64,000 nt of DNA from Halorubellus sp. JP-L1 (GTDB lineage Archaea; Halobacteriota; Halobacteria; Halobacteriales; Natrialbaceae). The position numbers and the translations under genes were made by a program. Positions 1-64,000 of the stretch are shown here, piece by piece. The DNA is taken from contig NZ_JAAOIR010000001.1 in NCBI RefSeq assembly GCF_011440375.1, positions 620,001-684,000 on the forward strand, read 5' to 3'. Under the pieces are notes generated by a model. That model was given only the letters and a program-made list of their open reading frames with translations. It ran no database searches and was not told the DNA's origin. Numbering within the stretch: position 1 is the stretch's first letter; each line of letters begins with the position of its first letter.

Positions 1-500
1 TCGCGGACGGTTTCGCCGACGACGACAGCGCCGTTGCCCGCCAGGAGGACCGCGAGGCCGTCGCCGAGCGCGTCAGCGAGCCGGTCGGCCTCCGCGTCGG
101 TCGTGACGAGGTGGCCGTCGTCCGCGTCGAAGTCGTCGAAGACGGGGACGGGGTCTCGGAACGGCGTTCCGAGGCGACTCACTGGTCGGAGGTCGATGCC
201 GGCGCTGACGAACGGCAGGACGGCGGGGGCGTGGTGGTGGACGACCGCGCCGACGTCGTCCCGGGCCGCGTAGATTCGGCGGTGGAGGGGATGTTCGTCG
301 TGCGGGCGACCGTCGCCGCGGACGATGCGACCCGCGACGTCCATTTGGAGGAGATCCTCGCGGTCTGCGCGCGCCGGGGGGACCGCCGGCGGGAGTACGA
401 CCTGGTCGCCGTCGCGTGCAGAGACGTGTCCGAACGCGTCCAGAATCCCGGTCTGTGAGAGGGCGCGACTGGCGCGAACGAGGTCGCGTCGGGTGGTCAC
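1..500 (-). CDS. class II aldolase/adducin family protein (partial)
   Basis: About 166 codons read from a GTG at 500 leftwards off the window edge, so the C-terminus is missing. Class II aldolases cleave or epimerise phosphosugars or related hydroxy-acids using a metal bound by three His. Visible are the phosphate-loop motif GHVSAR (residues 24-29), the catalytic-type Glu in DEHPLHRRIY (E69) and two metal ligands in VVHHHAP (H88, H90). The usual third ligand, in a His-Gly motif, reads Asn-Gly here (LLAGNGAVVVG), so either the metal site is modified or activity is altered. The substrate cannot be told from sequence. No ATG is available near the conserved N-terminus, hence the GTG start. Family assignment is firm, function is not. 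Confidence 0.82.
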   Translation of the reverse strand, partial: MTTRRDLVRASRALSQTGILDAFGHVSARDGDQVVLPPAVPPARADREDLLQMDVAGRIVRGDGRPHDEHPLHRRIYAARDDVGAVVHHHAPAVLPFVSAGIDLRPVSRLGTPFRDPVPVFDDFDADDGHLVTTDAEADRLADALGDGLAVLLAGNGAVVVGETVR

Positions 501-613
501 GCGCGGCGGTTCGACCGGCGGGACGTTAACGCTTCCCCCGCATGTCAGCGAAGCAAAGTTCCGTGGCGATAGGCGGGGAGGGCGCGGCGACGGACCGCAT
601 CACGCGCTCGACC

Positions 614-1024
614 TCAGGCGTCCGCGTGCGAGACTGTGACGACCTCGCAGTCGAGGTGCTCGCGGAGGTACGCGTCAACGTCCGGGTCGTCGAACAGTCG
701 TCGGAGCATCCGCCGCCAGCGTCCAGCCTGCTTCGTGCCGATGACCACGACGTCTGCTGCCTCCGCAGCCGCCTCGTCGAGGATGGTCTCCTCCACGAGG
801 AACCCCTTCCGGACGACGTAGCGCGTGTCGACGTCCACGTCGACCGCACGCTCCGCCGCAGCCTTCAGGTCCGACCGCGTCACGCTCCCACCGTCCTGGT
901 AGAGGTTGACGTGGAGGACGGTGAGTGCCGCGTCGCGCTCCGCGGCGAGGTCGACCGCTGCCGAGAGCGTCCGCTTCGAGTGATTCGAGAGGGGATACCG
1001 GACCGGCACGAGGACGCGCGTCAT
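614..1024 (-). CDS. universal stress protein (UspA) family
   Basis: 136-residue single-domain Usp fold, cytoplasmic. It starts MTRVLVPVRYPLSN, the typical first strand of the family, followed by the helix AAVDLAAERDAALTVLHVN. The ATP-binding family members carry G-x2-G-x9-G-S/T after the fourth strand; here that place reads VVIGTKQAGRWRRMLRRL, with the later glycine missing, so this is probably a non-nucleotide-binding type. It lies between the aldolase and the MaoC-like gene on the same strand, with about 110-bp and 57-bp gaps that do not force an operon. Role in stress adaptation is by family only. Confidence 0.85.
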   Translation of the reverse strand: MTRVLVPVRYPLSNHSKRTLSAAVDLAAERDAALTVLHVNLYQDGGSVTRSDLKAAAERAVDVDVDTRYVVRKGFLVEETILDEAAAEAADVVVIGTKQAGRWRRMLRRLFDDPDVDAYLREHLDCEVVTVSHADA

Positions 1025-1081
1025 CGTCGATACGGTACGTCGGGGCGGACCTAAACCTTCGGTCTCGACCTCGCCGATCGG

Positions 1082-1471
1082 TCACGTCGACTTCGCTATT
1101 CGGCCATCGAGGACGCCCGACAGCACGATGTCGCCAGCGTCGTTCTCGCAGCGGACCTCGACTGAGACGTCGAACCGCTCCGGTCGTGCCTCGACGGTCG
1201 AGAACGTCCACGTGCACGTCACCGGCTCGCCCGTGTAGACCGGGTGGCGGAACTCGAACGTCATCGATTCGGCGAGCACGCGGAGGTCGCCCCCGATCTT
1301 CGTCGGGAGCGTCGCCGTCAACAACCCGTGTACGAGCAGTCGACCGTCCGCGTCCGGTTCCGTGTGCCGCGGTTGGGTGTCCCTGAAGACGTCCGCGAAC
1401 GCCTCGACGTCCCCCTTCGTGAACGTGCGCTCGTACGTCCGCGTCTCGCCTTCCGTCGGTCTGGACGACAT
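1082..1471 (-). CDS. MaoC-like hot-dog fold protein (acyl dehydratase family)
   Basis: 129 residues, the size of a single hot-dog domain. The hydratase active-site pattern of MaoC/PhaJ proteins (Asp, then His five residues on) is matched by DTQPRH (D31, H36), followed by the helix HGLLTATLPT and the strand pair FEFRHPVYTGEPV typical of the fold. Such proteins add water to enoyl-CoA or act as thioesterase-like binders. A CoA substrate is inferred from family only. The start is the ATG at 1471; the plus-strand neighbour begins 86 bases beyond, making the pair divergent. Confidence 0.75.
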   Translation of the reverse strand: MSSRPTEGETRTYERTFTKGDVEAFADVFRDTQPRHTEPDADGRLLVHGLLTATLPTKIGGDLRVLAESMTFEFRHPVYTGEPVTCTWTFSTVEARPERFDVSVEVRCENDAGDIVLSGVLDGRIAKST

Positions 1472-1556
1472 CAGGTCGTGCTTCGGCGCGTTCGCTCATC
1501 AACCCACGGCCAGTCCCGTCCCGACCGCCGTCACGGGGGCATCGAACACCGAACTT

Positions 1557-2951
1557 ATGCCGAGCCCGTCGCAACGGCCGTCCGACAGCATGGTCCCCGA
1601 CAGTTCCCTCCCCGACGTGTCGCTCCCCGACCCCTCCTCGTGGAGCCGACGCCGATTCCTCGCCGCACTCTGCGGCCTCGGCGCCGGCGGCACGGTCGCC
1701 GTCGGTGCGACGGCACCGACCGCGCTCCCCGACGCCCTGACCGACGAGGCGACGAAGCACTACCCGACGCCGCCAGAGGTGGCCGCGCACTGGGAACCGA
1801 CCGTAACGGAAGCGCACGCCCGCAGCGTGATCGAGCGTCTCGCCGACGTCGCGGCCAGCGCCGAAGCGCTCTGGCCGGAGGTAGAGACGGACCGGCACAA
1901 CACCGGCGCGGGCGGCTGGCTGGAGACCGCTCGCGAGGAACTAGAGGACGGGAACTACAACGACGCGCTGTTCGACGCGACGTACGGCCTCCAGTTCGCC
2001 GCCGAGGAACTCGGATTCGCTCGGGCGAGACTCGACCAGACGGACGTCCCCGCGCTCGCCGATCGCACGCTCGCCGTCCGCGACCGCATCGCCGCCGTCC
2101 GCGACGCCCTGGACCCGTACAACGTGGACGACCCCGGCGTCGACCTCGCGTGGTATCACCGCATCGAGACGGAGACCCTCCGGGCGGAGAACCACGCCGG
2201 GTGGGGCGACGCGGCCGCGGCCGCGAACGGCGTCGACGACGACGACGGTCCGCCGGCTGGCGACCTCGACGCACACGCCGTCGGGTCGCTGACCGCCGAC
2301 GTCCACCTCGCCGAAGTGTGCGCGTCGAACGCCGAACGCTACTCCCAGCACCTCCAGGACCGCCTCGGAGACGACCCCACGCCCTACGCCGCGCACCTCG
2401 AACGCGTCGCCGACGCATTCCGCACCACCCTCGCCGACCGCCCGTCGCGCGACGACGTCCGCGCCCGCTACGGCCTCGACGACGCCGACGAGCACGGCCC
2501 CTACGAGTTCGCGCACGCCCACCTCGCCCGCTCGTGCTTCGACGCCGCCATCCCGGTCCCCTGGGAGACGGACGTCGACGCCTCGATGCACGCCACCACG
2601 ACCCTCGCGCTCGCCACCGCCATCGTCGACTGGCGAGCGCACGACTTCGCCGTCGACCACCTCGTCGTCGACCAATCAACCACCGGCTTCGACTCCGGAC
2701 ACGTCCTCGCCGAGAAGCGCCGCGCCCGCAGCACCTACCAGGACGCCCTCGGCGACTCCCCACCGCCGTTCCTCGCCCAGCAGGCCGGCCGCGCCATCGA
2801 AGACCTCCAGGTCGCCAAAGTCGGGTTCGCCGACAGCTACCGCGACCCCATCTGGAAGGAACGACTGAACGCCTACCTCTACGCACTCCTCGGCCGCGCC
2901 AAACTCCACCACCACCCCAGGCTCTACCAGCGCATCGTCGACGGCCCCTGA
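1557..2951 (+). CDS. Tat-exported helical protein of unknown function
   Basis: 464 residues from ATG 1557; ATG 1590 is an in-frame alternative and both retain the export signal. Residues 31-33 are a twin-arginine motif (SRRRFLA) followed by a Gly/Ala-rich hydrophobic stretch, so the protein is probably folded before export. The mature part is almost all helix-forming, Asp/Glu/Ala-rich, with a motif YDALFD-like segment near residue 140 and no recognisable catalytic pattern. I do not recognise a named family. It ends just before a 45-bp tandem hairpin array that separates it from the convergent nucleotidase gene. Confidence 0.72.
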   Translation: MPSPSQRPSDSMVPDSSLPDVSLPDPSSWSRRRFLAALCGLGAGGTVAVGATAPTALPDALTDEATKHYPTPPEVAAHWEPTVTEAHARSVIERLADVAASAEALWPEVETDRHNTGAGGWLETAREELEDGNYNDALFDATYGLQFAAEELGFARARLDQTDVPALADRTLAVRDRIAAVRDALDPYNVDDPGVDLAWYHRIETETLRAENHAGWGDAAAAANGVDDDDGPPAGDLDAHAVGSLTADVHLAEVCASNAERYSQHLQDRLGDDPTPYAAHLERVADAFRTTLADRPSRDDVRARYGLDDADEHGPYEFAHAHLARSCFDAAIPVPWETDVDASMHATTTLALATAIVDWRAHDFAVDHLVVDQSTTGFDSGHVLAEKRRARSTYQDALGDSPPPFLAQQAGRAIEDLQVAKVGFADSYRDPIWKERLNAYLYALLGRAKLHHHPRLYQRIVDGP

Positions 2952-2996
2952 ACCACCCCGTCGGCAGGCTGACAGCAGCCGGACGCCAGCGGTTTA

Positions 2997-3131
2997 GGAG
3001 CGGAAACGCCGGCCTGGCGGCCGGCGTATGCTAGAGAGTCAGGAGTGGAAACGCCGGCCTGACGGCCGGCGTACGTTAGAGAGGCGGGCGCGGAAACACC
3101 GGCCTGGCGGCCGGCGGATGCTATTCAGTCA
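2997..3131. repeat. three tandem 45-bp repeats each containing a hairpin
   Basis: Units begin at 2997, 3042 and 3087 with an exact 45-bp period. Each contains GGAAAC followed by an inverted repeat: CGCCGGCC, four-base loop TGGC or TGAC, GGCCGGCG. The third copy has one mismatch in the outer stem. The array fills the gap between two convergent genes, so it could end transcription from both sides, although there is no T-tract. The unit shows no spacer diversity and is not a CRISPR. Confidence 0.85.
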
Positions 3132-3136
3132 GTACG

Positions 3137-4576
3137 TCAGTCCGACCATGCGACCCGCCCTTCCAGTCGCGGGTCGAGTCCGTTCTCGCGGGCGTACGCG
3201 GCGAGAACTTCGTACTGGACGTCGCCGACGTCGAGACGGTGGTCGGCGTCGAGCGCGGGGAACTCGTGGTCGGTGTGGAAGAGGTAGTCGGTCGTGGCGA
3301 GCGTGTACGTGGCGTCGTCGTCGACGGGCTCGCCGTCGACGCGGAGCGCGACGATCTCGTCGCGCTCGCGGTCCCAGACGACGCTCGCGCCCGAGAGGTG
3401 CGCGTGCCACCAGTCCGGTTCGCCGAACGCGAGGTTCGCGCCGCTGGCCTGCCGGACGGTCTCGCGCAGTTCCGCGCCCGTGAGCTCCGCGGTCGCGACG
3501 GGTTCCTGGAACGGGACGACGCTCATCACGTCCGCGATCGTCACCTCGCCCTCGAGCGGGTCGCCTTCGCGGACGCCGCCGGAGTTCTGGAGGCCGACGT
3601 CCGCGCCGGTAGCCCACCGGTACGCGTCCGCGACGAAGTTCCCGATCCGGCTCTCGCCGCGGAACGCCGCCGTGTGCGAGCGCTCGATCGGGTCCGCGAC
3701 GTGCGCGACGACCTCGTCGAGGTCCGCCGCCCTCATCTGGTCGCGCATCGCCTCCGCGACGCCTTCGTGGACGGGCGCGTCAGCGGCGACGTGCCGCGTG
3801 ACGTCCACGCGCTTGCCGTCGCCGTCGTCGCCGAGTTCGGCGAGTTCGACCTCGTACGCGACGTGACCGTTCACGCCGGGGCGGAGGAGGACCGCGCCGT
3901 TCACGCGCTCGACGACCTCGCTGTGGACGTGCCCGCCGAGGACGACGTCCACGTCCGCCGCGACCGCCAGGTCGTCGTCGTCCGTGCCCAGGTGCGAGAC
4001 CGCGACGACGTACTCCGCGCCCGCGTCACGGCAGGCCTCGGCGGCCCGGACGCCCGCCGATATCGGGTCCGCGAACCCGACGTCGGTCGCGTTCGGGTTG
4101 ATGGAGTTCGTCGCCGGCGTCGTCACCCCGAAGAACCCGACGCGGACGCCGTCGACGTCGCGGACCACCCACGGTTCGGTGTGCTCGGCCGCGAAGTACG
4201 GCGCGTCCGCGGTCCCGGCAGGTGCGTCCCCACCGTCGGTCGCTCCGTCGTACGCGGTGCAGTCGGTTTCGTGGACGTTCGCGGTCAGCCACGTCTGCGG
4301 GCTGTCCGCGACGAGCGCTCGCGTGGCGTCCGGGCCGTAATCGAAGTCGTGGTTCCCGAACGTGTCGAACTCGGCGCCGACGGCCTCGAAGAACGGGAGC
4401 GAGTGTCGGCCCTCGGTGACGAGCGACAGGACGCCGGGCGCGGTGTTGTCGCCGCTCCCGACGACGACGGCGTCGTCGCCGTCGAGGTCGGTCAGAAGGC
4501 CGGCGAGACGACCGATTCGCTCGGGGTCGTCGAAGGCGTTCTCGACGTCGGAGTAGTGGAGGAGACGCGCAGGCAT
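3137..4576 (-). CDS. 5'-nucleotidase/2',3'-cyclic phosphodiesterase family metallophosphatase
   Basis: 479 residues with the two-domain UshA-type layout. The N-terminal calcineurin-like phosphoesterase domain shows GSGDNTAPG (about residue 40), GNHDFDYG (about 74) and LGGHVHSEV (about 213), the last two carrying dimetal ligands. The C-terminal substrate domain shows RIGNFVADAY and LQNSGGVREG. The first metal motif, usually DxHG, reads HYSDVENAF, so one ligand position differs. Most relatives are exported, but this one starts MPARLLHYSD with no signal peptide and is probably cytoplasmic. It would hydrolyse nucleoside phosphates or related esters; exact substrate unknown. Confidence 0.88.
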   Translation of the reverse strand: MPARLLHYSDVENAFDDPERIGRLAGLLTDLDGDDAVVVGSGDNTAPGVLSLVTEGRHSLPFFEAVGAEFDTFGNHDFDYGPDATRALVADSPQTWLTANVHETDCTAYDGATDGGDAPAGTADAPYFAAEHTEPWVVRDVDGVRVGFFGVTTPATNSINPNATDVGFADPISAGVRAAEACRDAGAEYVVAVSHLGTDDDDLAVAADVDVVLGGHVHSEVVERVNGAVLLRPGVNGHVAYEVELAELGDDGDGKRVDVTRHVAADAPVHEGVAEAMRDQMRAADLDEVVAHVADPIERSHTAAFRGESRIGNFVADAYRWATGADVGLQNSGGVREGDPLEGEVTIADVMSVVPFQEPVATAELTGAELRETVRQASGANLAFGEPDWWHAHLSGASVVWDRERDEIVALRVDGEPVDDDATYTLATTDYLFHTDHEFPALDADHRLDVGDVQYEVLAAYARENGLDPRLEGRVAWSD

Positions 4577-4749
4577 ACGGATGCGAACGGACGCACTCGT
4601 CAGGTTTGAGAGTATCGACTCCGACGTCGTCCCGCGGTGCGATGACGCAGTCGCCTCGGTCGCGACCAGTTGCGGTCGTGGGAGGGCCGTTCGCAGGCGG
4701 GCGAAGCTGGACGAACAGACCTAAGCACCGGCGGGCACTCGCGTCGTAC

Positions 4750-4995
4750 ATGGAACTGGAGTCGAGGGAGACCGACGACGGCGAGACGGTGTACGTCTCG
4801 ACCGAGGAGGGCGACCGCGGGTCGAAGGCGCCGTTCATGGTCGCGTACCGGACTGCCGACGCGGAGGAGAAGTACGGCTGGTTCTGTGCGAACTGCTCGA
4901 CGTTCGACAACGCGATGGACTCGATGGGTCGCATCCAGTGCAACGAGTGCGGGAACTTCCGGAAGCCGACTGAGTGGGACGCCGCCCACGAGTGA
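4750..4995 (+). CDS. small CxxC-pair protein (DUF5816-like)
   Basis: 81 residues starting MELESRETDD. A TATA-like CCTAAG about 30 bases before the ATG at 4750 supports a leaderless start; longer upstream in-frame codons look non-coding. Two CxxC pairs, CANC and CNEC, lie in the C-terminal half, spaced as in a zinc ribbon. The family is, as far as I recall, haloarchaea-specific and without known function. It is divergent from the nucleotidase gene. Confidence 0.72.
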   Translation: MELESRETDDGETVYVSTEEGDRGSKAPFMVAYRTADAEEKYGWFCANCSTFDNAMDSMGRIQCNECGNFRKPTEWDAAHE

Positions 4996-5134
4996 CCGCC
5001 CGGTAGAGTCGACGCGGGTTCCTGTCGGACGCGAGACGCCCAGCGGCGGCGTCGGACCGCCCGCTACGCCTTTGAAATCGACGACCTGTTTATACAATAA
5101 CTTTAAGCACGAGGTGCGTGATAACACGTAACGA

Positions 5135-5473
5135 ATGGTCTCTGGTAGTACGACCGAGAACCTGCACGAACGCGCAAAGACCATCTTCCGCGGACTCGGC
5201 TACGACGTGACCGACGCGCCGGGCGAGTTCCGCGCCGAACGAGACTGGAAGACGGTTCACGTGAACCCGACGCGTAACGTGCCAGAGACCCCCACCGGCG
5301 GCGACCTCCGTTGTTTCGTCACGCCCGAGGGAACGGCCGACTCGCTCCGAGAGAAGCTGCTCTCGGACAAGCCCGACTACGACTGGGCGATCGTCTCCGT
5401 CGACGAGAACCCGGCCGCGGGGACGGACGGCGGCTACGACGTCATCCACCCGCCACAGGACCCGCTCCGGTAG
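5135..5473 (+). CDS. small haloarchaeal protein (possibly DUF7116)
   Basis: 112 residues. A Thr/Asp-rich N-terminus is followed by RAKTIFRGLGYDVT and the segment FRAERDWKTVHVNPT, resembling a small alpha/beta domain that I associate, with low certainty, with the DUF7116 family. A TATA-like element (AACTTTAAG, about 5099-5107) sits about 30 bases before the ATG, consistent with leaderless transcription. No catalytic motif or membrane segment is visible. Function unknown. Confidence 0.7.
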   Translation: MVSGSTTENLHERAKTIFRGLGYDVTDAPGEFRAERDWKTVHVNPTRNVPETPTGGDLRCFVTPEGTADSLREKLLSDKPDYDWAIVSVDENPAAGTDGGYDVIHPPQDPLR

Positions 5474-5481
5474 TTAACCGA

Positions 5482-5529
5482 CCCATCGCGGCCCCGGCCC
5501 ATCGCGGTTCCGGCCCATCGCGATTCCCG
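5482..5529. repeat. three tandem 16-bp repeats
   Basis: CCCATCGCGG(C/T)(C/T)CCGG repeats at 5482, 5498 and 5514 with a 16-bp period; the last copy is degenerate. They follow the stop codon of the preceding gene, and a similar CCGGCCCATCCGG string recurs just before the next start codon at 5635. Confidence 0.65.
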
Positions 5530-5634
5530 ACTGTTGCTCGTCACCGAATGCGCGGTCGATAGCGACTGCGTCGGCGCGATTCGTGCGGCCGCGGTTCGGA
5601 CCGTTTATTATCCCGGCCCATCCGGTAGTGGCGT

Positions 5635-7008
5635 ATGAAGCGTGTCGACGTCGCCGTCGTCGGTGGGGGCCCCGCGGGCACGAGTGCGGTCTGGGAGGCC
5701 GCGCGGAACGGTGCCGACGCCCTGCTCCTCGAGAAGGGCGTGCCGCGTGCCGACCGCGAGGGCCTCGGGCCGGATTCGACGGACGCAGCGGGGATGCTCG
5801 ACTACTGGATAGACATCATGGGGATCGACCCCGACGACCTGCCCGACGGCGTCGTCCTCCAGGAACTGGACTGCGTGGAGTTCATCGGGCCGTCGGAGAC
5901 GGCGACGATGTACGCGACCGGGATCGAGTCCTCCTACGACAGGTTCGGGTACACGTTCCAGCGCGCCCGCATGGACGACTTCCTCCGCGAGCAAGCCGAG
6001 GAAGCGGGAGCGACGTACGACGTTGGCGTCTCCGTGCGTGGCGTCGACACCGATCTGGACGCCGAGTACCGCCACACCGTCCACCTGGCGGACGGCGAGG
6101 ACGTCGAGGCGAAGTACGTCGTGCTCGCGGACGGCCCGCAGCGCCAGGTGTCGATGGGCGTCCTCGATTCGTTCCTCCCCGAGCACCGCGCGGCAAGCGA
6201 CGTGATGTCGCCGCCGACGGCGAACCACATCGCGTACCAGGAGCACCGCGAGTTCCCCGAGGGCGCGTTCGAGGACGACCGACTCAAGTTCTGGTGGGGG
6301 TGGATGCCGGGCGAGACCGCGTACCCGTGGGTGTTCCCGAACGACGGAAACGTCGCGCGCGTCGGGTTGACGATGCCGATCGGGATGACGCTCGACGACG
6401 TCGAGAACCCGAGCGCGTACCGACTGCTCGACCCCGAGGACGACAGCCTCCCGAGAGCGGGCGAGTACGTCACCCGACTCCTCGAGCGCGTGTACGGCGA
6501 CGAGTACGATATCGAGGAGGAGTTCCCCCGAGTCGAGGACCGCGGGAAGTCCGGGGGGACGGAGACGTACCCGATCTCGTCGACGCGCCCGATCGACTCG
6601 CCGGTCGAGGCCGGCATCGCGGTCGCGGGCGGCGCGATGGGGACGACGAGCGCGTTCCACGAGGGCGGCTATCACGTCGCGGTGCGCTCGGGGAAGATCG
6701 CGGGCGAGCTCGCGGCGACGGACGCCCTGGAGCGGTACAACGACGAGTGGAAGCGCGCGATCGGGACGGAGCTCATCCGGAACGTCGCGTTCGCGGACCT
6801 CGTCGGGGAGTACGAGCCCGACGACTGGGATCGGACGTTCAGCGTGGCGAGCCGGATGCTCGGCGACGGCTCGGACGGGAGCCTCCTCGCGCGGCGCCTG
6901 ACGGCGGGCCCGGGCGCGCTGAAGTTGCTCGCGAAGTACAAGTGGCGCAAGCGCTCGCTGAAGAAGGACGGCTACGTCCAGATCACCGAAGACGAGTACG
7001 TGATCTGA
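5635..7008 (+). CDS. FAD-dependent oxidoreductase, geranylgeranyl-reductase-like
   Basis: 457 residues beginning with an FAD-binding Rossmann motif, VVGGGPAGTSA, then the Glu that binds the ribose (LLEKG). The middle carries the GWMPGETAYPWVFP and ARVGLTMP segments and the later AGGAMGTTSAFHEGG region, at the place where this superfamily has its second FAD-contact motif (GDAAG). These features fit the geranylgeranyl reductase/FixC group that saturates isoprenoid chains of archaeal lipids or quinones or feeds electrons to quinones. A TATA-like GTTTATTAT lies about 27 bases before the ATG. A second, different member follows at 7267, separated by a tandem repeat array. Confidence 0.82.
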   Translation: MKRVDVAVVGGGPAGTSAVWEAARNGADALLLEKGVPRADREGLGPDSTDAAGMLDYWIDIMGIDPDDLPDGVVLQELDCVEFIGPSETATMYATGIESSYDRFGYTFQRARMDDFLREQAEEAGATYDVGVSVRGVDTDLDAEYRHTVHLADGEDVEAKYVVLADGPQRQVSMGVLDSFLPEHRAASDVMSPPTANHIAYQEHREFPEGAFEDDRLKFWWGWMPGETAYPWVFPNDGNVARVGLTMPIGMTLDDVENPSAYRLLDPEDDSLPRAGEYVTRLLERVYGDEYDIEEEFPRVEDRGKSGGTETYPISSTRPIDSPVEAGIAVAGGAMGTTSAFHEGGYHVAVRSGKIAGELAATDALERYNDEWKRAIGTELIRNVAFADLVGEYEPDDWDRTFSVASRMLGDGSDGSLLARRLTAGPGALKLLAKYKWRKRSLKKDGYVQITEDEYVI

Positions 7009-7072
7009 CGGGGCCTCGTCGACGGTCGTGGACTCGTTCTGCTGGAAAACCGGCGACGACGGTGGCGGCGTC

Positions 7073-7226
7073 GCGTGCCGCGAACCGACTGATGGTGACC
7101 GAGCCGGTGCGTGCCGCGAACCGACTGATGGTGACCGAGCCGGTGCGTGCCGCGAACCGACTGATGGTGACCGAGCCGGTGCGTGCCGCGAACCGACTGA
7201 TGGTGACCGAGCCGGTGCGTGCCGCG
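7073..7226. repeat. four-copy tandem 36-bp repeat between two flavoprotein genes
   Basis: Copies start at 7073, 7109, 7145 and 7181 and are essentially identical, with a truncated fifth at 7217. Each begins GCGTGCCGCGAACCGACTG. The period is a multiple of three, but no gene runs through. The array occupies most of the 258-bp gap between two reductase genes and ends just before the promoter of the second. Confidence 0.88.
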
Positions 7227-7266
7227 TGACGACGTGTTTTAGTACGGGCGCTCGAACGGGCGGACA

Positions 7267-8529
7267 ATGACGCAGGGAGGCGACTCGGGGGACCCGTTCG
7301 AGGCGTTCGCGAAGGAGGTTGGTGCGGAGTCAGTCGAGCGCGACCGGCAGCGGTCCGTAGTCGTCGTCGGGGGCGCGATGGCGGGGCTCGCGGCGGCGTA
7401 CGCGTTCTCGCGCCTGGAGTGGGACGTGACGCTCTACGAGCGCCAGCGGTTCGACGAGAAGCGCGTGAACTGCGGGGAGGCGATGACGGACGTGACGCGC
7501 ATTCCGCTCGCGAAGACGCCCGAGAACGGGTTCGCGAACGACACGCCGGCGTTCGAGGTGCAGGTGTTCACGGGCGATGAGACGGATCGGTCGCTCGCGG
7601 GGTCGGGGCGGTTTCCGGCGTCGCGAGCGTACGTCACGGACCGCGGACTCGTCGAGCGAGCGTGGGCGAAGCGACTCCGGGACGACGGCGTCGACGTCCG
7701 CGACGGGACTGGCGTGACGAAGGCGCAGTTCCGCGAGTTCGAGGGGACAGCGGACCTCGTGGTGGACGCGACCGGCCAACCCTCGATGGCGAGCAAGGTA
7801 GAGGGGCGGACGAGCGAGTACGCCGGTGCGATGACGGCGTTGAACGCGGACGTCGAGGGCGACTTCGCCGACGTCTACCCGGATTCGCGCATCGTCTTCG
7901 AGAACTACCTCGGGTACTCGTGGGTGTTCCCCAAGTCCGAGTCGCGTGCGAACGTCGGGATCGGGTGGGCGCAGGATCGACAGCCCGACGACTACATGGC
8001 GGCGTTCGAGGCGGCGTGCGAGCGCAACGACTGGCCGGTGCCGACGCGCGAGCAGGCGAACGTCTACACGATCCCGCGCGGCCCGTCGCTCGAACCGTCG
8101 CGGGCGTGGTTGCCCGAGCGGAACGTCGTTCGCGTCGGCGACGCGGCAGGGATCGCGAACCGATTCACGGGGAAGGGGATCTCGCAGGCGATCGAGTCCG
8201 CGTACCTCGCGGCCGTGCACGCGGCGACGGACTCGCTCGCCTCGTACCACGAGGCCCTCTATTCGCGGCTCCGCGACGAGTACCGGCTCGCGTACGTCGT
8301 CCGTGGCGCGCTCGAGGACGGCCGACCGGACATCCTCTCCGGCGTCATGCAGGCGGTCTCGGGCATCGACGTGGAGGACGTCGACCGGAGCCCGCGGAAG
8401 GCGTTCGCGCGCCTCGCGCGCCACCCGCTCCTGGTCGCACGGATGCTCGGGAGCAGGCCGATGCTCGGGCGAGCGTACCGCGCGTGGACGGACGACTGGG
8501 AGTACCGACACCTCGACGGAGCCCAGTGA
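7267..8529 (+). CDS. NAD(P)/FAD-dependent oxidoreductase, geranylgeranyl-reductase-like
   Basis: 420 residues. After a 28-residue acidic lead comes the dinucleotide-binding motif VVVGGAMAGLAAAYA with YERQ at the end of the second strand. RVGDAAGIANRFTGKGI (about residues 290-305) is the second FAD-contact motif, typical of geranylgeranyl reductases and related hydroxylases. NCGEAM near residue 75 matches the conserved Cys-Gly-Glu region of the archaeal lipid reductase group. A TATA-like GTTTTAGTA at 7236-7244 places transcription near the ATG. Probably a soluble or membrane-associated enzyme acting on an isoprenoid or quinone; substrate not determinable. Confidence 0.83.
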   Translation: MTQGGDSGDPFEAFAKEVGAESVERDRQRSVVVVGGAMAGLAAAYAFSRLEWDVTLYERQRFDEKRVNCGEAMTDVTRIPLAKTPENGFANDTPAFEVQVFTGDETDRSLAGSGRFPASRAYVTDRGLVERAWAKRLRDDGVDVRDGTGVTKAQFREFEGTADLVVDATGQPSMASKVEGRTSEYAGAMTALNADVEGDFADVYPDSRIVFENYLGYSWVFPKSESRANVGIGWAQDRQPDDYMAAFEAACERNDWPVPTREQANVYTIPRGPSLEPSRAWLPERNVVRVGDAAGIANRFTGKGISQAIESAYLAAVHAATDSLASYHEALYSRLRDEYRLAYVVRGALEDGRPDILSGVMQAVSGIDVEDVDRSPRKAFARLARHPLLVARMLGSRPMLGRAYRAWTDDWEYRHLDGAQ

Positions 8530-8614
8530 GGGAGCACCAGCAACTCGACGGAGCTCGGTGTGGGCGTTTCGGGAGGCGTCCGCGACCGGGGTGGAAAAAG
8601 GTACCGCGGTGGGT

Positions 8615-9016
8615 TCAGTCGTCGCCCGGTGCTGCCTGTTGTTGCTCGACGTACTCGACGATCTCCGCGGTCTCGCGCTCGAACTCGTCCATGTCGATCT
8701 CGGTGCCGTGGAGGACCGTCGAGAAGTACCTGACCGTGCTCGCCACGCCGATCGCTTCAGAGAGCTCGTCGTCGGTCACGCCCTCCATCTTCGACTCCGC
8801 CCGGTGGAAGTGGACGCAGTACGGGCACTGGATGGCCGCCGCGGCCCCGAGCCCGACGAGCGCCTTCTCTCGCGTCGGTAGGTCGGTCTCGGACAGTTCG
8901 AGGTCCCGCATCATCCCCCAGGCGTGGTCCGCCGCCGACTCGGGGAGCGCCTCGATGAAGCTCGGGACCTGTCCGATGTACTCTTCCAGTTCGCTGCGTG
9001 TGTGCTCGGATACCAT
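8615..9016 (-). CDS. AhpD-like/carboxymuconolactone decarboxylase family protein
   Basis: 133 residues from ATG 9016, chosen because MVSEHTRSELEEY starts the conserved helix; an upstream in-frame ATG at 9088 would add a low-quality basic stretch. The AhpD signature is clear: KALVGLGAAAAIQCPYCVHFHRAE, with the redox pair CPYC and the following His. Family members are peroxidase partners or small helical redox enzymes, so a role in peroxide or thiol chemistry is inferred. The gene is convergent with the FAD reductase before it. Confidence 0.85.
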   Translation of the reverse strand: MVSEHTRSELEEYIGQVPSFIEALPESAADHAWGMMRDLELSETDLPTREKALVGLGAAAAIQCPYCVHFHRAESKMEGVTDDELSEAIGVASTVRYFSTVLHGTEIDMDEFERETAEIVEYVEQQQAAPGDD

Positions 9017-9452
9017 GGTGTGTTTCTCTCGTCCGTGGGCGTCTCGTCCTCGTCGCTCGTCGTCGACGAACAGCGACGCCCGTGTCAACGTCTCGCACGA
9101 GATATCTTAGCGGTACCTGAGAGGAACGACCGGTTTCGTTACCAGCGACGACGCGGAACCCGACGAATTGCACCCACTCTACGGACGCCGAGGAGTCGAC
9201 GCGGTGTCGACGGGAGGACGCCGACTATTCGACGACCGCACGCTCCCGCAAGACATTACCGCGACGACGGCGAACTCACGACCGCGTGCCTCAGTCCCCG
9301 CCCCAGTAGACCCGGCAACCGGGTGCGATGACGGTGCGGAGAACCCGGGCACGCGACATCCGGCACGAGAGTGCTCGTTGGCCGCGTACGGCCCGCCCGG
9401 CACGAGGGTTTCCCGGCAGACTCGGCACGCCGCCAGGGATGACGTCGGTCGT
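9017..9452. other. non-coding stretch with no recognisable feature
   Basis: No start-to-stop frame here has protein-like composition. A TATA-like ATCTTAGC near 9104-9112 could serve the AhpD-like gene only if it ran in the opposite direction, so its meaning is unclear. The stretch ends at the left 18-bp repeat of the toxin-antitoxin cassette. Confidence 0.5.
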
Positions 9453-9470
9453 TAGTGTTCCGGGCGAACA
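9453..9470. repeat. left copy of 18-bp direct repeat flanking the toxin-antitoxin pair
   Basis: TAGTGTTCCGGGCGAACA, identical to 10349-10366. The core GTTCCGGGCGAAC is itself a dyad (GTTC, five bases, GAAC). This copy lies eight bases beyond the toxin stop codon. Confidence 0.85.
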
Positions 9471-9478
9471 TTCTACCG

Positions 9479-9808
9479 TCACTGAAGATACGTCTCTACC
9501 GTGTCGACGACGGTATCGACGAACTCCTTCGTGACCCGGCCCTGCCACGCAACCAGGTCTTCGATACGGGGTGAGTGAACCGCCCACGGAGAGACGAACG
9601 ATTCCCGCGGTACACCACCGGTTTTCCAAACGTCGGATTGCAAAGGAACCGAATCGCCGTACTCCTTCGTCGAGATTGCGACAGCAACGTACTGTTCGTC
9701 ACCGAATGGATGCGATTCGTTGTTGACTATCAGCCACGGCCGTTGACTGTCTTCGCCCAGTTTGAACGGATCCGAACTCCTGACGACGTCTCCTCGTTCC
9801 GGGTCCAT
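9479..9808 (-). CDS. MazF/PemK-family toxin (predicted endoribonuclease)
   Basis: 109 residues with the haloarchaeal PemK-like pattern: ERGDVVRSSDPF at the start, RPWLIVNNESHPFGDEQYVAVAIST in the middle and SFVSPWAVHSPRIEDLVAWQG. MazF toxins cut mRNA. The start ATG directly follows the stop of the upstream HTH gene (TAG then ATG, no gap), so the two are co-translated, as in toxin-antitoxin operons. Lower GC and looser codon use than the neighbours suggest acquisition. It ends eight bases before a direct repeat that recurs upstream of the pair. RNase activity is inferred from family. Confidence 0.85.
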   Translation of the reverse strand: MDPERGDVVRSSDPFKLGEDSQRPWLIVNNESHPFGDEQYVAVAISTKEYGDSVPLQSDVWKTGGVPRESFVSPWAVHSPRIEDLVAWQGRVTKEFVDTVVDTVETYLQ

Positions 9809-10171
9809 CTATTCGTTTCGTTCGCTGGGATGCGGTTCGTCCGGAGCGACTGCGTCCCACTCGTCGGGGTCGATTCCTCCATCGTCATCGTCGAACCGTT
9901 CCGTAGTCGAGTGGAGGGCATACGCGTCCGCCACCCGTTCGAGGTCGTTCGTTATCGCCCAGTACTCTCCCTTGTGTCTGACGAGATCGCGCTGCTTCAG
10001 CCGTGAGAGGGCCGTTCCGACCGTGTTCGGATCCTCGCCGATGCCGGTGGCAATTTCCGAGCGGGTAAACGCTTGGTCCCGATTTGCATATAAATATGCG
10101 ATCACTTGTTCCGGCACGCTTGGGCCGCTTGGGAGCTTCCCGGTTTCGAACTCCTCGATGCGAACGGGCAT
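9809..10171 (-). CDS. winged-helix protein, probable antitoxin/autoregulator of the MazF pair
   Basis: 120 residues from ATG 10171; a TTG ten codons earlier is possible but weaker. A winged-helix core runs from about residue 14: VPEQVIAYLYANRDQAFTRS, then a recognition-helix region TVGTALSRLKQRDLV and the wing EYWAI. The acidic tail, with four consecutive Asp, could bind the basic toxin. Gene order antitoxin then toxin with zero spacing fits type II systems. Upstream, the heptamer ATGTACT occurs twice, 26 bp apart, a possible own operator. DNA binding is inferred, not shown. Confidence 0.8.
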   Translation of the reverse strand: MPVRIEEFETGKLPSGPSVPEQVIAYLYANRDQAFTRSEIATGIGEDPNTVGTALSRLKQRDLVRHKGEYWAITNDLERVADAYALHSTTERFDDDDGGIDPDEWDAVAPDEPHPSERNE

Positions 10172-10174
10172 ATC

Positions 10175-10207
10175 ATGTACTTGGAGTGCCAACGTAATCA
10201 ATGTACT
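10175..10207. promoter_or_regulatory. paired heptamers upstream of the antitoxin gene
   Basis: ATGTACT at 10175-10181 and again at 10201-10207 in direct orientation, immediately before the antitoxin start. The position suits autoregulation by the winged-helix protein. The repeat could be chance. Confidence 0.35.
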
Positions 10208-10577
10208 GACGTGCTTCAGTCTCGATCGGAAGTATACCGGAACTTGCCCAGTATTGACTCCGGTCTACTTTCACCACCTCTACAGATGGGCAAGGCGAGT
10301 GCCTCGGGGCTCGACCCCGACGCGGTTCAGTAGTAGATTCTCACCCGGTAGTGTTCCGGGCGAACAACCGACGCTGCGCGCGACAGCGCCGATCGCCGTC
10401 ATCGAGGGCTCCCTGGTCCCCCGGCGACGAGTGCGGCAGCGCCTTCGCCTGCGGTTGCAGGCAGAATCGGTTTTCTCCGCCGACGAGTGCACGCCGTATG
10501 GTAGCTCACTGCACAGTCCGGCGACCGGAAGCCGACGGTCACTACACGAACGTCCGACGACGGGTAGCGAGGGGCAG
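10208..10577. other. non-coding stretch containing the right cassette boundary
   Basis: Apart from the 18-bp repeat it contains a hairpin-like CGGGGCTCGACCCCG near 10304-10318 and no convincing gene. The part left of 10349 is less GC-rich than that to its right, consistent with the cassette boundary. Confidence 0.5.
10349..10366. repeat. right copy of 18-bp direct repeat flanking the toxin-antitoxin pair
   Basis: Identical 18-mer to 9453-9470. Together they bound an 878-bp segment holding only the two-gene cassette and its promoter region. This suggests a site duplication from insertion, or a pair of protein-binding sites. Confidence 0.85.
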
Positions 10578-11348
10578 ATGACCGACCGACACGCGCCGGA
10601 GGGCGGGCACTGGAGCACGTCCGATCGCACGGACGGCGCATCGAAGAGCCGACTCGCGAGGCGAGCGACGTCCGTCGCGTTCGGCAGCGCCTTGCTCCTC
10701 GCCGGCCTCAGACGGCGGACGCTTCGGGGTGCGGCGATGGCGCTCGCGGGAGCGGGCCTGGTGGCCCGCGGCCTCCGCGGACTGCTCCGCGCCGAGTCGC
10801 CGACCGAGTCCGGATCCAGCCACGAAGTCGGGACCGAGGGCTGGGACGAGACGCCGGATGGAACGAAGGCCAGCCGCTCGGTCACCGTCGACAGGTCGGC
10901 CGAGGAGCTCCACGAGCTCTGGCGCGACCCCACCAAACTGTCCGAGATCATGGGGCACTTCGCGGACGTGACGCCGCTCGGCGACGACCGCCTCCGCTGG
11001 AGCGTCGACGGCCCACGTGGCCGCGAGTTCACGTGGGAGACGCACGTCGTCGAGGACGAGCCAGGAGAGCGCATCCGCTGGGAGACGCCCGCGGACGCGA
11101 CGGTCCCGAACGAAGGATCGATCCGCTTCCACCGCGCGTCCGGCGGCCGGGGGACGGTCGTGACGCTCGCCGTCGAGTTCCACCCCCCGGGCGGTGCGCT
11201 CGGGACGGCGGCACTCGAGCGACTCGACGTGGTCCCCGAGGCGCTCGTCGCCACCGCCCTGGACCGATTCAAGAGCCTCGCCGAGAGCGACGAGATCCCG
11301 ACGCGAGAACGGAACCCCTCGGGTCGCGGGTCGGGTGACCTGGTGTGA
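10578..11348 (+). CDS. SRPBCC (START/polyketide-cyclase-like) family protein
   Basis: 256 residues from ATG 10578. A hydrophobic segment after residue 35 ([12 protein letters not shown], then [15 protein letters not shown]) suggests one or two membrane-associated helices. The C-terminal domain, from about residue 105, has the ligand-binding SRPBCC pattern: [20 protein letters not shown], then [10 protein letters not shown] and a long C-terminal helix. The stop overlaps the GTG of the following dehydrogenase (GTGA), so the two are translationally coupled. The ligand is unknown. Confidence 0.8.
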
Positions 11349-12529
11349 GCGACGCGACGATGCGAGCGCTCACGTGGCACGGGAAGCGAGACGTCCGCGT
11401 CGAGGACGTCCCGAGGCCGGAGGTCGTGAACCCAAGCGACGCCATAATCGAGATCACGGCCACCGCGATCTGTGGCTCGGACCTCCACCTCTACAACGAC
11501 AACGTCCCGTCGATGCGCGAGGGAGACATCCTCGGGCACGAGCCGATGGGCGAAGTCGTCGAAGTCGGGCCGGACGTCGAGAGCCTCGAAGTCGGCGACC
11601 GCGTCGTCGTCCCGTTCACGATCAGCTGTGGCGCGTGCTGGTTCTGCGAGAACGACCTCTACTCGCTGTGCGACAACTCGAACCCGAACGCCGAGATCGC
11701 TCGCAAGATGATGGGCCACTCCCCGGCCGGCCTGTTCGGGTACTCGCACATGATGGGCGGGTACGCCGGCGGGCAAGCGGAGTACCTCCGGGTGCCGTAC
11801 GCCGACGTCGGCCCGATAGCGGTCGACGCCGACCTCCCCGACGAGCAGGTGCTCCTCCTCTCGGACGTCCTCCCGACGGGGTACATGGCGGCGGAGAACG
11901 CCCAGATCGAACCAGAGGACACCGTCGCGGTCTGGGGGTGCGGGCCCGTGGGCCAGTTCGCGATCCAGAGTTCGTGGCTGTTCGACGCGAATCGCGTGAT
12001 CGCGATCGATCGCTGGCCCGAACGTCTCGAGATGGCGCGCGAGCACGGCGACGCGGAGACCATCCACTACGAGCACGAGGACGTCTACGACCGCCTGATG
12101 GAGATGACCGGCGGTCGCGGCCCGGACCGCTGCATCGACGCGGTCGGGACGGACGCGCACGGTACGGGCGTCGTCGACGCCACCGACCGCGTGAAGCGGA
12201 GCGCGAAGCTCGAGGACGACAGACCGTACGTCCTCCGCGAAGCGATCAAGTGCTGTCGGAAGGGCGGCACGCTGTCGATCCCCGGCGTCTACGTCGGGCG
12301 CGCCGACAACGTCCCGATCGGTGCGATGATGAACAAGGCGCTGACGATACAGACGGGTCAGACGCACGTCCAGCGCTACCTCGACCCGCTTCTGGACCAG
12401 ATCGAGTCGGGGAATATCGACCCGTCGTTCGTCGTGACGCATCGCGCGTCGCTCGAGGACGGCCCGGAGATGTACCGGAAGTTCAACGACAAGGAGGACG
12501 GCTGCATCAAGGTCGTGTTGACGCCGTAG
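11345..12529 (+). CDS. zinc-dependent alcohol dehydrogenase (formaldehyde-dehydrogenase-like)
   Basis: 394-residue medium-chain dehydrogenase. The catalytic zinc site is seen in ICGSDLH (Cys) and [12 protein letters not shown] (His-Glu). The structural zinc lobe has Cys at [15 protein letters not shown]. The NAD(P) fold has [11 protein letters not shown]. The insertion around [20 protein letters not shown] and the [17 protein letters not shown] segment match the glutathione-independent formaldehyde dehydrogenase-like subgroup. The start taken is the GTG overlapping the upstream stop; an ATG five codons on (MRALTWHG) is equally plausible. Substrate not proven. Confidence 0.87.
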
Positions 12530-12623
12530 CGATCCGCCCTCGTGGCCTCGAGGCGACCGGAACCCGGCCGCGACCGCCGTCGATGCCACATTCTTGTGGC
12601 CGGCAGTCGTAGAGGCCTACACG

Positions 12624-13673
12624 ATGACCTACGACGCCGTCGCCGACCTCGAACTCCGGATCGACGACTACGACCTCGAGCGGTACGAGCGAGACACGTC
12701 CAGCGGGTTCACGCGGACGACGACCGTCGTCGTCCTGCACGGCGACGGCGAGACGGGCCGCGGCGAGGACGTCACGTACGAGACCGACGCGCACGACGCG
12801 TTCCACGCCGAGGCCGACCCGCTCGACGTCGCCGGCGAGTACGCGTTCGACGAGTTCTCCGCGCACGTCGACGATCTCGACCTCTTCTTCGGCACCGAAC
12901 CCGACCAGGACGTGTTCCGTAACTACAGACGGTGGGCGGTAGAGAGCGCGGCACTCGACCTCGCACTCCGACAGGCGGACGCGAACCTCGCCGAGCGACT
13001 GGACAGGACGTACGATCCCGTGCGGTTCGTGGTCAGTACGCGCCTGGAGGACCCGCCGACGGGCGACCGCGTCCTGGCGTGGCTCGACCGCAACCCCGAC
13101 CTCGAGTTCAAGCTCGACCCGACCTCGGACTGGACGGACGCCGTCGTCGACCGCCTCGCGGCGACCGGCGCCGTCCGCACCCTCGACCTCAAGGGCCAGT
13201 ACCACGGAACGACCGTCGACCAGCCCGCCGACCCCGACCTCTACGAGCGCGTCGTCGACGGGTTCCCGGACGCGCTCGTCGAGGACCCGGCGCTGACCGA
13301 CGAGACGCGACCGGTGTTCGACGGCGAGGAGGCACGCGTCACGTGGGACTACCCGATCCGGAGCGTCGAGACCGTCGAGGACCTCCCATGGGAGCCCGAG
13401 TGGCTGAACATCAAGCCCTCGCGGTTCGGATCCGTCGAGGCGCTCCTGGACACGCTCGACTACTGCCGCGGGCACGACATCGACTGCTTCGGTGGCGGCC
13501 AGTTCGAGCTCGACGTCGGCCGCGAGCACCTACACGCGTTCGCGTCCCTGTTCTATCCCGACTCGCCGAACGACGTCGCACCGAGGGCGTACAACGACCC
13601 CGACCCGAGCGGCGACCTCCCCGAGAGCCCGCTCGCGCCGCCGCCGGACCCGCGCGGACTCGGCTGGGACTGA
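12624..13673 (+). CDS. enolase-superfamily protein (muconate-lactonizing/OSBS-like)
   Basis: 349 residues from ATG 12624. The N-terminal part is the alpha+beta capping domain and the rest looks like the barrel. Likely metal ligands sit on successive strands: the Asp of RTLDLKGQY, the Glu of ALVEDPAL and the Asp of VTWDYPI. LNIKPSRFGSV supplies the general-base-type Lys on the sixth strand, and CFGGGQFELDVGR follows. The usual second-strand KxK is only partly kept (EFKLDP). Such enzymes abstract a proton next to a carboxylate. No menaquinone or sugar-acid genes adjoin, so the reaction is open. Confidence 0.72.
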   Translation: MTYDAVADLELRIDDYDLERYERDTSSGFTRTTTVVVLHGDGETGRGEDVTYETDAHDAFHAEADPLDVAGEYAFDEFSAHVDDLDLFFGTEPDQDVFRNYRRWAVESAALDLALRQADANLAERLDRTYDPVRFVVSTRLEDPPTGDRVLAWLDRNPDLEFKLDPTSDWTDAVVDRLAATGAVRTLDLKGQYHGTTVDQPADPDLYERVVDGFPDALVEDPALTDETRPVFDGEEARVTWDYPIRSVETVEDLPWEPEWLNIKPSRFGSVEALLDTLDYCRGHDIDCFGGGQFELDVGREHLHAFASLFYPDSPNDVAPRAYNDPDPSGDLPESPLAPPPDPRGLGWD

Positions 13674-13738
13674 GGCAGACCGCGGTCGTCCGATCGCGGC
13701 GTCGCCACCGTCGTCTGGCGTTCGCCTGCTGCCGGTAC

Positions 13739-15028
13739 TCACCGCGTCGCGGCGGCGTCGATCCACTCCGCGACGTCCGCGACGACGCGTTCGCTGACGT
13801 TCCCGCCGAAGTAGAGGCTGACGGGCGTCCACGGCTCGTGCGCAGGCTGCAACAGGTGAGAGAGCCCCTCGTAGAGTTCGACACGGCTGCCGGCCGGGAG
13901 GTCGGCCGTCCGCCAGCCCTCGTGGTTCTTCCGGAGGAACGCGTCGATCTCGGGTTTCTCGTCGGGGTCGACGACGTGCGTGTTCGCGACGAACACCGGA
14001 GCGTCGAGGTCGCTCGCGGTGGCGGTCGGGTCGTACGCGAGCAGGCTCCGGAACCACGACCCGGGACGACCCATGAGGGTCTCGTCGTCGTCGAACTCGC
14101 CGGCGTTGAGTCGCCGGTACGTCTCGCGGTCCTCCTCGAGTTGCGCCTGCTGCTCTTCGTCGAGGTCGCCGTCGCGGTCGAACTCGTACTTGATGATGTC
14201 GGCGTCCTCTGGGTCGAGTATGGGACGCGGAGGGCCGTCGAGGTTCACGATACCGGCGACGTCGCCGTAGCGCTCTGCGATGCGAGGCGCGGCCATCCCG
14301 CCCTGGCTGTGGCCCGCGACGAACAGTGCGTCGTCGTCCACTCCCTCGACAGCGGCGAGCGCGTCGAGCGCTGCGACGGCGTCGTCGACGACCACGCGGT
14401 CGAGCGTGTACTCGTCGTCGGGGACTTCGTGCTCGGCTTGCCGGTTCGCGTACCGGAGCGTGGCGATGCCCTCGGACGCGAGCCCCCACGCGACGTCCCG
14501 GAGAAGCTTGTACGCCCCGTCGCCCCCGTCGGGGTCGTGCATGCCGGCGCCGTGGACGAGTACGACCGCCGGGAACTGCCCCTCGCCCTCGGGCACCGTC
14601 AGGACGCCGTCGAGTTCGACGTCGCCGGCGTCGACGGTGGTCTCGCGCTCTGTGAACGCATCCCGGTCGGCGTACGCCGGCGGCTCGTAGCTCGGGTCGA
14701 ACGAGAACCCCGCGACACCGTCGTCGGCGACGCAGACGGTAGCGGTTTCGGTGCCGTCCGCGAACGCGAACTCGACGGTCGCCTCGTCGTCCACGACCGA
14801 CGCGTCCACGCCCTCGGGGTCGCCGTACAGGCTGTGGAGCCCGAACCAGTACGCCTCCAGCGCGTCCGCGGCGTCCATCTCCGCCTCGCCAAACTCCGCC
14901 GGGAACGAGTCGACGACGGCGTCGCGGCCGTCGTCGCTGAGTGATGCAGCGGCGTCCTCGAACGAACCGTCGAGGAACAGCGTCGCGAACTCGCGCACCG
15001 TCTCCGTCGACTTGCGCGTTCGTGTCAT
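13739..15028 (-). CDS. alpha/beta hydrolase with N-terminal DUF3887-like domain
   Basis: 429 residues from ATG 15028 (MTRTRKSTET). The first 115 residues form a small domain of the kind often placed before peptidase-like hydrolases (REFATLFLDGSFEDAAASL). The hydrolase part has the oxyanion loop VVLVHGAGMHDPDGG, the nucleophile elbow GHSQGG (Ser) and a C-terminal LYEGLSHLLQP holding the catalytic His. Aspartate lies before it, near VVDPDEKPE. No signal peptide is evident. Likely an esterase or peptidase-like enzyme. Confidence 0.83.
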   Translation of the reverse strand: MTRTRKSTETVREFATLFLDGSFEDAAASLSDDGRDAVVDSFPAEFGEAEMDAADALEAYWFGLHSLYGDPEGVDASVVDDEATVEFAFADGTETATVCVADDGVAGFSFDPSYEPPAYADRDAFTERETTVDAGDVELDGVLTVPEGEGQFPAVVLVHGAGMHDPDGGDGAYKLLRDVAWGLASEGIATLRYANRQAEHEVPDDEYTLDRVVVDDAVAALDALAAVEGVDDDALFVAGHSQGGMAAPRIAERYGDVAGIVNLDGPPRPILDPEDADIIKYEFDRDGDLDEEQQAQLEEDRETYRRLNAGEFDDDETLMGRPGSWFRSLLAYDPTATASDLDAPVFVANTHVVDPDEKPEIDAFLRKNHEGWRTADLPAGSRVELYEGLSHLLQPAHEPWTPVSLYFGGNVSERVVADVAEWIDAAATR

Positions 15029-15081
15029 CCCACCCTGGAACTCATCGGACGGTGGACAAATAACTTGCTGGACGGGACCGG

Positions 15082-16191
15082 TCAGAGGCCGGCGACGTCC
15101 TCGATGGCGTCCGTGAGCTTCTCGATGGAGTCCCGGTCGTGCTCGCCCATGTGCCCGATCCGGAACGTCTCCTCGCCGAGCTGGCTGCCGTAGCCGTTCG
15201 AGAAGACGTAGTCGTACTCCTCGCTGACCCCCTCGATCGTAGCGGCGACGTCGATCCCCTGCGTGTTCTCGATGCAGGACACCGTCTGGGACTCGTAGCC
15301 CGCCTCGGGGAACGTATCGAAGTGCTCGCGAGCCCAGTCGCGCGTGTACTCCGCCATCTCGCGGTGACGCTCGCTTCGCTCCTCGTGGCCCTCCTCGAGC
15401 ATGTGCTTCATCTGCTCGCGGTACGCGAGCATGACGGGGATCGCGGGCGTCGAGTGCGTCTGGCCCTTCCGGTCGTAGTAGTCGATCGTGCGCTGGAAGC
15501 CGCCGTACCACGACGCCGAGTCCTTCCCGACCTCGCGCGAGTACGCCTCCTCGCTGACCGCGCAGACCGCGAGCCCCGGCGGCATCGCGAACGCCTTCTG
15601 GGACGACGCGAAGATAACGTCGATGCCGTGCGCGTCGATGTCGACGTGGTCGCCGCCGAGCGCGCTGACCGCGTCCACGACGAAGTACGTCTCCGGGTAC
15701 TCCGCGACGACGTCACCGATCTCCTCGATCGGATTGCGGACGCCCGTCGAACTCTCGTTCATCACGGTCGCGACGACGTCGTACTGCTTCTCGCTCGACT
15801 CGAGGACGTCGCGGACGTCCTCCGGCTTGATGGCGTCGCCCCACTCGTACTCGAGGCGGTCGACGTCCTTCCCGAGGCGCTCGGCGACGTTCGCGTGCCG
15901 TTCGCTGAAACTCCCGCACGTCGGCACGAGGATGTTCTCGTCGACGAGGTTGAGCGTGGACGCCTCCCAGAACTCGGTGCCGGAAGCCGTGAGGATAACG
16001 ACGTCGTTGTTCGTGCCGAGGAACGCCTTGGTGTCCTCGACGATGGTCGTGTAGAGGTCCGTCATCCGGTCCATCCGGTGTCCGAACATCGGCTGTGCCA
16101 TCTCCTCGATGACGTCCTCGCGCACCTCGGTCGGACCGGGGATGTACAGCGTCTTCTCGGGGTAGTCCTCGGCGTATTCGCGTTTCTCCAT
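15082..16191 (-). CDS. class V PLP aminotransferase (serine/alanine-glyoxylate type)
   Basis: 369 residues from ATG 16191; a GTG four codons earlier is possible. The start PGPTEVREDVIEEMAQPMFGHR is the family's substrate-loop region. The PLP site shows the Asp of FVVDAVSALGG and the Schiff-base Lys of FASSQKAFAMPPG. Relatives transfer the amino group between serine or alanine and glyoxylate or pyruvate. It is cytoplasmic. The hydrolase gene follows on the same strand 53 bases downstream, enough for its own TATA (AGTTATTTG in the gap). Confidence 0.88.
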   Translation of the reverse strand: MEKREYAEDYPEKTLYIPGPTEVREDVIEEMAQPMFGHRMDRMTDLYTTIVEDTKAFLGTNNDVVILTASGTEFWEASTLNLVDENILVPTCGSFSERHANVAERLGKDVDRLEYEWGDAIKPEDVRDVLESSEKQYDVVATVMNESSTGVRNPIEEIGDVVAEYPETYFVVDAVSALGGDHVDIDAHGIDVIFASSQKAFAMPPGLAVCAVSEEAYSREVGKDSASWYGGFQRTIDYYDRKGQTHSTPAIPVMLAYREQMKHMLEEGHEERSERHREMAEYTRDWAREHFDTFPEAGYESQTVSCIENTQGIDVAATIEGVSEEYDYVFSNGYGSQLGEETFRIGHMGEHDRDSIEKLTDAIEDVAGL

Positions 16192-16307
16192 GTGGGGTGC
16201 CACCTACTACGCGGACCTGCGTCGCCGGGGCGCATGGTAGTTGTGATACCGGCCCATGTGGCGACCGCCAGCGACGGCGTCGAGAGCGGCGGCCTCCGAC
16301 GGGATAC

Positions 16308-17660
16308 TTACTCTTCGACGAGCTGGATGATGTTCCCGTTCGAGGTGACGTGGAGGTCGCGGCCGAGCTTGTAGCCCTGACTGCTCGCGAGGTCGACGTA
16401 CCCCGAGAAGCCCTTCATGTCCTGGTGGGCGGGGATGACGTTCTGGGGCTGGAGTGCCTGCAGCATCTCGTAGTGGCCTTCCCGCGAGAGGTGGCCGGAG
16501 ACGTGGACGTCGTCGTAGATGCGAGCGCCCTGCATCCCGAGCAGGTTCTCGGACTGGTAGCGCTGGCCCTCGTTCGTCGGCTCCGGGATCACGGTCGCAC
16601 TGAAGATGACCTTGTCGCCCTCGCTCAGTTCGTACGGCGTGTCCGCGCGACCCATCCGCGTCAGCATCGCGCGGGGCTCGCCCTGGTGGCCGGTGACGAC
16701 GGGCAGGAAGTTCTCCTTGCCCTCGTTCATGATGCGCTGGAACGTCCGCTCGATGCCCTGGCGGCGACCCTGCATCTCGACGTCCGGGAAGTCGACGCCG
16801 TCGAGTCGCGACGCGGCCCCCGAGTACTTCTCCATCGATCGACCGAGCAGGATCGGTTCGCGGCCGATCTCTCGAGCGAACTCGACGAGGCTCTTCACGC
16901 GCGCGATGTGCGAGGAGAACGTCGTCGCGACGATTCCGCCGTCGAAGTCCTCGACGCTGTAGAGGACGTCCTTCAGTCGTTCCCGGGCGACGCTCTCGCT
17001 CGGCGTGCGGCCCTTCTTGTTCGCGTTCGTGCAGTCCTCGATGTAGCAGAGGACACCGTCGCCCTCGCGACCGATCTCGCGGAACCGTTCCATGTCGATC
17101 GGGTCGCCGATGACGGGCGTATGGTCCATGCGCTTGTCCAGCCCGTACACGACGGCGCCCTCGGGCGTGTGTAGCACGGGGTTGATGGCGTCGATGATCG
17201 AGTGCGTGACGTTCACGAACTCGAGCTCGACCTGCCCCGAATCGCCGATCGTCATCGTCTCGCCCGCTTCCATCTCCACGAGGTCGTTCTGGGTGTCGAA
17301 CTTGTTCTCGTCCTCTATCTCGTCGCGAACGAGCTCGATCGTGAACGGCGACGCGACGACGGGGGCGTCGTAGCGGTGCGCGAGCTTCGAGATGGCGCCG
17401 ATGTGGTCGAGGTGGCCGTGCGTCGGCACGATCGCCTTGACGTCGCCCTCGAGGTCGCTCATGACGCGGTCGTCCGGGATCGCCCCCATGTCGATGAGGT
17501 CCAGGCTGTGCATCTGTTCGGTACGGAGGTCGTCGTGGATGAGGACCTTCGACAGGTTCAGGCCCATGTCGAAGACGACGATGTCTTCGCCCGCGCGGAC
17601 CGCAGTCATCTGCCGACCGACTTCCTCGTAGCCGCCGATTGTCGCAATTTCGATTTCCAT
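16308..17660 (-). CDS. rnj: ribonuclease J, archaeal type
   Basis: 450 residues from ATG 17660 ([15 protein letters not shown]). This is a metallo-beta-lactamase/beta-CASP RNase with 5'-to-3' exonuclease activity in archaeal mRNA turnover. Motif 2 is [10 protein letters not shown], and later motifs are in [10 protein letters not shown] and [10 protein letters not shown]. The beta-CASP motifs include [13 protein letters not shown] and [13 protein letters not shown], and the C-terminus [14 protein letters not shown] carries the final His. A longer frame upstream lacks family similarity. A perfect palindrome lies about 150 bases upstream, possibly regulatory. Confidence 0.93.
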
Positions 17661-17804
17661 AGGTATGTGTCCGCTCGACGCTATCCCAGAACCCGTTTCG
17701 GGATCGCCTGTGGGGAGGAGAGCAGGACGAACGAGCACAGCGTCAGCGGCCGGTTCGGTCCGGCGTCGACAGTTGCCTCACCTCGTCCTTCTCGGGGACG
17801 ACGC

Positions 17805-17830
17805 GCGTTACGGTTACGTGCACGTAACGC
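17805..17830. promoter_or_regulatory. nested palindromes upstream of RNase J
   Basis: A perfect 16-bp palindrome GTTACGTGCACGTAAC at 17813-17828 is overlapped by a wider dyad GCGTTAC (17805-17811)/GTAACGC (17824-17830). It lies in the 272-bp gap between the RNase J gene and the preceding minus-strand gene. It looks like an operator for a dimeric regulator, but the regulator is unknown. Confidence 0.5.
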
Positions 17831-17932
17831 ACCCCGACGTAAGTAGTATCCGGAAGCGTTCGTCGAGGAGCGACCGTCGCTGGCGTCCCCCGATGGCGCT
17901 CGGTCGCTGGATCGAGGGGGTCGCAGCGAGAG

Positions 17933-18706
17933 TCAGCGCGTGCGGTGTCTGTCGACCGGCTGCCCGTACTCGACGTCGACGGTCCCCGGTGTCGGCTGCG
18001 AGAGCCAGAGGACGCCGTCTGCGAGCGCGGCGATCTCGTCGACGGTCGCCTGGTCGTGCGCGGTGTAGTCGATGCCGAGCAGGCAGACGCCGCCGTTCGT
18101 TCGCATGCCGACGAGCCGCTCCAGGACCGCGCGAACGCGCTCGGTGGGTGTCGACTCGAGGATCGGCGTCAGCGAGCGGACGACGAGGTGCCGGTCGGTG
18201 TCGGCCGCGATGGGGTGGTCGGTGAGGTCCGAGAGCGCGACTGCGAGCCGTTCGAGGTCGCCGGGCGCGGGCGTGAAGATCGTCGGGACCTCGTCGTAGA
18301 CGGCGTCGAGCGACTGGACCTCAGACGCCGTGTCGACGACCTCGAGGTTCGCGTCGTGAGCGTCGGCCGAATCGGACGCATCGGTCGCATCGGCGGCATC
18401 GGCCGCGTCGGCCGAATCGGACGCATCGGTCGCATCGGCGGCATCGGCCGCGTCGGTCGCGTCGGCCGCATGGGCCGCGAAGTAGTCGTACGTCTCGATG
18501 GCGCGACTCGCGCTCTCGGCCGTGGTCACGATGACGGCCGTGTCGTCGGCTTCGACCACGTGCGAGAGCGCCTGCAGTCCGAACGCGAATTCGGCGGGGC
18601 GTCCGGGGCAGGCGACGAGCAGCGTCTGGCCGTCGGCGAGCGTGTTCGGGAGACTGTCCGGGGAGACGACCGGCAGAGCTTCGAGAGCGCGATCGTCGGA
18701 CGGCAT
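17933..18706 (-). CDS. DUF7504-like protein with acidic Ala/Asp/Ser/Thr repeat insert
   Basis: 257 residues. The fold resembles a RecA/KaiC-like half: LADGQTLLVACPGRPAEFAFG near the N-terminus in place of a Walker A (no GKS/T), DTAVIVTTAES, and a C-terminal strand-helix series ending VEYGQPVDRH. Between residues 80 and 116 is an insert made of ADAADATDASDSADA repeated twice (45-bp DNA repeat at 18366-18455), likely a disordered acidic linker. I associate the flanks with the haloarchaeal DUF7504 family; its function is unknown. Confidence 0.72.
   Translation of the reverse strand: MPSDDRALEALPVVSPDSLPNTLADGQTLLVACPGRPAEFAFGLQALSHVVEADDTAVIVTTAESASRAIETYDYFAAHAADATDAADAADATDASDSADAADAADATDASDSADAHDANLEVVDTASEVQSLDAVYDEVPTIFTPAPGDLERLAVALSDLTDHPIAADTDRHLVVRSLTPILESTPTERVRAVLERLVGMRTNGGVCLLGIDYTAHDQATVDEIAALADGVLWLSQPTPGTVDVEYGQPVDRHRTR
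18366..18455. repeat. two tandem 45-bp repeats inside a coding region
   Basis: Units at 18366 and 18411, period 45, in frame with the DUF7504-like gene; each encodes a 15-residue acidic segment. The surrounding codons are built of the same GCATCGG/GCGTCGG words, so the region can expand or contract by slippage. Confidence 0.8.
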
Positions 18707-19475
18707 CGGTCACGCACCTCCGTCCGCGAGGACGCGTCCCGCGGAGTCGGTCGACGTGCGACGCGCGGCCAGTTCGATTCGATCGGTCGACGGACGTGAG
18801 CGTGGGTCGGTCATGAGTGGTGGACACGTGTGTTCGAGTCCCGTCGCGGGAGACCACCGCCACCGGAGCGGACCGGCGATCGAAGCGGTACGTCGCAGAG
18901 AGATGAGCTCGCCGGGCCGCGAGCCCACCGATGGGCTACCGGAGAAAGGACGGGACACGCCCGGTTTCTCCCCGAAACTATCGCCGGTCGGAGTATATAC
19001 GTTTCGTTCGGGTCGGTGCAGGCTCCGCTTTCGTTCGAGTCGGTGCGGGCTCATCGGCGTCCAGTACGCACGCGTCGGCGGACGCCGACCGGGGAACCGA
19101 TCGGCGCAGAGAGCGAGCGGAGCCAGCGGTTGAAACCCCAAGCACTAAGCGGTGCCCAGTGCAACCGTGGCGTGTCCCTGGACGAGTAGCGAGGCGTCCA
19201 CCCAGTACGAGGCGAGTCGCCCGATGAAGCCCACGTGGCCGAGGGCTGGAAACGCCACCGCAGCGCGCGAGTGCGTCGCTGCTGGAGACCGTTGACCCGC
19301 GCTAGCCATCGCGGGACTGCACGACTCGTCGGTCCGTCCGGTGCGGCCGGCGCGGACCAACCTGCTGTTCGGCGTCGCCGATCGCGCGGTAACGAGTCGG
19401 TACCGTCGCGCCTTCGACGTCGACCGTTCGAGAAGGGGACGAAGAACTTTCCTCGTCGATGTGGTGGCTAGTGAC
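18707..19475. other. 769-bp stretch without a convincing gene
   Basis: Frames here have arginine-rich, shadow-like composition. A TATA-like GTATATACG occurs at about 18981-18989, followed by an imperfect duplicated 30-bp word (TTCG(T)TCG(G/A)GTCGGTGC(A/G)GGCTC) at about 19005-19052. A TTGAAACCCC string with many short inverted repeats follows at 19130-19260. It could hold an untranslated RNA or a decayed gene, but I cannot support either. Confidence 0.45.
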
Positions 19476-20294
19476 ATGGGTTCCACGACGGACTTCGACA
19501 GCGACCGGCGTCGACAGATCTACGAGTACGTCGAACGGAACGGCGCCGTCGACCCGGAGACGGCGCGACGGAACCTCCTCGTCCAGGCGCCGTCGAACTC
19601 GAAGCCGGCGCGCTCGGGCGCGGAACTCGACCCGTCAATCCCGATGCCGCCCGGCGTGTTCGCGGAGCACGTCGCCGGACTCGAGGACGAGGGCTACCTC
19701 GCGGAGCGCGACGGGAAGCTCAGGGTCGCGCACCCCGTCGAGGCCGACGCGACGACGGTCACGGTCGAGGACGTCGAGGACGACGGCATCGAGGACGCCG
19801 AGGCGACGGTGCGCGCCGCAGTACAGGAGGACATCGAGGGCATCGTCGACGTGGTCGAGACCATCGCCGTGGCGGACGAGTACGTCGTCGCGTCGCGGCT
19901 GGCGTCGGACGTGACCCGAGAGGAGGTATTGCTCAGGCAGAACGACCGCGAGGACCGCGTGTTCTTCGTCGCGACCGTCGACGACGAGATCGTCGGGTGG
20001 CTGCACGTCGAGGCCGTGCAGGTGCCGATGATGGACCACACCGCACAGCTGACCGTCGGCGTCCTCGAGGCGTACCGCGGGCACGGTATCGGGTCGACGC
20101 TCATGGAGCACGGGCTGGACTGGGCGCGCGACCGCGGGCTCCGGAAGGTGTACCAGAACGTGCCGGCGTCGAACGAACGCGCCATCGCGTTCCTCGAGAA
20201 CGCGGGCTGGGCGGTCGAGTCGACGCGCGAGGACCACTACTGCATCGACGACGCGTTCGTCGACGAGGCCCAGCTCGCGATCTGGCTGGAGTAA
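19476..20294 (+). CDS. GNAT N-acetyltransferase with N-terminal helical/winged domain
   Basis: 272 residues from ATG 19476. Residues 1-85 look like a helix-turn-helix reader (RRQIYEYVERNGAVDPETARRNLL, then FAEHVAGLEDEGYLAERDGKLRV). From about residue 105 a GNAT domain shows VRAAVQEDIEGIVD, the strand VFFVATVDDEIVGWLHVE and the acetyl-CoA loop VLEAYRGHGIGSTLMEHGLDWA (the Q/R-x-x-G-x-G/A pattern as RGHGIG). YQNVPASNERAIAFLENAGW closes the fold. The acceptor may be a small molecule or protein. Confidence 0.85.
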   Translation: MGSTTDFDSDRRRQIYEYVERNGAVDPETARRNLLVQAPSNSKPARSGAELDPSIPMPPGVFAEHVAGLEDEGYLAERDGKLRVAHPVEADATTVTVEDVEDDGIEDAEATVRAAVQEDIEGIVDVVETIAVADEYVVASRLASDVTREEVLLRQNDREDRVFFVATVDDEIVGWLHVEAVQVPMMDHTAQLTVGVLEAYRGHGIGSTLMEHGLDWARDRGLRKVYQNVPASNERAIAFLENAGWAVESTREDHYCIDDAFVDEAQLAIWLE

Positions 20295-20476
20295 CTCGCG
20301 ACGGAAAGTTGATCGACCAGTGGTAGCAAGGGGTTACGGGTCGCGACGGGGACGGCTCGTCCCCGTGAACGATCGTCGCGCGAGCGTCCGAAGGGCATCG
20401 TCGGGTTCCGGTAGCGGTCGTGTATGGCGATGAACGCTCTGTGGGCTATTTTCCCCGTCGGAGCGTCCGTCGACGT

Positions 20477-21118
20477 ATGTCGGACGATCCAGTACGACGT
20501 CGCACGGTTCTGCGAACGCTCGGGGCGAGCGCAGCAGCGGGTACCATCGGCCTCGCCGGCTGTTCCGGCCCCAGTGACGGGAACGGGGAAGGAAACGATG
20601 GCGGGGCCGAGAATGGCGACGGTGCCGGTGACGCCACCGAGACGGACGCCGGCGACACCGAGACCGACGGTGACGGGGACGAAACCGGGACCGACGGCAA
20701 CGGTGGCGACGGAGTCGCCGGGTCGGAGTACCCGGACCTGGACGAGTGGCTGACGACCGAGAGCGTCGGCGCGGCCGCCCCGAACTACGACGGGTCGGTC
20801 GTCGACGAGCGCGACGCGGACGCGCTCGAGATCGCCGTCGGCGCGGGCGAGAACGGACTGGCGTTCGACCCGCCGGCGGTCGTCGTCTCCACGGGGACGA
20901 CGGTCACGTGGGAGTGGACCGGCGAAGGGGGCGCGCACAACGTCGAGGCCGAACCCGGCGAGCAGATCGACGCGTCCGACTACGAGTTCTCCTCCGGGGA
21001 CCCCGTCGAGAGCGACAGCGAGACGTTCGAGCAGACGATGGATTCCGCCGGCGTCGCGCTCTATCACTGCGAGCCACACCTCTCCGTCGGCATGAAGGGC
21101 GGCGTCGCGGTCGAGTGA
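20477..21118 (+). CDS. halocyanin-like blue copper lipoprotein
   Basis: 213 residues from ATG 20477. The lead MSDDPVRRRTVLRTLGASAA carries arginines and ends in a lipobox-like LAGCSG, so the mature protein is probably lipid-anchored outside the cell. A Gly/Asp/Glu/Thr-rich linker of about 60 residues follows. The cupredoxin domain has all four type I copper ligands: the His of GGAHNVE and Cys, His and Met in YHCEPHLSVGMKG. It would carry electrons at the outer membrane face. Confidence 0.93.
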   Translation: MSDDPVRRRTVLRTLGASAAAGTIGLAGCSGPSDGNGEGNDGGAENGDGAGDATETDAGDTETDGDGDETGTDGNGGDGVAGSEYPDLDEWLTTESVGAAAPNYDGSVVDERDADALEIAVGAGENGLAFDPPAVVVSTGTTVTWEWTGEGGAHNVEAEPGEQIDASDYEFSSGDPVESDSETFEQTMDSAGVALYHCEPHLSVGMKGGVAVE

Positions 21119-21266
21119 GCCATCGAGCGAGCGCGCCCGCGCTCCCCGTCGCGATGCGTGCGCTCCCCGTCGCGATGCTCGCGCACCTCACGCGGGAATC
21201 TCAGGAATCATACAGGAACGCGTTTCAGGGACCGCTTTTCCCGGTTCCCGTGCTACGACGAGTACG

Positions 21267-21851
21267 ATGACGATGCTCAGTGAGGACGCACCGACGGTGG
21301 TGGCGCTCTGTGGCAGTCGACGCGACGCGAGCAAGACCAGGGTCGCGCTCCACGCGACGCTCGACGCGGCCCGCGAACGCGGCGCGGAGACGCGCCTCGT
21401 CGACCTGGACGCGTACGACCTCCCGCCGTTCGACGCCGACGACGGCGACGCCGGCGACGCACCGACGCTCCGCGACATCGTCGACGACGCGGACGCGATC
21501 GTCCTCGGCACCCCGAACTACCACGGGTCGTACTCGGGCGTGCTCAAGAACGCACTGGACTACCTCGGACGCGACGAGTTCGCCGGGAAGACCATCGGCC
21601 TCCTCGAGGTCGCGGGCGGGACCTTCCCGGGGAGCGCGCTCGCGCACCTCCGCACGGTCGCCCGCACGCTGAACGCGTGGACGCTCCCCGTCGAGGTCGC
21701 CGTCCCGTCCTCGCACTCGACGGTTCGCGCGGACGGCATCGCCGACGACGATGTCGCCGCCCGCGTCGAGCAACTCGGCCGCGACGTCGTCGATTACGCG
21801 CGCGTCGACGAGCACCCGGAAATCCGGCGCGCGCCAGCGACCGGCGACTGA
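21267..21851 (+). CDS. NADPH-dependent FMN reductase family protein
   Basis: 194 residues; ATG 21273 two codons on is an alternative. The flavodoxin-like fold starts VVALCGSRRDASKTRVALHATL, with the phosphate-binding loop GSRRDASKT. The family marker GTPNYHGSYSGVLKNALDYL binds the FMN ring, and VAGGTFPGSALAHLRTV ends the domain. Such proteins reduce flavins, quinones or azo compounds with NAD(P)H. It is soluble. It stands alone between the halocyanin and phosphotransferase genes on the same strand. Confidence 0.9.
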   Translation: MTMLSEDAPTVVALCGSRRDASKTRVALHATLDAARERGAETRLVDLDAYDLPPFDADDGDAGDAPTLRDIVDDADAIVLGTPNYHGSYSGVLKNALDYLGRDEFAGKTIGLLEVAGGTFPGSALAHLRTVARTLNAWTLPVEVAVPSSHSTVRADGIADDDVAARVEQLGRDVVDYARVDEHPEIRRAPATGD

Positions 21852-21932
21852 CAGGCCCACGGTGGCGTGTTGCATGCCAGCGGGTCGCGAGGCACCCAAA
21901 GGTTTCTGCCGGTGGCCGCGCCTCCCTCTCTC

Positions 21933-23012
21933 ATGACCGACGCGGAGGGACCTGGTGGAGCGGTCGACGACGCGACGGTGCGCGAGATGGTCGCCGCGCT
22001 CCGGCCGGCGTGGACCGTGCGCGGCGTCGAGCGTAGCGAGCACGGCACGGACTTCGTCGCGACGCTCGACGTGGAGACGCCGACCGGCGACCGTCGCGTC
22101 GTCCTGAAGGCGACGACCGCCGACCTCGTCGACCCCGAGGTCGCTCGCTCGGAACCGCGCCTGTTCGAGTTCGTCGCCAGCGAGACCCAGATCCCGGTCC
22201 CGGACGTGTACGGGTTCTGTGACGCCCACGACGACCTCCCCGCGCCGTTCTACCTCGCCGAGCACGTCCCAGGCGAGACGTACGAGGGCGACGCGAGCGC
22301 GCTCTCGGCGGCCGCCCAGCGACGCGTGATCGAGGCCGCGGCCGAGCACCTCGCGGCACTCCACGAGTGCGGGCCGCTTCCCGCGGTCGGCACCGTCGGC
22401 GTCCACGACGGCGACCTCGCGGTGCTCGACACCGACGACCACCCCCGGTACGAGGACGACCGCGAGCAGCTCCACGACGACTGCATGGAGACCATCGACG
22501 CGCTCGAGGACGGCGGCTACTTCCCCGAACTCGCCGAGGACCCCCGGCGGTTCGCCGACCTCGCCGACGACCTCCGCGCGCACGTCGAAGAGACCGTGCG
22601 AGCGCTCTCCGAACCGGATCCACCGACGTACTGCCACTGGGACTACCGGTACGGGAACCTCCTCGTGGACCCCGACACCGGCGCGACGAACGCCGTCCTC
22701 GACTGGGCGAACCTCAGCGCGCGCGAACCCGCGAACAACCTCGCGAACGCCGAGTTCCACCTCCTCGACGCGGACGACCCCGACGAGTCGACCCTCGAAG
22801 CGCGCCGCGACCTGTTCCGGCGTACGTACCGCGACGCCCGCAGCGACGACTGGGCGTTCACCGACGCCGTCCGCGACCGCATAGCCGCCTACGAGTTCGG
22901 CGCGCGCCTCGGCGCGATGGCCTGTCTCCCGCTCTGGTACCGGGACGCCACGCCCGCCGAACGCGACGCCGTCGAAGCCGAACACCGCGAGTTCGTCCAC
23001 GAACGCATCTAA
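21933..23012 (+). CDS. aminoglycoside-phosphotransferase-fold kinase
   Basis: 359 residues from ATG 21933. The kinase-like fold shows the ATP-binding Lys (RRVVLKATT), the hinge FYLAEHVPGETYEG, the catalytic Brenner motif YCHWDYRYGNLLVD (His-x-Asp-x4-Asn) and the metal motif VLDWANLSAREP. This is the APH/choline-kinase family; bacterial and archaeal members phosphorylate many small alcohols, so drug resistance should not be assumed. It is preceded by 81 bases of spacer after the FMN reductase. Confidence 0.87.
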   Translation: MTDAEGPGGAVDDATVREMVAALRPAWTVRGVERSEHGTDFVATLDVETPTGDRRVVLKATTADLVDPEVARSEPRLFEFVASETQIPVPDVYGFCDAHDDLPAPFYLAEHVPGETYEGDASALSAAAQRRVIEAAAEHLAALHECGPLPAVGTVGVHDGDLAVLDTDDHPRYEDDREQLHDDCMETIDALEDGGYFPELAEDPRRFADLADDLRAHVEETVRALSEPDPPTYCHWDYRYGNLLVDPDTGATNAVLDWANLSAREPANNLANAEFHLLDADDPDESTLEARRDLFRRTYRDARSDDWAFTDAVRDRIAAYEFGARLGAMACLPLWYRDATPAERDAVEAEHREFVHERI

Positions 23013-23126
23013 CCGCACGCTCCCGGGACGAGAGCAACAACTCCGTTCGGCCGACGCCCCGCCTGTGGTCGTGGTAGCGCGTCTCGCGCAAGTCTTAATG
23101 GTCCCCCGGCATTCAGTACGGTCGCA

Positions 23127-23321
23127 ATGGCAGAAGGCGAAGTTGATTTCTTCAACGACACTGGCGGCTACGGTTTCATCTCGACGGACGAAGCGGACGA
23201 CGACGTGTTCTTCCACATGGAAGACGTCGGCGGCCCGGACCTCGAAGAGGGACAGCAGGTCGAGTTCAGCATCGAGCAGGCGGACAAGGGTCCGCGTGCG
23301 ACGAACCTGACGCGACTTTAA
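23127..23321 (+). CDS. cold-shock domain protein (CspA family)
   Basis: 64 residues, a single cold-shock OB fold. RNP1 is GGYGFIST and RNP2 is DVFFHMED, the two nucleic-acid-binding strands. It binds single-stranded RNA or DNA as a chaperone. A TATA-like TCTTAATG at 23093-23100 gives a nearly leaderless transcript. The usual leading Lys of bacterial CspA is replaced by acidic residues (MAEGEVDFFN), an expected halophilic change. Confidence 0.95.
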   Translation: MAEGEVDFFNDTGGYGFISTDEADDDVFFHMEDVGGPDLEEGQQVEFSIEQADKGPRATNLTRL

Positions 23322-23559
23322 ACTCGGTTTCCGACCCGCCGTCGGTGTCGTTCGATGCGGTTTCGAAGGCGATTCGCGGCGACGACGATTCCGTTCTGAC
23401 GGGGTAACACTCGTCACACACACTATCACTCGACAGCGCGAGCGCCGAGGTTCGACTCGGAGCGACGCGCTATCGACGATTCCGTACTCGGAGCGAATCG
23501 GTAGCGTGCGGTTGCGAGTTCACCGATAGCGAGATATCGTCTCCCGACGATTCTTCGGC

Positions 23560-24459
23560 ATGAACGAGACGACGAGTACGACCGCCGCGATCCGGCGTCG
23601 GTCGCCCGAGGAGACGTTCGCCCTGTTGGGCGACGACACGCGAATCGCCATCCTCCGAGCGATGGGCGAGGCGCCCGAGGACGCGCTGTCGTTCTCCGCG
23701 CTCCGCGAGCGCGTCGGCACCGAGGACTCCGGGCAGTTCAACTACCACCTCCGGAAGCTCGTCGGGTCCTTCGTCCGGAAGGCCGCGGACGGCTACGAGT
23801 TGACGTACGCCGGGCGACAGATCGTCGGCGCGATGCACGCCGGGACGTACACGGCGAACGCGACCGTCGACTCGCTGCCCGTCGACGGCGCGTGCCCGTT
23901 CTGCGGGGCCGCGATCGAGGCGTCGTACGCCGACGAGACGGTGTCGACGTCCTGTACGAGTTGCGGGGAGTGGTTCAACGAGTTCTCGTTCCCGCCGGGG
24001 AGTCTGGACCAGTTCGACGGCGCGGCGTTACCGCTCGCGTTCGACCGGTGGATGCTGCACGTCGTCGACGGCGTCCTCGCCGGGTTCTGTCACACGTGCG
24101 CGGGACGGATGACCGGGCGCGTCGTCGTGGGCGACGCCGAGGACGGGGCGTTCGCCGGGCAGCCCGCGCACCTGGAGTTCGCGTGCGGGCGCTGTGGCGA
24201 CCGCGTCCGGACCGGCGGAGCGACGCCGGTCACGATGCATCCCGCCGTCGAGGGGTTCCTGTACGAGCACGGACTGGACGTGCACCGCCAGCCGTCGTGG
24301 GCGGTCTGGCAGGACGTCCCGGTGCCGTCGGTCGACGTCGTCTCGCACGACCCGCCCCGGCTCCGGGTCGTCGTCGCGCACGAGGGCGAGCGCGTCGTCG
24401 CGACCGTCGAGTCGGACGCGACCGTGAGCGACCTGCGTCGGGAACCTGTCGGAGACTGA
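23560..24459 (+). CDS. ArsR-type HTH regulator with zinc-ribbon region
   Basis: 299 residues. The first 90 form a winged helix: EETFALLGDDTRIAILRAM, FSALRERVGTEDSGQFNYHLRKL as the recognition helix, then a wing ending TYAGRQIVGAM. The rest has three Cys pairs (CPFC with CTSC, then CHTC, then CGRC), consistent with two zinc-binding ribbons, and no effector enzyme motif. In haloarchaea this layout belongs to the DUF7351-type ArsR regulators. The target is unknown; no partner gene is adjacent. Confidence 0.83.
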   Translation: MNETTSTTAAIRRRSPEETFALLGDDTRIAILRAMGEAPEDALSFSALRERVGTEDSGQFNYHLRKLVGSFVRKAADGYELTYAGRQIVGAMHAGTYTANATVDSLPVDGACPFCGAAIEASYADETVSTSCTSCGEWFNEFSFPPGSLDQFDGAALPLAFDRWMLHVVDGVLAGFCHTCAGRMTGRVVVGDAEDGAFAGQPAHLEFACGRCGDRVRTGGATPVTMHPAVEGFLYEHGLDVHRQPSWAVWQDVPVPSVDVVSHDPPRLRVVVAHEGERVVATVESDATVSDLRREPVGD

Positions 24460-24591
24460 CGCAGAGTGCGGGAACTGCCGGTGAGAAGGCAGGGGCAGTC
24501 ACCGCTGGAGGGGCACCGACTCGACCTCGAACCGGTTCCGTGAGGTGTTCGTTCGGAAGGATTAGGGTCACGGGGGCGCTTGTCCACGGCG

Positions 24592-25506
24592 ATGAAGCGA
24601 CGAAGCGTCGTCGGGGGACTGGTGTCGCTGTCGCTCGCGGGATGCCTCCGGTTGACTGACTCCGGAGGGACGGCCACGAACACGGGGGCGTCGGCGAGCA
24701 TCGAGACCGCGTCGCGGACCACCGCGGCGACGTCGACCAACGCGGACGCGGCCTCGACGGAGTCGTCGGTAGAGGCCACCCGCGAACCGGGCGTGTACGC
24801 GAAAGTCGTCGAGGCACCCGAGCCGTTCGTCCTGGGTCGAACGCAGCGCATCGCCGTTCGCGTGGAGAACGACCGTGACGTCGAGTTCGACGGCGAGATC
24901 GAGTTGCGTCTCGACGGCGAGCTGCGAGCCATCGAATCCGTCACGCTCAGATCTCGGACCGCGGCGACCGTCGCGTTCGATCTGACCGTCGAGTCCCTCG
25001 AGACCCACTCCATGCGATTGGTCGTTACGGGCGCGTCCACGGAGGAGGTGCTCGTCGACGGGTCTCTCCCCCCGGCGCGACACGCCGTCACGGTCGACTG
25101 GGGTGCGTCGTACGTGCCCAGCGACGACCCGGACTCCGATTCGACGGACGACCGCAGGCTCGCGTTCTACTGTCGCGAGCTCGTGCTCGAACGCGCCGGG
25201 GAAGCCATCGAGACGTACGACGTCGGCGTGATCGAGGACGAACCGAGGCGACTCGAGGGGACGTACGACCCGGAGGAGAACGACGGCGAGAAGTGGCGCT
25301 GGTTCGGTGGCCCCGAGCAGCGGACCGTCGTCGGGTTCGAGGAGGGCCTCCTGGCGAACGCGGACGCGCTCCGGTTCGTCGGGCACGTATCACCGGAGCC
25401 GGACGAGATGCCCGTGACTGCGGAGGTCGGCGACCGCCAGACGGATCAGCGGACCTGGACCGAATCGACGGACGAGTACGTCGTCTCCATCGCGGTCGAC
25501 CAGTAG
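24592..25506 (+). CDS. lipoprotein of unknown function (first of two paralogues)
   Basis: 304 residues from ATG 24592. MKRRSVVGGLVSLSLAGCLRL is a lipoprotein signal with the Cys at the lipobox. A Thr/Ser/Ala-rich linker follows to about residue 60, then a beta-rich domain with a CARDB-like rhythm. The C-terminal domain shares the core RWFGG...TVVGFE with the next gene, so the two arose by duplication. No catalytic residues are obvious. It probably binds something outside the cell. Confidence 0.8.
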   Translation: MKRRSVVGGLVSLSLAGCLRLTDSGGTATNTGASASIETASRTTAATSTNADAASTESSVEATREPGVYAKVVEAPEPFVLGRTQRIAVRVENDRDVEFDGEIELRLDGELRAIESVTLRSRTAATVAFDLTVESLETHSMRLVVTGASTEEVLVDGSLPPARHAVTVDWGASYVPSDDPDSDSTDDRRLAFYCRELVLERAGEAIETYDVGVIEDEPRRLEGTYDPEENDGEKWRWFGGPEQRTVVGFEEGLLANADALRFVGHVSPEPDEMPVTAEVGDRQTDQRTWTESTDEYVVSIAVDQ

Positions 25507-25614
25507 CGTCGCCGCACGCTCGAGCGAGCGGTCCGCTCGCTGCGAGTCAGCCGTCCCGTCCCCGAGCACGGACGGACGGAACTTTTAGGTCACGAGGCTG
25601 GTACCTACCTACGA

Positions 25615-26469
25615 ATGAAACGAAGGGGAGTGCTTGGGGCGCTGGTCCCGACGGTGGTCGGGGGGTGTCTCCGGCTCGAGGGCGGCCGGGGGACGAGCAC
25701 TGGCGAGTCGACGGTTCGGGGGGAGTCGATCACTACGGCGCCCGCGTCGACCGCGGAGGTGACGACGACTGCATCCGAGCTGGTCGCGTCGGCGGAGATG
25801 ACCGAACAGATAGGGAGCGCGACAGCTGGCGAGATCACCGTCCACATAGACAACAGCGCGGCGACGTCGTTCGACGGCGAATTGCTGTTGCTGTTCGACC
25901 GCGAGGTCCAGTCGACGCAGTCGGTGACCGTCGACGCGGGAGCGGAGACGACGGCCGTGGTCCCGGTGGACGCGCTCGACGTCGGCGAACGGACGGTCTC
26001 CGTCGAGTTGCGCGCATCGGACCGCCGCGAGGTCGTGTTCGAGGAGACGCTCGGAACGCCCACGACCCCCCTCGCGCTCGAGTGGGGGGCCGATTACTCG
26101 CCGTCGCACAGAACGCGGGCGTGGTCGTACGTCTGCTACGAGATCGCCATCGAGTCGCCGACCGGGACGCTCGCGACCTACAACGTCGGTGGCCCCGAAG
26201 AAGGCCTCACGTTCTACGGAGGGACGTACCGGTTCAATCCGGAGCAGCGACAAGACGTCAGCCGCTGGTTCGGTGGGAGCGCCCGTGGAACCGTCATGGG
26301 GTTCGAGGACGTCGACCTCGAGGCGGCGACGACGATGCGGTTGACCGGGCATCTCGCGAAGACGATCGACTCGCTCCCCGTGGTGTGTCGGATGAGTGGC
26401 CTCGAGGTCGCCGAACGGACGTGGGAACGCGACGGCGAGCATACGATACCGTTGACGCTGTTCGAGTGA
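25615..26469 (+). CDS. lipoprotein of unknown function (second of two paralogues)
   Basis: 284 residues with the signal MKRRGVLGALVPTVVGGCLRL and lipobox Cys. After a Thr/Ser-rich linker there is a beta domain (GEITVHIDNSAATSFDGELL), then the C-terminal domain with WGADYSPS, SYVCYEIAIESPTG and RWFGGSARGTVMGFED, parallel to the preceding lipoprotein. The 108-bp spacer has a TTTTAGGT TATA-like element about 26 bases before the ATG, so it likely has its own promoter. Confidence 0.8.
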   Translation: MKRRGVLGALVPTVVGGCLRLEGGRGTSTGESTVRGESITTAPASTAEVTTTASELVASAEMTEQIGSATAGEITVHIDNSAATSFDGELLLLFDREVQSTQSVTVDAGAETTAVVPVDALDVGERTVSVELRASDRREVVFEETLGTPTTPLALEWGADYSPSHRTRAWSYVCYEIAIESPTGTLATYNVGGPEEGLTFYGGTYRFNPEQRQDVSRWFGGSARGTVMGFEDVDLEAATTMRLTGHLAKTIDSLPVVCRMSGLEVAERTWERDGEHTIPLTLFE

Positions 26470-26482
26470 CCGCTCGCGGTCC

Positions 26483-28159
26483 TCATCTCACGACGATGCC
26501 GTCGAGCGCGCCGCGGTAGCGGTCGGCGAGCGTGCCGACGAGGCGGCGTTCGACGGGCGTGAACCCGAACCAGCGGAGTGTGGCGGCGTACGCGGCGACG
26601 CCGACGAGGACGCCGACGGCGATGCCCGCGGCTCCAGGGAGGAGTTCGCGCGCGCCGACGGCGGCGGCTGCGAGCGGGGTGGCGGCGACGAGCGTGTAGC
26701 CGTGCCGGCGCGTGAGCGGCTGGAGCCCTTCGAGGTGGTAGAGGACGACGACCTCGAGGGCGTTGTTGAGCGTGAGCATCAGGACGTACGTCCCGACGAG
26801 GCCGGGGAGACCGAACTCGGCGGTGAGCGGGATGGCGACGACGACGAGCGCGGCGGTGATGGCGGTGTTGACGACGAGGAGCGCGCGCTGGTTGTCCGTC
26901 ATCGCGAGGAGAATGCCGACGCTCCCGGCGGCGCACGCGACGTACTGCGCGACGACGAATCCGGCGAGGAGGTCGGCGTAGGGGACGAACGCGTCGCCGA
27001 ACACCGCCATGACGTCGCGTCGGTAGACGACGACGGGGACCGAGAGGCCGGTGACGCCGACGAGCACCATCCGGCTCGTGACGTGGTAGAGTCGGCTGAG
27101 TGCGCGGGCGTGCCCGGACTCGTTGAGTTCCGCCGCGACGGGCGGGATGAACTGATTGATCGCCATGAGCGGCAGGCGGACGAGCGAGCCGACGAGGACC
27201 CCGACCGCGAACACGCCGCCGGCGAGACCGGTGAGGAACCACGCGATGAGCGGGTAGAACCCGAGGCGCTGGGTGACGGTCGCGAACCCGCCGACGAACA
27301 GCGGGAGCGTGTACGCGACGTACCGGTGCCAGAGCGCGCGGACGTCCGGCCCCCTGAGTCGCGGGCGGATGCCGCGGTCGCGTGCGAGCCACGCCATCGC
27401 GCCGACGCCGACGACGCCGTACGCGGCGACGACGCCGACCGCGACGAGGACGGCGTCGTCGAACACGAGGACGCCGACGCCACCGACCGCGAGTTGCGCG
27501 AGCGGGAAGCCGACGCGCATCGTGAGCGTGAGCGGCCCGACGGCCTCGAGTCCGCGCATCACCTCGCCGACGGCGAACAGCCACGTCATCGCGGGCATCC
27601 CGACGGCGAACACCCGCAACAGCGTCTCGAACTGGCCGGGGCGGCCGACGTCGACGAGGCCGGCGACGGTCGGCGCGGCGACGTAGAGGACGGCACCGAA
27701 GAGGACGGAGACGGCGAGCAGGAGGACGCTCGCGAACGCGATCAGCGCGTCGCGTTCGGCGTCGTCGGCCGCGTTCGGGAGGAACCGACTGAGGCCGCTC
27801 TTGAACCCGAACGCGAGGTGGAGGAGGTACGACTGACTGCGGCGTGCGAGCGCGAACACGCCGTACGCGCTCGCGCCGAGGCCGTTCGTGAGGACGGCCG
27901 TGAACGCGACCGAGAGCCCGCGCTCGGCGAGGATGCCGGGGACGGAGACGGTCGCACCGTGAGCGACGCGTTCGAGCGCGTCCTCGAGGCGCGACTCGAC
28001 GAGCGCGTCCGTCGGCGCCTCGACGTCGCCGTCGCTCACGGTAGCGGCGCGTTCGTCGTCGCCGTCGCTCACGATGGCGGCGCGTTCGTCGTCGCCGTCG
28101 TCGCGGGGGTCGGGGCTGGAGGGCGCTGCGGGCTCGTCGTCGGTCGCGTCCGCGGTCAC
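26483..28159 (-). CDS. oligosaccharide flippase-like (MATE/MVF/PST superfamily) membrane protein
   Basis: 558 residues with about 14 predicted membrane helices. The N-terminal region includes FALARRSQSYLLHLAFGFKSGLSRFLP and VFAVGMPAMTWLFAVGEVMRGL, typical of polysaccharide export proteins that flip lipid-linked sugars. The first 50 residues are an acidic soluble tail with a repeated GDDERAA(I/T)VSDGD unit. No glycosyltransferases adjoin it, so the substrate cannot be guessed. The C-terminus nearly meets the lipoprotein gene that converges on it (13-bp gap). Confidence 0.85.
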   Translation of the reverse strand: MTADATDDEPAAPSSPDPRDDGDDERAAIVSDGDDERAATVSDGDVEAPTDALVESRLEDALERVAHGATVSVPGILAERGLSVAFTAVLTNGLGASAYGVFALARRSQSYLLHLAFGFKSGLSRFLPNAADDAERDALIAFASVLLLAVSVLFGAVLYVAAPTVAGLVDVGRPGQFETLLRVFAVGMPAMTWLFAVGEVMRGLEAVGPLTLTMRVGFPLAQLAVGGVGVLVFDDAVLVAVGVVAAYGVVGVGAMAWLARDRGIRPRLRGPDVRALWHRYVAYTLPLFVGGFATVTQRLGFYPLIAWFLTGLAGGVFAVGVLVGSLVRLPLMAINQFIPPVAAELNESGHARALSRLYHVTSRMVLVGVTGLSVPVVVYRRDVMAVFGDAFVPYADLLAGFVVAQYVACAAGSVGILLAMTDNQRALLVVNTAITAALVVVAIPLTAEFGLPGLVGTYVLMLTLNNALEVVVLYHLEGLQPLTRRHGYTLVAATPLAAAAVGARELLPGAAGIAVGVLVGVAAYAATLRWFGFTPVERRLVGTLADRYRGALDGIVVR

Positions 28160-28287
28160 GCCACCCCCTTCCGTACTCTCCGGAATAAGTCCAGTGATGC
28201 CTAGAGACGGCGTCTCGTGGTAATCGCTAGCGGTCGAGTCGCGGTCGAACGGAAACGGACTTGGTCGCGCCGCGTCGATTCGAGTGC

Positions 28288-28503
28288 ATGGATCGGAACC
28301 GGTTCGTCGTGCTCGCGTTCGTCGCGTTCGGGTGCGTGCTGGCGTCGTTCGTCACCCTTGGGTTCGGTCGGCTCGCGTTCGGGTTCCGGACCGCGCAGTT
28401 GCTCGCGGCGCCGTTTGGCCTGGTCGCGTTCGCGCTCGTGGTGGTGCTTTTCGCGTCGTCGGTGTGGACGACGTTCGTCTCCGGCGTCGAGGACACTGAT
28501 TGA
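28288..28503 (+). CDS. small two-helix membrane protein
   Basis: 71 residues from ATG 28288 (MDRNRFVVLAFVAFG). Two hydrophobic helices, about residues 6-28 and 36-60, with Arg at the inner face. The upstream nine codons are low quality, so the later ATG is chosen. I do not recognise a family. It is divergent from the flippase gene. Confidence 0.62.
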   Translation: MDRNRFVVLAFVAFGCVLASFVTLGFGRLAFGFRTAQLLAAPFGLVAFALVVVLFASSVWTTFVSGVEDTD

Positions 28504-29015
28504 AGAGATTGCGAGGCATTGGCGAGGATACCGACTGAAGTGGCGGCGTGCGCTCGTCGTGGATACTGGCCGGAGTGGTGGCCTGCGTTCGTCGTGGGCC
28601 CCGAGTGGCGGACGACCGCACCATAGATTTCCGTAAGCAATAGGCTTTAGTTAAGCTCGTTCGTTTTGCAAAATGCAGCGAGCGGTCCGCGTCGTGCCCG
28701 ACCACGGGCATGGCCTCGGCGTCGGACGTCCGACCCTCCCCCCCGGGCGGGCGTCCCGTCGAGGACGCCGCAGCGAGCCGACCTCTGGGTCGGGTGCCTG
28801 TCGTCGCGATCACGGCATCGCGACGACTCGTCGACGGCGTCTCGAGCGCGACCGGCCGCTCGACCCGCATCTTCTTCCAATCGAGTGAACTCGCACCTGT
28901 GGGAGACGGCACGCCAGGGCCGTCGCTCCCCACCGAGAGCGGCGACGCCTGGGCGACCCCAACGGCGGGCCGCGCGAAGGAAACGCCTTTTCGCGGGGGT
29001 GGCGAAGGCTCGGGC
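28504..29015. other. 512-bp stretch without a convincing gene
   Basis: It begins with two diverged copies of a roughly 38-bp word (GATACTGNCNGNAGTGGNGGC...CGTTCGTCGTGG) at about 28527-28605, then a TATA-like CTTTAGTTAA near 28644. The remainder has no protein-like frame. It may hold the hisD promoter region, with CCTTTTCGC at about 28986. Confidence 0.45.
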
Positions 29016-30305
29016 ATGGACGTCAACGAGATCGCGGACCTCGGGACCGAGCGACGCGCGGCGCTGTTCGAACGCGACGCCGGCGTCGAGGGCGCCCGGG
29101 ACGCGGTACGGGAGGTGGTCGAGCGCGTGCGCGAAGAGGGCGACGTCGCAGTTCGCGAGTTCACCGAGGAGTTCGACGACGTGACCGTCGGGAACCTCGA
29201 CGTCGGCGACGACGCCGAGCGCGCGTACGAGGACCGCGTGAGCGACGACGTGCGGGACGCGATCGACGCGGCGGTCGCGAACGTCCGCGAGTTCCACGAG
29301 CGCCAGGTCCCCGAGGACTGGCGCGAGGAGTTCTCGCCGGGGCGCGAACTCGGACGACGATTCCGGCCGCTCTCGCGCGTCGGCGTCTACGCACCCGGTG
29401 GCACGGCAGCGTATCCATCGAGCGCCATCATGGGCGTGGTGCCGGCGAAGGTCGCTGGCGTCGACCAGGTCGCAGTCGCGACACCACCCGCCGAGGAGAT
29501 GAATCCAGCGACGCTCGCCGCGGTGCACGCTGCGGGCGCAGACGAAGTGTACAGCATCGGTGGCGCGCAAGCCATCGCGGCGCTCGCGTACGGCACGGAG
29601 AGCGTGCCGCGCGTCCAGAAGGTCGTCGGACCGGGCAGCAAGTGGGTGACGGCGGCGAAGGCCGAAGTCCGTGGGGACGTCGACATCGACTTCCTCGCCG
29701 GCCCGAGCGAGGTGCTCGTGCTCGCCGACGACACCGCCGACCCCGCACTCGTCGCCGCCGAACTCGTCGCGCAGGCCGAGCACGACCCGGACGCGAGCGT
29801 CGTCGCCGTCACCGACGACGCGGACCTCGCGGACGACGTCGTCGACGCCGTCGCAGCCCAGGTCGACGGACGCGACCGCGAGAGCACGATCCGCGACGCG
29901 CTCGCGAACGACGCCTCCGGCGTTCTCCTGGCGCGCTCGATGAGCGAAGCCGTCCTGTTCGCGAACGAGTACGCCGCCGAACACCTCGTCGTGCAGGCCG
30001 ACGACGACGAATCGCTCCTCGACCGCGTCGACAACGCCGGGAGCGTCTTCCTCGGCCCGAACACTCCGGTGGCCGCCGGCGACTACGCCTCCGGCACGAA
30101 CCACGTCCTCCCGACGAACGGCGGCGCGAAGCGCCACGGCGGCCTGAGCGTCGACGCGTTCGTTCGCTCCACGACCGTCCAGCGCCTCGACGACACCGGG
30201 CTCCGCGACCTCGCCGACACCATCACGACGCTCGCCGAAGCCGAAGGCCTCGAAGCGCACGCCGAGAGCGTCCGCAAGCGACTCGACCGCGCCGAGGGCG
30301 ACTGA
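29016..30305 (+). CDS. hisD: histidinol dehydrogenase
   Basis: 429 residues from ATG 29016 (MDVNEIADLG). It oxidises L-histidinol to L-histidine with two NAD in the last steps of histidine biosynthesis. The family signature is GGAQAIAALAYGTESV followed by the NAD-region motif VVGPGSKWVTAAK. FLAGPSEVLVLAD, AQAEHDPDA (zinc and catalytic residues) and the C-terminal TNGGAKRHGGLSVDAF complete the site. No other his genes are next to it, as is usual in haloarchaea. Confidence 0.95.
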   Translation: MDVNEIADLGTERRAALFERDAGVEGARDAVREVVERVREEGDVAVREFTEEFDDVTVGNLDVGDDAERAYEDRVSDDVRDAIDAAVANVREFHERQVPEDWREEFSPGRELGRRFRPLSRVGVYAPGGTAAYPSSAIMGVVPAKVAGVDQVAVATPPAEEMNPATLAAVHAAGADEVYSIGGAQAIAALAYGTESVPRVQKVVGPGSKWVTAAKAEVRGDVDIDFLAGPSEVLVLADDTADPALVAAELVAQAEHDPDASVVAVTDDADLADDVVDAVAAQVDGRDRESTIRDALANDASGVLLARSMSEAVLFANEYAAEHLVVQADDDESLLDRVDNAGSVFLGPNTPVAAGDYASGTNHVLPTNGGAKRHGGLSVDAFVRSTTVQRLDDTGLRDLADTITTLAEAEGLEAHAESVRKRLDRAEGD

Positions 30306-30690
30306 CGCCGCGACCACCACCCCGTTCGGCGCGCGGTGACGCAGCGCGCGAGTGACGACGAGCGCGGCTGCGTCGATACCGTGCGAGGGATGAGTCCGGC
30401 GGCGACCGACTGGAGCCGCCGGACGAATCGGCTGGGGAGGACGAGGGCTGGTCGCAGGGCGGTCGCGGTGGCTGAGCGGTCGCGGTGCCGTCGCGGTGGC
30501 TGAGCCGTCACGGTAGTGCCGATGTCCCGTGTCCGGCGGCTCCGCCGCCGGTTCACCGCGAGCGCCCAGCGGGCGCGAGCGGCCTTTTTTTCATCAACGT
30601 TTTTTCAAGGAGTGGTGGCCCGAAGGGCCACCCGACGCAGAAAAAAGGTTGTACGCCAGCCTTAACTCGCTCCCCGTCCGTTGTACGACC
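30306..30690. other. intergenic region with tandem and palindromic DNA
   Basis: After hisD, 30455-30520 repeats GGTCGCGGTGGCTGAGC-type words. A run of perfect hairpins with a T-tract and an A-tract then fills 30533-30648, described separately. No gene is supported. Confidence 0.5.
30533..30648 (+). terminator. three consecutive hairpins with T7 tract and matching A6 tract
   Basis: Hairpin 1 at 30533-30551 (CCGGCGGC, TCC loop, GCCGCCGG). Hairpin 2 at 30562-30576 (GCGCCC, AGC, GGGCGC), followed closely by CCTTTTTTT (30583-30591). A second T6 (about 30600-30605) follows, then hairpin 3 at 30614-30632 (GGTGGCCC, GAA, GGGCCACC) and AAAAAAGG at 30641-30648. The CCTTTTTTT and AAAAAAGG ends are inverted relative to one another. 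Termination of hisD is the simplest reading. Confidence 0.6.
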
Positions 30691-31056
30691 ATGAGTACGG
30701 AAAGCGCGTCTGCCGAACCGGGTGGCAGTCTCACCGTGAGCGAGGAGGCCGCCGAGGAGGCGCTCTCGCTCATCGAGAGCGAGGGCATGGACGTCGAGGA
30801 GTCCGGACTTCGCCTGTTCGTCAAACAGGGCGGGTGCGCGGGCCTGTCCTACGGGATGCGGTTCGAGCACGAGCCCGCCGACGAGGACTCGGTGTTCGAC
30901 CACCACGGCCTCCGGGTGTTCGTCGACCCCGCGAGTCTGGACTACGTCGAGGGCAGCCACCTCGCGTACGAAGGCGGCCTCCAGGGCGAGGGGTTCCACG
31001 TCGAGAACCCCAACGTCGTCAGCGAGTGCGGCTGCGGCGAATCGTTCCGGACCTGA
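30691..31056 (+). CDS. HesB/IscA-family iron-sulfur cluster assembly protein
   Basis: 121 residues from ATG 30691. The A-type carrier fold shows LTVSEEAAEEALSLIESEG, LRLFVKQGGCAGLSYGMRF with the first Cys, and the C-terminal SECGCGESF with the Cys-x-Cys pair. These three Cys bind iron or a [2Fe-2S]/[4Fe-4S] cluster for transfer to apoproteins. It stands alone; no scaffold or desulfurase gene is near. Confidence 0.93.
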   Translation: MSTESASAEPGGSLTVSEEAAEEALSLIESEGMDVEESGLRLFVKQGGCAGLSYGMRFEHEPADEDSVFDHHGLRVFVDPASLDYVEGSHLAYEGGLQGEGFHVENPNVVSECGCGESFRT

Positions 31057-31095
31057 TCGCTCGCCGACTGCGGCTCTTACTCGCGTGCTCGCTTC

Positions 31096-31581
31096 TCACT
31101 CTTCGCCGTCCCAGTAGTCGACGGCGTCGTCGGTCCTGAAGTAGCCGTGGACGCTGCGGTCCGCGCGGCTGCCGGGCGGCGACCCGGCGAACACGCCGAC
31201 TTTCTCGCTGTCGGGGTACTCGATGATCTCGGGTTCGTCCATCGTCGACACCATCAGGTACCGGAGCGGGTCGTCGCCGTCGTTGACGACGCGGTGCGCG
31301 CCCTCGGGCGCTGCGGGGCAATGGACGTACGATCCAGCGGAGACGCGGTACTCGTCGTCGCCGAGTCGAACGAGGCCGTCGCCGTCGAGGACGTAGATCG
31401 CTTCGGCGTTCGCGGTGTGGTAGTGGTACGGCCACGAGCGCTTCCCTGGCGGGAGCTCGTAGAGGCTACAGCCGAGGTCGTCGCCGGCGCCGGCGGCGTC
31501 CGCGAGGCGCTTCCGTCGGAACGCCGCGTCGCCGCGCTCTAACTCCTCCCACTCGAGGTCGCTCTCGTCGACTGGCTCCAT
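31096..31581 (-). CDS. cupin-domain protein
   Basis: 161 residues from ATG 31581 (MEPVDESDLEW). The cupin metal motif is seen in SWPYHYHTANAEAIYVLDGDG (His, His, Glu) and the second motif in GSYVHCPAAPEGAHRVVN (His). A C-terminal extension ends HGYFRTDDAVDYWDGEE, found in sugar or oxalate-type single cupins. A role in sensing or modifying a small ligand is inferred. It converges on the IscA-like gene with a 39-bp gap. Confidence 0.85.
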   Translation of the reverse strand: MEPVDESDLEWEELERGDAAFRRKRLADAAGAGDDLGCSLYELPPGKRSWPYHYHTANAEAIYVLDGDGLVRLGDDEYRVSAGSYVHCPAAPEGAHRVVNDGDDPLRYLMVSTMDEPEIIEYPDSEKVGVFAGSPPGSRADRSVHGYFRTDDAVDYWDGEE

Positions 31582-31667
31582 GCGCGGGCGGTTCGCGGAG
31601 ATTCGCGAAAGAAGTTCGGGTCCGCCGGTCGACACCGCGCCGGAGCGGTCCGCGGCGGCCCGCGCCG

Positions 31668-31907
31668 TCACCGCCCGCGCGGCCCGTCGCCGGGCCGTCG
31701 CGACGAGTCGCCGTCGGACCCGTCTCGTGCGTAGTAGATGATTCTGATCGCGGCGAGGCCGGTCCCGACCGCGACGAGGCGCGCGACCAGATCGGACGCA
31801 CCGGTCGCGAAGTCAGTGGCCAGGTGCGGGACGTACCAGACGACCATCGCACCCTGGAGGACGAGTGCCGCGAGCAGGACGTCGCTGCGATTGGGGACTC
31901 CGGACAC
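31668..31907 (-). CDS. small membrane protein
   Basis: 79 residues from the GTG at 31907 (VSGVPNRSDVLLAALVL). A longer start at 31976 would overlap the dodecin gene by 26 bp and adds a basic, non-hydrophobic stretch. Two hydrophobic helices: about residues 9-26 and 42-59. The tail DGSDGDSSRRPGDGPRGR is polar. Family unknown. Confidence 0.5.
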   Translation of the reverse strand: MSGVPNRSDVLLAALVLQGAMVVWYVPHLATDFATGASDLVARLVAVGTGLAAIRIIYYARDGSDGDSSRRPGDGPRGR

Positions 31908-31950
31908 GGCTCTCGATTCCGTGTGGACCGAGAAGAGTCTTCGGTGGCGG

Positions 31951-32151
31951 TCAGCCCTCGAGTTCGAACGCCACAACGACCTCGGCCTGGTACTCTCGGT
32001 TCTCGACGCTCGCGACCTCGACGCCGAGTTCCTCGACCTCGATCCAGTGGACGTTGTCGAGGGTGTCCTGTGCGCGCTCGATCGCGTCGTCGGCCGCGGC
32101 GTCGAAGCTCTCCGGGCTGGTGCCGATCAGGGTGATCTTCTTGAATACCAT
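31951..32151 (-). CDS. dodecin (flavin-binding dodecamer)
   Basis: 66 residues of one beta-alpha-beta-beta unit. [31 protein letters not shown] is followed by [10 protein letters not shown], with the Trp that stacks on the isoalloxazine ring in haloarchaeal dodecin. The tail [13 protein letters not shown] is also typical. Dodecins store riboflavin or lumichrome and quench its photochemistry. It lies in a minus-strand run of membrane-protein genes, without obvious functional links. Confidence 0.93.
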
Positions 32152-32199
32152 CGCGTTCTGGTGGTCGACCGCGGCCGACGTAAGCCTAGGGGCGTGGTA

Positions 32200-32865
32200 T
32201 CATGCCTCGCGAGAATTGGTGGCGAGGCGCTCGCGGAGCGCGCCGACGACGTCCGTGAGGTAGAGGTGGCCCCAGAGCGCGACGAGCAGGCCACCGACGG
32301 TATTCCACACGAGGTCGCCGAGGGTGTCCTCGACGCTGTACTGCGTGAGGACGGTGTCGACGCCGACCACGCCCGTCGCGAGCGTGATCGCGTACTCGAG
32401 GACCTCCCAGGCGACGCCGAACGCCATCGTGAACGCCAGCACGTACGCGAACGTCACCTTCCGCGGGAGCGAGATCGACTCCGAGTGCTCGTCGAACGCG
32501 CGCACCGTCGCGTACGCGACCGCGGCGACCACGCTCGCCGACAGCGCGTGCGTGACGTCGTCCCACACCGGTAGCGTGCGGTAGAACGAACTCTCCATCC
32601 CGGGGAGCCCGACCGTCCCGAGGGCGTGCAGGAACGCCGCGGTCGTGATCCAGAGCGTGAGCGCGGCGTCCATCGGCACCTCGTAGTCGCGCTCGACGAT
32701 CGCGGGCAGCTGCACGACGAGGAGGCCGACCGCGCAGTTCACGACGATTCCCGGATTCAGCTCGTACACGCCGACGAACAGCAGGCCGACGAGCGCGAGC
32801 TCCATCAGGCGCGTGACCTTGACCTGCGTGCGTTCGGAGATCCCGAAGCGGTCGCGGATCCTCAT
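32200..32865 (-). CDS. YjdF/DUF2238-like membrane protein
   Basis: 221 residues with six or seven membrane helices. The pattern PVWDDVTHALSASVVAA, AFGVAWEVLEYAI, DTLGDLVWNTVGGLLVALWG (Asp/His, Glu, Asp-Thr...Asp...Asn-Gly) matches the YjdF family, whose function is unsettled. The start codon overlaps the stop of the upstream gene (ATGA), so they are co-translated. Glu/Asp within the membrane hint at a transport or enzymatic role. Confidence 0.78.
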   Translation of the reverse strand: MRIRDRFGISERTQVKVTRLMELALVGLLFVGVYELNPGIVVNCAVGLLVVQLPAIVERDYEVPMDAALTLWITTAAFLHALGTVGLPGMESSFYRTLPVWDDVTHALSASVVAAVAYATVRAFDEHSESISLPRKVTFAYVLAFTMAFGVAWEVLEYAITLATGVVGVDTVLTQYSVEDTLGDLVWNTVGGLLVALWGHLYLTDVVGALRERLATNSREA

Positions 32866-33470
32866 CGCCGACTCACCTCCGGCGGGAGACGGTCGAGGTT
32901 CGCGGTCCGCCTGACGTAGAACTCGAAGACGAACGCGGCGAGGACGCCCGCGAGGATCGAGTACACGAACTCGATCATGAGCGCCTCGTTCGACGCGACG
33001 AACGTCGGCCCGAATATCGCCCAGCGCACGACCGCCCACGCGCCGGCGGCCGCCATCGTGAACACGACGACCGAGAGGATGGCGAACCCGAGCGTCATCC
33101 GGACCGCGGTGAACACGTGGAGTTCGACGGCGACGACGAGCGCGACCGCGGCGACCGCGAGGTACGTCGCGAGCGCCTCCGTGATCGGAACCGTCGCGAA
33201 CAGCCGGCCGAGCACCGGGAGCGCCGCCAGGACGAGGACCTCCCACGGCAGCATGATGCGCGGATTCCGGTACGCGACCGCGGGCAGAACGGCGAGTCCG
33301 GCGACGACGACCGCGAACAGCGCCGACGTGAGGTCCGCGAGCGCGAGCTCGGTCGCGGCGCTCGCCACGACCGCCCCGATCACGAGCCACGCGAGGACCG
33401 CGTTCACGCGATGATCCTCGAACAGCCCGGCGAGGTCGTCGTCGAAACCGCCAGCGGCGTCGTCACTCAT
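32862..33470 (-). CDS. multi-pass membrane protein coupled to the YjdF-like gene
   Basis: 202 residues from ATG 33470 (MSDDAAGGFDDD). About six membrane helices run from residue 25. The segments VNAVLAWLVIGAVVASAATE, TLGFAILSVVVFTMAAAGAW and LAGVLAAFVFEFYVRRTANL are visible. The stop overlaps the next start by four bases, so the two proteins probably form a unit. Family not recognised. Confidence 0.72.
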   Translation of the reverse strand: MSDDAAGGFDDDLAGLFEDHRVNAVLAWLVIGAVVASAATELALADLTSALFAVVVAGLAVLPAVAYRNPRIMLPWEVLVLAALPVLGRLFATVPITEALATYLAVAAVALVVAVELHVFTAVRMTLGFAILSVVVFTMAAAGAWAVVRWAIFGPTFVASNEALMIEFVYSILAGVLAAFVFEFYVRRTANLDRLPPEVSRR

Positions 33471-33527
33471 GGACGCCCCTTGCTGGCCACCACTCAAAAA
33501 GGTACGTTCACGGTCGTCGACGGGTCG

Positions 33528-34592
33528 CTACTTTCGGTCCAGGCGCTGGAGGCCGTGCCAGATCGCCTCGATCATCCGCGACTCTCCGTCGGCCGCGCCA
33601 TCGCCGTCGGCGTCAGCATCGGCATCGCTGTCGGCATCGGCGTCCTCGGCGGCGTCGCGCCAGCCGCGAGCGAGCGCGTCCTCGATCACTGCCAAATCGT
33701 GGTTCTCGAAGTTGTTCATGCCGCGGAACGCCTCGAGCGCCTCGCGCTCGGCGTCACCGAACCCCTCGTCGGCGATGGGTTCGGGGTCGTCGTCGTAGAA
33801 CCCGAGGTCGGCGAGGGTCGCGGCGACCTCGCGGCCGACCTCGCCGTCGAGTTCGCGGACGTCGTCGGGTTCCTCGCGCGAGAGGAGCGTGATGTCGTAG
33901 ATCCTGAACACGCGCTCGAGTTCGTCGATCGGGTGCTCGTGGTCGTCGACGCGCACGTCGATCCAGCGGTCGTTCTTCCCGTCGTACCCGCCGTCGGGCT
34001 TCGCGACGTACATCGCGGCGGACTGCTCGCCCCGCGAGTCGCCGCCGGCGTCGTTCCCGGCGTGCAGCGCCGCGAGCAGCTTCTCGGGGAGGCCGGCGTC
34101 GGTCGACTCGAACGCGTCGGCCATCGCGGGCAGCGTCTCGTCGTTCTCGAGGATGTTCCCCTGAACGGTGTACCCCTCGCCCTGGACGTCGCCGGCGACG
34201 TCGAAGCACTCGTCGCCCGTGAACGCCGCGACGGAGCCGTCCTGGCCGACGACGCCGACCTGGCGGTCCTCGGCCGCGTCGTCCGCCTCGGTGAGTTCGT
34301 CGACGACCGACTCGGCGTCGTGGCCGTCCCGGAGCAACTCCAGGCCGTCCGGGCCGTACGCGACGTTCGCGAACGACTGCGTCGCGACCGCGCCGGCGTC
34401 CGCGCTCGCGAACGGGACGACGCTCCCGACGCTCACGAACTTCGACTGGACGGCGACGCCGACCGCGTCCGTCTCCGGGTCGCGAGCGACGATCGAGAAC
34501 GTCGAGGGCCTCGGCTGCTCCAGGTCGTCGCTGTCTCGCGGTCGGGCCCTCGACTGCTCCAGGTCGTCGCTCCCCATGTGCTTCCGTGACAT
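33528..34592 (-). CDS. DUF1028 (Ntn-hydrolase-like) family protein
   Basis: 354 residues from ATG 34592, which lies about 27 bases from a TATA-like GCTTTTG; ATG 34577 is an alternative. The core begins STFSIVARDPETDAVGVAVQSK, with the Ser/Thr at the usual processing site, then QSFANVAYGPDGLELL, VVGQDGSVAAFTGDECFD, GYTVQGNILEND and EQSAAMYVAKPDGGYDGKND. All are DUF1028 hallmarks; the activity is unknown. Odd features: an internal duplication at the N-terminus (SDDLEQ twice, 36-bp repeat) and an Asp/Ala-rich insert ahead of the C-terminal MIEAIWHGLQRL. Confidence 0.85.
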   Translation of the reverse strand: MSRKHMGSDDLEQSRARPRDSDDLEQPRPSTFSIVARDPETDAVGVAVQSKFVSVGSVVPFASADAGAVATQSFANVAYGPDGLELLRDGHDAESVVDELTEADDAAEDRQVGVVGQDGSVAAFTGDECFDVAGDVQGEGYTVQGNILENDETLPAMADAFESTDAGLPEKLLAALHAGNDAGGDSRGEQSAAMYVAKPDGGYDGKNDRWIDVRVDDHEHPIDELERVFRIYDITLLSREEPDDVRELDGEVGREVAATLADLGFYDDDPEPIADEGFGDAEREALEAFRGMNNFENHDLAVIEDALARGWRDAAEDADADSDADADADGDGAADGESRMIEAIWHGLQRLDRK

Positions 34593-34719
34593 ACGCGACG
34601 GCACGCGGCAGTCCGGCAAAAGCCCTGTCGTCCCGGAAGCTAATCGCGGATCGGTCGATAGGCCGGGAGTGGCGGTCTTCGGGCGGGCGCGGACGTGGTC
34701 GCTGCCGCGCCCGGAGTCC

Positions 34720-35299
34720 TCAGTCGTCCGCGGGTAGCACCCCCATGTGGTCGTCGTCGGTCGACTCGGTCGCGTCCGCGGAGTCGGTCGACTCGGTCGC
34801 GTTCGACGACTCGGGCGCGTCTTCCGACTCGGGCGTTCCGCTCGCGTCGTCGCCGGTCTTCTCGACGGTGAGCGGTTGTCGCGAGGCGAGTTCGCAGTCG
34901 AACGAGGGATGTTCGGCGTAGTGCCAGACGAGCATGTGTCGACGCCCGCCCGTGAGTCCGCTCCGGCCGACGTCCTCGGCCGTGAACGACTCGGGGAGGC
35001 GGTCGTAGCGGCGCTCGCAGGCCTCGAAGGATTCGAACACCTTCTCGTGGCCCGCGGAGTCCGCGCCGCGGCGCGCGACCACGTACTTGCCGTCCTCGCG
35101 GTGCGTGCCCGTCGTGTGGACGTACTCGGTGGTGCGCGTGAGAGCGTTCGACAACGCGTCGCGTAACTGTGCTGCTTCGTCGCGGCTCAGGTCGTGCGTT
35201 TCGTCGCCGACGCACAGGGACAGGTCGTGGTCGTCGGCTACGACGGTCGGCTTACCGTCGGAGAATTTCTCGACCAGGAGCCTGGGAACTCCGTGTCAT
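34720..35299 (-). CDS. haloarchaeal protein (DUF7528-like), 5' end probably frameshifted
   Basis: The frame that ends at 34720 stays open and protein-like back to about 35290 (VPRLLVEKFSDGKPTVVADD, then SLCVGDETHDLSRDEAAQLR) but has no ATG or GTG there; a TGA precedes it. The only ATG, at 35299, is one frame away (MTRSSQAPG), and removing one base from its fourth codon would join it to the open frame. TTG at 35154 is the first ordinary start and would discard about 45 conserved-looking residues. Downstream are HTTGTHREDGKYVVARRGADS, GGRRHMLVW and a Ser/Thr/Glu-rich tail. Either a one-base shift or an unusual start. Confidence 0.6.
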
Positions 35300-35415
35300 T
35301 GCGTCCGTACGAGCGAGACCGAGGGACAAAAAGCCTGGTGGTCGTGCAGGTTTCGCCGGTCGTCGCGACCCCCGCCCGTTTCTCGCGCACCGGGCGTCGC
35401 GGTTCCCGGGATGCT

Positions 35416-36150
35416 CTACGAATCCAGCGTCGCGGTGAGGGAGACGGCGACGAGGAGCGCGAGCGCGCCGAGGTAGAGGAACGTGAGGACGAAGATGACG
35501 CCGCCGAGGAGGTCGTACGCGAGCGAGAACGTCCCGTACGTCGCGTAGAGGTCGAACGCGTACCGGAGGAGCGACCACGCGACGGCGGTCGCGATGGAGC
35601 CCGCGACAGCGGCGCGGAGACCGGGGCGTTCCGGTGGGAGCGTCACGAACACGGGGAACAGCGCGAACGCGACCGCGACGACGAGCAGGGCGTCCCAGAC
35701 GACGCCCGTGAACGTCGAGACGACGCCGGCGGCGGCGAGCGCCATCCCGATGCAGATCGCGGGGACGACGACGCACGCGGCGAGTGCGCGCGCGGGCAGA
35801 CTCTCCTCGTGGTCGGTCTCGTAGACGCGCTCGAACGCGGATTCGAGCGCGCGGTAGAGACGGGACCACCCCCAGAGGAGGCCGACGGTTCCGACGACGC
35901 CGAGTCCCGTCGCGCCGGTCGAGTCCAGGAGCGCGCGATGGAGGAGGTCCTGGCCGGCGGGCGTGAGCGCGATCTCGAGTTGCTGGACCGACCAGTCCGC
36001 GAGCACGCTCCCGTACGCGACCTGGACGACGACGAACGCGAGGACGGCCACGGGGACGAGCGACCCGAGCCAGTAGTACGCGACGGCGGCGGCGACGAAC
36101 GTCACGTCCGCGCGACGCGCCCGCTCGACCGTCTCCGAGGGCGCGCTCAC
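35416..36150 (-). CDS. YihY/BrkB-family membrane protein
   Basis: 244 residues with six membrane helices. The family patterns are AAAVAYYWLGSLVPVAVLAFVV at the start, TGLGVVGTVGLLWGWSRLYRALESAFERVYETD in the middle and the late RYAFDLYATYGTFSLAYDLLGGVIFVLTFLYLGALALL. Earlier names as ribonuclease BN were wrong for this family, and its function is open. It is divergent from the mutase gene. Confidence 0.88.
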   Translation of the reverse strand: MSAPSETVERARRADVTFVAAAVAYYWLGSLVPVAVLAFVVVQVAYGSVLADWSVQQLEIALTPAGQDLLHRALLDSTGATGLGVVGTVGLLWGWSRLYRALESAFERVYETDHEESLPARALAACVVVPAICIGMALAAAGVVSTFTGVVWDALLVVAVAFALFPVFVTLPPERPGLRAAVAGSIATAVAWSLLRYAFDLYATYGTFSLAYDLLGGVIFVLTFLYLGALALLVAVSLTATLDS

Positions 36151-36457
36151 GACCGCTCACGGGCGTGAACGCCCGAAGCGACACCCCTGGTGGTGGTCGT
36201 GGTCGACGGGGCGGTCGACGCCCGGAGCCAGCACCCGGTCGGCGACCGCTCGTCGGACGAAGCGTCTGGCATCAGTGTACCCTCGTCCGGGGAAGAAAGT
36301 CGTTATTCGTCTGGTACCGTAACACATTCGCTGCCAGTCGACTGGGTACGATCCCGTTACTCGCGGGGCCGTCGCGGTGCGTAGGCGGTGCCGACCGGTC
36401 GACGGCGGCGGTGCTACGCCACGCATAACTACCTGCCGGACGCGATTACGCGATAGC
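36151..36457. other. 307-bp divergent promoter region
   Basis: Lies between the BrkB-like gene (minus) and the mutase gene (plus). A TATA-like GCATAACTA sits at about 36422-36430, 27-35 bases before the mutase ATG at 36458, so that gene looks leaderless. No other structure stands out. Confidence 0.5.
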
Positions 36458-37801
36458 ATGTTCGGAACGAGTGGGATTCGGGGTCGCGTCGGCGACGAGG
36501 TGACGTGCGCGCTCGCGCTCTCGGTGGGGCGTGCGGTGGCCGCAGAGAGCTACGAGCGCGTGGTCGTGGGGCGAGACCCGCGCGAGAGCGGGGAGATGCT
36601 CGCGGACGCCGTCGCCGCAGGGCTCCGCGAGGGCGGCGCCGACGTGGTCCGCGTCGGCCAGGCGGCGACGCCGACGGTCGCGCGCGCCGTCGGCTGGACG
36701 GACGCGGACGTGGGCGTATCGGTGACCGCCTCGCACAATCCGGCGCCGGACAACGGCCTCAAACTCTGGACGGCGACGGGGCGGGCGTTCGACGTCGCCC
36801 AGCAGGACGCGATCGCGCGCCGCGTCCGCGAGGACGACTACGACCTCGTCGGGGCGGACGCGCTCGGGACCGAGTCCCGACTCGACGATGCGACCGAGCG
36901 GCACGTGCGAGCGCTCCAGTCGGCCGTCGACGCGGACCTCGCGGGGCTGTCCGTCGTCGTCGACGTCGGGAACGGTGCCGGCGGCGTCACGGCGACCGTC
37001 CTCGACCGGCTCGGTGCGAGCGTCCAGACGCTGAACGCCCAGCCGGACGGGACGTTCCCGGGCCGGCCGAGCGAGCCGACCGCCGAGCACTGTGGGTCGC
37101 TGTCAGCGCTCGTCGCCGCGACCGACGCGGACCTCGGCATCGCGCACGACGGCGACGCCGACCGGACGATGGCCGTCACCGCCGACGGAGAGTTCCTTCC
37201 TGGCGACGTCCTCCTGGCGATCTTCGCCACCGCGGCCGCCGGCGAGGGCGACGTCGTCGCCGCACCACTGAACACGAGTCTCGCGGTGGACGACGCGCTC
37301 GCAGAGGTCGGGGCGTCCCTCGTCCACACGAAGGTCGGCGACGGGTTCGTCGCCGAACGCACCGAGGACGACGACGTCGTCTTCGGCGGCGAGATGAGCG
37401 GCGCGTGGATCTGGCCGGACCAGACGAAGTGCCCGGACGGACCGCTGGCGGCGGTGCGACTCGGCGCGCTCGTCGCCGACCACGGCCCGCTCGCGGAGCT
37501 GGCCGCGGACGTCCCCACGTACCCGACGTGCCGCGACAGCGTCGAGGTCGACGACAAGCGTGCGGTCATGCGGTACGTCGCCGACGCCGTCCACGCCGAC
37601 CACGACCCGGGGCGCGTGAACGACCGCGACGGCGTGCGCGTCGACACCGACGACGGCTGGTTCCTCGTGCGCGCCAGCGGGACGCAACCGCTCGTCCGCG
37701 TGACCGCGGAGGCGCGCGACGCCGACCGGAGCGACGCCCTCGCCGCCAGGGCCAGGGCGTACCTCGACGACGCCGTCGCGGCGCTCGAGAGCGAGCCGTA
37801 A
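36458..37801 (+). CDS. phosphoglucosamine/phosphomanno-mutase family enzyme
   Basis: 447 residues from ATG 36458, starting MFGTSGIRGRVGDEV. The alpha-D-phosphohexomutase signatures are all present: the phospho-Ser loop VTASHNPAPDNGLKLW, the metal loop GIAHDGDADRTMAV, the sugar-binding loop FGGEMSGAWIWPD and the phosphate-binding loop RASGTQPLVRVTAEA. It interconverts hexose or hexosamine 1- and 6-phosphates for glycans. The exact sugar (GlmM versus ManB) cannot be read from sequence. Confidence 0.9.
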   Translation: MFGTSGIRGRVGDEVTCALALSVGRAVAAESYERVVVGRDPRESGEMLADAVAAGLREGGADVVRVGQAATPTVARAVGWTDADVGVSVTASHNPAPDNGLKLWTATGRAFDVAQQDAIARRVREDDYDLVGADALGTESRLDDATERHVRALQSAVDADLAGLSVVVDVGNGAGGVTATVLDRLGASVQTLNAQPDGTFPGRPSEPTAEHCGSLSALVAATDADLGIAHDGDADRTMAVTADGEFLPGDVLLAIFATAAAGEGDVVAAPLNTSLAVDDALAEVGASLVHTKVGDGFVAERTEDDDVVFGGEMSGAWIWPDQTKCPDGPLAAVRLGALVADHGPLAELAADVPTYPTCRDSVEVDDKRAVMRYVADAVHADHDPGRVNDRDGVRVDTDDGWFLVRASGTQPLVRVTAEARDADRSDALAARARAYLDDAVAALESEP

Positions 37802-37924
37802 CGATGCTCCACTCGGCGATCGGGAGTTGGATGCCAGCGACGCGTCAGTAGGCTGTCGTTATCCGGGAACGCAGCCAATAGGACGACGGATAACGATGTG
37901 TATGTACGTCACAATAACTGACGA

Positions 37925-39205
37925 ATGCCCGAACCGACGCGTACCGGTTCCCGAAACGAGGACGCAGACGCGGTTGTCGTGCCGGCCGGCACGACCGGGA
38001 GCGCACTCGCCGTCGTGCGGTCGCTCGGTCGCCACGGCGTCCGCGTCGTCGTCGCCGCAACGGAGCCACGGCATCCGACGTTCGCCTCGCGGTACTGCGG
38101 GGAGTCCCATATCGTCCCGGACCCACGCGAGGACGTCTCCGGGTACGGCGACGCCCTCCTCGAACTCGCGCGACGACCGAACGTCCGTACGGTCGTGCCG
38201 TTGACGGAGGCCGACGCGCACGTGCTGTCCACGCGCCGCGACGAGTTCGCCGAGCACGTCGGCACGCCGTGGCCGGGCCGCGAACGGATGACGCTCGCGC
38301 AGGACCGCTGTCGGCTGTTCGAGCGCACAGCGGCCGCGGGCGTCCCGATGCCCGACACCAGCCTCGTCGGGGACTTCGACGCTTGGGACGACCGGTACGT
38401 CGTCAAACCCCGGTACACGGTCGTCGTCGAGGACGGACGAACCCGTCGGCTGGACGCGGCGGTGTTCGAGGGCGGGACGGAGCCGTCCGTCGACGCGTTC
38501 GTCGCGGAGATGGGGCACGAACCCATCGCGCAGCGGTACGTCCCGTCCGACGGCGAGTTCGGGTTCTTCGCGCTCTACGACCGCGGGCGGCCCGTGCGGA
38601 CGTTCCAGCATCGACGCGTCCGGAGCTACTCCTACGCGGGCGGGGCGAGCGTCTACCGGGAGTCGTACCGCGACCCCGAGCTCGCGCGCGCCGGCCGTCG
38701 CGTCCTCGACGCGCTGGAGTGGCACGGCCCGGCGATGGTCGAGTTCCGCCGGGACGCCCGCGACGGAACGTACCGGCTCCTGGAGGTGAACCCGCGGTTC
38801 TGGGGGTCGATCCCCCTCGCGGTCGCGGCCGGCGTCGACTTCCCACGAGCGTATTGGCTGCTCGCGACCGACGAACCAAACGGTGGCGTCGGCCCGGTCG
38901 CCGTCGACAGCGAACCACCTGGAGCGACGGACGGTGGCGTCGCCACCGACGAGTACGACGCCGGCGTCGGCTGCCACGCGCTCCTCGGCGAGGGCAGCTA
39001 CCTCCTGAGCGTCGCAAGGGACCGATACCCCCACGCCACGCCGCCGTCGCTCGCCCGAGCGTCCGTTGCCGTCCTCGTCTCGCTCGTCGCGGCACCCAAC
39101 TTCGACGTGCTCTCGCTCTCGGACCCGCGGCCGTTCGCCCAGCTCCTCGAGCGCACCGCCCGCGTGGTCTTACCCGGCGACGACCGAGACGGCCGATCGA
39201 GGTGA
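37925..39205 (+). CDS. ATP-grasp enzyme of unknown substrate
   Basis: 426 residues. The N-terminal part is a pre-ATP-grasp domain (VVPAGTTGSALAVVRSLGRHGVRVVV). The ATP-grasp fold runs from about residue 110: DRCRLFERTAAAGVPMPDT, DRYVVKPRYTVVVEDG with the nucleotide Lys, AMVEFRRDARDGTYRLLEVNPRFWGS with the metal-binding Glu and Asn. It would join a carboxylate to an amine or thiol through an acyl-phosphate. Similar proteins occur in sugar-peptide and natural-product pathways; none adjoins here. Confidence 0.83.
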   Translation: MPEPTRTGSRNEDADAVVVPAGTTGSALAVVRSLGRHGVRVVVAATEPRHPTFASRYCGESHIVPDPREDVSGYGDALLELARRPNVRTVVPLTEADAHVLSTRRDEFAEHVGTPWPGRERMTLAQDRCRLFERTAAAGVPMPDTSLVGDFDAWDDRYVVKPRYTVVVEDGRTRRLDAAVFEGGTEPSVDAFVAEMGHEPIAQRYVPSDGEFGFFALYDRGRPVRTFQHRRVRSYSYAGGASVYRESYRDPELARAGRRVLDALEWHGPAMVEFRRDARDGTYRLLEVNPRFWGSIPLAVAAGVDFPRAYWLLATDEPNGGVGPVAVDSEPPGATDGGVATDEYDAGVGCHALLGEGSYLLSVARDRYPHATPPSLARASVAVLVSLVAAPNFDVLSLSDPRPFAQLLERTARVVLPGDDRDGRSR

Positions 39206-39623
39206 GAACGACGTCGCGGCCGTCGCTCGCCGTGCACCGTTGTCGCGAAACGCGCTGCGGGGTCTGGTCGCTCGCTGTGCGTGGTCGACGCGAGAATTGC
39301 GGCGGCGTCCTCCGCCGCGTCGAGCCGAGTCGCCGAAGCGAATCCAAGCCTGTCCGCCCGCCACCCCCGTGGCGTGCGCGGTCGACGGTACGTCCTCCGC
39401 AGTTCGAACGTCGCGAACCAGCTCCTTGAACCCACGAACGGCTTCGACGTTCGAATCGAGACTCGAAGCGCGCGCCGGCAGGCGCAGCGGGGACGACCGA
39501 TGGCCCGCGGACGACGGAAGCGTCGGAGCGCACCGGCAGGCGCGGTCCACGGCTGGCCGATGTCTCAAAGAGACGTTTGACACTTCGTATCACATTTAGG
39601 GGGCGCGGACGCAGCGGCATGAC
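39206..39623. other. intergenic stretch ending in a promoter
   Basis: No convincing gene. A small hairpin GTCTC-AAA-GAGAC lies at 39562-39574, followed by TTTGACACTTCG and a TATA-like CATTTAGG at 39593-39600. Transcription would begin near 39622. Confidence 0.5.
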
Positions 39624-39686
39624 ATGCGTCGCGTTCCCACGGAACCGAACGGGGTGGCCGAGCCCGAAGGCGGTGAGAGACGGTGA
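39624..39686 (+). CDS. possible 20-residue leader ORF overlapping the permease
   Basis: ATG at 39624 gives MRRVPTEPNGVAEPEGGERR and ends in TGA overlapping the permease GTG (GTGA). The ATG lies about 27 bases from the TATA-like ATTTAGG, so it would be the first start codon on a leaderless message. It may serve only for translational coupling. Nothing in the sequence tells a function, and chance cannot be excluded. Confidence 0.3.
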   Translation: MRRVPTEPNGVAEPEGGERR

Positions 39687-40672
39687 GTCGAACGTACGTC
39701 CTCAAGCGCGCCGCTGTCGCCGCGCTCTCCTTCTACGCTGTACTGACCGCCGTCTTCGTCGCTGTCGTCAACGTCCCCGACCCCGCGCCCGCCATCCTGA
39801 ACTACTACAACGTGAACGCCGACCAGATCCCGGCGCTCATAGCGGCGAAGAACGGCAACCAGCCGCTGTTCGACCGCTACGTCGCGTACCTCGGGAACCT
39901 CCTCACGCTCGACTGGGGGCGCTCCGTGAGTCGGGTCGGAGAGGTCGGCCCACCGGTCGCGACGCTCCTGGAACGACACCTGCCGTACACGCTCGTGTAC
40001 GTCGTTCCGGCGGTCGTCGTCGGGTTCGCGGCGAGCGTCGTCCTCGGCGCGTACGCCGCGCTCGAACGCGGCGGGTACGTCGACCGCCTCGTCCAGTCCG
40101 TCGGCTACCTCGCGTTCGGCGTCCCGAGCTTCGTGCTCGCACAGCTCTCGCTCGTCGTGCTCTCCGCGGAACTCGGCCTCGTCGAGTTCACGCTCGGCAC
40201 GCCAGAGGGGAAGTACTACGTGCCCGGCGTTCCCTTCGACATCTGGACGGTCGACGCGATGATCCAGTTCGCTGTCGTCGCGACCATCCTGACGATCGCG
40301 CTCGTCGGCAGCCAGGTCCGGTACGCGCGCGCCCAGTGCCTCGAATACGTCTCCGCCGACTTCGTGACGCTCGCGCGAGCGAAGGGCGCGAGCGAGTGGC
40401 GCGTGATGGCCCACGTCGCCCGGAACGCAGCGCTCCCGCTCCTGACGCTGTTCCTCGACGACCTCGTGACGATCCTCGTCGTGCACGTGTTCGTCCTCGA
40501 GTTCGTGTTCGCGCTCCCTGGCATCGGCAACCTCGGCATCCTCGCCGTGAAGGCACGGGACGTCTCGACGACGATGGGCATCGTCGTCCTCGTCGCCGCC
40601 GTCGGCGTGGTCGCGAACTTCCTCCAGGACGTCGGCCTCGGCGCAGTCGACCCACGCGTCGACACGGATTGA
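39683..40672 (+). CDS. ABC transporter permease, dipeptide/oligopeptide (DppB) type
   Basis: 329 residues from GTG 39683 with six membrane helices. The N-terminal helix is followed by a long external loop (NYYNVNADQIPALIAAKNGN). The EAA loop that docks the ATPase is DFVTLARAKGASEWRVMAHVARNAALPLL. The gene is alone: no partner permease, ATPase or binding protein lies in the window, so it must use products encoded elsewhere or is a relic. Start chosen at the GTG that overlaps the short upstream frame. Confidence 0.88.
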   Translation: MSRTYVLKRAAVAALSFYAVLTAVFVAVVNVPDPAPAILNYYNVNADQIPALIAAKNGNQPLFDRYVAYLGNLLTLDWGRSVSRVGEVGPPVATLLERHLPYTLVYVVPAVVVGFAASVVLGAYAALERGGYVDRLVQSVGYLAFGVPSFVLAQLSLVVLSAELGLVEFTLGTPEGKYYVPGVPFDIWTVDAMIQFAVVATILTIALVGSQVRYARAQCLEYVSADFVTLARAKGASEWRVMAHVARNAALPLLTLFLDDLVTILVVHVFVLEFVFALPGIGNLGILAVKARDVSTTMGIVVLVAAVGVVANFLQDVGLGAVDPRVDTD

Positions 40673-40761
40673 GGCGCGCCGCGGTCCTCGGCCGCGGAAT
40701 CCATCTCCGTGACCGGCGACGAGGCGGAGGTCCTTTGCGCCTGCCGGTCGAACCGGCGGGC

Positions 40762-41493
40762 ATGGAGATACGCGGCGAGCGAGAGTGCACGGAGTGCGAG
40801 CGGCGGTGGTCGTACTACGACACCGGATCGGTCGCGTGCCCCGACTGCGGGAGCATGCGGAGCGTCGGCCTGGACGAGGACCGCGCGCTCCACACGACGA
40901 CGCCCGCCGAGTTCGACCTGACCGAGGCGCGCGCGGCGTGGGACGACCGACCGCGCGACGAGGCCGTCGACGTCGTGAAGGCGGCGTGCCGCGAGTTCGT
41001 GCGCGGGAACGGGTTCGTGCACGCCGGCGACCTCGTCGAACTCGACGGCCGCCGCATCGCGGCGCGCGAACTCGCGAACGCCGTCGACGTCGTCGGTCGC
41101 ACGCAGTCGTTCGACGACGAGTCGGCCGTCGAGTACTACCTCCTCTCGCTCCTGCAGGGCACCGACGCCGGCGATCGCCCGGACGCCAGCGAGGTCCCAG
41201 AGTCGATGCGAGCGGCCCGCGGCCTCGCGACCGCAGCCGTCGTCGAACGGTACCGGCGAGACGTCCGGGACTGGCTCGAAGCCACCGACCGCGACCTCGC
41301 TCCGGCCGCGACCGACGTCCTCACCGGCCTCGAGAGCCACCAGAAGCGCATGCAGGCGCTCCAGGGCGACGTCGACCCCCACGACGCCGACGCGCTCTAC
41401 GAGGCCGCCCGCGGACTGAACGCGTACCTCCGCGACGGCGACGAGGACGCCGTCGTGACCGCGACCGAACGCCTCCGCCGACTCCGCGACTGA
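40762..41493 (+). CDS. zinc-ribbon protein (DUF7117-like, haloarchaeal)
   Basis: 243 residues from ATG 40762. The N-terminus CTECERRWSYYDTGSVACPDCGS is a zinc ribbon like that of TFIIB or rubredoxin-type modules. The rest is helical: DVVKAACREFVRGNGFVHAGDLVELDGR, then SAVEYYLLSLLQGTDAGDRP and a C-terminal helix bundle. I link it to the DUF7117 group with moderate confidence. Possible nucleic-acid or protein binding; no enzyme motif. Confidence 0.75.
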   Translation: MEIRGERECTECERRWSYYDTGSVACPDCGSMRSVGLDEDRALHTTTPAEFDLTEARAAWDDRPRDEAVDVVKAACREFVRGNGFVHAGDLVELDGRRIAARELANAVDVVGRTQSFDDESAVEYYLLSLLQGTDAGDRPDASEVPESMRAARGLATAAVVERYRRDVRDWLEATDRDLAPAATDVLTGLESHQKRMQALQGDVDPHDADALYEAARGLNAYLRDGDEDAVVTATERLRRLRD

Positions 41494-41647
41494 CCGCCAG
41501 GATAGCGAGTTCTCCGCCGTTAGATGTCTTCACTGGGCGTCGGCTGGAGGCGACGAGCTGCAGGTTCGAGCGCGATATCGTTCACGACAGGCGGTGTCGT
41601 TCCCGACAGCCGGTGACGTTTTGCTGCGATGACAGCAAGGATCGGAT

Positions 41648-42106
41648 ATGAGCGCCGCGAAATCCATCGGGAACCGCGCCCGGACCTTCGTCCGCGATAC
41701 CGGTATCGCGACCGGAGTGCTCGTCGGTCTCTACGGACTCGCCGTCGGTGTCCAGTTTCAGCCACTCCAGATTCCAGGATATCTCCTCATCGTCGGATTC
41801 GACCTGCTAGAAGTCGCGTTCGGATCGGCAGGGGACCACTACGATCTCCTCTTCGCCGCGTATCTCCTCGCGCTCGGGGTGGCGGGTGCGACCGTCGCTC
41901 ACGCACTGAGCGGTCTGGCGCGAGACGTCCCTCGCTGGCGGGTCGGGGTCGCCGGTGCCCTCTCGATCGTGGGCGTTCTATCGCTGTTGTTCGCCCTCAG
42001 CGTCCTCCTTGGCACGTCCCAGACGACGCCAGTCCTCGTCACCGCCGCTGCTGGACTCGTGATGCTGGCAGTCGCGGGATGGCTCGTTGGGTCCTTCGGC
42101 GAGTAG
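41648..42106 (+). CDS. four-helix membrane protein of unknown function
   Basis: 152 residues. Hydrophobic helices at about 21-36, 42-58, 67-85 and 100-146 (the last a pair). The N-terminal SAAKSIGNRARTFVRD is the basic cytoplasmic end. No conserved polar residues suggest transport. It converges on folD with a 21-bp gap. Confidence 0.65.
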   Translation: MSAAKSIGNRARTFVRDTGIATGVLVGLYGLAVGVQFQPLQIPGYLLIVGFDLLEVAFGSAGDHYDLLFAAYLLALGVAGATVAHALSGLARDVPRWRVGVAGALSIVGVLSLLFALSVLLGTSQTTPVLVTAAAGLVMLAVAGWLVGSFGE

Positions 42107-42127
42107 AACGAATTGTAGCGGCCTCGT

Positions 42128-43021
42128 TCACGGGAGCGTCGCGTCGATGCCCGTCTGGAGTCGCGTCGCCTTGACGGTGTTGTACTGGAGCATCGCGCGG
42201 GTCATCGGGCCGACGCCACCGGGGACCGGCGAGATGACCGACGCCTTCTCGCTCGCGCTCTCGAACTCGACGTCGCCGACGAGCTCGTAGCCCTTCTCCG
42301 TGTCTGCATCCACGCGGTTGATGCCGACGTCGATGACCGCGGTACCGTCGGTGAGCATGTCGCCCGTGACGAACTCGGGGACGCCCGCGGCGGCGACGAC
42401 GACGTCCGCCGCCTTCGTCTTCGCCTCGAGGTCGTTCGTCCGGGAGTGACAGACGGTGACGGTCGCGTTTCCGTCGTCGGCCTTCTGCACGAGGAGGTTC
42501 GCGAGCGGCTTCCCGACGATGTTCGAGCGACCGACGATGACGACGTCCGCGCCCTCGGTCTCGACGCCGGCGTGCGCGAGCATCCGCTGGACGCCGTGGG
42601 GCGTGCACGGCTTGAAGCGCGCCTCGCCCGCGACGAGCCGCCCGACGTTCTCGGGGTGGAAGCCGTCTGCGTCCTTCATCGGGTCGATCGCGTTCATGAC
42701 CTCGCGCTCGTCGACGTGGTCGGGGAGCGGCGTCTGCACGAGGATGGCGTGCACGTCCTCGCGGTCGTTCAGGTCCTCGACGGTCGCGACGAGCTCGTCC
42801 TGGCTGGCGTCGCCGTCGACCTCGACGTGGATGCCGTTCACGCCCACCTGCTCGCAGTCGCGGTGCTTCATGTTCACGTACGTCTGGCTCGCGGGGTCCT
42901 CGCCCATGATTACCGTCGCCAGCCCCGGCGTGACGCCCTCGGCCTCGAACTCGTCGACTGCCGCTGCCACGCCGTCGAATATCTCGTCCGCGAGCGCGTT
43001 CCCGTCGATGACGTCTGTCAT
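42128..43021 (-). CDS. folD: methylenetetrahydrofolate dehydrogenase/methenyltetrahydrofolate cyclohydrolase
   Basis: 297 residues from ATG 43021 (MTDVIDGNALADEIF). It interconverts 5,10-methylene-, methenyl- and 10-formyl-tetrahydrofolate. The catalytic Lys lies in SQTYVNMKHRDCEQ, the signature PCTPHGVQRML replaces the usual PCTPxGI, the NADP site is VVIVGRSNIVGKPLANLL and the C-terminal signature is SPVPGGVGPMTRAML. GlyA, the other C1 enzyme, lies 1.5 kb away on the same strand. Confidence 0.95.
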   Translation of the reverse strand: MTDVIDGNALADEIFDGVAAAVDEFEAEGVTPGLATVIMGEDPASQTYVNMKHRDCEQVGVNGIHVEVDGDASQDELVATVEDLNDREDVHAILVQTPLPDHVDEREVMNAIDPMKDADGFHPENVGRLVAGEARFKPCTPHGVQRMLAHAGVETEGADVVIVGRSNIVGKPLANLLVQKADDGNATVTVCHSRTNDLEAKTKAADVVVAAAGVPEFVTGDMLTDGTAVIDVGINRVDADTEKGYELVGDVEFESASEKASVISPVPGGVGPMTRAMLQYNTVKATRLQTGIDATLP

Positions 43022-43161
43022 GGTCGACACCACGGCAGTCCACGCCTAAAACCCTCGGATTCGTGCTCAAAACACCCACTCAGACTCCAAATATATGCAA
43101 ATGTGTGCATCGTCCGTGTCGGCGACGATACAGTTATGCGCCGGCGGTGCGTTCGAGTCGC

Positions 43162-43533
43162 ATGATACGACGACTCGCCTCCTGGCTGGTACGGCGACAG
43201 GCTCGACGTACGTCCAGGGAGGCAGGTCGGTTCCGCGACTCCCTGCGTCGGCGCACCCGCCGTGTGTTCACGCGCCCACTGTCGACACTCGCGTCGACGA
43301 CGGGCGTCGTCGCAGTGATCGGCGTCCTCTACCTCGTCAGTCAGCGACCGACTGCACTCCAGGAACTGCTTTCCGCCGAATCGACCACCGCCGGCCAGGT
43401 GCTCGCGCTCTTCCCACCAATCTACGTCGTCGTCCCTGGCGTGGTCCTAATCGCCGTCGTCTGGAACGCAGGACGCGTCTGGAGCGGCGTCCGTCGCGAC
43501 ATGGGCTGGAACCGATACGGTCGCAACCGCTGA
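43162..43533 (+). CDS. small membrane protein with basic N-terminus
   Basis: 123 residues from ATG 43162. A strongly basic head (MIRRLASWLVRRQARR, more Arg to residue 40) precedes two hydrophobic helices (STTGVVAVIGVLYLVS and VVPGVVLIAVVWNAG). The tail SGVRRDMGWNRYGRNR is also basic, unlike most neighbours. Function unknown. Confidence 0.62.
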   Translation: MIRRLASWLVRRQARRTSREAGRFRDSLRRRTRRVFTRPLSTLASTTGVVAVIGVLYLVSQRPTALQELLSAESTTAGQVLALFPPIYVVVPGVVLIAVVWNAGRVWSGVRRDMGWNRYGRNR

Positions 43534-43570
43534 CTCTCACCCCACCGACCGTCACCGGAACTGCTCTCGA

Positions 43571-44335
43571 TCACGGACAGTACGTGTCCGCGAACGACTT
43601 CCGCTTCTGACCCTGGTCGACGAACCGGGTCTCGCCGGACGGCACCGACACGATCGCCGCCTGCCCGCCGTAGTCGTGCATCTGGTCGTGACCGCGGACG
43701 ACGACGCAGTCGACGTCGTCGGGGACCGAGATCGTCTGCTCCCGCGTGAACTCGCCGGTACCGTGCTCGTGCAGGAGTTCGCGACGCCCGAGTTCCTCGC
43801 CGTCCAGCGTCTCCACCGTCCACCAGTTCGCGTACCCGTCCTCGCCGTCGTCGTCGTGGTACAGCGTCACCGAGAACAGGATCTCGCCCCCGCCCTGCTC
43901 CTCGATCTCGACGCCAGTGACGTTCGCCTCCTGGAGGTCGAGGTCGGCCTTGGTCCGGGTCCCGCCGCCGTCCGCCGTCTCTGCTCCCTCGTCGGTCGTC
44001 GTCGACGCCTCCTCGTCGGTCTCGCTGGTCGCCGCCGATTCGTCGTCGGTCGTCGAATCGGCGTCACTCCCTGTCGAGTCGTCGTCGTTCGCCGTCGAAC
44101 CGCCGTCGCTCGTCGTCGAATCGCCGTCGGTACCCTCGCCCTCAGTGGTCGTCGTCGCACCGGCCGCGCCGCCCTCGGACGTCACCGTCGCCGTCCCGTC
44201 GGTACCGGTCGTCGAATCGGCGTCAGCGCCCGACCCACCTGGATCGTCGCCGTCCGCGTCGACGCAACCCGCGAAGGAACCCACGCAAGCCGTGGTTGCG
44301 AGTACGAACCACCGCCGGGAGGACGAACGCCTCAT
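43571..44335 (-). CDS. lipoprotein with long acidic Ser/Thr linker
   Basis: 254 residues. MRRSSSRRWFVLATTACVGS includes paired Arg and ends in a lipobox-like SFAGCVD. A linker of about 100 residues is made of Thr, Ser, Asp, Glu and Gly, typical of haloarchaeal surface proteins and possibly O-glycosylated. The C-terminal beta domain (VTGVEIEEQGGGEILFSVTLYHDDDGED) looks like a ligand-binding sandwich ending VDQGQKRKSF. The 33-bp tandem array lies upstream. Confidence 0.78.
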   Translation of the reverse strand: MRRSSSRRWFVLATTACVGSFAGCVDADGDDPGGSGADADSTTGTDGTATVTSEGGAAGATTTTEGEGTDGDSTTSDGGSTANDDDSTGSDADSTTDDESAATSETDEEASTTTDEGAETADGGGTRTKADLDLQEANVTGVEIEEQGGGEILFSVTLYHDDDGEDGYANWWTVETLDGEELGRRELLHEHGTGEFTREQTISVPDDVDCVVVRGHDQMHDYGGQAAIVSVPSGETRFVDQGQKRKSFADTYCP

Positions 44336-44420
44336 ACGCGACGCTACGGCCGCAGCGGAGAAAAGACTGTATCCACCCGTTAGAATCCTGCCACGCCAAG
44401 GTGAGCCGAGCTTTCCGAAA

Positions 44421-44563
44421 GCAGTCGATTCGGTCGAGATGCCGTTCAGGCGAGCAGTCGGTTCGGTCGAGATGCCGTTCGGGCGAGCAGTCGATTCGGT
44501 CGAGATGCCGTTCGGGCGAGCAGTCGATTCGGTCGAGATGCCGTTCGGGCGAGCAGTCGATTC
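44421..44563. repeat. four-copy tandem 33-bp repeat abutting glyA
   Basis: Copies at 44421, 44454, 44487 and 44520, with a truncated fifth from 44553 that touches the glyA stop codon (44562-44564). The unit begins GCAGTCGATTCGGTCGAGAT. Copies differ at one or two bases. It lies downstream of glyA and upstream of the lipoprotein gene, both on the minus strand. Confidence 0.88.
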
Positions 44564-45818
44564 AGGCCAGGTCTTCGTAGATCGGGTGGGCCTCGCAGAG
44601 GCCGTTGACGATCTCCGCGACCTCGCCGCGCACGTCCTCGTCGTCGGGGTGGTCGACGACGTCCGCGATGCAGTCCGCGACCGTCCGCATCTCGTCCTCG
44701 CCGAACCCGCGCGTCGTCAGCGCGGGCGTGCCGGCGCGGAACCCGGACGGGTTGAACGGACTCCGCGTCTCGCCGGGGACCGTGTTCGCGTTCAGGACGA
44801 TCCCGACGTCCTCGAGGGCCTCCTCGACGGTCTTCCCCGTCGTGTCCGGGTGGCTCGGGCGGAGGTCGACGAGCACGAGGTGGTTGTCCGTGCCGTCGGC
44901 GACGAGATCGAACCCGCGCTCGCGCAGGCCGTCCGCGAGCGCCTTCGCGTTCGCGACCGTCTGTGCCGCGTACTCCTCGAACTCCGGCTCGAGCGCCTCG
45001 CCGAAGCCGACGGCCTTCCCCGCGATGTTGTGCATCATCGGCCCGCCCTGCATGCCGGGGATGATCGCGGAGTCGATCGCGTCCGCGTGCTCGTCGCTCG
45101 ACATGATGATGCCGCCCCGTCCCGCGCGGATCGTCTTGTGCGTCGACCCGGTCACGAAGTCCGCGATACCGACGGGGTTCGGGTGCTCGCCCGCCGCGAC
45201 CAAGCCAGTGATGTGCGCGATGTCCGCGAGGTGGTACGCGTCCGCGGCCTCGGCGGCGTCCTGGATAGCTTCCCAGTCGACCTCGCGGGGGTACGCCGAG
45301 TACCCCGAGACGACGACGTCCGGGTCGAATTCCTCGGCGTGCTCGCGGATCGCTTCGTAGTCCAGGCGCCCGGACTCCTCATCGAGCTCGTACTGCTCGA
45401 CCTCGTAGTGCTTGCCCGCGAAGTTCATGTGGTGGCCGTGACTCAGGTGCCCGCCGTGCGTGAGGTCCAGCGACAGGATCTTGTCGCCGGGCTCCAGCAC
45501 CGCGAGGTAGACGCCCATGTTCGCCTGACTCCCCGAGTGCGGTTGGACGTTCACGTACTCCGCACCCCAGAGCTCCTTCGCGCGGTCGATCGCGAGCTGC
45601 TCGACGTCGTCCGCGAACTCGCACCCGCCGTAGTAGCGCTTGCCGGGATACCCCTCCGCGTAGTTGTTCGTGAGGACGCTCCCCTGTGCCTCCAGTACCG
45701 ACTCGGAGACGTGGTTCTCGCTCGCGATCATCGCGAGCGACTCCTGCTGTCGCGTCACTTCCCCATCGAGCGCCGCCGCCACATCCGGATCCGTCTCGCG
45801 AACGCGGTCGTAGTCCAT
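44562..45818 (-). CDS. glyA: serine hydroxymethyltransferase
   Basis: 418 residues from ATG 45818 (MDYDRVRETDPDV). It transfers the hydroxymethyl group of serine to tetrahydrofolate, giving glycine and methylene-THF. Visible are SENHVSESVLEAQGS, EGYPGKRYYGG, the PLP lysine in VTGSTHKTIRAGRGG and the conserved C-terminal RAGTPALTTRG. A longer in-frame start at 45845 adds nine residues of poor quality. The reading ends at a tandem repeat array that may influence 3' processing. Confidence 0.96.
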   Translation of the reverse strand: MDYDRVRETDPDVAAALDGEVTRQQESLAMIASENHVSESVLEAQGSVLTNNYAEGYPGKRYYGGCEFADDVEQLAIDRAKELWGAEYVNVQPHSGSQANMGVYLAVLEPGDKILSLDLTHGGHLSHGHHMNFAGKHYEVEQYELDEESGRLDYEAIREHAEEFDPDVVVSGYSAYPREVDWEAIQDAAEAADAYHLADIAHITGLVAAGEHPNPVGIADFVTGSTHKTIRAGRGGIIMSSDEHADAIDSAIIPGMQGGPMMHNIAGKAVGFGEALEPEFEEYAAQTVANAKALADGLRERGFDLVADGTDNHLVLVDLRPSHPDTTGKTVEEALEDVGIVLNANTVPGETRSPFNPSGFRAGTPALTTRGFGEDEMRTVADCIADVVDHPDDEDVRGEVAEIVNGLCEAHPIYEDLA

Positions 45819-46013
45819 ACCAGAAACCCGCACCGGCGCCCGCATAAGTGTACCCTTGACGGCCAGAACGCCCGAGCTACGTTACGCACGCACACACCGC
45901 GTTCGGCGGCGCTGGCCATCCCCCGCGAAAGCGACCGCGAACCGGCGTCGGGACGCCGTCTCGTGACGGGCCCGATACACCTAACTGGCCCCGGCAGTCA
46001 CGTACCGACGAGC

Positions 46014-48065
46014 ATGGAGTGGCGGGTGCGCAGTGACGGACTCACGGTCGTCGACGCGGCCAACACCGAACTCCGCGTCGCCTCGCCGGACCTCTCGGTG
46101 CGCGCGAGCGACACCACCATCCCGCGCCCCGTCGACGTCACCGTCGACTGCGAAGCCACCGAGCTTCGCTTCCCGATCGCCGTCGTCTACGTCGCCTCGC
46201 AAGCGAGCGACGCGACGTACGAACTCGAGAACGACACCGGCCCCCTCGAGCTCCCCGCCGGCGAGTACGTCCTCGACCTGGACGCCAGCGTGAAGACGTA
46301 CCTCCAGGTCGACGGCCCACTCTCCGTCTCGAAGACTCCGGACTTCGAGCAGGTCGTCGTGTCGTTCCCGGAGCGTCGCGAGATGACGCTCGGATTCCGG
46401 AGTCGACACGAGCGCCCGACCGACACCGTCACCGTCCCCGGGACGCCGTCGGGGTTCGCCGCGGCCGTCACGCACGCCTCGAGCGCACACAAGACCACGG
46501 GTGCGGACCGCACGTACCCGACGCTGCGCGGGCACCCGCCGCTCGTCGAGATCGGGGACGCGCTCGACGTCCCCGACGACGTCCGCGACGCGACCCCCGA
46601 CGTCGGCATCGAACTGCTCGTCCCGCCGGACTACGAGACGCTGTACACGACCGCGCCGCTCGCGTACTACCTCCAGGCGGAGGTCCAGACCGCGGGCGTC
46701 GACCGGCCGAAGCTCTGCGCGCCAAGCGCCGGCATCCGGCGGTCCCTGTCGTCGATGCCGCGACTGGAGAGCGACGTCGAACGACTCCTCCGGAAGGCGT
46801 TCTTCCTCGACTGCCTCGTCCGGAACGCCGGGCCGTACGGCACGAACCTCGCCGAGGAGAGCCTGCTGGACGCGCTCGACCTCGACGGGAACGCGCTCTA
46901 CCACGCCGACCCCGTCGACCGACTGGAGACGTACCTCGACGTGCCGTTCCAGGCGGTCGAACACCGGCTCCCGGACTGGCACCTCTCGACGTACGTCGAC
47001 CCCGAACCGAGGTACGTGGAGACGCTTCCGTTCCTCCTGGACTCGCTGTCGCTCGTCTTCCCGCCGAAGACGAGCGAACTCGAGGGCTCGGAACTCGTCG
47101 AGCGCTCGCTCGACGACTTCTACCGCTCGCAGGGTCCCGGCGAGGTGGCGAGCGTCGACGTCGTCAAACCCGAACTCCGCGGCGGGCGCGTCCACGGCTG
47201 GCTCGCCGACGGCGTCCCGATCGACGTGTTCAAGTCCACGCCGTCGGCGTACCGGAACCGACTGTCGTACATGGACCGCGAGCACGACGACACGATCGTG
47301 AGCGTCGTCCTGAACGACCAGGAGATGGACAAGGAGCACGCGGACGTCGCGCGGATCTACCGGGAGGGCAGCGACGACCTCCCGATCACCGTCGACGTGT
47401 ACGAGGAGCTGTCGACGGACGAACTCGCGAGCGTGTTCGAGAGCGAGAACGACTTCGTTCACTACATCGGGCACTGCGAGGAAGACGGACTCCGGTGCCC
47501 GGACGGATACATGTCCGTGAGCGTCCTCGATGTCGTGAACACGCAGACGTTCTTCCTGAACGCGTGCGGGTCGTTCCACGAGGGGATGGCGCTCGTCGAG
47601 AAGGGTGCGGTGACGGGCGGCGTGACGTTCACGCAGGTCCTGAACGACCACGCAGTGAAAGTCGGGTCGGCGTTCGCGCGCCTGCTCATCCACGGCTTCA
47701 GTTTCGAGCGCGCGCTCCGCATCGCGCGACGCCGAATCATGATGGGGAAGGACTACGCGGTCGTCGGCGACGGCACGCACACGCTCAGTCAGACGACGAA
47801 CCGGATGCCGACGACCGCGGAACTCGAACGACTCTCAGAGGACCGGTTCTTCCTCCAGTTCGACCAGTTCTCGATCCGCGAGATCGGCGCGTACTATCAC
47901 CCGTACGTCGCGGACAACGAGTACTCGTACCTGTGCGGGAACACCGCCGAGTTCGCTCTCGACCGACGGACGACCGTCGAGTTCCTCGCGCGCGCGGATA
48001 CGTCAGTCATCTTCGACGGGGAGTTCTACTGGTCGGACGACCTGGCCGCACAGCTATCGACCTGA
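46014..48065 (+). CDS. CHAT-domain (caspase-like) protein, stand-alone
   Basis: 683 residues from ATG 46014; a TATA-like ACACCTAACT lies about 30 bases before it. Residues 1-150 look like a beta-sandwich (LTVVDAANTELRVASPDLSV). Residues 160-450 are mixed alpha/beta with no known motif. The C-terminal part carries a CHAT-type peptidase core: strand and His in FVHYIGHCEEDG (H487), strand and Cys in TQTFFLNACGSFHEG (C518), then VEKGAVTGGVTF and the helix SFERALRIARRRIM. CHAT proteases are caspase relatives activated in conflict or regulatory pathways. No TPR or partner effector is adjacent. Protease activity is inferred from the His/Cys pair. Confidence 0.7.
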   Translation: MEWRVRSDGLTVVDAANTELRVASPDLSVRASDTTIPRPVDVTVDCEATELRFPIAVVYVASQASDATYELENDTGPLELPAGEYVLDLDASVKTYLQVDGPLSVSKTPDFEQVVVSFPERREMTLGFRSRHERPTDTVTVPGTPSGFAAAVTHASSAHKTTGADRTYPTLRGHPPLVEIGDALDVPDDVRDATPDVGIELLVPPDYETLYTTAPLAYYLQAEVQTAGVDRPKLCAPSAGIRRSLSSMPRLESDVERLLRKAFFLDCLVRNAGPYGTNLAEESLLDALDLDGNALYHADPVDRLETYLDVPFQAVEHRLPDWHLSTYVDPEPRYVETLPFLLDSLSLVFPPKTSELEGSELVERSLDDFYRSQGPGEVASVDVVKPELRGGRVHGWLADGVPIDVFKSTPSAYRNRLSYMDREHDDTIVSVVLNDQEMDKEHADVARIYREGSDDLPITVDVYEELSTDELASVFESENDFVHYIGHCEEDGLRCPDGYMSVSVLDVVNTQTFFLNACGSFHEGMALVEKGAVTGGVTFTQVLNDHAVKVGSAFARLLIHGFSFERALRIARRRIMMGKDYAVVGDGTHTLSQTTNRMPTTAELERLSEDRFFLQFDQFSIREIGAYYHPYVADNEYSYLCGNTAEFALDRRTTVEFLARADTSVIFDGEFYWSDDLAAQLST

Positions 48066-48370
48066 CTTTCGAGAGACTGGCGCGCGGTGGTCGACGGCGT
48101 GGCCGTTGCGGGGTTAGGGGCCGGTGTACGGGCTCGACGACCCGTCGAGCGTGGTTCCGTCGCGGTTCGCTGCCACACGTGCGTTCGCTCGAGCGCCTCG
48201 CATCTGTCGTCGGTACACACGCTCCCAGTGGGACTTATACCTTTGCCAGGGTCTCGCACGACCGCCGACTCACAAACGCCGTCAGCGGATTCCTTTCCGA
48301 TACCGGCAGTATTGCGGTTAGATTAGCCAACAAAATTAAGTACGATACTAGCGTTGTGTTCGGTAGACGC
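48066..48370. other. 305-bp leader region of the tbsP gene
   Basis: GC falls near the right end. A TATA-like AAAATTAAG at 48332-48340 lies about 30 bases before the ATG at 48371, giving a short leader. No gene is supported. Confidence 0.5.
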
Positions 48371-49189
48371 ATGAGTTCGAATTTACTGGACCAACAAATT
48401 GACGATATCCTCCGCACCGTGCTGGAAGATACCACGGGAGACCTCGTCGTGGTTAACCCGTCGGCCGACGCGATCGAGGAGTTCGTCCGCGTCGCCACCT
48501 CGTTCGACGGCGACCTGCCGAACGTGCGCATGCTCGCGGACGAACGAACGCTGAAGGACGTCATGGACGACTTCATCGTGGCGTCGAACGCGGCGGACCT
48601 CATCCACCAGGACGCGCTCGAACTGCGCACGATCGAGGAGAGCCCCGAGAATTCGCTGCTCGTCACCGAGGACGAGGTCGTGGCGCTCGTCCGCGCGGGC
48701 AACCGCGTCGGCGGTCTCTCGACGGACGACGAGGAGTTCGTGACGACGGCCTACGACGCGTACATGACGGAGTGGGAGGACGCCGAAGCGTTCACGCTCC
48801 GCACGCCGCCGATCAGTCGCGTCCGCGAAACGCTCGAATCCGACATCTCCCCGGAAGCCGAGGAGGACTTCGACAACATCCTCGCGTCGCTCGAGACGGC
48901 TCGCGGCGACGGCGACGGCCTCGACGAGGTCACGATCTCGCTCCTGGTCGCAGCGAAGAACGAGGCGCTGCTCTACGACATCAGCAAGTGGGGCGAGGAC
49001 GTCGGCATCGCGTCGAAGGCGACGTTCTCCCGGACGAAGACGAAGCTCGAGGACATGGGCCTCATCGACACCGAGAAGGTGCCGATCGACGTCGGTCGAC
49101 CGCGCCTGCGCCTGAAGATCGGCGACGACCGCCTGCGGAACGCCGACAACGGCCAGCTCGCGACGGTCGCGCAGTCCATCCTCAACTAG
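48371..49189 (+). CDS. tbsP: transcriptional regulator TbsP (DUF5821 family)
   Basis: 272 residues from ATG 48371 (MSSNLLDQQIDDILR). The protein matches my memory of the haloarchaeal regulator TbsP: an N-terminal alpha/beta domain (TGDLVVVNPSADAIEEFVRVA) and a C-terminal winged helix (AKNEALLYDISKWGEDVGIASKATFSRTKTKLEDMGLIDTEKV). TbsP acts with GlpR in control of sugar-responsive metabolism in Haloferax. Targets in this organism are unknown. A TATA-like element lies about 30 bases upstream. Confidence 0.85.
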   Translation: MSSNLLDQQIDDILRTVLEDTTGDLVVVNPSADAIEEFVRVATSFDGDLPNVRMLADERTLKDVMDDFIVASNAADLIHQDALELRTIEESPENSLLVTEDEVVALVRAGNRVGGLSTDDEEFVTTAYDAYMTEWEDAEAFTLRTPPISRVRETLESDISPEAEEDFDNILASLETARGDGDGLDEVTISLLVAAKNEALLYDISKWGEDVGIASKATFSRTKTKLEDMGLIDTEKVPIDVGRPRLRLKIGDDRLRNADNGQLATVAQSILN

Positions 49190-49398
49190 TCCGAATCTCT
49201 CTCGACTTCTCCGCTCTCGCCACGGCCGAAAGCGACTGCGTTCCTCCGCGCAGGCCGTGGCGCGAGTCGTGTGGTGTGCGTCCAGGGACGTGCCAGTGCG
49301 TTCGATCGAGTTCGTCCGGATGGGAGGTGCTGAGGCGGTGGTCGCGTCCGGCGGTTTCGACGGACCGACGACCCCGTGGTACCGGGCGTGGTCGGTAC
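49190..49398. other. spacer before the candidate RNA
   Basis: GC-rich convergent spacer after tbsP without a recognisable feature. Its left part could contain the tbsP terminator, but no T-run is seen. Confidence 0.4.
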
Positions 49399-49406
49399 TT
49401 TTAATA
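49399..49406 (+). promoter_or_regulatory. TATA-like element of candidate RNA
   Basis: TTTTAATA in a GC-rich context, very close to the haloarchaeal TATA consensus. Transcription would begin about 26 bases on, at 49427-49430, which is exactly where the first hairpin starts. No open reading frame begins there. Confidence 0.6.
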
Positions 49407-49426
49407 TCATGTGGGGGCTTGGCCTA

Positions 49427-49525
49427 AGTGACGCTTCGCTTGGAGGGCCGAAGCGTCAGCGGGGACCAATCAGGGCGGCAAGCGGGCACGCGGTTTTTCC
49501 CCGCGTGCCCTGCTTTCCTGTTTCG
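49427..49525 (+). ncRNA. candidate structured small RNA
   Basis: Predicted from the sequence alone. Hairpin 1 at 49430-49457 has a perfect 9-bp stem (GACGCTTCG/CGAAGCGTC, 10-base loop). A single-stranded segment follows. The terminal hairpin at 49484-49510 has a perfect 10-bp stem (GGGCACGCGG/CCGCGTGCCC, loop TTTTTCC), followed by TGCTTTCCTGTTT, a T-rich archaeal-type stop. It sits between convergent genes with its own TATA. No C/D or H/ACA box was identified. Alternatively it is two terminators; the promoter argues for a transcript. Confidence 0.45.
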
Positions 49526-49659
49526 ACGATCACGACTCGACCAGCGACTGCTCTGTTCTCGAACGCGTGAACGTCGATGCGGGCACTTGCGAGCCTTCGA
49601 CCATGCGGCACTTGCGACCGCTCGACCGTCGTGTCCCGAAGGGGTTCGGTAGGAGTGGG

Positions 49660-49950
49660 TTACTCGACGCTGAGCGTGCCGTCCGTGCCGTCGCTCCCGC
49701 TCTGGTTCTCGTCCCACTCGAGTTCGAATTCGACGCTGAGTTCGCCGGTGTCGGCGCCGGTGCTGGTCTCGCGTTCGACCTTCACCTCGAACTCGGGCGT
49801 GGCGGGTGGCGTGACCGTGATGGAGTCGCTGCCGGCGCTGAGGGTGATGGCGTCCCCTGCGTCGAGTTTGTCGGCGGCGTTCCGGAGGACGGCGGCGATG
49901 TCCTCGCGGCTCATGTGCGATTCGGTCTCGAAGAGTACCTCTTCTGGCAT
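49660..49950 (-). CDS. amphi-Trp domain protein
   Basis: 96 residues. MPEEVLFETESHMSREDIAAVLRNAADKLDAGDAITLSAG is the family start; the beta strands FEVKVERETSTG and LSVEFELEWDE follow. The family is small, widespread in haloarchaea and sometimes fused to other domains; function unknown. It is convergent with the candidate RNA. Confidence 0.85.
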   Translation of the reverse strand: MPEEVLFETESHMSREDIAAVLRNAADKLDAGDAITLSAGSDSITVTPPATPEFEVKVERETSTGADTGELSVEFELEWDENQSGSDGTDGTLSVE

Positions 49951-50151
49951 GTGGACGTGTACGCGCCGGTGCAGGATAATACCTCCCTCGGCGTAGTATT
50001 AGTTCAGTTGATACGTCCAATGGGTTGCCAGTTCGGCCACTCCCAGAGGCCACCCCTAACCAGCGGTAATAGCGCCTGAGAGGCGTTCTGTGCGACCGAG
50101 GCCGATATGTTTATTAAATTCAGACAATAATCGGTTATCGTAGGTAGATAG

Positions 50152-50436
50152 ATGTACGACCTGACAGGATTCCAGCGTGATCTGCTGTACGTCATCGCGG
50201 GGGCAGACGAACCACACGGACTGGCTATCAAGGAAGAACTCGAGGAGTACTACGAGAAAGAGATCCATCACGGGCGCCTCTACCCGAACCTCGACACGCT
50301 CGTCGACAAGGGCCTCGTCGAGAAGGGCGAACTCGACCGTCGAACGAACTTCTACTCGCTGACGCGACGCGGCAGTCGCGAGATCGATGCGCGACGAGAG
50401 TGGGAAGCCCAGTACGTACCCGACGAGGCCGAGTAG
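50152..50436 (+). CDS. PadR-family transcriptional regulator
   Basis: 94 residues, one winged helix. MYDLTGFQRDLLYVIAGADEPHGLAIKEELEEYYEKEIHHGRLYPNLDTLV shows the recognition helix (GRLYPNLDTLV) typical of PadR; KGELDRRTNFYSLTRRG is the wing. It lacks the long C-terminal coiled helix of full PadR. A clear TATA-like TTTATTAAATT at 50110-50120 precedes it. Its stop lies three bases from the stop of the convergent AI-2E-type gene. Confidence 0.9.
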   Translation: MYDLTGFQRDLLYVIAGADEPHGLAIKEELEEYYEKEIHHGRLYPNLDTLVDKGLVEKGELDRRTNFYSLTRRGSREIDARREWEAQYVPDEAE

Positions 50437-50439
50437 CTG

Positions 50440-51741
50440 TCAGGCGTCGTCGTTCCCGCCAGGGACGGAGCCGGCGCCGTCGTCGACCGGGACGTCCGCG
50501 ACGTCCGCGGGGGCATCTTCGACGGCGGACTCCCCCTGGGCCGACGCTTCACGGACCGACTCTCCTTCGATGGTCGCTTCGCGAGCGGACGCATTACCGA
50601 CGGTCGTCGATTGCGGTCCCGCTTCTCCCGCGAAGTACGTCGGGTCGACCGCGTACGGCTGGAGTCGCTCGTCGTGCAGGAGTTCGGGGAGCACCAGCCG
50701 CGCGAAGTGCACGCCGAGGACGAGGATCACCGGCCCGAGGAACAGGCCGTACCAGCCGAACAGGAGCGGGCCGAGGATGTACGCGAACATCACGGTGCCG
50801 ACGTGGAGGTTCCGACCGGAGACGTACGGGCGGAGGACGAGGTCGGGGATCACGTCGACGACGAGGAACGAGACGGCGAAGAAGAGGACGGGGAACCAGA
50901 GGACGCCGGTCGCATCCGTCATCGCCGCGCGGACGAACAGGTACGCGGTGACGGGGAAGTAGACGAGTTTCATGCCGACGACGGGGATGAGGCTCGCGGC
51001 GCCACAGAGCAGGCCGACGAGTGCAGCGTACGGGACGAAGAGGTCGCCGGGGGCGTACACGTTGAGGAGGCTGTACGCGAGCGTGCCGATGATACCGGTG
51101 ATGAACGCGTTCAGGATGTTCCCGAAGAAGATCGAGGAGAAGTCGCGGTCGACGGCGCGGAAGTACGCGTCCATGACGCCGCGGTCGTCGCCGAAGTTCG
51201 CCTTCGTCCACTGCGAGAGCCGACTGCCGTCCCTGAGGAGGTAGAACGCGAGTGCAGCCATGATGAACAGGTGCAGGAGTGCGTTCCCGATGAAGAACAG
51301 GTACTGCTGGCTCTCGACGACGATCCGCTGGATCGCCTCCCTACCGGCGCTGTCCTCGACGAGCGTCGCGGGGTTCTCCGCGACCTGGGAGACGTCGAAG
51401 TACGGTTGGAGGACACCCTGGTACTGGCCGAACGTGGTGTTGTTCGCACGGAGCTGTCCGGTGAACGCGCTGAGTTCCTGGAGGCCGATGGCGATCGTGT
51501 ACGCTGCAAGGAGGACGAACGGGAGTGCGAGCGTGAAGATGGCGATCGCTGCGGCGAGACTGGGCGGCCGGACGCGGCGCTTGAGTCGCCGGTAGACGGG
51601 CCGGGTCGCGTAGTACATGAAGAGCCCGAACACGAACGTGCCGACGAACGAGTACAGGACGAACGCGATGGTCAGGGCGAGCAGGAGTCCAGCGACCACC
51701 CACTGGGCGCGCGAGCGACTGACGTCGATCCCACCGAGCAT
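50440..51741 (-). CDS. AI-2E exporter family membrane protein
   Basis: 433 residues with seven or eight membrane helices and the family core: RDGSRLSQWTKANFGDDRGVMDAYFRAVDRDFSSIFFGNI, then PYAALVGLLCGAASLIPVVGMKLVYFP and HVGTVMFAYILGPLLFGWYGLFLGPVIL. The soluble C-terminal tail is acidic (EGESVREASAQGESAVED). The family moves signals or ions in different organisms; autoinducer export should not be assumed here. The C-terminus converges on the PadR gene. Confidence 0.9.
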   Translation of the reverse strand: MLGGIDVSRSRAQWVVAGLLLALTIAFVLYSFVGTFVFGLFMYYATRPVYRRLKRRVRPPSLAAAIAIFTLALPFVLLAAYTIAIGLQELSAFTGQLRANNTTFGQYQGVLQPYFDVSQVAENPATLVEDSAGREAIQRIVVESQQYLFFIGNALLHLFIMAALAFYLLRDGSRLSQWTKANFGDDRGVMDAYFRAVDRDFSSIFFGNILNAFITGIIGTLAYSLLNVYAPGDLFVPYAALVGLLCGAASLIPVVGMKLVYFPVTAYLFVRAAMTDATGVLWFPVLFFAVSFLVVDVIPDLVLRPYVSGRNLHVGTVMFAYILGPLLFGWYGLFLGPVILVLGVHFARLVLPELLHDERLQPYAVDPTYFAGEAGPQSTTVGNASAREATIEGESVREASAQGESAVEDAPADVADVPVDDGAGSVPGGNDDA

Positions 51742-51840
51742 GGCCCATACAGCACTCGCACCATGTAAATAACCTCCGCGTGGCCGCAGGGGCCGTCGCA
51801 GGCAGAACCCTTAACGCCGAAGAGATATATAGTCTATAGA

Positions 51841-53139
51841 GTGAACTGGTTCGTCCTGCAGCTCGCCGAGGCGCCCCTGTCCAGTCCGGTCGTTCGACTG
51901 GTGCTCGCCGCGGCGCTCGGACTCTTCCTCGGACTCGAACGCGAGTGGTCCCAGAAGTCCGCCGGCGTCCGAACGTTCTCCCTCATCGCCCTCCTCGGCG
52001 CCGTCTTCGCCCTCCTCGCCGACGACCTCGCGTACGGCACCTCCCTCGTCGTCGTCGGCGGCGTCCTCGTCATCGCCCAGGGCGTCCTCCTCGCCGTCCG
52101 CGGCCTCGTCGACGACGACCAGTCCGGACTCTCGCTGACCACGTCCGTCTCCATGCTCGTCGCGTACGGCGTCGGCGCGATGGTCGCGAGCGGGTACGTC
52201 CTCGAGGGCGTCACCGTCGCCGTCATCTCCTCGCTCCTCCTCGTCCTCAAGCGCGAACTCCACGCGTTCGCCGACAACCTCTCCCGCGAAGAGGTCCGCT
52301 CCGCGACCGAGTTCGCCATCCTCGCGTTCGTCGTCTACCCCCTGCTACCATCCGGCACCGTCGAGTTCTCGTACCCGCCACTTGGCCTCGAACCGATCGC
52401 CATCGAACCACAGATCGTCTGGCTGATGGTCGTCACCGTCGCCGGCATCGGCATCGTGAACTACGCCGTCGTCCTCACGTACGGCGGCCGCGGCATCGCC
52501 ATCACGGGATTCTTCGGTGGCCTCGCGTCCTCGACCGCGGTCGTCGGAACGATGCTCGATCACGTCCGCGACGACGAGAACGCGACGACGTACGCCGTCG
52601 CCGCCATCCTCCTCGCGAACGCCGCGATGGCCAGCCGCAACCTCGTCATCGCCGTCGCGTTCACGCTCTCCGCGGGCGTCCTCGTCGGCGCGATCGTCCC
52701 GCTCGTGGTGGTTATCGTCGGATCGTTCGCCATCGCCGCAGCGACCGCCGACTGGTCCGAGACCGTCGAGATCGACCTCGAATCGCCGTTCAGTCTCCGG
52801 TACGTGCTCGGGTTCGGGGCGGTGTTCCTCGTCGTCCTCGTCGTCGGGAGCGTTGCGCAAGCACAGGTCGGCGCGGGCGCGTTCGTCGCCACCGCGTTCG
52901 TCACCGGACTCGTGTCCTCCGCCGGCGCGACGACCTCGGCCGTGCTCCTGTTCCGCGCGGGCACCATCGACGAGCCCGCGACGGTGCTCGCCGTCCTCCT
53001 CGCGACCGCCTCCTCCATCGGCGTCAAGAGCCTCCTGACGTGGACGAGTCCGAACCGCGAGTTCGCCCACCGCGTCGCGACGTACTCCACCGGCCTGCTC
53101 GCCGCCGCCGGCGCCGCCGCTGCACTCGTCATCGTCTGA
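51841..53139 (+). CDS. MgtC/SapB-DUF4010 membrane protein
   Basis: 432 residues from the GTG at 51841, with about 12 helices. The first half has the MgtC pattern: VRLVLAAALGLFLGLEREWSQKSAGVRTFSLIALLGAVFALLA. The second half is the DUF4010 domain, with GFFGGLASSTAVVGTMLD, FVATAFVTGLVSSAGATTSAVLLF and the SIGVKSLLTW end. A TATA-like CTTAACGCC lies about 27 bases before the GTG; a second AT-rich ATATATAG is closer. Role in ion homeostasis is by family. Confidence 0.9.
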   Translation: MNWFVLQLAEAPLSSPVVRLVLAAALGLFLGLEREWSQKSAGVRTFSLIALLGAVFALLADDLAYGTSLVVVGGVLVIAQGVLLAVRGLVDDDQSGLSLTTSVSMLVAYGVGAMVASGYVLEGVTVAVISSLLLVLKRELHAFADNLSREEVRSATEFAILAFVVYPLLPSGTVEFSYPPLGLEPIAIEPQIVWLMVVTVAGIGIVNYAVVLTYGGRGIAITGFFGGLASSTAVVGTMLDHVRDDENATTYAVAAILLANAAMASRNLVIAVAFTLSAGVLVGAIVPLVVVIVGSFAIAAATADWSETVEIDLESPFSLRYVLGFGAVFLVVLVVGSVAQAQVGAGAFVATAFVTGLVSSAGATTSAVLLFRAGTIDEPATVLAVLLATASSIGVKSLLTWTSPNREFAHRVATYSTGLLAAAGAAAALVIV

Positions 53140-53149
53140 CCCGGCACCG

Positions 53150-53215
53150 CCGCCGCACTCGTCGTCGGTCGACCGCGCGACGCCGCCGCACTCTCGTCGT
53201 CGGTCGACCGCGCGA
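53150..53215. repeat. two tandem copies of a 31-33-bp word after the MgtC-like gene
   Basis: CCGCCGCACTC(TC)GTCGTCGGTCG-type copies at 53150-53180 and 53183-53215, differing by a two-base insertion. They fill the 3' flank of one gene and end about 45 bases before the next promoter. Confidence 0.7.
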
Positions 53216-53290
53216 CGCCCCGCACTCCTGTGGCAACGTTCGCGCGAACCGTAACGGACAATTTAAACACCTCTTTTCCATACTGGAGAT

Positions 53291-54667
53291 ATGGACCGAG
53301 AGACGGCCGTGCCCGACGTCGATTCGATGCCGGGCGAGAAGGCGAAACGATGGGTCGACTTTCATCAACAGTTTGCCGCGCCGAGCACGTACGTCTACGA
53401 CTTCGTGTGGGACGTCACGGCCGAGTCCGAGGGCCCGTTCTGCGTCGACGTCGACGGGAACGTCCTCATGGACTTCACGAGTCACGTCGCCGCGGCACCG
53501 CTCGGGTACAACAACCCGAAGATCATGGACCAGCTCGAGGGGCTGGACGTCTTCGACCCCTCGAAGATCGCGGGGCAGGACTTCTACGCGAGCGCCGGCT
53601 GGCCGCCCGAGGACCCCGAGCACGCGACGCCGACGCAGCTGATGGAGCGGATCACGAGCGCGCTCGATCACTACGACATGGACACCGTCTTCCTGTCGAA
53701 CACGGGCGCGGAAGCGGTCGAGAACGCGATCAAGGTCGCGTACCAGGACCGGGACGCCCATAGAGGCGTCACGTTCGAGGGCGCGTTCCACGGCCGGACG
53801 CTCGGCGCACTCAGCCTGAATCGCTCGAAGACCGTGCACCGGAAGGGCTACCCCGAGGTGCCGGGCATCATGTCTGTCCCGTACTGTTCGTGCACCGACG
53901 AGTGCGAGTGCGGCTGGAAGACGAACGGTCCAGGAGGGAACGTCCTCGCGGACAGACTCCACCCCGAGCGGGGGAACGTCGACCCGAGCGAGGTCGCGTA
54001 CGTCATCCTCGAACCCGTCCAGGGCGAGGGCGGGTACCGCGTCCCGAACGACGACTTCGTCGCGGACGTCGCGCGCATCCGCGACGAGTACGGCATCCAC
54101 GTCATCAGCGACGAGATCCAGGCCGGGCTCGGCCGCACGGGCGAGATGTGGGGGATCGACCACGTCGACCTCGAACCCGACGTCGTGACGAGCGCGAAGG
54201 GCCTGCGCGTCGGCGCGACGGTCGCCAACTCCGACGTCTTCCCCGAGGAGAAGGGACGGCTCTCCTCGACGTGGGGGGCGGGCGACGTCATCTCCGCGGC
54301 CCAGGGCGTGGCGACGCTCGACGCCATCCACGAGTACGAACTCCTCGAGAACGCGCGCGAACGCGGCCGCCAGCTCCGCGAACTCGTCGCGGACGCCGAC
54401 CCCGACTGCATCACGGACGTTCGCGGGCGCGCGCTCATGTTCGCGGTCGAGTTCGACACCAAGGACCGCCGCGAGGAAGTGGTCAAGCAGGCGCTCGGCC
54501 GCGGCCTCCTCACGCTCGGCTGCGGGTACAAGAGCCTCCGACTCCTCCCGCCGCTGGACGTCACCGAGCGCGAGATCGAACTCGGCGCCGACATCTTCCT
54601 CGACGCCGTCGACGCCGCCGGCCGCGACGCACCGCTCGCGACCAGCGACGCGAGCGACGTCTCCTAG
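53291..54667 (+). CDS. class III PLP aminotransferase with Cys-rich insert
   Basis: 458 residues. The PLP lysine is in VVTSAKGLRVGATVAN, the aromatic/Gly region in SNTGAEAVENAIKVAYQ and the Asp in VISDEIQAGLGRTGEMWG. The family spans ornithine, GABA and diaminobutyrate aminotransferases. An unusual segment, CSCTDECECG at about residue 198, could bind a metal or form disulfides. A TATA-like AATTTAAAC at 53260-53268 makes it leaderless. Confidence 0.87.
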   Translation: MDRETAVPDVDSMPGEKAKRWVDFHQQFAAPSTYVYDFVWDVTAESEGPFCVDVDGNVLMDFTSHVAAAPLGYNNPKIMDQLEGLDVFDPSKIAGQDFYASAGWPPEDPEHATPTQLMERITSALDHYDMDTVFLSNTGAEAVENAIKVAYQDRDAHRGVTFEGAFHGRTLGALSLNRSKTVHRKGYPEVPGIMSVPYCSCTDECECGWKTNGPGGNVLADRLHPERGNVDPSEVAYVILEPVQGEGGYRVPNDDFVADVARIRDEYGIHVISDEIQAGLGRTGEMWGIDHVDLEPDVVTSAKGLRVGATVANSDVFPEEKGRLSSTWGAGDVISAAQGVATLDAIHEYELLENARERGRQLRELVADADPDCITDVRGRALMFAVEFDTKDRREEVVKQALGRGLLTLGCGYKSLRLLPPLDVTEREIELGADIFLDAVDAAGRDAPLATSDASDVS

Positions 54668-54742
54668 ACCGACAGCGAGGGAACGGCCCGTCGCGACAGC
54701 CGACTCGTCGGCTTTTTCCCCTCCTCCCGCGAGTGGTGAGGC

Positions 54743-56521
54743 ATGCACGTACTGCTCGCCGGGGATGGACCGGCGGTGGACGCGGTGGCGGCGGCGCTCG
54801 CGGACGTGGACTGCGACGTCGAGCGCGCGGACGCGGACGCGGTGGGTGACGCCGACCTCGGGGTGGTCGTGGACGAGGTCGGCGCGAGCGCGTTCGCGGC
54901 GGCGAACGACGCGGCACTCTCGACCGGTGCGACGTGGCTCGCGGTCGAGCTCGGTGGCGTCGGCGGGCACGCGCTCGCGGACGTGGACGCGGCGGTCTCC
55001 GGGTTCGGTCCCGAGACGGGCTGCTTCGAGTGCCTCGCGTCGCGCGTCGCGGCCAACCGGTCGCCGGAAGCTGGCACGAACGGCGACGCCCACGACGAGG
55101 GATCGTTGGACGCGAGCGCGTCGCGGTTCGCTGGCGCGCTCGCTGGACGGGAAGCGGCGTCGCTCGCAGCGGGGCAATCGTCGGAAGCGGGCGAGTCGTC
55201 CGGTGCGAGCGAGTCGGCGGTCCTCGGAGCCGTGTTCGAGCTCCCCCACGCCGAGCGCGAGTTCCTGCCGGTGCCCGGCTGTGGCTGCGACGACGACGAG
55301 CGCGACAGGCGGGTTCGCACGGACTATCGCGAGGCCGACCTCGACGTGGCGCTCGCGGCCGCCGAGCGCGGCCTCGACGAGCGCGTCGGTCTGGTCGCGG
55401 AGGTCGGCGAGGCGGAGTCGTACCCGGCGCCGTACTACCTGGCGCGGACCTGCGACACGTCGGCGTTCGCCGCGGCACGCGCGGCACCACAGAGCGCGGG
55501 CGTGGACGCGGACTGGAACGCGGCGTTCATGAAGGCCCTCGGCGAGGGCTTGGAGCGGTACTGCGCTGGCGTCTACGACGCCGGCGACTTCGAGACCGCC
55601 CCGCCGGCGGTCGTCGACGGTGGCGTGACGCCCGGCGACGTGGTGCGGGACGCCGACGCGCCCGCGGTCGACCCCGAGGACCCCATCCGGTGGGTGCCCG
55701 GCGTCGACCTCGACGCCCGCGAGGAGCGGTTCCTCGCGGCGGAGCTCGTCCAGTTCCCGCCGCCGGAGGAGCGCTACGCGACCGCGATCACGACCGGGCT
55801 CGGGCTCGGTTCGTCGGGCGCGGACGCACTCGCGGCCGGGCTCACGGAGGTCGTCGAACGGGACGCGACGATACTCGCGTGGTACTCGACGTTCGAGCCC
55901 CTGGAGTTGCGCGTCGACGCCGAAGGGTACCGGACGCTGGCGAAGCGAGCGCGCAGCGAGGGGCTGGAGGTGACGGCGCTGCTCGTCACGCAGGACGTGG
56001 ACGTGCCCGTCGTCGCCGTCGCGGTGCATCGCGAGGACGGCGACTGGCCGCAGTTCGCGGTCGGGTCGGACGCGGCACTGGACCCGGAGCGGGCGGCGAC
56101 GGACGCGCTCGCGGAGGCGCTCCAGAACTGGATGGAGCTGCGCGGGATGGGGCGGTCGACGGCGAGCGCGGAGGACGGCGCGATCGGGGCGTTCGCGGAC
56201 TTCCCGCAGGCCGCGAGCGCGTTCCTGGACGCGTCCGGGCCGGTGCCGGCTGGGAGCGTCGGCCCCGACGCGGTGCCGTCGGGCGAGGCCAGGGTCGACG
56301 CGCTCGTGGACGCCGTCGTCGACGCCGGGCTGACGCCGTACGCTGCAAGGGTGACGACGCGGGACGTCGACGAGATGGGGTTCGAGGCGGTCCGCGTGGT
56401 CGTCCCCGGCGCGCAACCGCTGTTCACGGACGACCCCGCGTTCGGCGAGCGCGCCCGGACGGTCCCGGCGTCGCTCGGGTTCGAGCCGCGACTCGACCGC
56501 CGCCACCACCCCTATCCCTGA
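54743..56521 (+). CDS. YcaO-domain protein with N-terminal leader-peptide-binding-like domain
   Basis: 592 residues. Residues 1-200 resemble the partner domain of azoline-forming complexes: an alpha/beta start MHVLLAGDGPAVDAVAAAL, then GPETGCFECLASRVAANRS and LPVPGCGC, giving four Cys for a zinc. The YcaO ATP-grasp-like domain shows ALGEGLERYCAGVYD and LTEVVERDATILAWYS (Glu and Arg of the ATP/metal site). The protein ends HHPYP, reminiscent of the proline-rich tail of YcaO cyclodehydratases. Such enzymes activate a peptide amide backbone. No precursor peptide or dehydrogenase is obvious. Confidence 0.8.
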   Translation: MHVLLAGDGPAVDAVAAALADVDCDVERADADAVGDADLGVVVDEVGASAFAAANDAALSTGATWLAVELGGVGGHALADVDAAVSGFGPETGCFECLASRVAANRSPEAGTNGDAHDEGSLDASASRFAGALAGREAASLAAGQSSEAGESSGASESAVLGAVFELPHAEREFLPVPGCGCDDDERDRRVRTDYREADLDVALAAAERGLDERVGLVAEVGEAESYPAPYYLARTCDTSAFAAARAAPQSAGVDADWNAAFMKALGEGLERYCAGVYDAGDFETAPPAVVDGGVTPGDVVRDADAPAVDPEDPIRWVPGVDLDAREERFLAAELVQFPPPEERYATAITTGLGLGSSGADALAAGLTEVVERDATILAWYSTFEPLELRVDAEGYRTLAKRARSEGLEVTALLVTQDVDVPVVAVAVHREDGDWPQFAVGSDAALDPERAATDALAEALQNWMELRGMGRSTASAEDGAIGAFADFPQAASAFLDASGPVPAGSVGPDAVPSGEARVDALVDAVVDAGLTPYAARVTTRDVDEMGFEAVRVVVPGAQPLFTDDPAFGERARTVPASLGFEPRLDRRHHPYP

Positions 56522-56684
56522 CTGGTCCGGTCCCGGTCGCTCGCGCGGTCGAGTGTCGGCGGCGACCTGGTCGAGTTCCAGCGGCTCGCGTGGGCGACGG
56601 CGCTAGATTTAAGCGCCGGGTAGTGGTAGAACGTACCACGGTGTTCTTCCCGATGCACGCCCGCTCCCAGAGAGAGGTGCGAGT

Positions 56685-56867
56685 ATGACGACCGAGTACG
56701 ACCTCCCGTGCGCGGACTGCGACGGGCCGCTCGCGCGCGAGACGATTCCACCCGAAGAACTCGACGTCGACGCCACCGGCCCGGTCCCCGTCGCCACCTG
56801 CAAGCGATGCGGGAGCCGCCACTACCCGGACGAAGCGCTCGAGGTCATCGGTCAGGAAGCGAGCTGA
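56685..56867 (+). CDS. tiny CxxC-pair (zinc-ribbon) protein
   Basis: 60 residues. Two Cys pairs, CADC and CKRC, separated by about 28 residues, and a C-terminal ALEVIGQEAS helix. The size and spacing fit a minimal zinc ribbon. It follows the YcaO gene on the same strand by 163 bp, so it could be unrelated. Not recognised further. Confidence 0.65.
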   Translation: MTTEYDLPCADCDGPLARETIPPEELDVDATGPVPVATCKRCGSRHYPDEALEVIGQEAS

Positions 56868-56918
56868 CGCGAGCGACCGCGCCTCGAGAACGCTCTCGGA
56901 CGAGAACGCCCCCGAGGC

Positions 56919-58208
56919 TCAGACGAGGAAGGTGGCGCGGAGCATGTCCCGCGTCCCCGGTCCGAGCCCGACCGCGAGGATCGCGAGCAGGAGCATGAAC
57001 GTGAACCGCGGACTCTCCTCGAATATCTCCTCGTCGAACACCCAGACGACGAACACCGCTGCGACGAGCTTCACCAGGAGGAACGTCCACGCGTCGCCCG
57101 TCACGGCCGTGATCGACTCGGGGAGCACCTGGCCCGTGAAGTCCTGCACGAACTTGTTCACGGGGTGCTTGGGGTCGAGGTCGGCGGTCGCGACCGGGAC
57201 GAGTTCGTCGTACCAGTCCAGGCCGATGACGTTCGAGACGCCGTCGACCGACTGCCCCCAGATGATGACGAGCCCGATGTAGCCCGTGCCCTCGTTCACC
57301 TCGGGCGCGAACCGCTCGAGGAGCGCCCACGTGCCGCCGGTCGCGACGGTCGCGAACGTGAGCGTGAGGACCGTGATGATCGGATAGAACTCGAGTCGCG
57401 GCGGCGACAGTCCCTCGGTCGTGAACGCGAGCGCGAAGATGGCCGCGAGCGTCGCGGCGAGCATCGCGGTCCCCATCGCGGCGAGCGGGTACTCGTACGT
57501 GTCCGCGTACCCGTTCCGATGCACCCAGAGCGCGACCAGGAGCGCGGCGAGGGTGAGGAAGAACATCGTGAAGTAGATGAGGGGACTGATGAACAGCGTG
57601 TTCGCGGGGTAGTCGAGCGCGAACGCGCTCGCCTCCGCGGGCAACACGTTGTTCGCGTCCTCGAGCACGCGGAGCGCGCCACCGAGCGGGACGAACGGGA
57701 ACAGCGCGTAGAACAGCCTCCGGTAGCGTTCGATATCGAGGCGGCGCAACAGGAGCGCGACGCCGACCAGCATCACGATCAGGATGACGGCGTACCCGAC
57801 CTCCGAGTAGATCGTGTAGCCGGGTTCGGCGACCGGCCCCATGCCGCTCGCGACGTCCGACGACGACACCCGCACCTGTTCGCCGTCCGCCCACGCCGCG
57901 TACGACCAGCCGTGGGCGTCGGCGTACACCGGCCCCCAGAAGTAGTGCCAAACGAAGTTCGCGTAGACGGTTCGCGGGAACACGATCGATCCGAGGCCGA
58001 ACACCGCGAGCAGCGCGCCGACGGCCACCGCCCACGCCTGCCCCATCGTCACGCCGAGCCGGTCGAGGACGCCCCCACCGGGATCGGTGTCGCCGGGATC
58101 GGCGTCCTCGGGGGCGTCGGAGTCCGCGACGTCGACGCCGTCGTCGACCGACGGCGTGCCACCGTCGGGCGACTGACCGTCCCCGTCGCTGGAGTCGTCA
58201 CTCGTCAT
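56919..58208 (-). CDS. DUF63 family membrane protein
   Basis: 429 residues from ATG 58208 (MTSDDSSDGDGQ). The first 50 residues are an acidic tail. About 10 helices follow, with the family pieces VWHYFWGPVYADAHGW, GYTIYSEVGYAVILIVMLVG, FYALFPFVPLGGALRVLEDANNVLP and IGLVIIWGQSVDGVSNVIGLDWYDELVP. DUF63 proteins are archaeal and of unknown function. It is convergent with the zinc-ribbon gene. Confidence 0.88.
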   Translation of the reverse strand: MTSDDSSDGDGQSPDGGTPSVDDGVDVADSDAPEDADPGDTDPGGGVLDRLGVTMGQAWAVAVGALLAVFGLGSIVFPRTVYANFVWHYFWGPVYADAHGWSYAAWADGEQVRVSSSDVASGMGPVAEPGYTIYSEVGYAVILIVMLVGVALLLRRLDIERYRRLFYALFPFVPLGGALRVLEDANNVLPAEASAFALDYPANTLFISPLIYFTMFFLTLAALLVALWVHRNGYADTYEYPLAAMGTAMLAATLAAIFALAFTTEGLSPPRLEFYPIITVLTLTFATVATGGTWALLERFAPEVNEGTGYIGLVIIWGQSVDGVSNVIGLDWYDELVPVATADLDPKHPVNKFVQDFTGQVLPESITAVTGDAWTFLLVKLVAAVFVVWVFDEEIFEESPRFTFMLLLAILAVGLGPGTRDMLRATFLV

Positions 58209-58310
58209 GCCCGAAGAAAACGGTGGCCGGCGTTTCATCCTTCCGGTCTCTCGCGTCACTGGCACCCGACCGCTCCGGGCGACGGCGCGGCGCCTGCGGG
58301 CTCGCGGCCC

Positions 58311-58760
58311 TCAGACCGGGAGTTCCTCGGAGTCGTGCTCGGTTCCGAGGACGACCATCGTCTGCGAGCGCGAAAAGCCGTCCATCTGCGCGATCTCCTC
58401 GAACATGAGTTCGCGGAGCGCGTCGGCGTCCGCGGCGTACACGCGCGCCATCACGTCCCACTCGCCGGTCGTCAAGTGGATCTCCTGGACGCCGTCGATC
58501 GCCTGCAAGCGGTCGAGCGTGTCCTTCTCCCGGCCCTGTTCGACGCGGAGGCCGACGATCGCGGACACCCCGAACCCGACCGCCCGCGGGTCGACCTTGG
58601 CGTGATAGCCCTCGATGACGTCGGCGTCCTCCATGCGGTTCACGCGGTCGTGGACGGTCGCACTCGACATGTCGATGCGCCTGGCCACCTCCGAGAACGG
58701 CGTCCGGGCGTCTTCCTGGAGGATGCGGAGGATCTGTCGGTCCGTCTCGTCGAGCTCCAT
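58311..58760 (-). CDS. Lrp/AsnC-family transcriptional regulator
   Basis: 149 residues from ATG 58760 (MELDETDRQIL). N-terminal helix-turn-helix: LDETDRQILRILQEDARTPFSEVARRIDMSSATVHDRVNRMEDADVI. The C-terminal RAM effector domain starts GYHAKVDPRAVGFGVSAIVGL and carries the ligand-pocket IHLTTGEWDVMARVYAAD. It probably senses an amino acid. It sits between DUF63 and the phosphatase gene without tight linkage. Confidence 0.93.
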   Translation of the reverse strand: MELDETDRQILRILQEDARTPFSEVARRIDMSSATVHDRVNRMEDADVIEGYHAKVDPRAVGFGVSAIVGLRVEQGREKDTLDRLQAIDGVQEIHLTTGEWDVMARVYAADADALRELMFEEIAQMDGFSRSQTMVVLGTEHDSEELPV

Positions 58761-58884
58761 GACTGCCGACGGTTCGTCGCCACGGTACAAGTGATTGGCG
58801 GCGAACGCTCACCGCTGGCCGCGAGCACTCGTCGAATCGACGACTCGTTCCGTCCCGTTCGACCCGTCGGATCTCGCGGACGCG

Positions 58885-59694
58885 TCAGTCGTCGCGCGCG
58901 GCGTCAGTCTCGCGCGCGGCCGCCAGCACCGCGTCGTGGACGGCGCCGTTGGACGCGACCAGCCCTCGAGAGTCGTGCCGCCAGCGCTCGCCCTCGAGGT
59001 CCGTGACGCGCCCACCGGCCTCCCGGACGAGGTGGACGCCCGCGATGGTATCCCACGGGTTCGCCGCGACGTTCGTGAACGTCCCGCCGACCGCACCCTC
59101 TGCGACTGACGCGAGCGCGAGCTGCGCGCACCCGAACCGGCGGACGTCCCCGAACCGCTCGACGGCCGCCCGGCACGCCGCCGCGTACTCCTCGCGGCGG
59201 TCGAAGTCCCACCAGATCGTCGGCACCGCGGCGAGGCGCTCCGGGTCCGTCTCCGCCGCCACCGATATCTGGGTGTCGTCCCGACGCACGCCGTCGGGAC
59301 CGACGACGTACGCGTCGCCCAGGGCCGGCGCGATCGTCGCCGCCGCGACCGGTTCGCCGTCGACGACCGCTGCCACGCTCGTCGCCCAGAACCGCATCCC
59401 GTGCACGTAGTTGTTCGTCCCGTCGATCGGGTCGACGACCCACGCCGGTCCCTCCTCGGGCACCGACTTCAGTTCGTCGTCCTCCTCGCCGACGATCGCG
59501 TCCGCGTCGAACCGCTCGCGGATCGCGTCGACGACCGCCGCCTGCGCGTCGCGGTCGGCCTGCGTCACCACGTCCGTCTTCCCGTCCTTCGTCTCGACGT
59601 CGATGTCCGTCCGGAACCGCGACTCCGCCACGGCGCTACCGGCGCGAGCGGCGGCGAGCGCGACATCGGCGCGGGCGCGAGCGTCCTCGGTCAT
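58885..59694 (-). CDS. inositol monophosphatase family protein
   Basis: 269 residues from ATG 59694 (MTEDARARADVAL). The metal-binding motifs are EEDDELK, the first-signature VDPIDGTNNYVHGMRFWATSVAAV and the second-signature NPWDTIAGVHLVREAGGRVTDLEGE. Archaeal members dephosphorylate inositol-1-phosphate, fructose-1,6-bisphosphate or NADP. Which one applies cannot be told. A longer frame upstream has no family similarity. Confidence 0.92.
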   Translation of the reverse strand: MTEDARARADVALAAARAGSAVAESRFRTDIDVETKDGKTDVVTQADRDAQAAVVDAIRERFDADAIVGEEDDELKSVPEEGPAWVVDPIDGTNNYVHGMRFWATSVAAVVDGEPVAAATIAPALGDAYVVGPDGVRRDDTQISVAAETDPERLAAVPTIWWDFDRREEYAAACRAAVERFGDVRRFGCAQLALASVAEGAVGGTFTNVAANPWDTIAGVHLVREAGGRVTDLEGERWRHDSRGLVASNGAVHDAVLAAARETDAARDD

Positions 59695-59818
59695 GCACTC
59701 ACTGCGGGGAGCCGCGCCAAAAGACCCACCGATTCCCCCGCCCGGAGACGGCGTGCTCGACGACTGCGCCGCCGCCGGGACCGACGGCGACTTTACGCCT
59801 CGCACAGAGACTCCAGGC

Positions 59819-60085
59819 ATGAACACGCTCGCCAAGCGCCTCTACAACGTCGCACCGGAACCGGTGACGCTCACGTTCGCCGACGACACCACCCTCGACC
59901 TCGCCATGCACCACGCCGAGTTCTTCCAGGACGAACTCGAAGCCGAGGGCGAGACCGACGACGGCACCACGCACCGGATCGTCGACGGCGACGACGACGA
60001 AACCCTCCTCGTCGCCCGCGAGACCGCAGACGGCTGGACGGTCGTCGGCGACGTCACCGCCGTCGATCGCGCAACCGACGAGTGA
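59819..60085 (+). CDS. small acidic protein of unknown function
   Basis: 88 residues from ATG 59819 (MNTLAKRLYNVAPEPVTLTF). Two strands are followed by a helix (DTTLDLAMHHAEFFQDELEAEGE) and another strand pair. It resembles small haloarchaeal regulators or chaperones, but I cannot name the family. It is divergent from the phosphatase gene, and the tRNA region follows downstream. Confidence 0.62.
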   Translation: MNTLAKRLYNVAPEPVTLTFADDTTLDLAMHHAEFFQDELEAEGETDDGTTHRIVDGDDDETLLVARETADGWTVVGDVTAVDRATDE

Positions 60086-60159
60086 CCGCCAGCCGTCGCT
60101 CGCCGAGTAGCACCAGTGAGTAGTTTTGCGAGGGAAGAGCGCTCCCAGAGCGCCCTCCC

Positions 60160-60210
60160 GCATCTTGCCCGCCTCGCGGCGGGCGCGATGCGAGGGAAGG
60201 GATTTGAACC
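60160..60210 (-). repeat. duplicate of tRNA-Leu 3' end and its downstream hairpin
   Basis: Matches 60254-60304 over 51 bases with two or three differences. It includes the reverse complement of the acceptor 3' strand, TΨC arm and the GCATC...GATGC hairpin that lies just downstream of the tRNA. A shorter fragment of the same acceptor sequence occurs at 60127-60137. Confidence 0.8.
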
Positions 60211-60282
60211 ACGGTCGCAGCGAGCTGCTCCCTGATTCAAACCGCTTCCCCGTGCATCTTGCCCGCCTGACGGCGGGCGCGA

Positions 60283-60366
60283 TGCGAGGGAAGGGATTTG
60301 AACCCTTGGACCTCTACAGGAGCGGATCTTGAGTCCGCCGCCGTTTCCTAGCTTGGCTACCCTCGC
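60283..60366 (-). tRNA. tRNA-Leu (anticodon CAA)
   Basis: 84 nt, type II tRNA. Acceptor 5' GCGAGGG pairs with CCCTCGC, discriminator A. The D arm AGCCAAGCTAGGAAACGG is followed by the anticodon stem GCGGA/TCCGC with loop CTCAAGA, a variable arm TCCTGTAGAGGT and the TΨC arm AGGGTTCAAATCCCT. The anticodon loop is contiguous, so there is no intron. CCA is not encoded. A hairpin (60254-60285) follows the 3' end. Confidence 0.95.
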
Positions 60367-60764
60367 ACGCAGTTCGCGACGAGGCGTCGGTGACGGTTTA
60401 ACGCTACGATTTCACCGGCGTCGACGACGGGACTCGTCGTACCCGACCACGGCACCCTCCATCCGCGTCGCGACGGGGCGGCTCCCCCGAGACGCTACCT
60501 ATTGCCGACCAGACGCTGTCAGTTGCTCCGCTGCTTCGACCGGTTACGACGAGTCGTTACCTATATGGGTTCTTCTGATACGTTCAGAGTTTCATTCGGT
60601 CCTAATTCGATTACTCCTTGTATGGGGCTTTCTGAGTCGGTTCTATCGCGTCTTGCGACGCCATACCAAATGCTCCAGGTAGTAACACTTTTCTACGCCA
60701 GCGGCTTCGAACCGAGTATGGTAGACAACACGTATTCGAGTAAGTTCTCGTTTGGAGGGTCGCG
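60367..60764. other. 398-bp stretch, partly AT-richer, no supported gene
   Basis: From about 60545 to 60720 GC drops well below the local level. Candidate short frames have mixed composition and no recognisable domain. A promoter-like TAGTAACACTTTT near 60681-60693 may serve the next gene. Composition suggests foreign or decayed DNA next to a tRNA gene. Confidence 0.45.
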
Positions 60765-61022
60765 ATGATGTGGCAGGACCTCGTGTTCATGGCCGGGAGC
60801 GCGTTCGGGATTATCGTCCTCCTACCGACGCTGAAGGACCAGATGGCGTCGGTCCCGCTCGGGACGGCCGCGCCGTCGGCGGCGATCGGACTCGTCTACG
60901 GGTCCGCGTTCTTCACCATGGACATGGTGCTGTCCGCGGTCGGGGCGTTCGCGACCGGCGTCATCTGGAGCCTCATCGCGCTGTTCCGCTCGCCGAGGTC
61001 GCCCGTCTCCGAGACGGCCTGA
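60765..61022 (+). CDS. small two-to-three-helix membrane protein
   Basis: 85 residues (ATG 60765 or 60768). Hydrophobic stretches about 5-21, 33-49 and 55-73; GSAFGIIVLLPTLKDQMASVPLG and ALFRSPRSP are the polar parts. It lies downstream of the tRNA region. Family not recognised; similar small proteins occur in haloarchaea. Confidence 0.65.
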   Translation: MMWQDLVFMAGSAFGIIVLLPTLKDQMASVPLGTAAPSAAIGLVYGSAFFTMDMVLSAVGAFATGVIWSLIALFRSPRSPVSETA

Positions 61023-61206
61023 ATCGACCGCAATCGCGACCGCCGCGACGCCCCTACGCCGGGCGGTAACGCGACGTTACGACCCCGCGCGCGCCGGGAA
61101 CGGACGCTCTATTCGTCGAGTCGTTCGCCCCCGACCGTATCCGTCGCTTCCACGAATTCGTCGGAGTAATCCCGAACGACCCGGTGGCGCGCGAGGCGAA
61201 GGTTCT

Positions 61207-61226
61207 CCCCACGGGAGGCCGTGGGG
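61207..61226. promoter_or_regulatory. perfect hairpin just before the DUF309 start
   Basis: CCCCACGG, loop GAGG, CCGTGGGG; the 3' arm ends six bases before the ATG at 61233. It could be an operator or a structure that limits ribosome access. Confidence 0.45.
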
Positions 61227-61232
61227 ACGAGT

Positions 61233-61712
61233 ATGGACGAGCACACGAACGACCCGTCGATCGAGGCGCCGGTGGGAAACCCGACGGGGTGGGACCCCGA
61301 GACGGGGTGGGAGCACGCGACGCTCCGACGCGCCGTCGAGCACGGCGTGGGGCTCTTCAACGACGGCGCGTACCACGACTCCCACGATTGCTTCGAGGAC
61401 GAGTGGTACAACTACGGCCGCGGGTCCCGCGAGTCGATGTTCCTACACGGGATGGTGCAGGTCGCCGCCGGCACCTACAAGCACGTCGACTTCGAGGACG
61501 ACGACGGGATGCGGTCGCTGTTCCGCACCGCACTCCAGTACTTCCAGGGCCTGCCGAGGGACATGTACGGCGTCGAACTGCTGGACGTGCGGACGACGAT
61601 GACGAACGCGCTCTCGGACCCGACCGTCGTCGAAGGCTGGCAGATCCGACTCGACGGCGCGGCCGTCGAGGCGACGGACGCGGACTACGCGTACGCCGAA
61701 GCGCTCGAGTAG
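61233..61712 (+). CDS. DUF309 family protein
   Basis: 159 residues from ATG 61233 ([15 protein letters not shown]). The DUF309 helical core is [55 protein letters not shown], with the conserved His-x2-(His/Asp)-x-x-(Phe)-Glu and the HGMVQ helix. The function is unknown; a metal-dependent hydrolase-like role has been proposed from structure. It is preceded by a strong hairpin. Confidence 0.88.
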
Positions 61713-61753
61713 TCGCGCGAATGCGGTCCCGGGAGCAGTCGTCGACGGTGGGA

Positions 61754-62194
61754 TCAGTCGTCGGTGGCGGTGCCAGCGTCGTCGACGCCGCCGACGGTCG
61801 TCGTCGAGTCGCGGTCGGCGCTCGCGGCGGCGTCGTCGCGGACGGCGCCGAGGTACGCGCCGACGGCGCCGCCGAGTGCGCCGCCGCCGACTGCGTACGC
61901 GAGCACGATGACGGCAACCAGGCCGACGAACGCGAGCGCGTTCATCGGGATCGACGGGACGCCGGCGGGTGCGAACAACGCGATCGGTGCGAGTGCGGTC
62001 GCGGCGACGAACAGCGGGAACGAGACGAACAGACCGGTGACGACGCCGGCCTTCGCGCCGTCCCGCAGCGACCCGCGCTGGAGGTAGCCGGCCGTCGCGC
62101 CGCCGACGGCGGGCGACAGCGGGACGACGACGAGCACGAGCGACACCACCGCGCCCACGACCGCGTTCATGAACGTGTTCCCCGAGGAGTGCAT
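61754..62194 (-). CDS. DUF5518-like membrane protein
   Basis: 146 residues from ATG 62194 (MHSSGNTFMNAVV); ATG 62170 would give a more usual short head. Four helices are evident: VVGAVVSLVLVVVPLSPAVGGATAGYLQRG, AKAGVVTGLFVSFPLFVAATALAPIALF and ALAFVGLVAVIVLAYAVGGGALGGAVGAYLG. The Gly-rich repeats with a conserved Tyr-x-x-Arg fit DUF5518. It is divergent from tmcA with a 51-bp shared promoter region. Confidence 0.78.
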   Translation of the reverse strand: MHSSGNTFMNAVVGAVVSLVLVVVPLSPAVGGATAGYLQRGSLRDGAKAGVVTGLFVSFPLFVAATALAPIALFAPAGVPSIPMNALAFVGLVAVIVLAYAVGGGALGGAVGAYLGAVRDDAAASADRDSTTTVGGVDDAGTATDD

Positions 62195-62245
62195 CGTCCG
62201 CAATATGTCAACTCGCCACTTATCGGTTTGGGCGGCCACCGGTGG

Positions 62246-64000
62246 ATGGACACGAACTTGACGCGCCGGCCCGACGACCAGGGTATGAACGCGGACGACG
62301 ACGCGGTGGACGTCCGGTCGGTCGCCCGAGCACTGCGGGCGGAGGCCGAGCGTGCGAACGAGCGACGCGTGCTCGTCCTCGCCGGGAGCGCCGAGCGAAC
62401 GCGCGAGCGAGCGCACGACGCCGTCGACGCCCTCGACGTCGGCGTCGCCGGGACGACGGTCGTCGGCCCCGTGGACTTCCTGCCCGGCGAGCACGTCCCT
62501 CAACGGCAGGCGGGGTCGCTCCTCGGCAGCACGCGCGACGTCGTCGTACTGGACTGCCACGAGGCGCTCCGACCGAACGCGCTCGGACGAGTCGCCGGCG
62601 TCGTCGACGGCGGCGGCCTCCTGCTCGTGCTCGCACCCCCCATCGGCGAGTGGCCGGACCGCCGCGACGGCTTCGACGAGGGACTGGCGGTGCCGCCGTT
62701 CGGACTCGAAGACGTGACCGGGCACTTCCGGCAGCGTCTGGTGGCACTCGCGCGCGCGCACCGCGGCGTCGGCATCGTCGCCGTCGGCGACCCTGACTCC
62801 GAGGCTGGGTCAGACCGCCTCGTCTCCGACGGGCGGACTGCTCCGCCACCGGCGCGGCCGGCGGCCGACGTGACGATACCCGCGGACGCTCGGTTCCCGG
62901 CGGCGGCGTACGAGGCCTGCCGGACGACCGACCAGGCCGACGCCGTGCACGCGCTCGAATCGCTCCTCGACGACGAGGCCGCGGTCGTCGTCGAGGCCGA
63001 CCGCGGTCGCGGGAAGTCCAGCGCCGCGGGGCTGGCCGCCGGGTCGCTCGCCGCGCGCGGCGAGGACGTCGTCGTGACCGCGGCCGAACGACGGGGCTCA
63101 CGCGAGGTGTTCGAGCGCGCCCGCGAACTCCTCGACGCGCTCGACGCCGACGGCGACCACCCGGGCGAGTACCACCTCGTCGCCGACGCCGCTCGTGAAA
63201 CTATGGACGACGCCTCGGGCGGGAGCGTGCGGTTCGCGAGCGTCGCGGACGTGGTCGCGTCCCCGACCGACGGGGACGTGCTCGTCGTCGACGAGGCCGC
63301 GACCGTCCCGGTCCGGCGCCTGGAGGCGACGCTCGACGCCGACCGGGTGGCGTACGCGACGACCGTCCACGGCTACGAGGGCACCGGCCGCGGGTTCGAC
63401 GTCCGGTTCCGCGGTCGCCTCGAGGACGCCCGGCACGACGTCACCGAGGTCCGGCTCGTCGACCCCATCCGGTACGCGGCCGGCGACCCCGTCGAAGTCT
63501 GGGCGTTCCGCGCGCTCCTCCTCGACGCCCGCCCGCCCGTCGACGACCTCGTCGCCGACGCAACCCCGGAGTCGGTCGCGTACCGCGAGTTCGATGCCGA
63601 GGAGCTCCTCGCCGACGAGCACCTGCTCCGGGAGACGTTCGGGTCGCTCGTGCTCGCGCACTACCGGACCGAGCCCGACGACCTCGCAAGGTTGCTCGAC
63701 GCGCCGAACCTCTCCGTGCATGCACTCGTCCACGACGGCCACGTCGCGTGCGTCGCGCTCCTCGCTCGCGAAGGCGACCTCCCAGAGGGCCTCCGCGCGA
63801 ACATGTACGAAGGCGGGCGCGTGAAGGGGAACATGCTCCCGGACGTCCTCACGAGCCAGCTCCGCGACGAAGCCGCCGCCGCAACCGTCGGCTACCGCGT
63901 CGTCCGCATCGCCACGCACCACGCCGTCCGCCGCGGCGGCCTCGCCTCGCACCTCCTCGACCGGATCCGTGACGCCGTCGGCGACGACGTCGACTGGCTC
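62246..64000 (+). CDS. tmcA: tRNA(Met) cytidine acetyltransferase (partial)
   Basis: Runs from ATG 62246 (a TATA-like ACTTATC about 27 bases upstream supports it) or ATG 62285 off the right edge, about 585 codons visible. TmcA makes N4-acetylcytidine at the wobble base of elongator tRNA-Met, or more widely in archaea, with ATP and acetyl-CoA. Present are the DUF1726-type N-terminus (VDFLPGEHVPQRQAGSLLGSTRDVVVLDCHEALRPN), the helicase Walker A VVEADRGRGKSSAAGLAAG and Walker B DVLVVDEAATVP. The GNAT piece RIATHHAVRRGGLASHLLDRI follows. The C-terminus is outside the window. Confidence 0.93.
   Translation, partial: MDTNLTRRPDDQGMNADDDAVDVRSVARALRAEAERANERRVLVLAGSAERTRERAHDAVDALDVGVAGTTVVGPVDFLPGEHVPQRQAGSLLGSTRDVVVLDCHEALRPNALGRVAGVVDGGGLLLVLAPPIGEWPDRRDGFDEGLAVPPFGLEDVTGHFRQRLVALARAHRGVGIVAVGDPDSEAGSDRLVSDGRTAPPPARPAADVTIPADARFPAAAYEACRTTDQADAVHALESLLDDEAAVVVEADRGRGKSSAAGLAAGSLAARGEDVVVTAAERRGSREVFERARELLDALDADGDHPGEYHLVADAARETMDDASGGSVRFASVADVVASPTDGDVLVVDEAATVPVRRLEATLDADRVAYATTVHGYEGTGRGFDVRFRGRLEDARHDVTEVRLVDPIRYAAGDPVEVWAFRALLLDARPPVDDLVADATPESVAYREFDAEELLADEHLLRETFGSLVLAHYRTEPDDLARLLDAPNLSVHALVHDGHVACVALLAREGDLPEGLRANMYEGGRVKGNMLPDVLTSQLRDEAAAATVGYRVVRIATHHAVRRGGLASHLLDRIRDAVGDDVDWL

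Follow-up and report, generated by a model that had tools for sequence, protein, structure and literature searches.

A predicted small RNA gene of Halorubellus sp. JP-L1 belongs to a haloarchaeal family with a nearly invariant 5' element

The Haloferax volcanii small RNA sRNAhts10, also named HVO_2213s, is said to have been reported by Heyer 2012, and is covered by Jaschinski 2014 (PMC3956466). It was predicted by comparative genomics and detected by deep sequencing (RNA-seq), it has been reported in 18 other haloarchaea, and its deletion has mild effects, namely a longer lag on acetate and small changes in yield (PMC3956466). Haloarchaeal sRNAs have been called fast-evolving, with 22 of 27 restricted to H. 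volcanii (PMC3956466). Two predicted sRNAs, HVO_2908s and H3.2, occur in H. volcanii vesicles, and those of Hbt. salinarum contain close matches (PMC10927574). A CdrS ChIP site lies over the start of an unannotated H. volcanii transcript between HVO_2907 and HVO_2910 (PMC8406309), which is possibly the HVO_2908s of the vesicle study. The JP-L1 RNA that we propose here resembles HVO_2908s and H3.2 as a conserved intergenic haloarchaeal sRNA. Its family represents the opposite extreme to fast evolution, with a core that is nearly frozen across an order, and has no Rfam entry.

The gene lies in a 64,000-nt stretch of the JP-L1 genome (the window; Table 1), where a sequence-only reading had proposed a promoter, two perfect stems of 9 and 10 bp and a T-rich tail between convergent genes, together forming a structured RNA of about 100 nt of no known class. 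The convergent flanks, both stems and the TATA element at start distance are all present. The tail stands only in part, as CTTTCCTGTTTC is moderately T-rich and no more, and the run of five Ts (U5 in the RNA) belongs to the loop of stem 2. The loop of stem 1 is CUUGGAGGGC, and a G-rich linker, AGCGGGGACCAAU, joins the 5' hairpin to a longer 3' hairpin in which stem 2 is extended outward. Folding energy is low for the composition (z = -2.91, with 1 of 200 shuffles equally low), and the RNA is single-copy in the 3.76-Mb host genome. In 70 of 81 homologous loci, stem 1 begins 30 nt after a TTTA box, and a CG at -37/-36 and an A at -33 are near-invariant. The distance from TATA box to transcription start is known in archaea, and given the 30-nt spacing the RNA should therefore start at or just before the first base pair. 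We infer that JP-L1 transcribes the gene with the ends predicted here, giving an RNA of about 95 nt, which fits the earlier estimate. The element is almost certainly a real non-coding RNA gene.

Table 1. Features of the predicted RNA gene and its flanks, in window coordinates.
Feature	Position	Strand	Basis or remark
tbsP	end 49189	+	convergent flank
Compact ncRNA gene	49399-49520	+	
BRE/TATA promoter element, ends in TTTTAATA (49399-49406)	49393..49406	+	81 homologous loci
Predicted transcription start	~49428-49430	+	TATA spacing (30 nt after TATA) and known archaeal distance
5' hairpin, stem GACGCTTCG/CGAAGCGTC plus T-A closing pair, loop CTTGGAGGGC	49429..49458	+	invariant in 78/81 loci
Stem 1 (9 bp), GACGCTTCG with CGAAGCGTC	49430-49438 with 49449-49457		tenth pair T49429-A49458
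Invariant single-stranded linker AGCGGGGACC	49458..49467	+	homologous loci
3' hairpin, covarying, terminator-like; outer CAGG/CCTG and AAGC/GCTT pairs, inner 10-bp stem	49471..49520	+	
Stem 2 (10 bp), GGGCACGCGG with CCGCGTGCCC	49484-49493 with 49501-49510		
amphi-Trp gene	49660-49950	-	convergent flank
PadR-family regulator, hsRosR-like	50152..50436	+	context, outside RNA; most constant RNA neighbour

The lack of a known class is borne out by Rfam 15, whose one match in the window at gathering score is a tRNA away from the RNA locus; sub-threshold matches were rejected as chance. The invariant core holds neither the C (RUGAUGA) nor the D (CUGA) motif of a C/D box guide RNA, and for an H/ACA guide RNA we find no conserved ACA in the varying 3' ends and no Rfam match. 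A small protein-coding ORF was also rejected: the loop changes length by one base (CTT/CTTT) while codon positions are otherwise all invariant, and the loop variants CTT, CTTT and TCT exclude a conserved reading frame. A literature search for the literal core sequence gave no occurrence. The Haloferax RNA itself is known, but the literature searched does not describe the family: neither how widely it occurs, nor its frozen core, nor the presence of two copies in one family of genomes.

Within the host's order, the RNA is nearly universal. BLAST recovers it in 56 of 61 relatives, and a 60-nt covariance model built on the 5' half gives a match in 284 of the order's 293 genomes and in 253 of the 255 near-complete ones, with absences confined to three families (f2, with genomes of ~1 Mb, f9 and f11). 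The same model found nothing convincing outside the order in a scan of the phylum, where matches at E 0.004-0.006 were treated as chance. A pattern scan gave named matches across many genera, Actinarchaeum halophilum among them, but its 119 loci were selected by an exact 28-mer and are left out of the evidence for invariance, for which we use the 81 distinct loci that BLAST or the covariance model retrieved with no exact match demanded. In 78 of these 81, the same 35 bases are identical (GACGCTTCG-loop-GGAGGGC-CGAAGCGTC-AGCGGGGACC), and these fixed bases plus a variable loop part of 2-4 nt (CTT, TCT or CTTT) constitute the 5' element. One locus (L191) has an A to G change in an otherwise intact core, where a G-U pair keeps stem 1 paired, and another (L202) is missing one C. 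L207 (G084:C1:611427-611483) is an extra copy that has degenerated and looks like a paralogue in decay.

The earlier reading had named compensatory change among homologues as a check on both stems, and this check is informative for one of them. Stem 2 is compensated: seven pairs show changes on both sides, in 42 cells altogether, where shuffled alignments give 14.1 +/- 4.2 (0/500), and while these shuffles ignore sequence relatedness, slid controls that retain it are 31-45% paired against 96% for the stem. Stem 1 is near-absolutely identical in homologues and invariant in the covariation alignment; it shows no covariation because it shows no variation. The sequence of the 3' hairpin differs freely among families and has been replaced wholesale in some clades. 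In Halorubrum-type loci, a terminator hairpin of different sequence follows directly after GCGGGGACCAAU, and the functional part is therefore the 5' element. A promoter-hairpin distance that homologues keep and a second stem that covaries are decisive that the hairpins exceed chance, and the reading as a short structured RNA is supported.

The common gene order around the RNA is DUF7117 (-), a conserved 48-codon ORF (+), the RNA (+), often an amphi-Trp gene (-), PadR (+), AI-2E (-), MgtC/DUF4010 (+) and an aminotransferase (+). Of 149 loci, about 100 have the PadR gene, whose product resembles hsRosR (E 1e-26), 250-700 nt downstream of the RNA in the same orientation. The JP-L1 gene has an identity across loci of mostly 80-91%. 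In most haloarchaea (132 matches among 205 loci; for example L093:6649-6795, minus strand), the 48-codon ORF (MRSESEVREQYEFLRDELDSEEMRHEGVRKLMTHYKRALGWVLEEEHM), which matches no Pfam family, has its end ~60-130 nt ahead of the RNA core, and its sole match in the host genome lies ~85 kb from the RNA, at G000:C1:755118-755261. By the covariance model, genomes of family f5, which we take to be of Haloferacaceae type, nearly always carry at least two RNA copies. The second Haloferax copy is found beside genes for an E1 dehydrogenase, AsnC, TrkA and an MCP, and second copies in other genera lie beside a different gene set.

The order in Haloferax elongans is E1_dh-AsnC-TrkA-AsnC-gene-RNA-MCP, with matching genes at other Haloferax loci. 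The orphan E1 gene oadhA4 of H. volcanii is HVO_2209 (PMC8305020), and the RNA comes after the fourth gene past oadhA4 and before the MCP gene, which is the placement of HVO_2213s. Because of this gene count, the second Haloferax copy is very probably HVO_2213s (sRNAhts10). The JP-L1 family and HVO_2213s share wide haloarchaeal conservation (18 genomes reported there, 284 of 293 here), but HVO_2213s, as matched by gene order, lies at another locus, has another 3' hairpin and has a mapped region of 161 nt against the ~95 nt predicted for the JP-L1 RNA. The JP-L1 element is thus more than a lone candidate, since it belongs to an order-wide gene family with a Haloferax paralogue that maps to sRNAhts10/HVO_2213s. 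HVO_2908s is probably different, as synteny would place the padR-linked Haloferax copy near Fen1 (HVO_2873) and not near HVO_2908. The CdrS-bound gene between HVO_2907 and HVO_2910 was likewise rejected as the H. volcanii copy, with synteny pointing near HVO_2213 and Fen1.

The explanation that we consider best overall, and to which we would give even chances, is that of a trans-acting RNA with a 5' element that a conserved partner reads. A stand-alone gene with its own promoter would give a structured RNA of ~95 nt with two domains. The first is the invariant 5' element, made up of the GGAGGG-loop hairpin and the linker AGCGGGGACC. The second is a 3' hairpin for which folding alone would suffice and which would terminate the transcript and protect its 3' end. 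Action in trans is suggested by the stand-alone promoter, the terminator-like end and the dispersed paralogues, which carry the same 5' element in unrelated neighbourhoods. Typical antisense RNAs keep their seed and let their stems drift. Here, a stem that is identical across the order beside a freely covarying 3' hairpin suggests that the stem sequence itself is read, and hence that a partner does the reading. The entire 5' element, stem included, would then be read by sequence by one conserved putative partner, probably a protein, so that the RNA would form an RNP or serve as a decoy instead of being a plain antisense seed. The protein step and any regulatory outcome are inferred, and we rate a protein partner at somewhat under even odds; many mRNA targets, or one invariant RNA target, would also give invariance. 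The mild effects of deleting HVO_2213s speak against this explanation, though another copy may compensate.

Small RNAs with an invariant, protein-read element include 6S RNA and the CsrB-type RNPs, and the JP-L1 RNA may work like these, by analogy only, since it has no relation to them in sequence or structure and no Rfam match. It is a more speculative idea still, and one we hold to be rather unlikely, that an undescribed haloarchaeal RNP is defined by this RNA and serves as a core-cell regulator or as a ribosome or polymerase factor with 6S-like reach. If the RNP reading is true, a partner would have coevolved with the 35 frozen bases from the time of the ancestor shared by most of the order, and copy redundancy would explain the mild Haloferax deletion.

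We favour a protein partner over base pairing with mRNA or rRNA. As an antisense sRNA, which strikes us as possible but doubtful, the RNA would act in trans through its unpaired loop UUGGAGGGC and linker AGCGGGGACC, pairing by way of GGAGGG or GCGGGGACC with C-rich mRNA stretches and altering translation or stability. Both unpaired G-rich tracts are indeed invariant, and haloarchaeal sRNAs with mRNA targets exist, such as SHOxi and sRNA132 (PMC12482152, PMC6560208). However, the stem varies no more than the unpaired parts do, and the 10-mer complement GGTCCCCGCT is not enriched in the genome: it occurs at 9 sites, one of them the gene itself, while the reversed control occurs at 14, and the 8 sites outside the gene show no obvious start-codon pattern. 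Target-motif counts from 21 genomes are symmetric between strands and bound by composition, and so weigh neither for nor against pairing. The exact GGAGG in the loop could also mimic a Shine-Dalgarno sequence and pair with the 3' end of 16S rRNA, making this a ribosome-associated RNA, and ribosome occupancy is seen for many sRNAs of H. volcanii (PMC12482152). The computed duplex reaches -9.8 kcal/mol, for a short generic anti-SD (the motif was not found in the contig searched), but comprises 5 pairs only, where a full SD gives -18.4 kcal/mol, and other rRNA complementarity is no better than that of shuffled queries. We regard anti-SD pairing as improbable.

The position of the RNA upstream of PadR, co-oriented and at the distance given above, could instead indicate a cis element of the RosR-like gene, such as its leader or an attenuator, and a close PadR orthologue is likewise not found in 9 tested genomes without the RNA. 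This joint absence is confounded by phylogeny and incomplete genomes, while an RNA with its own promoter and terminator-like hairpin, an opposite-strand amphi-Trp gene that often intervenes, and paralogues away from PadR make a cis role very unlikely; a PadR leader as such was rejected on spacing, terminator and paralogues. Least credible of all is a conserved DNA element, a binding or recombination site with incidental hairpins and no RNA. A perfectly identical inverted repeat can reflect DNA recognition, but the fixed TATA spacing, the compensatory change in stem 2, the terminator-like end, and the RNA-seq detection of the mapped Haloferax copy all argue against it.

The copy-number map shows how a single Haloferax deletion may have masked the RNA's role, and single-copy genera provide a cleaner knock-out background. 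The alignment and model can be converted to an Rfam family straight away. No exact match to the 28-mer occurs in viral contigs, and plasmids hold two partial copies only, both unannotated and on replicons listed as plasmids: NZ_CP142029.1 310994-311047 in Haloarcula sp. GH36, and NC_012030.1 51427-51464 in Halorubrum lacusprofundi. Among Natrialbaceae-type loci (for example L014, L016 and L019), a ACGTATCAC-like motif recurs ~25 nt upstream of the TATA box and is a possible activator site.
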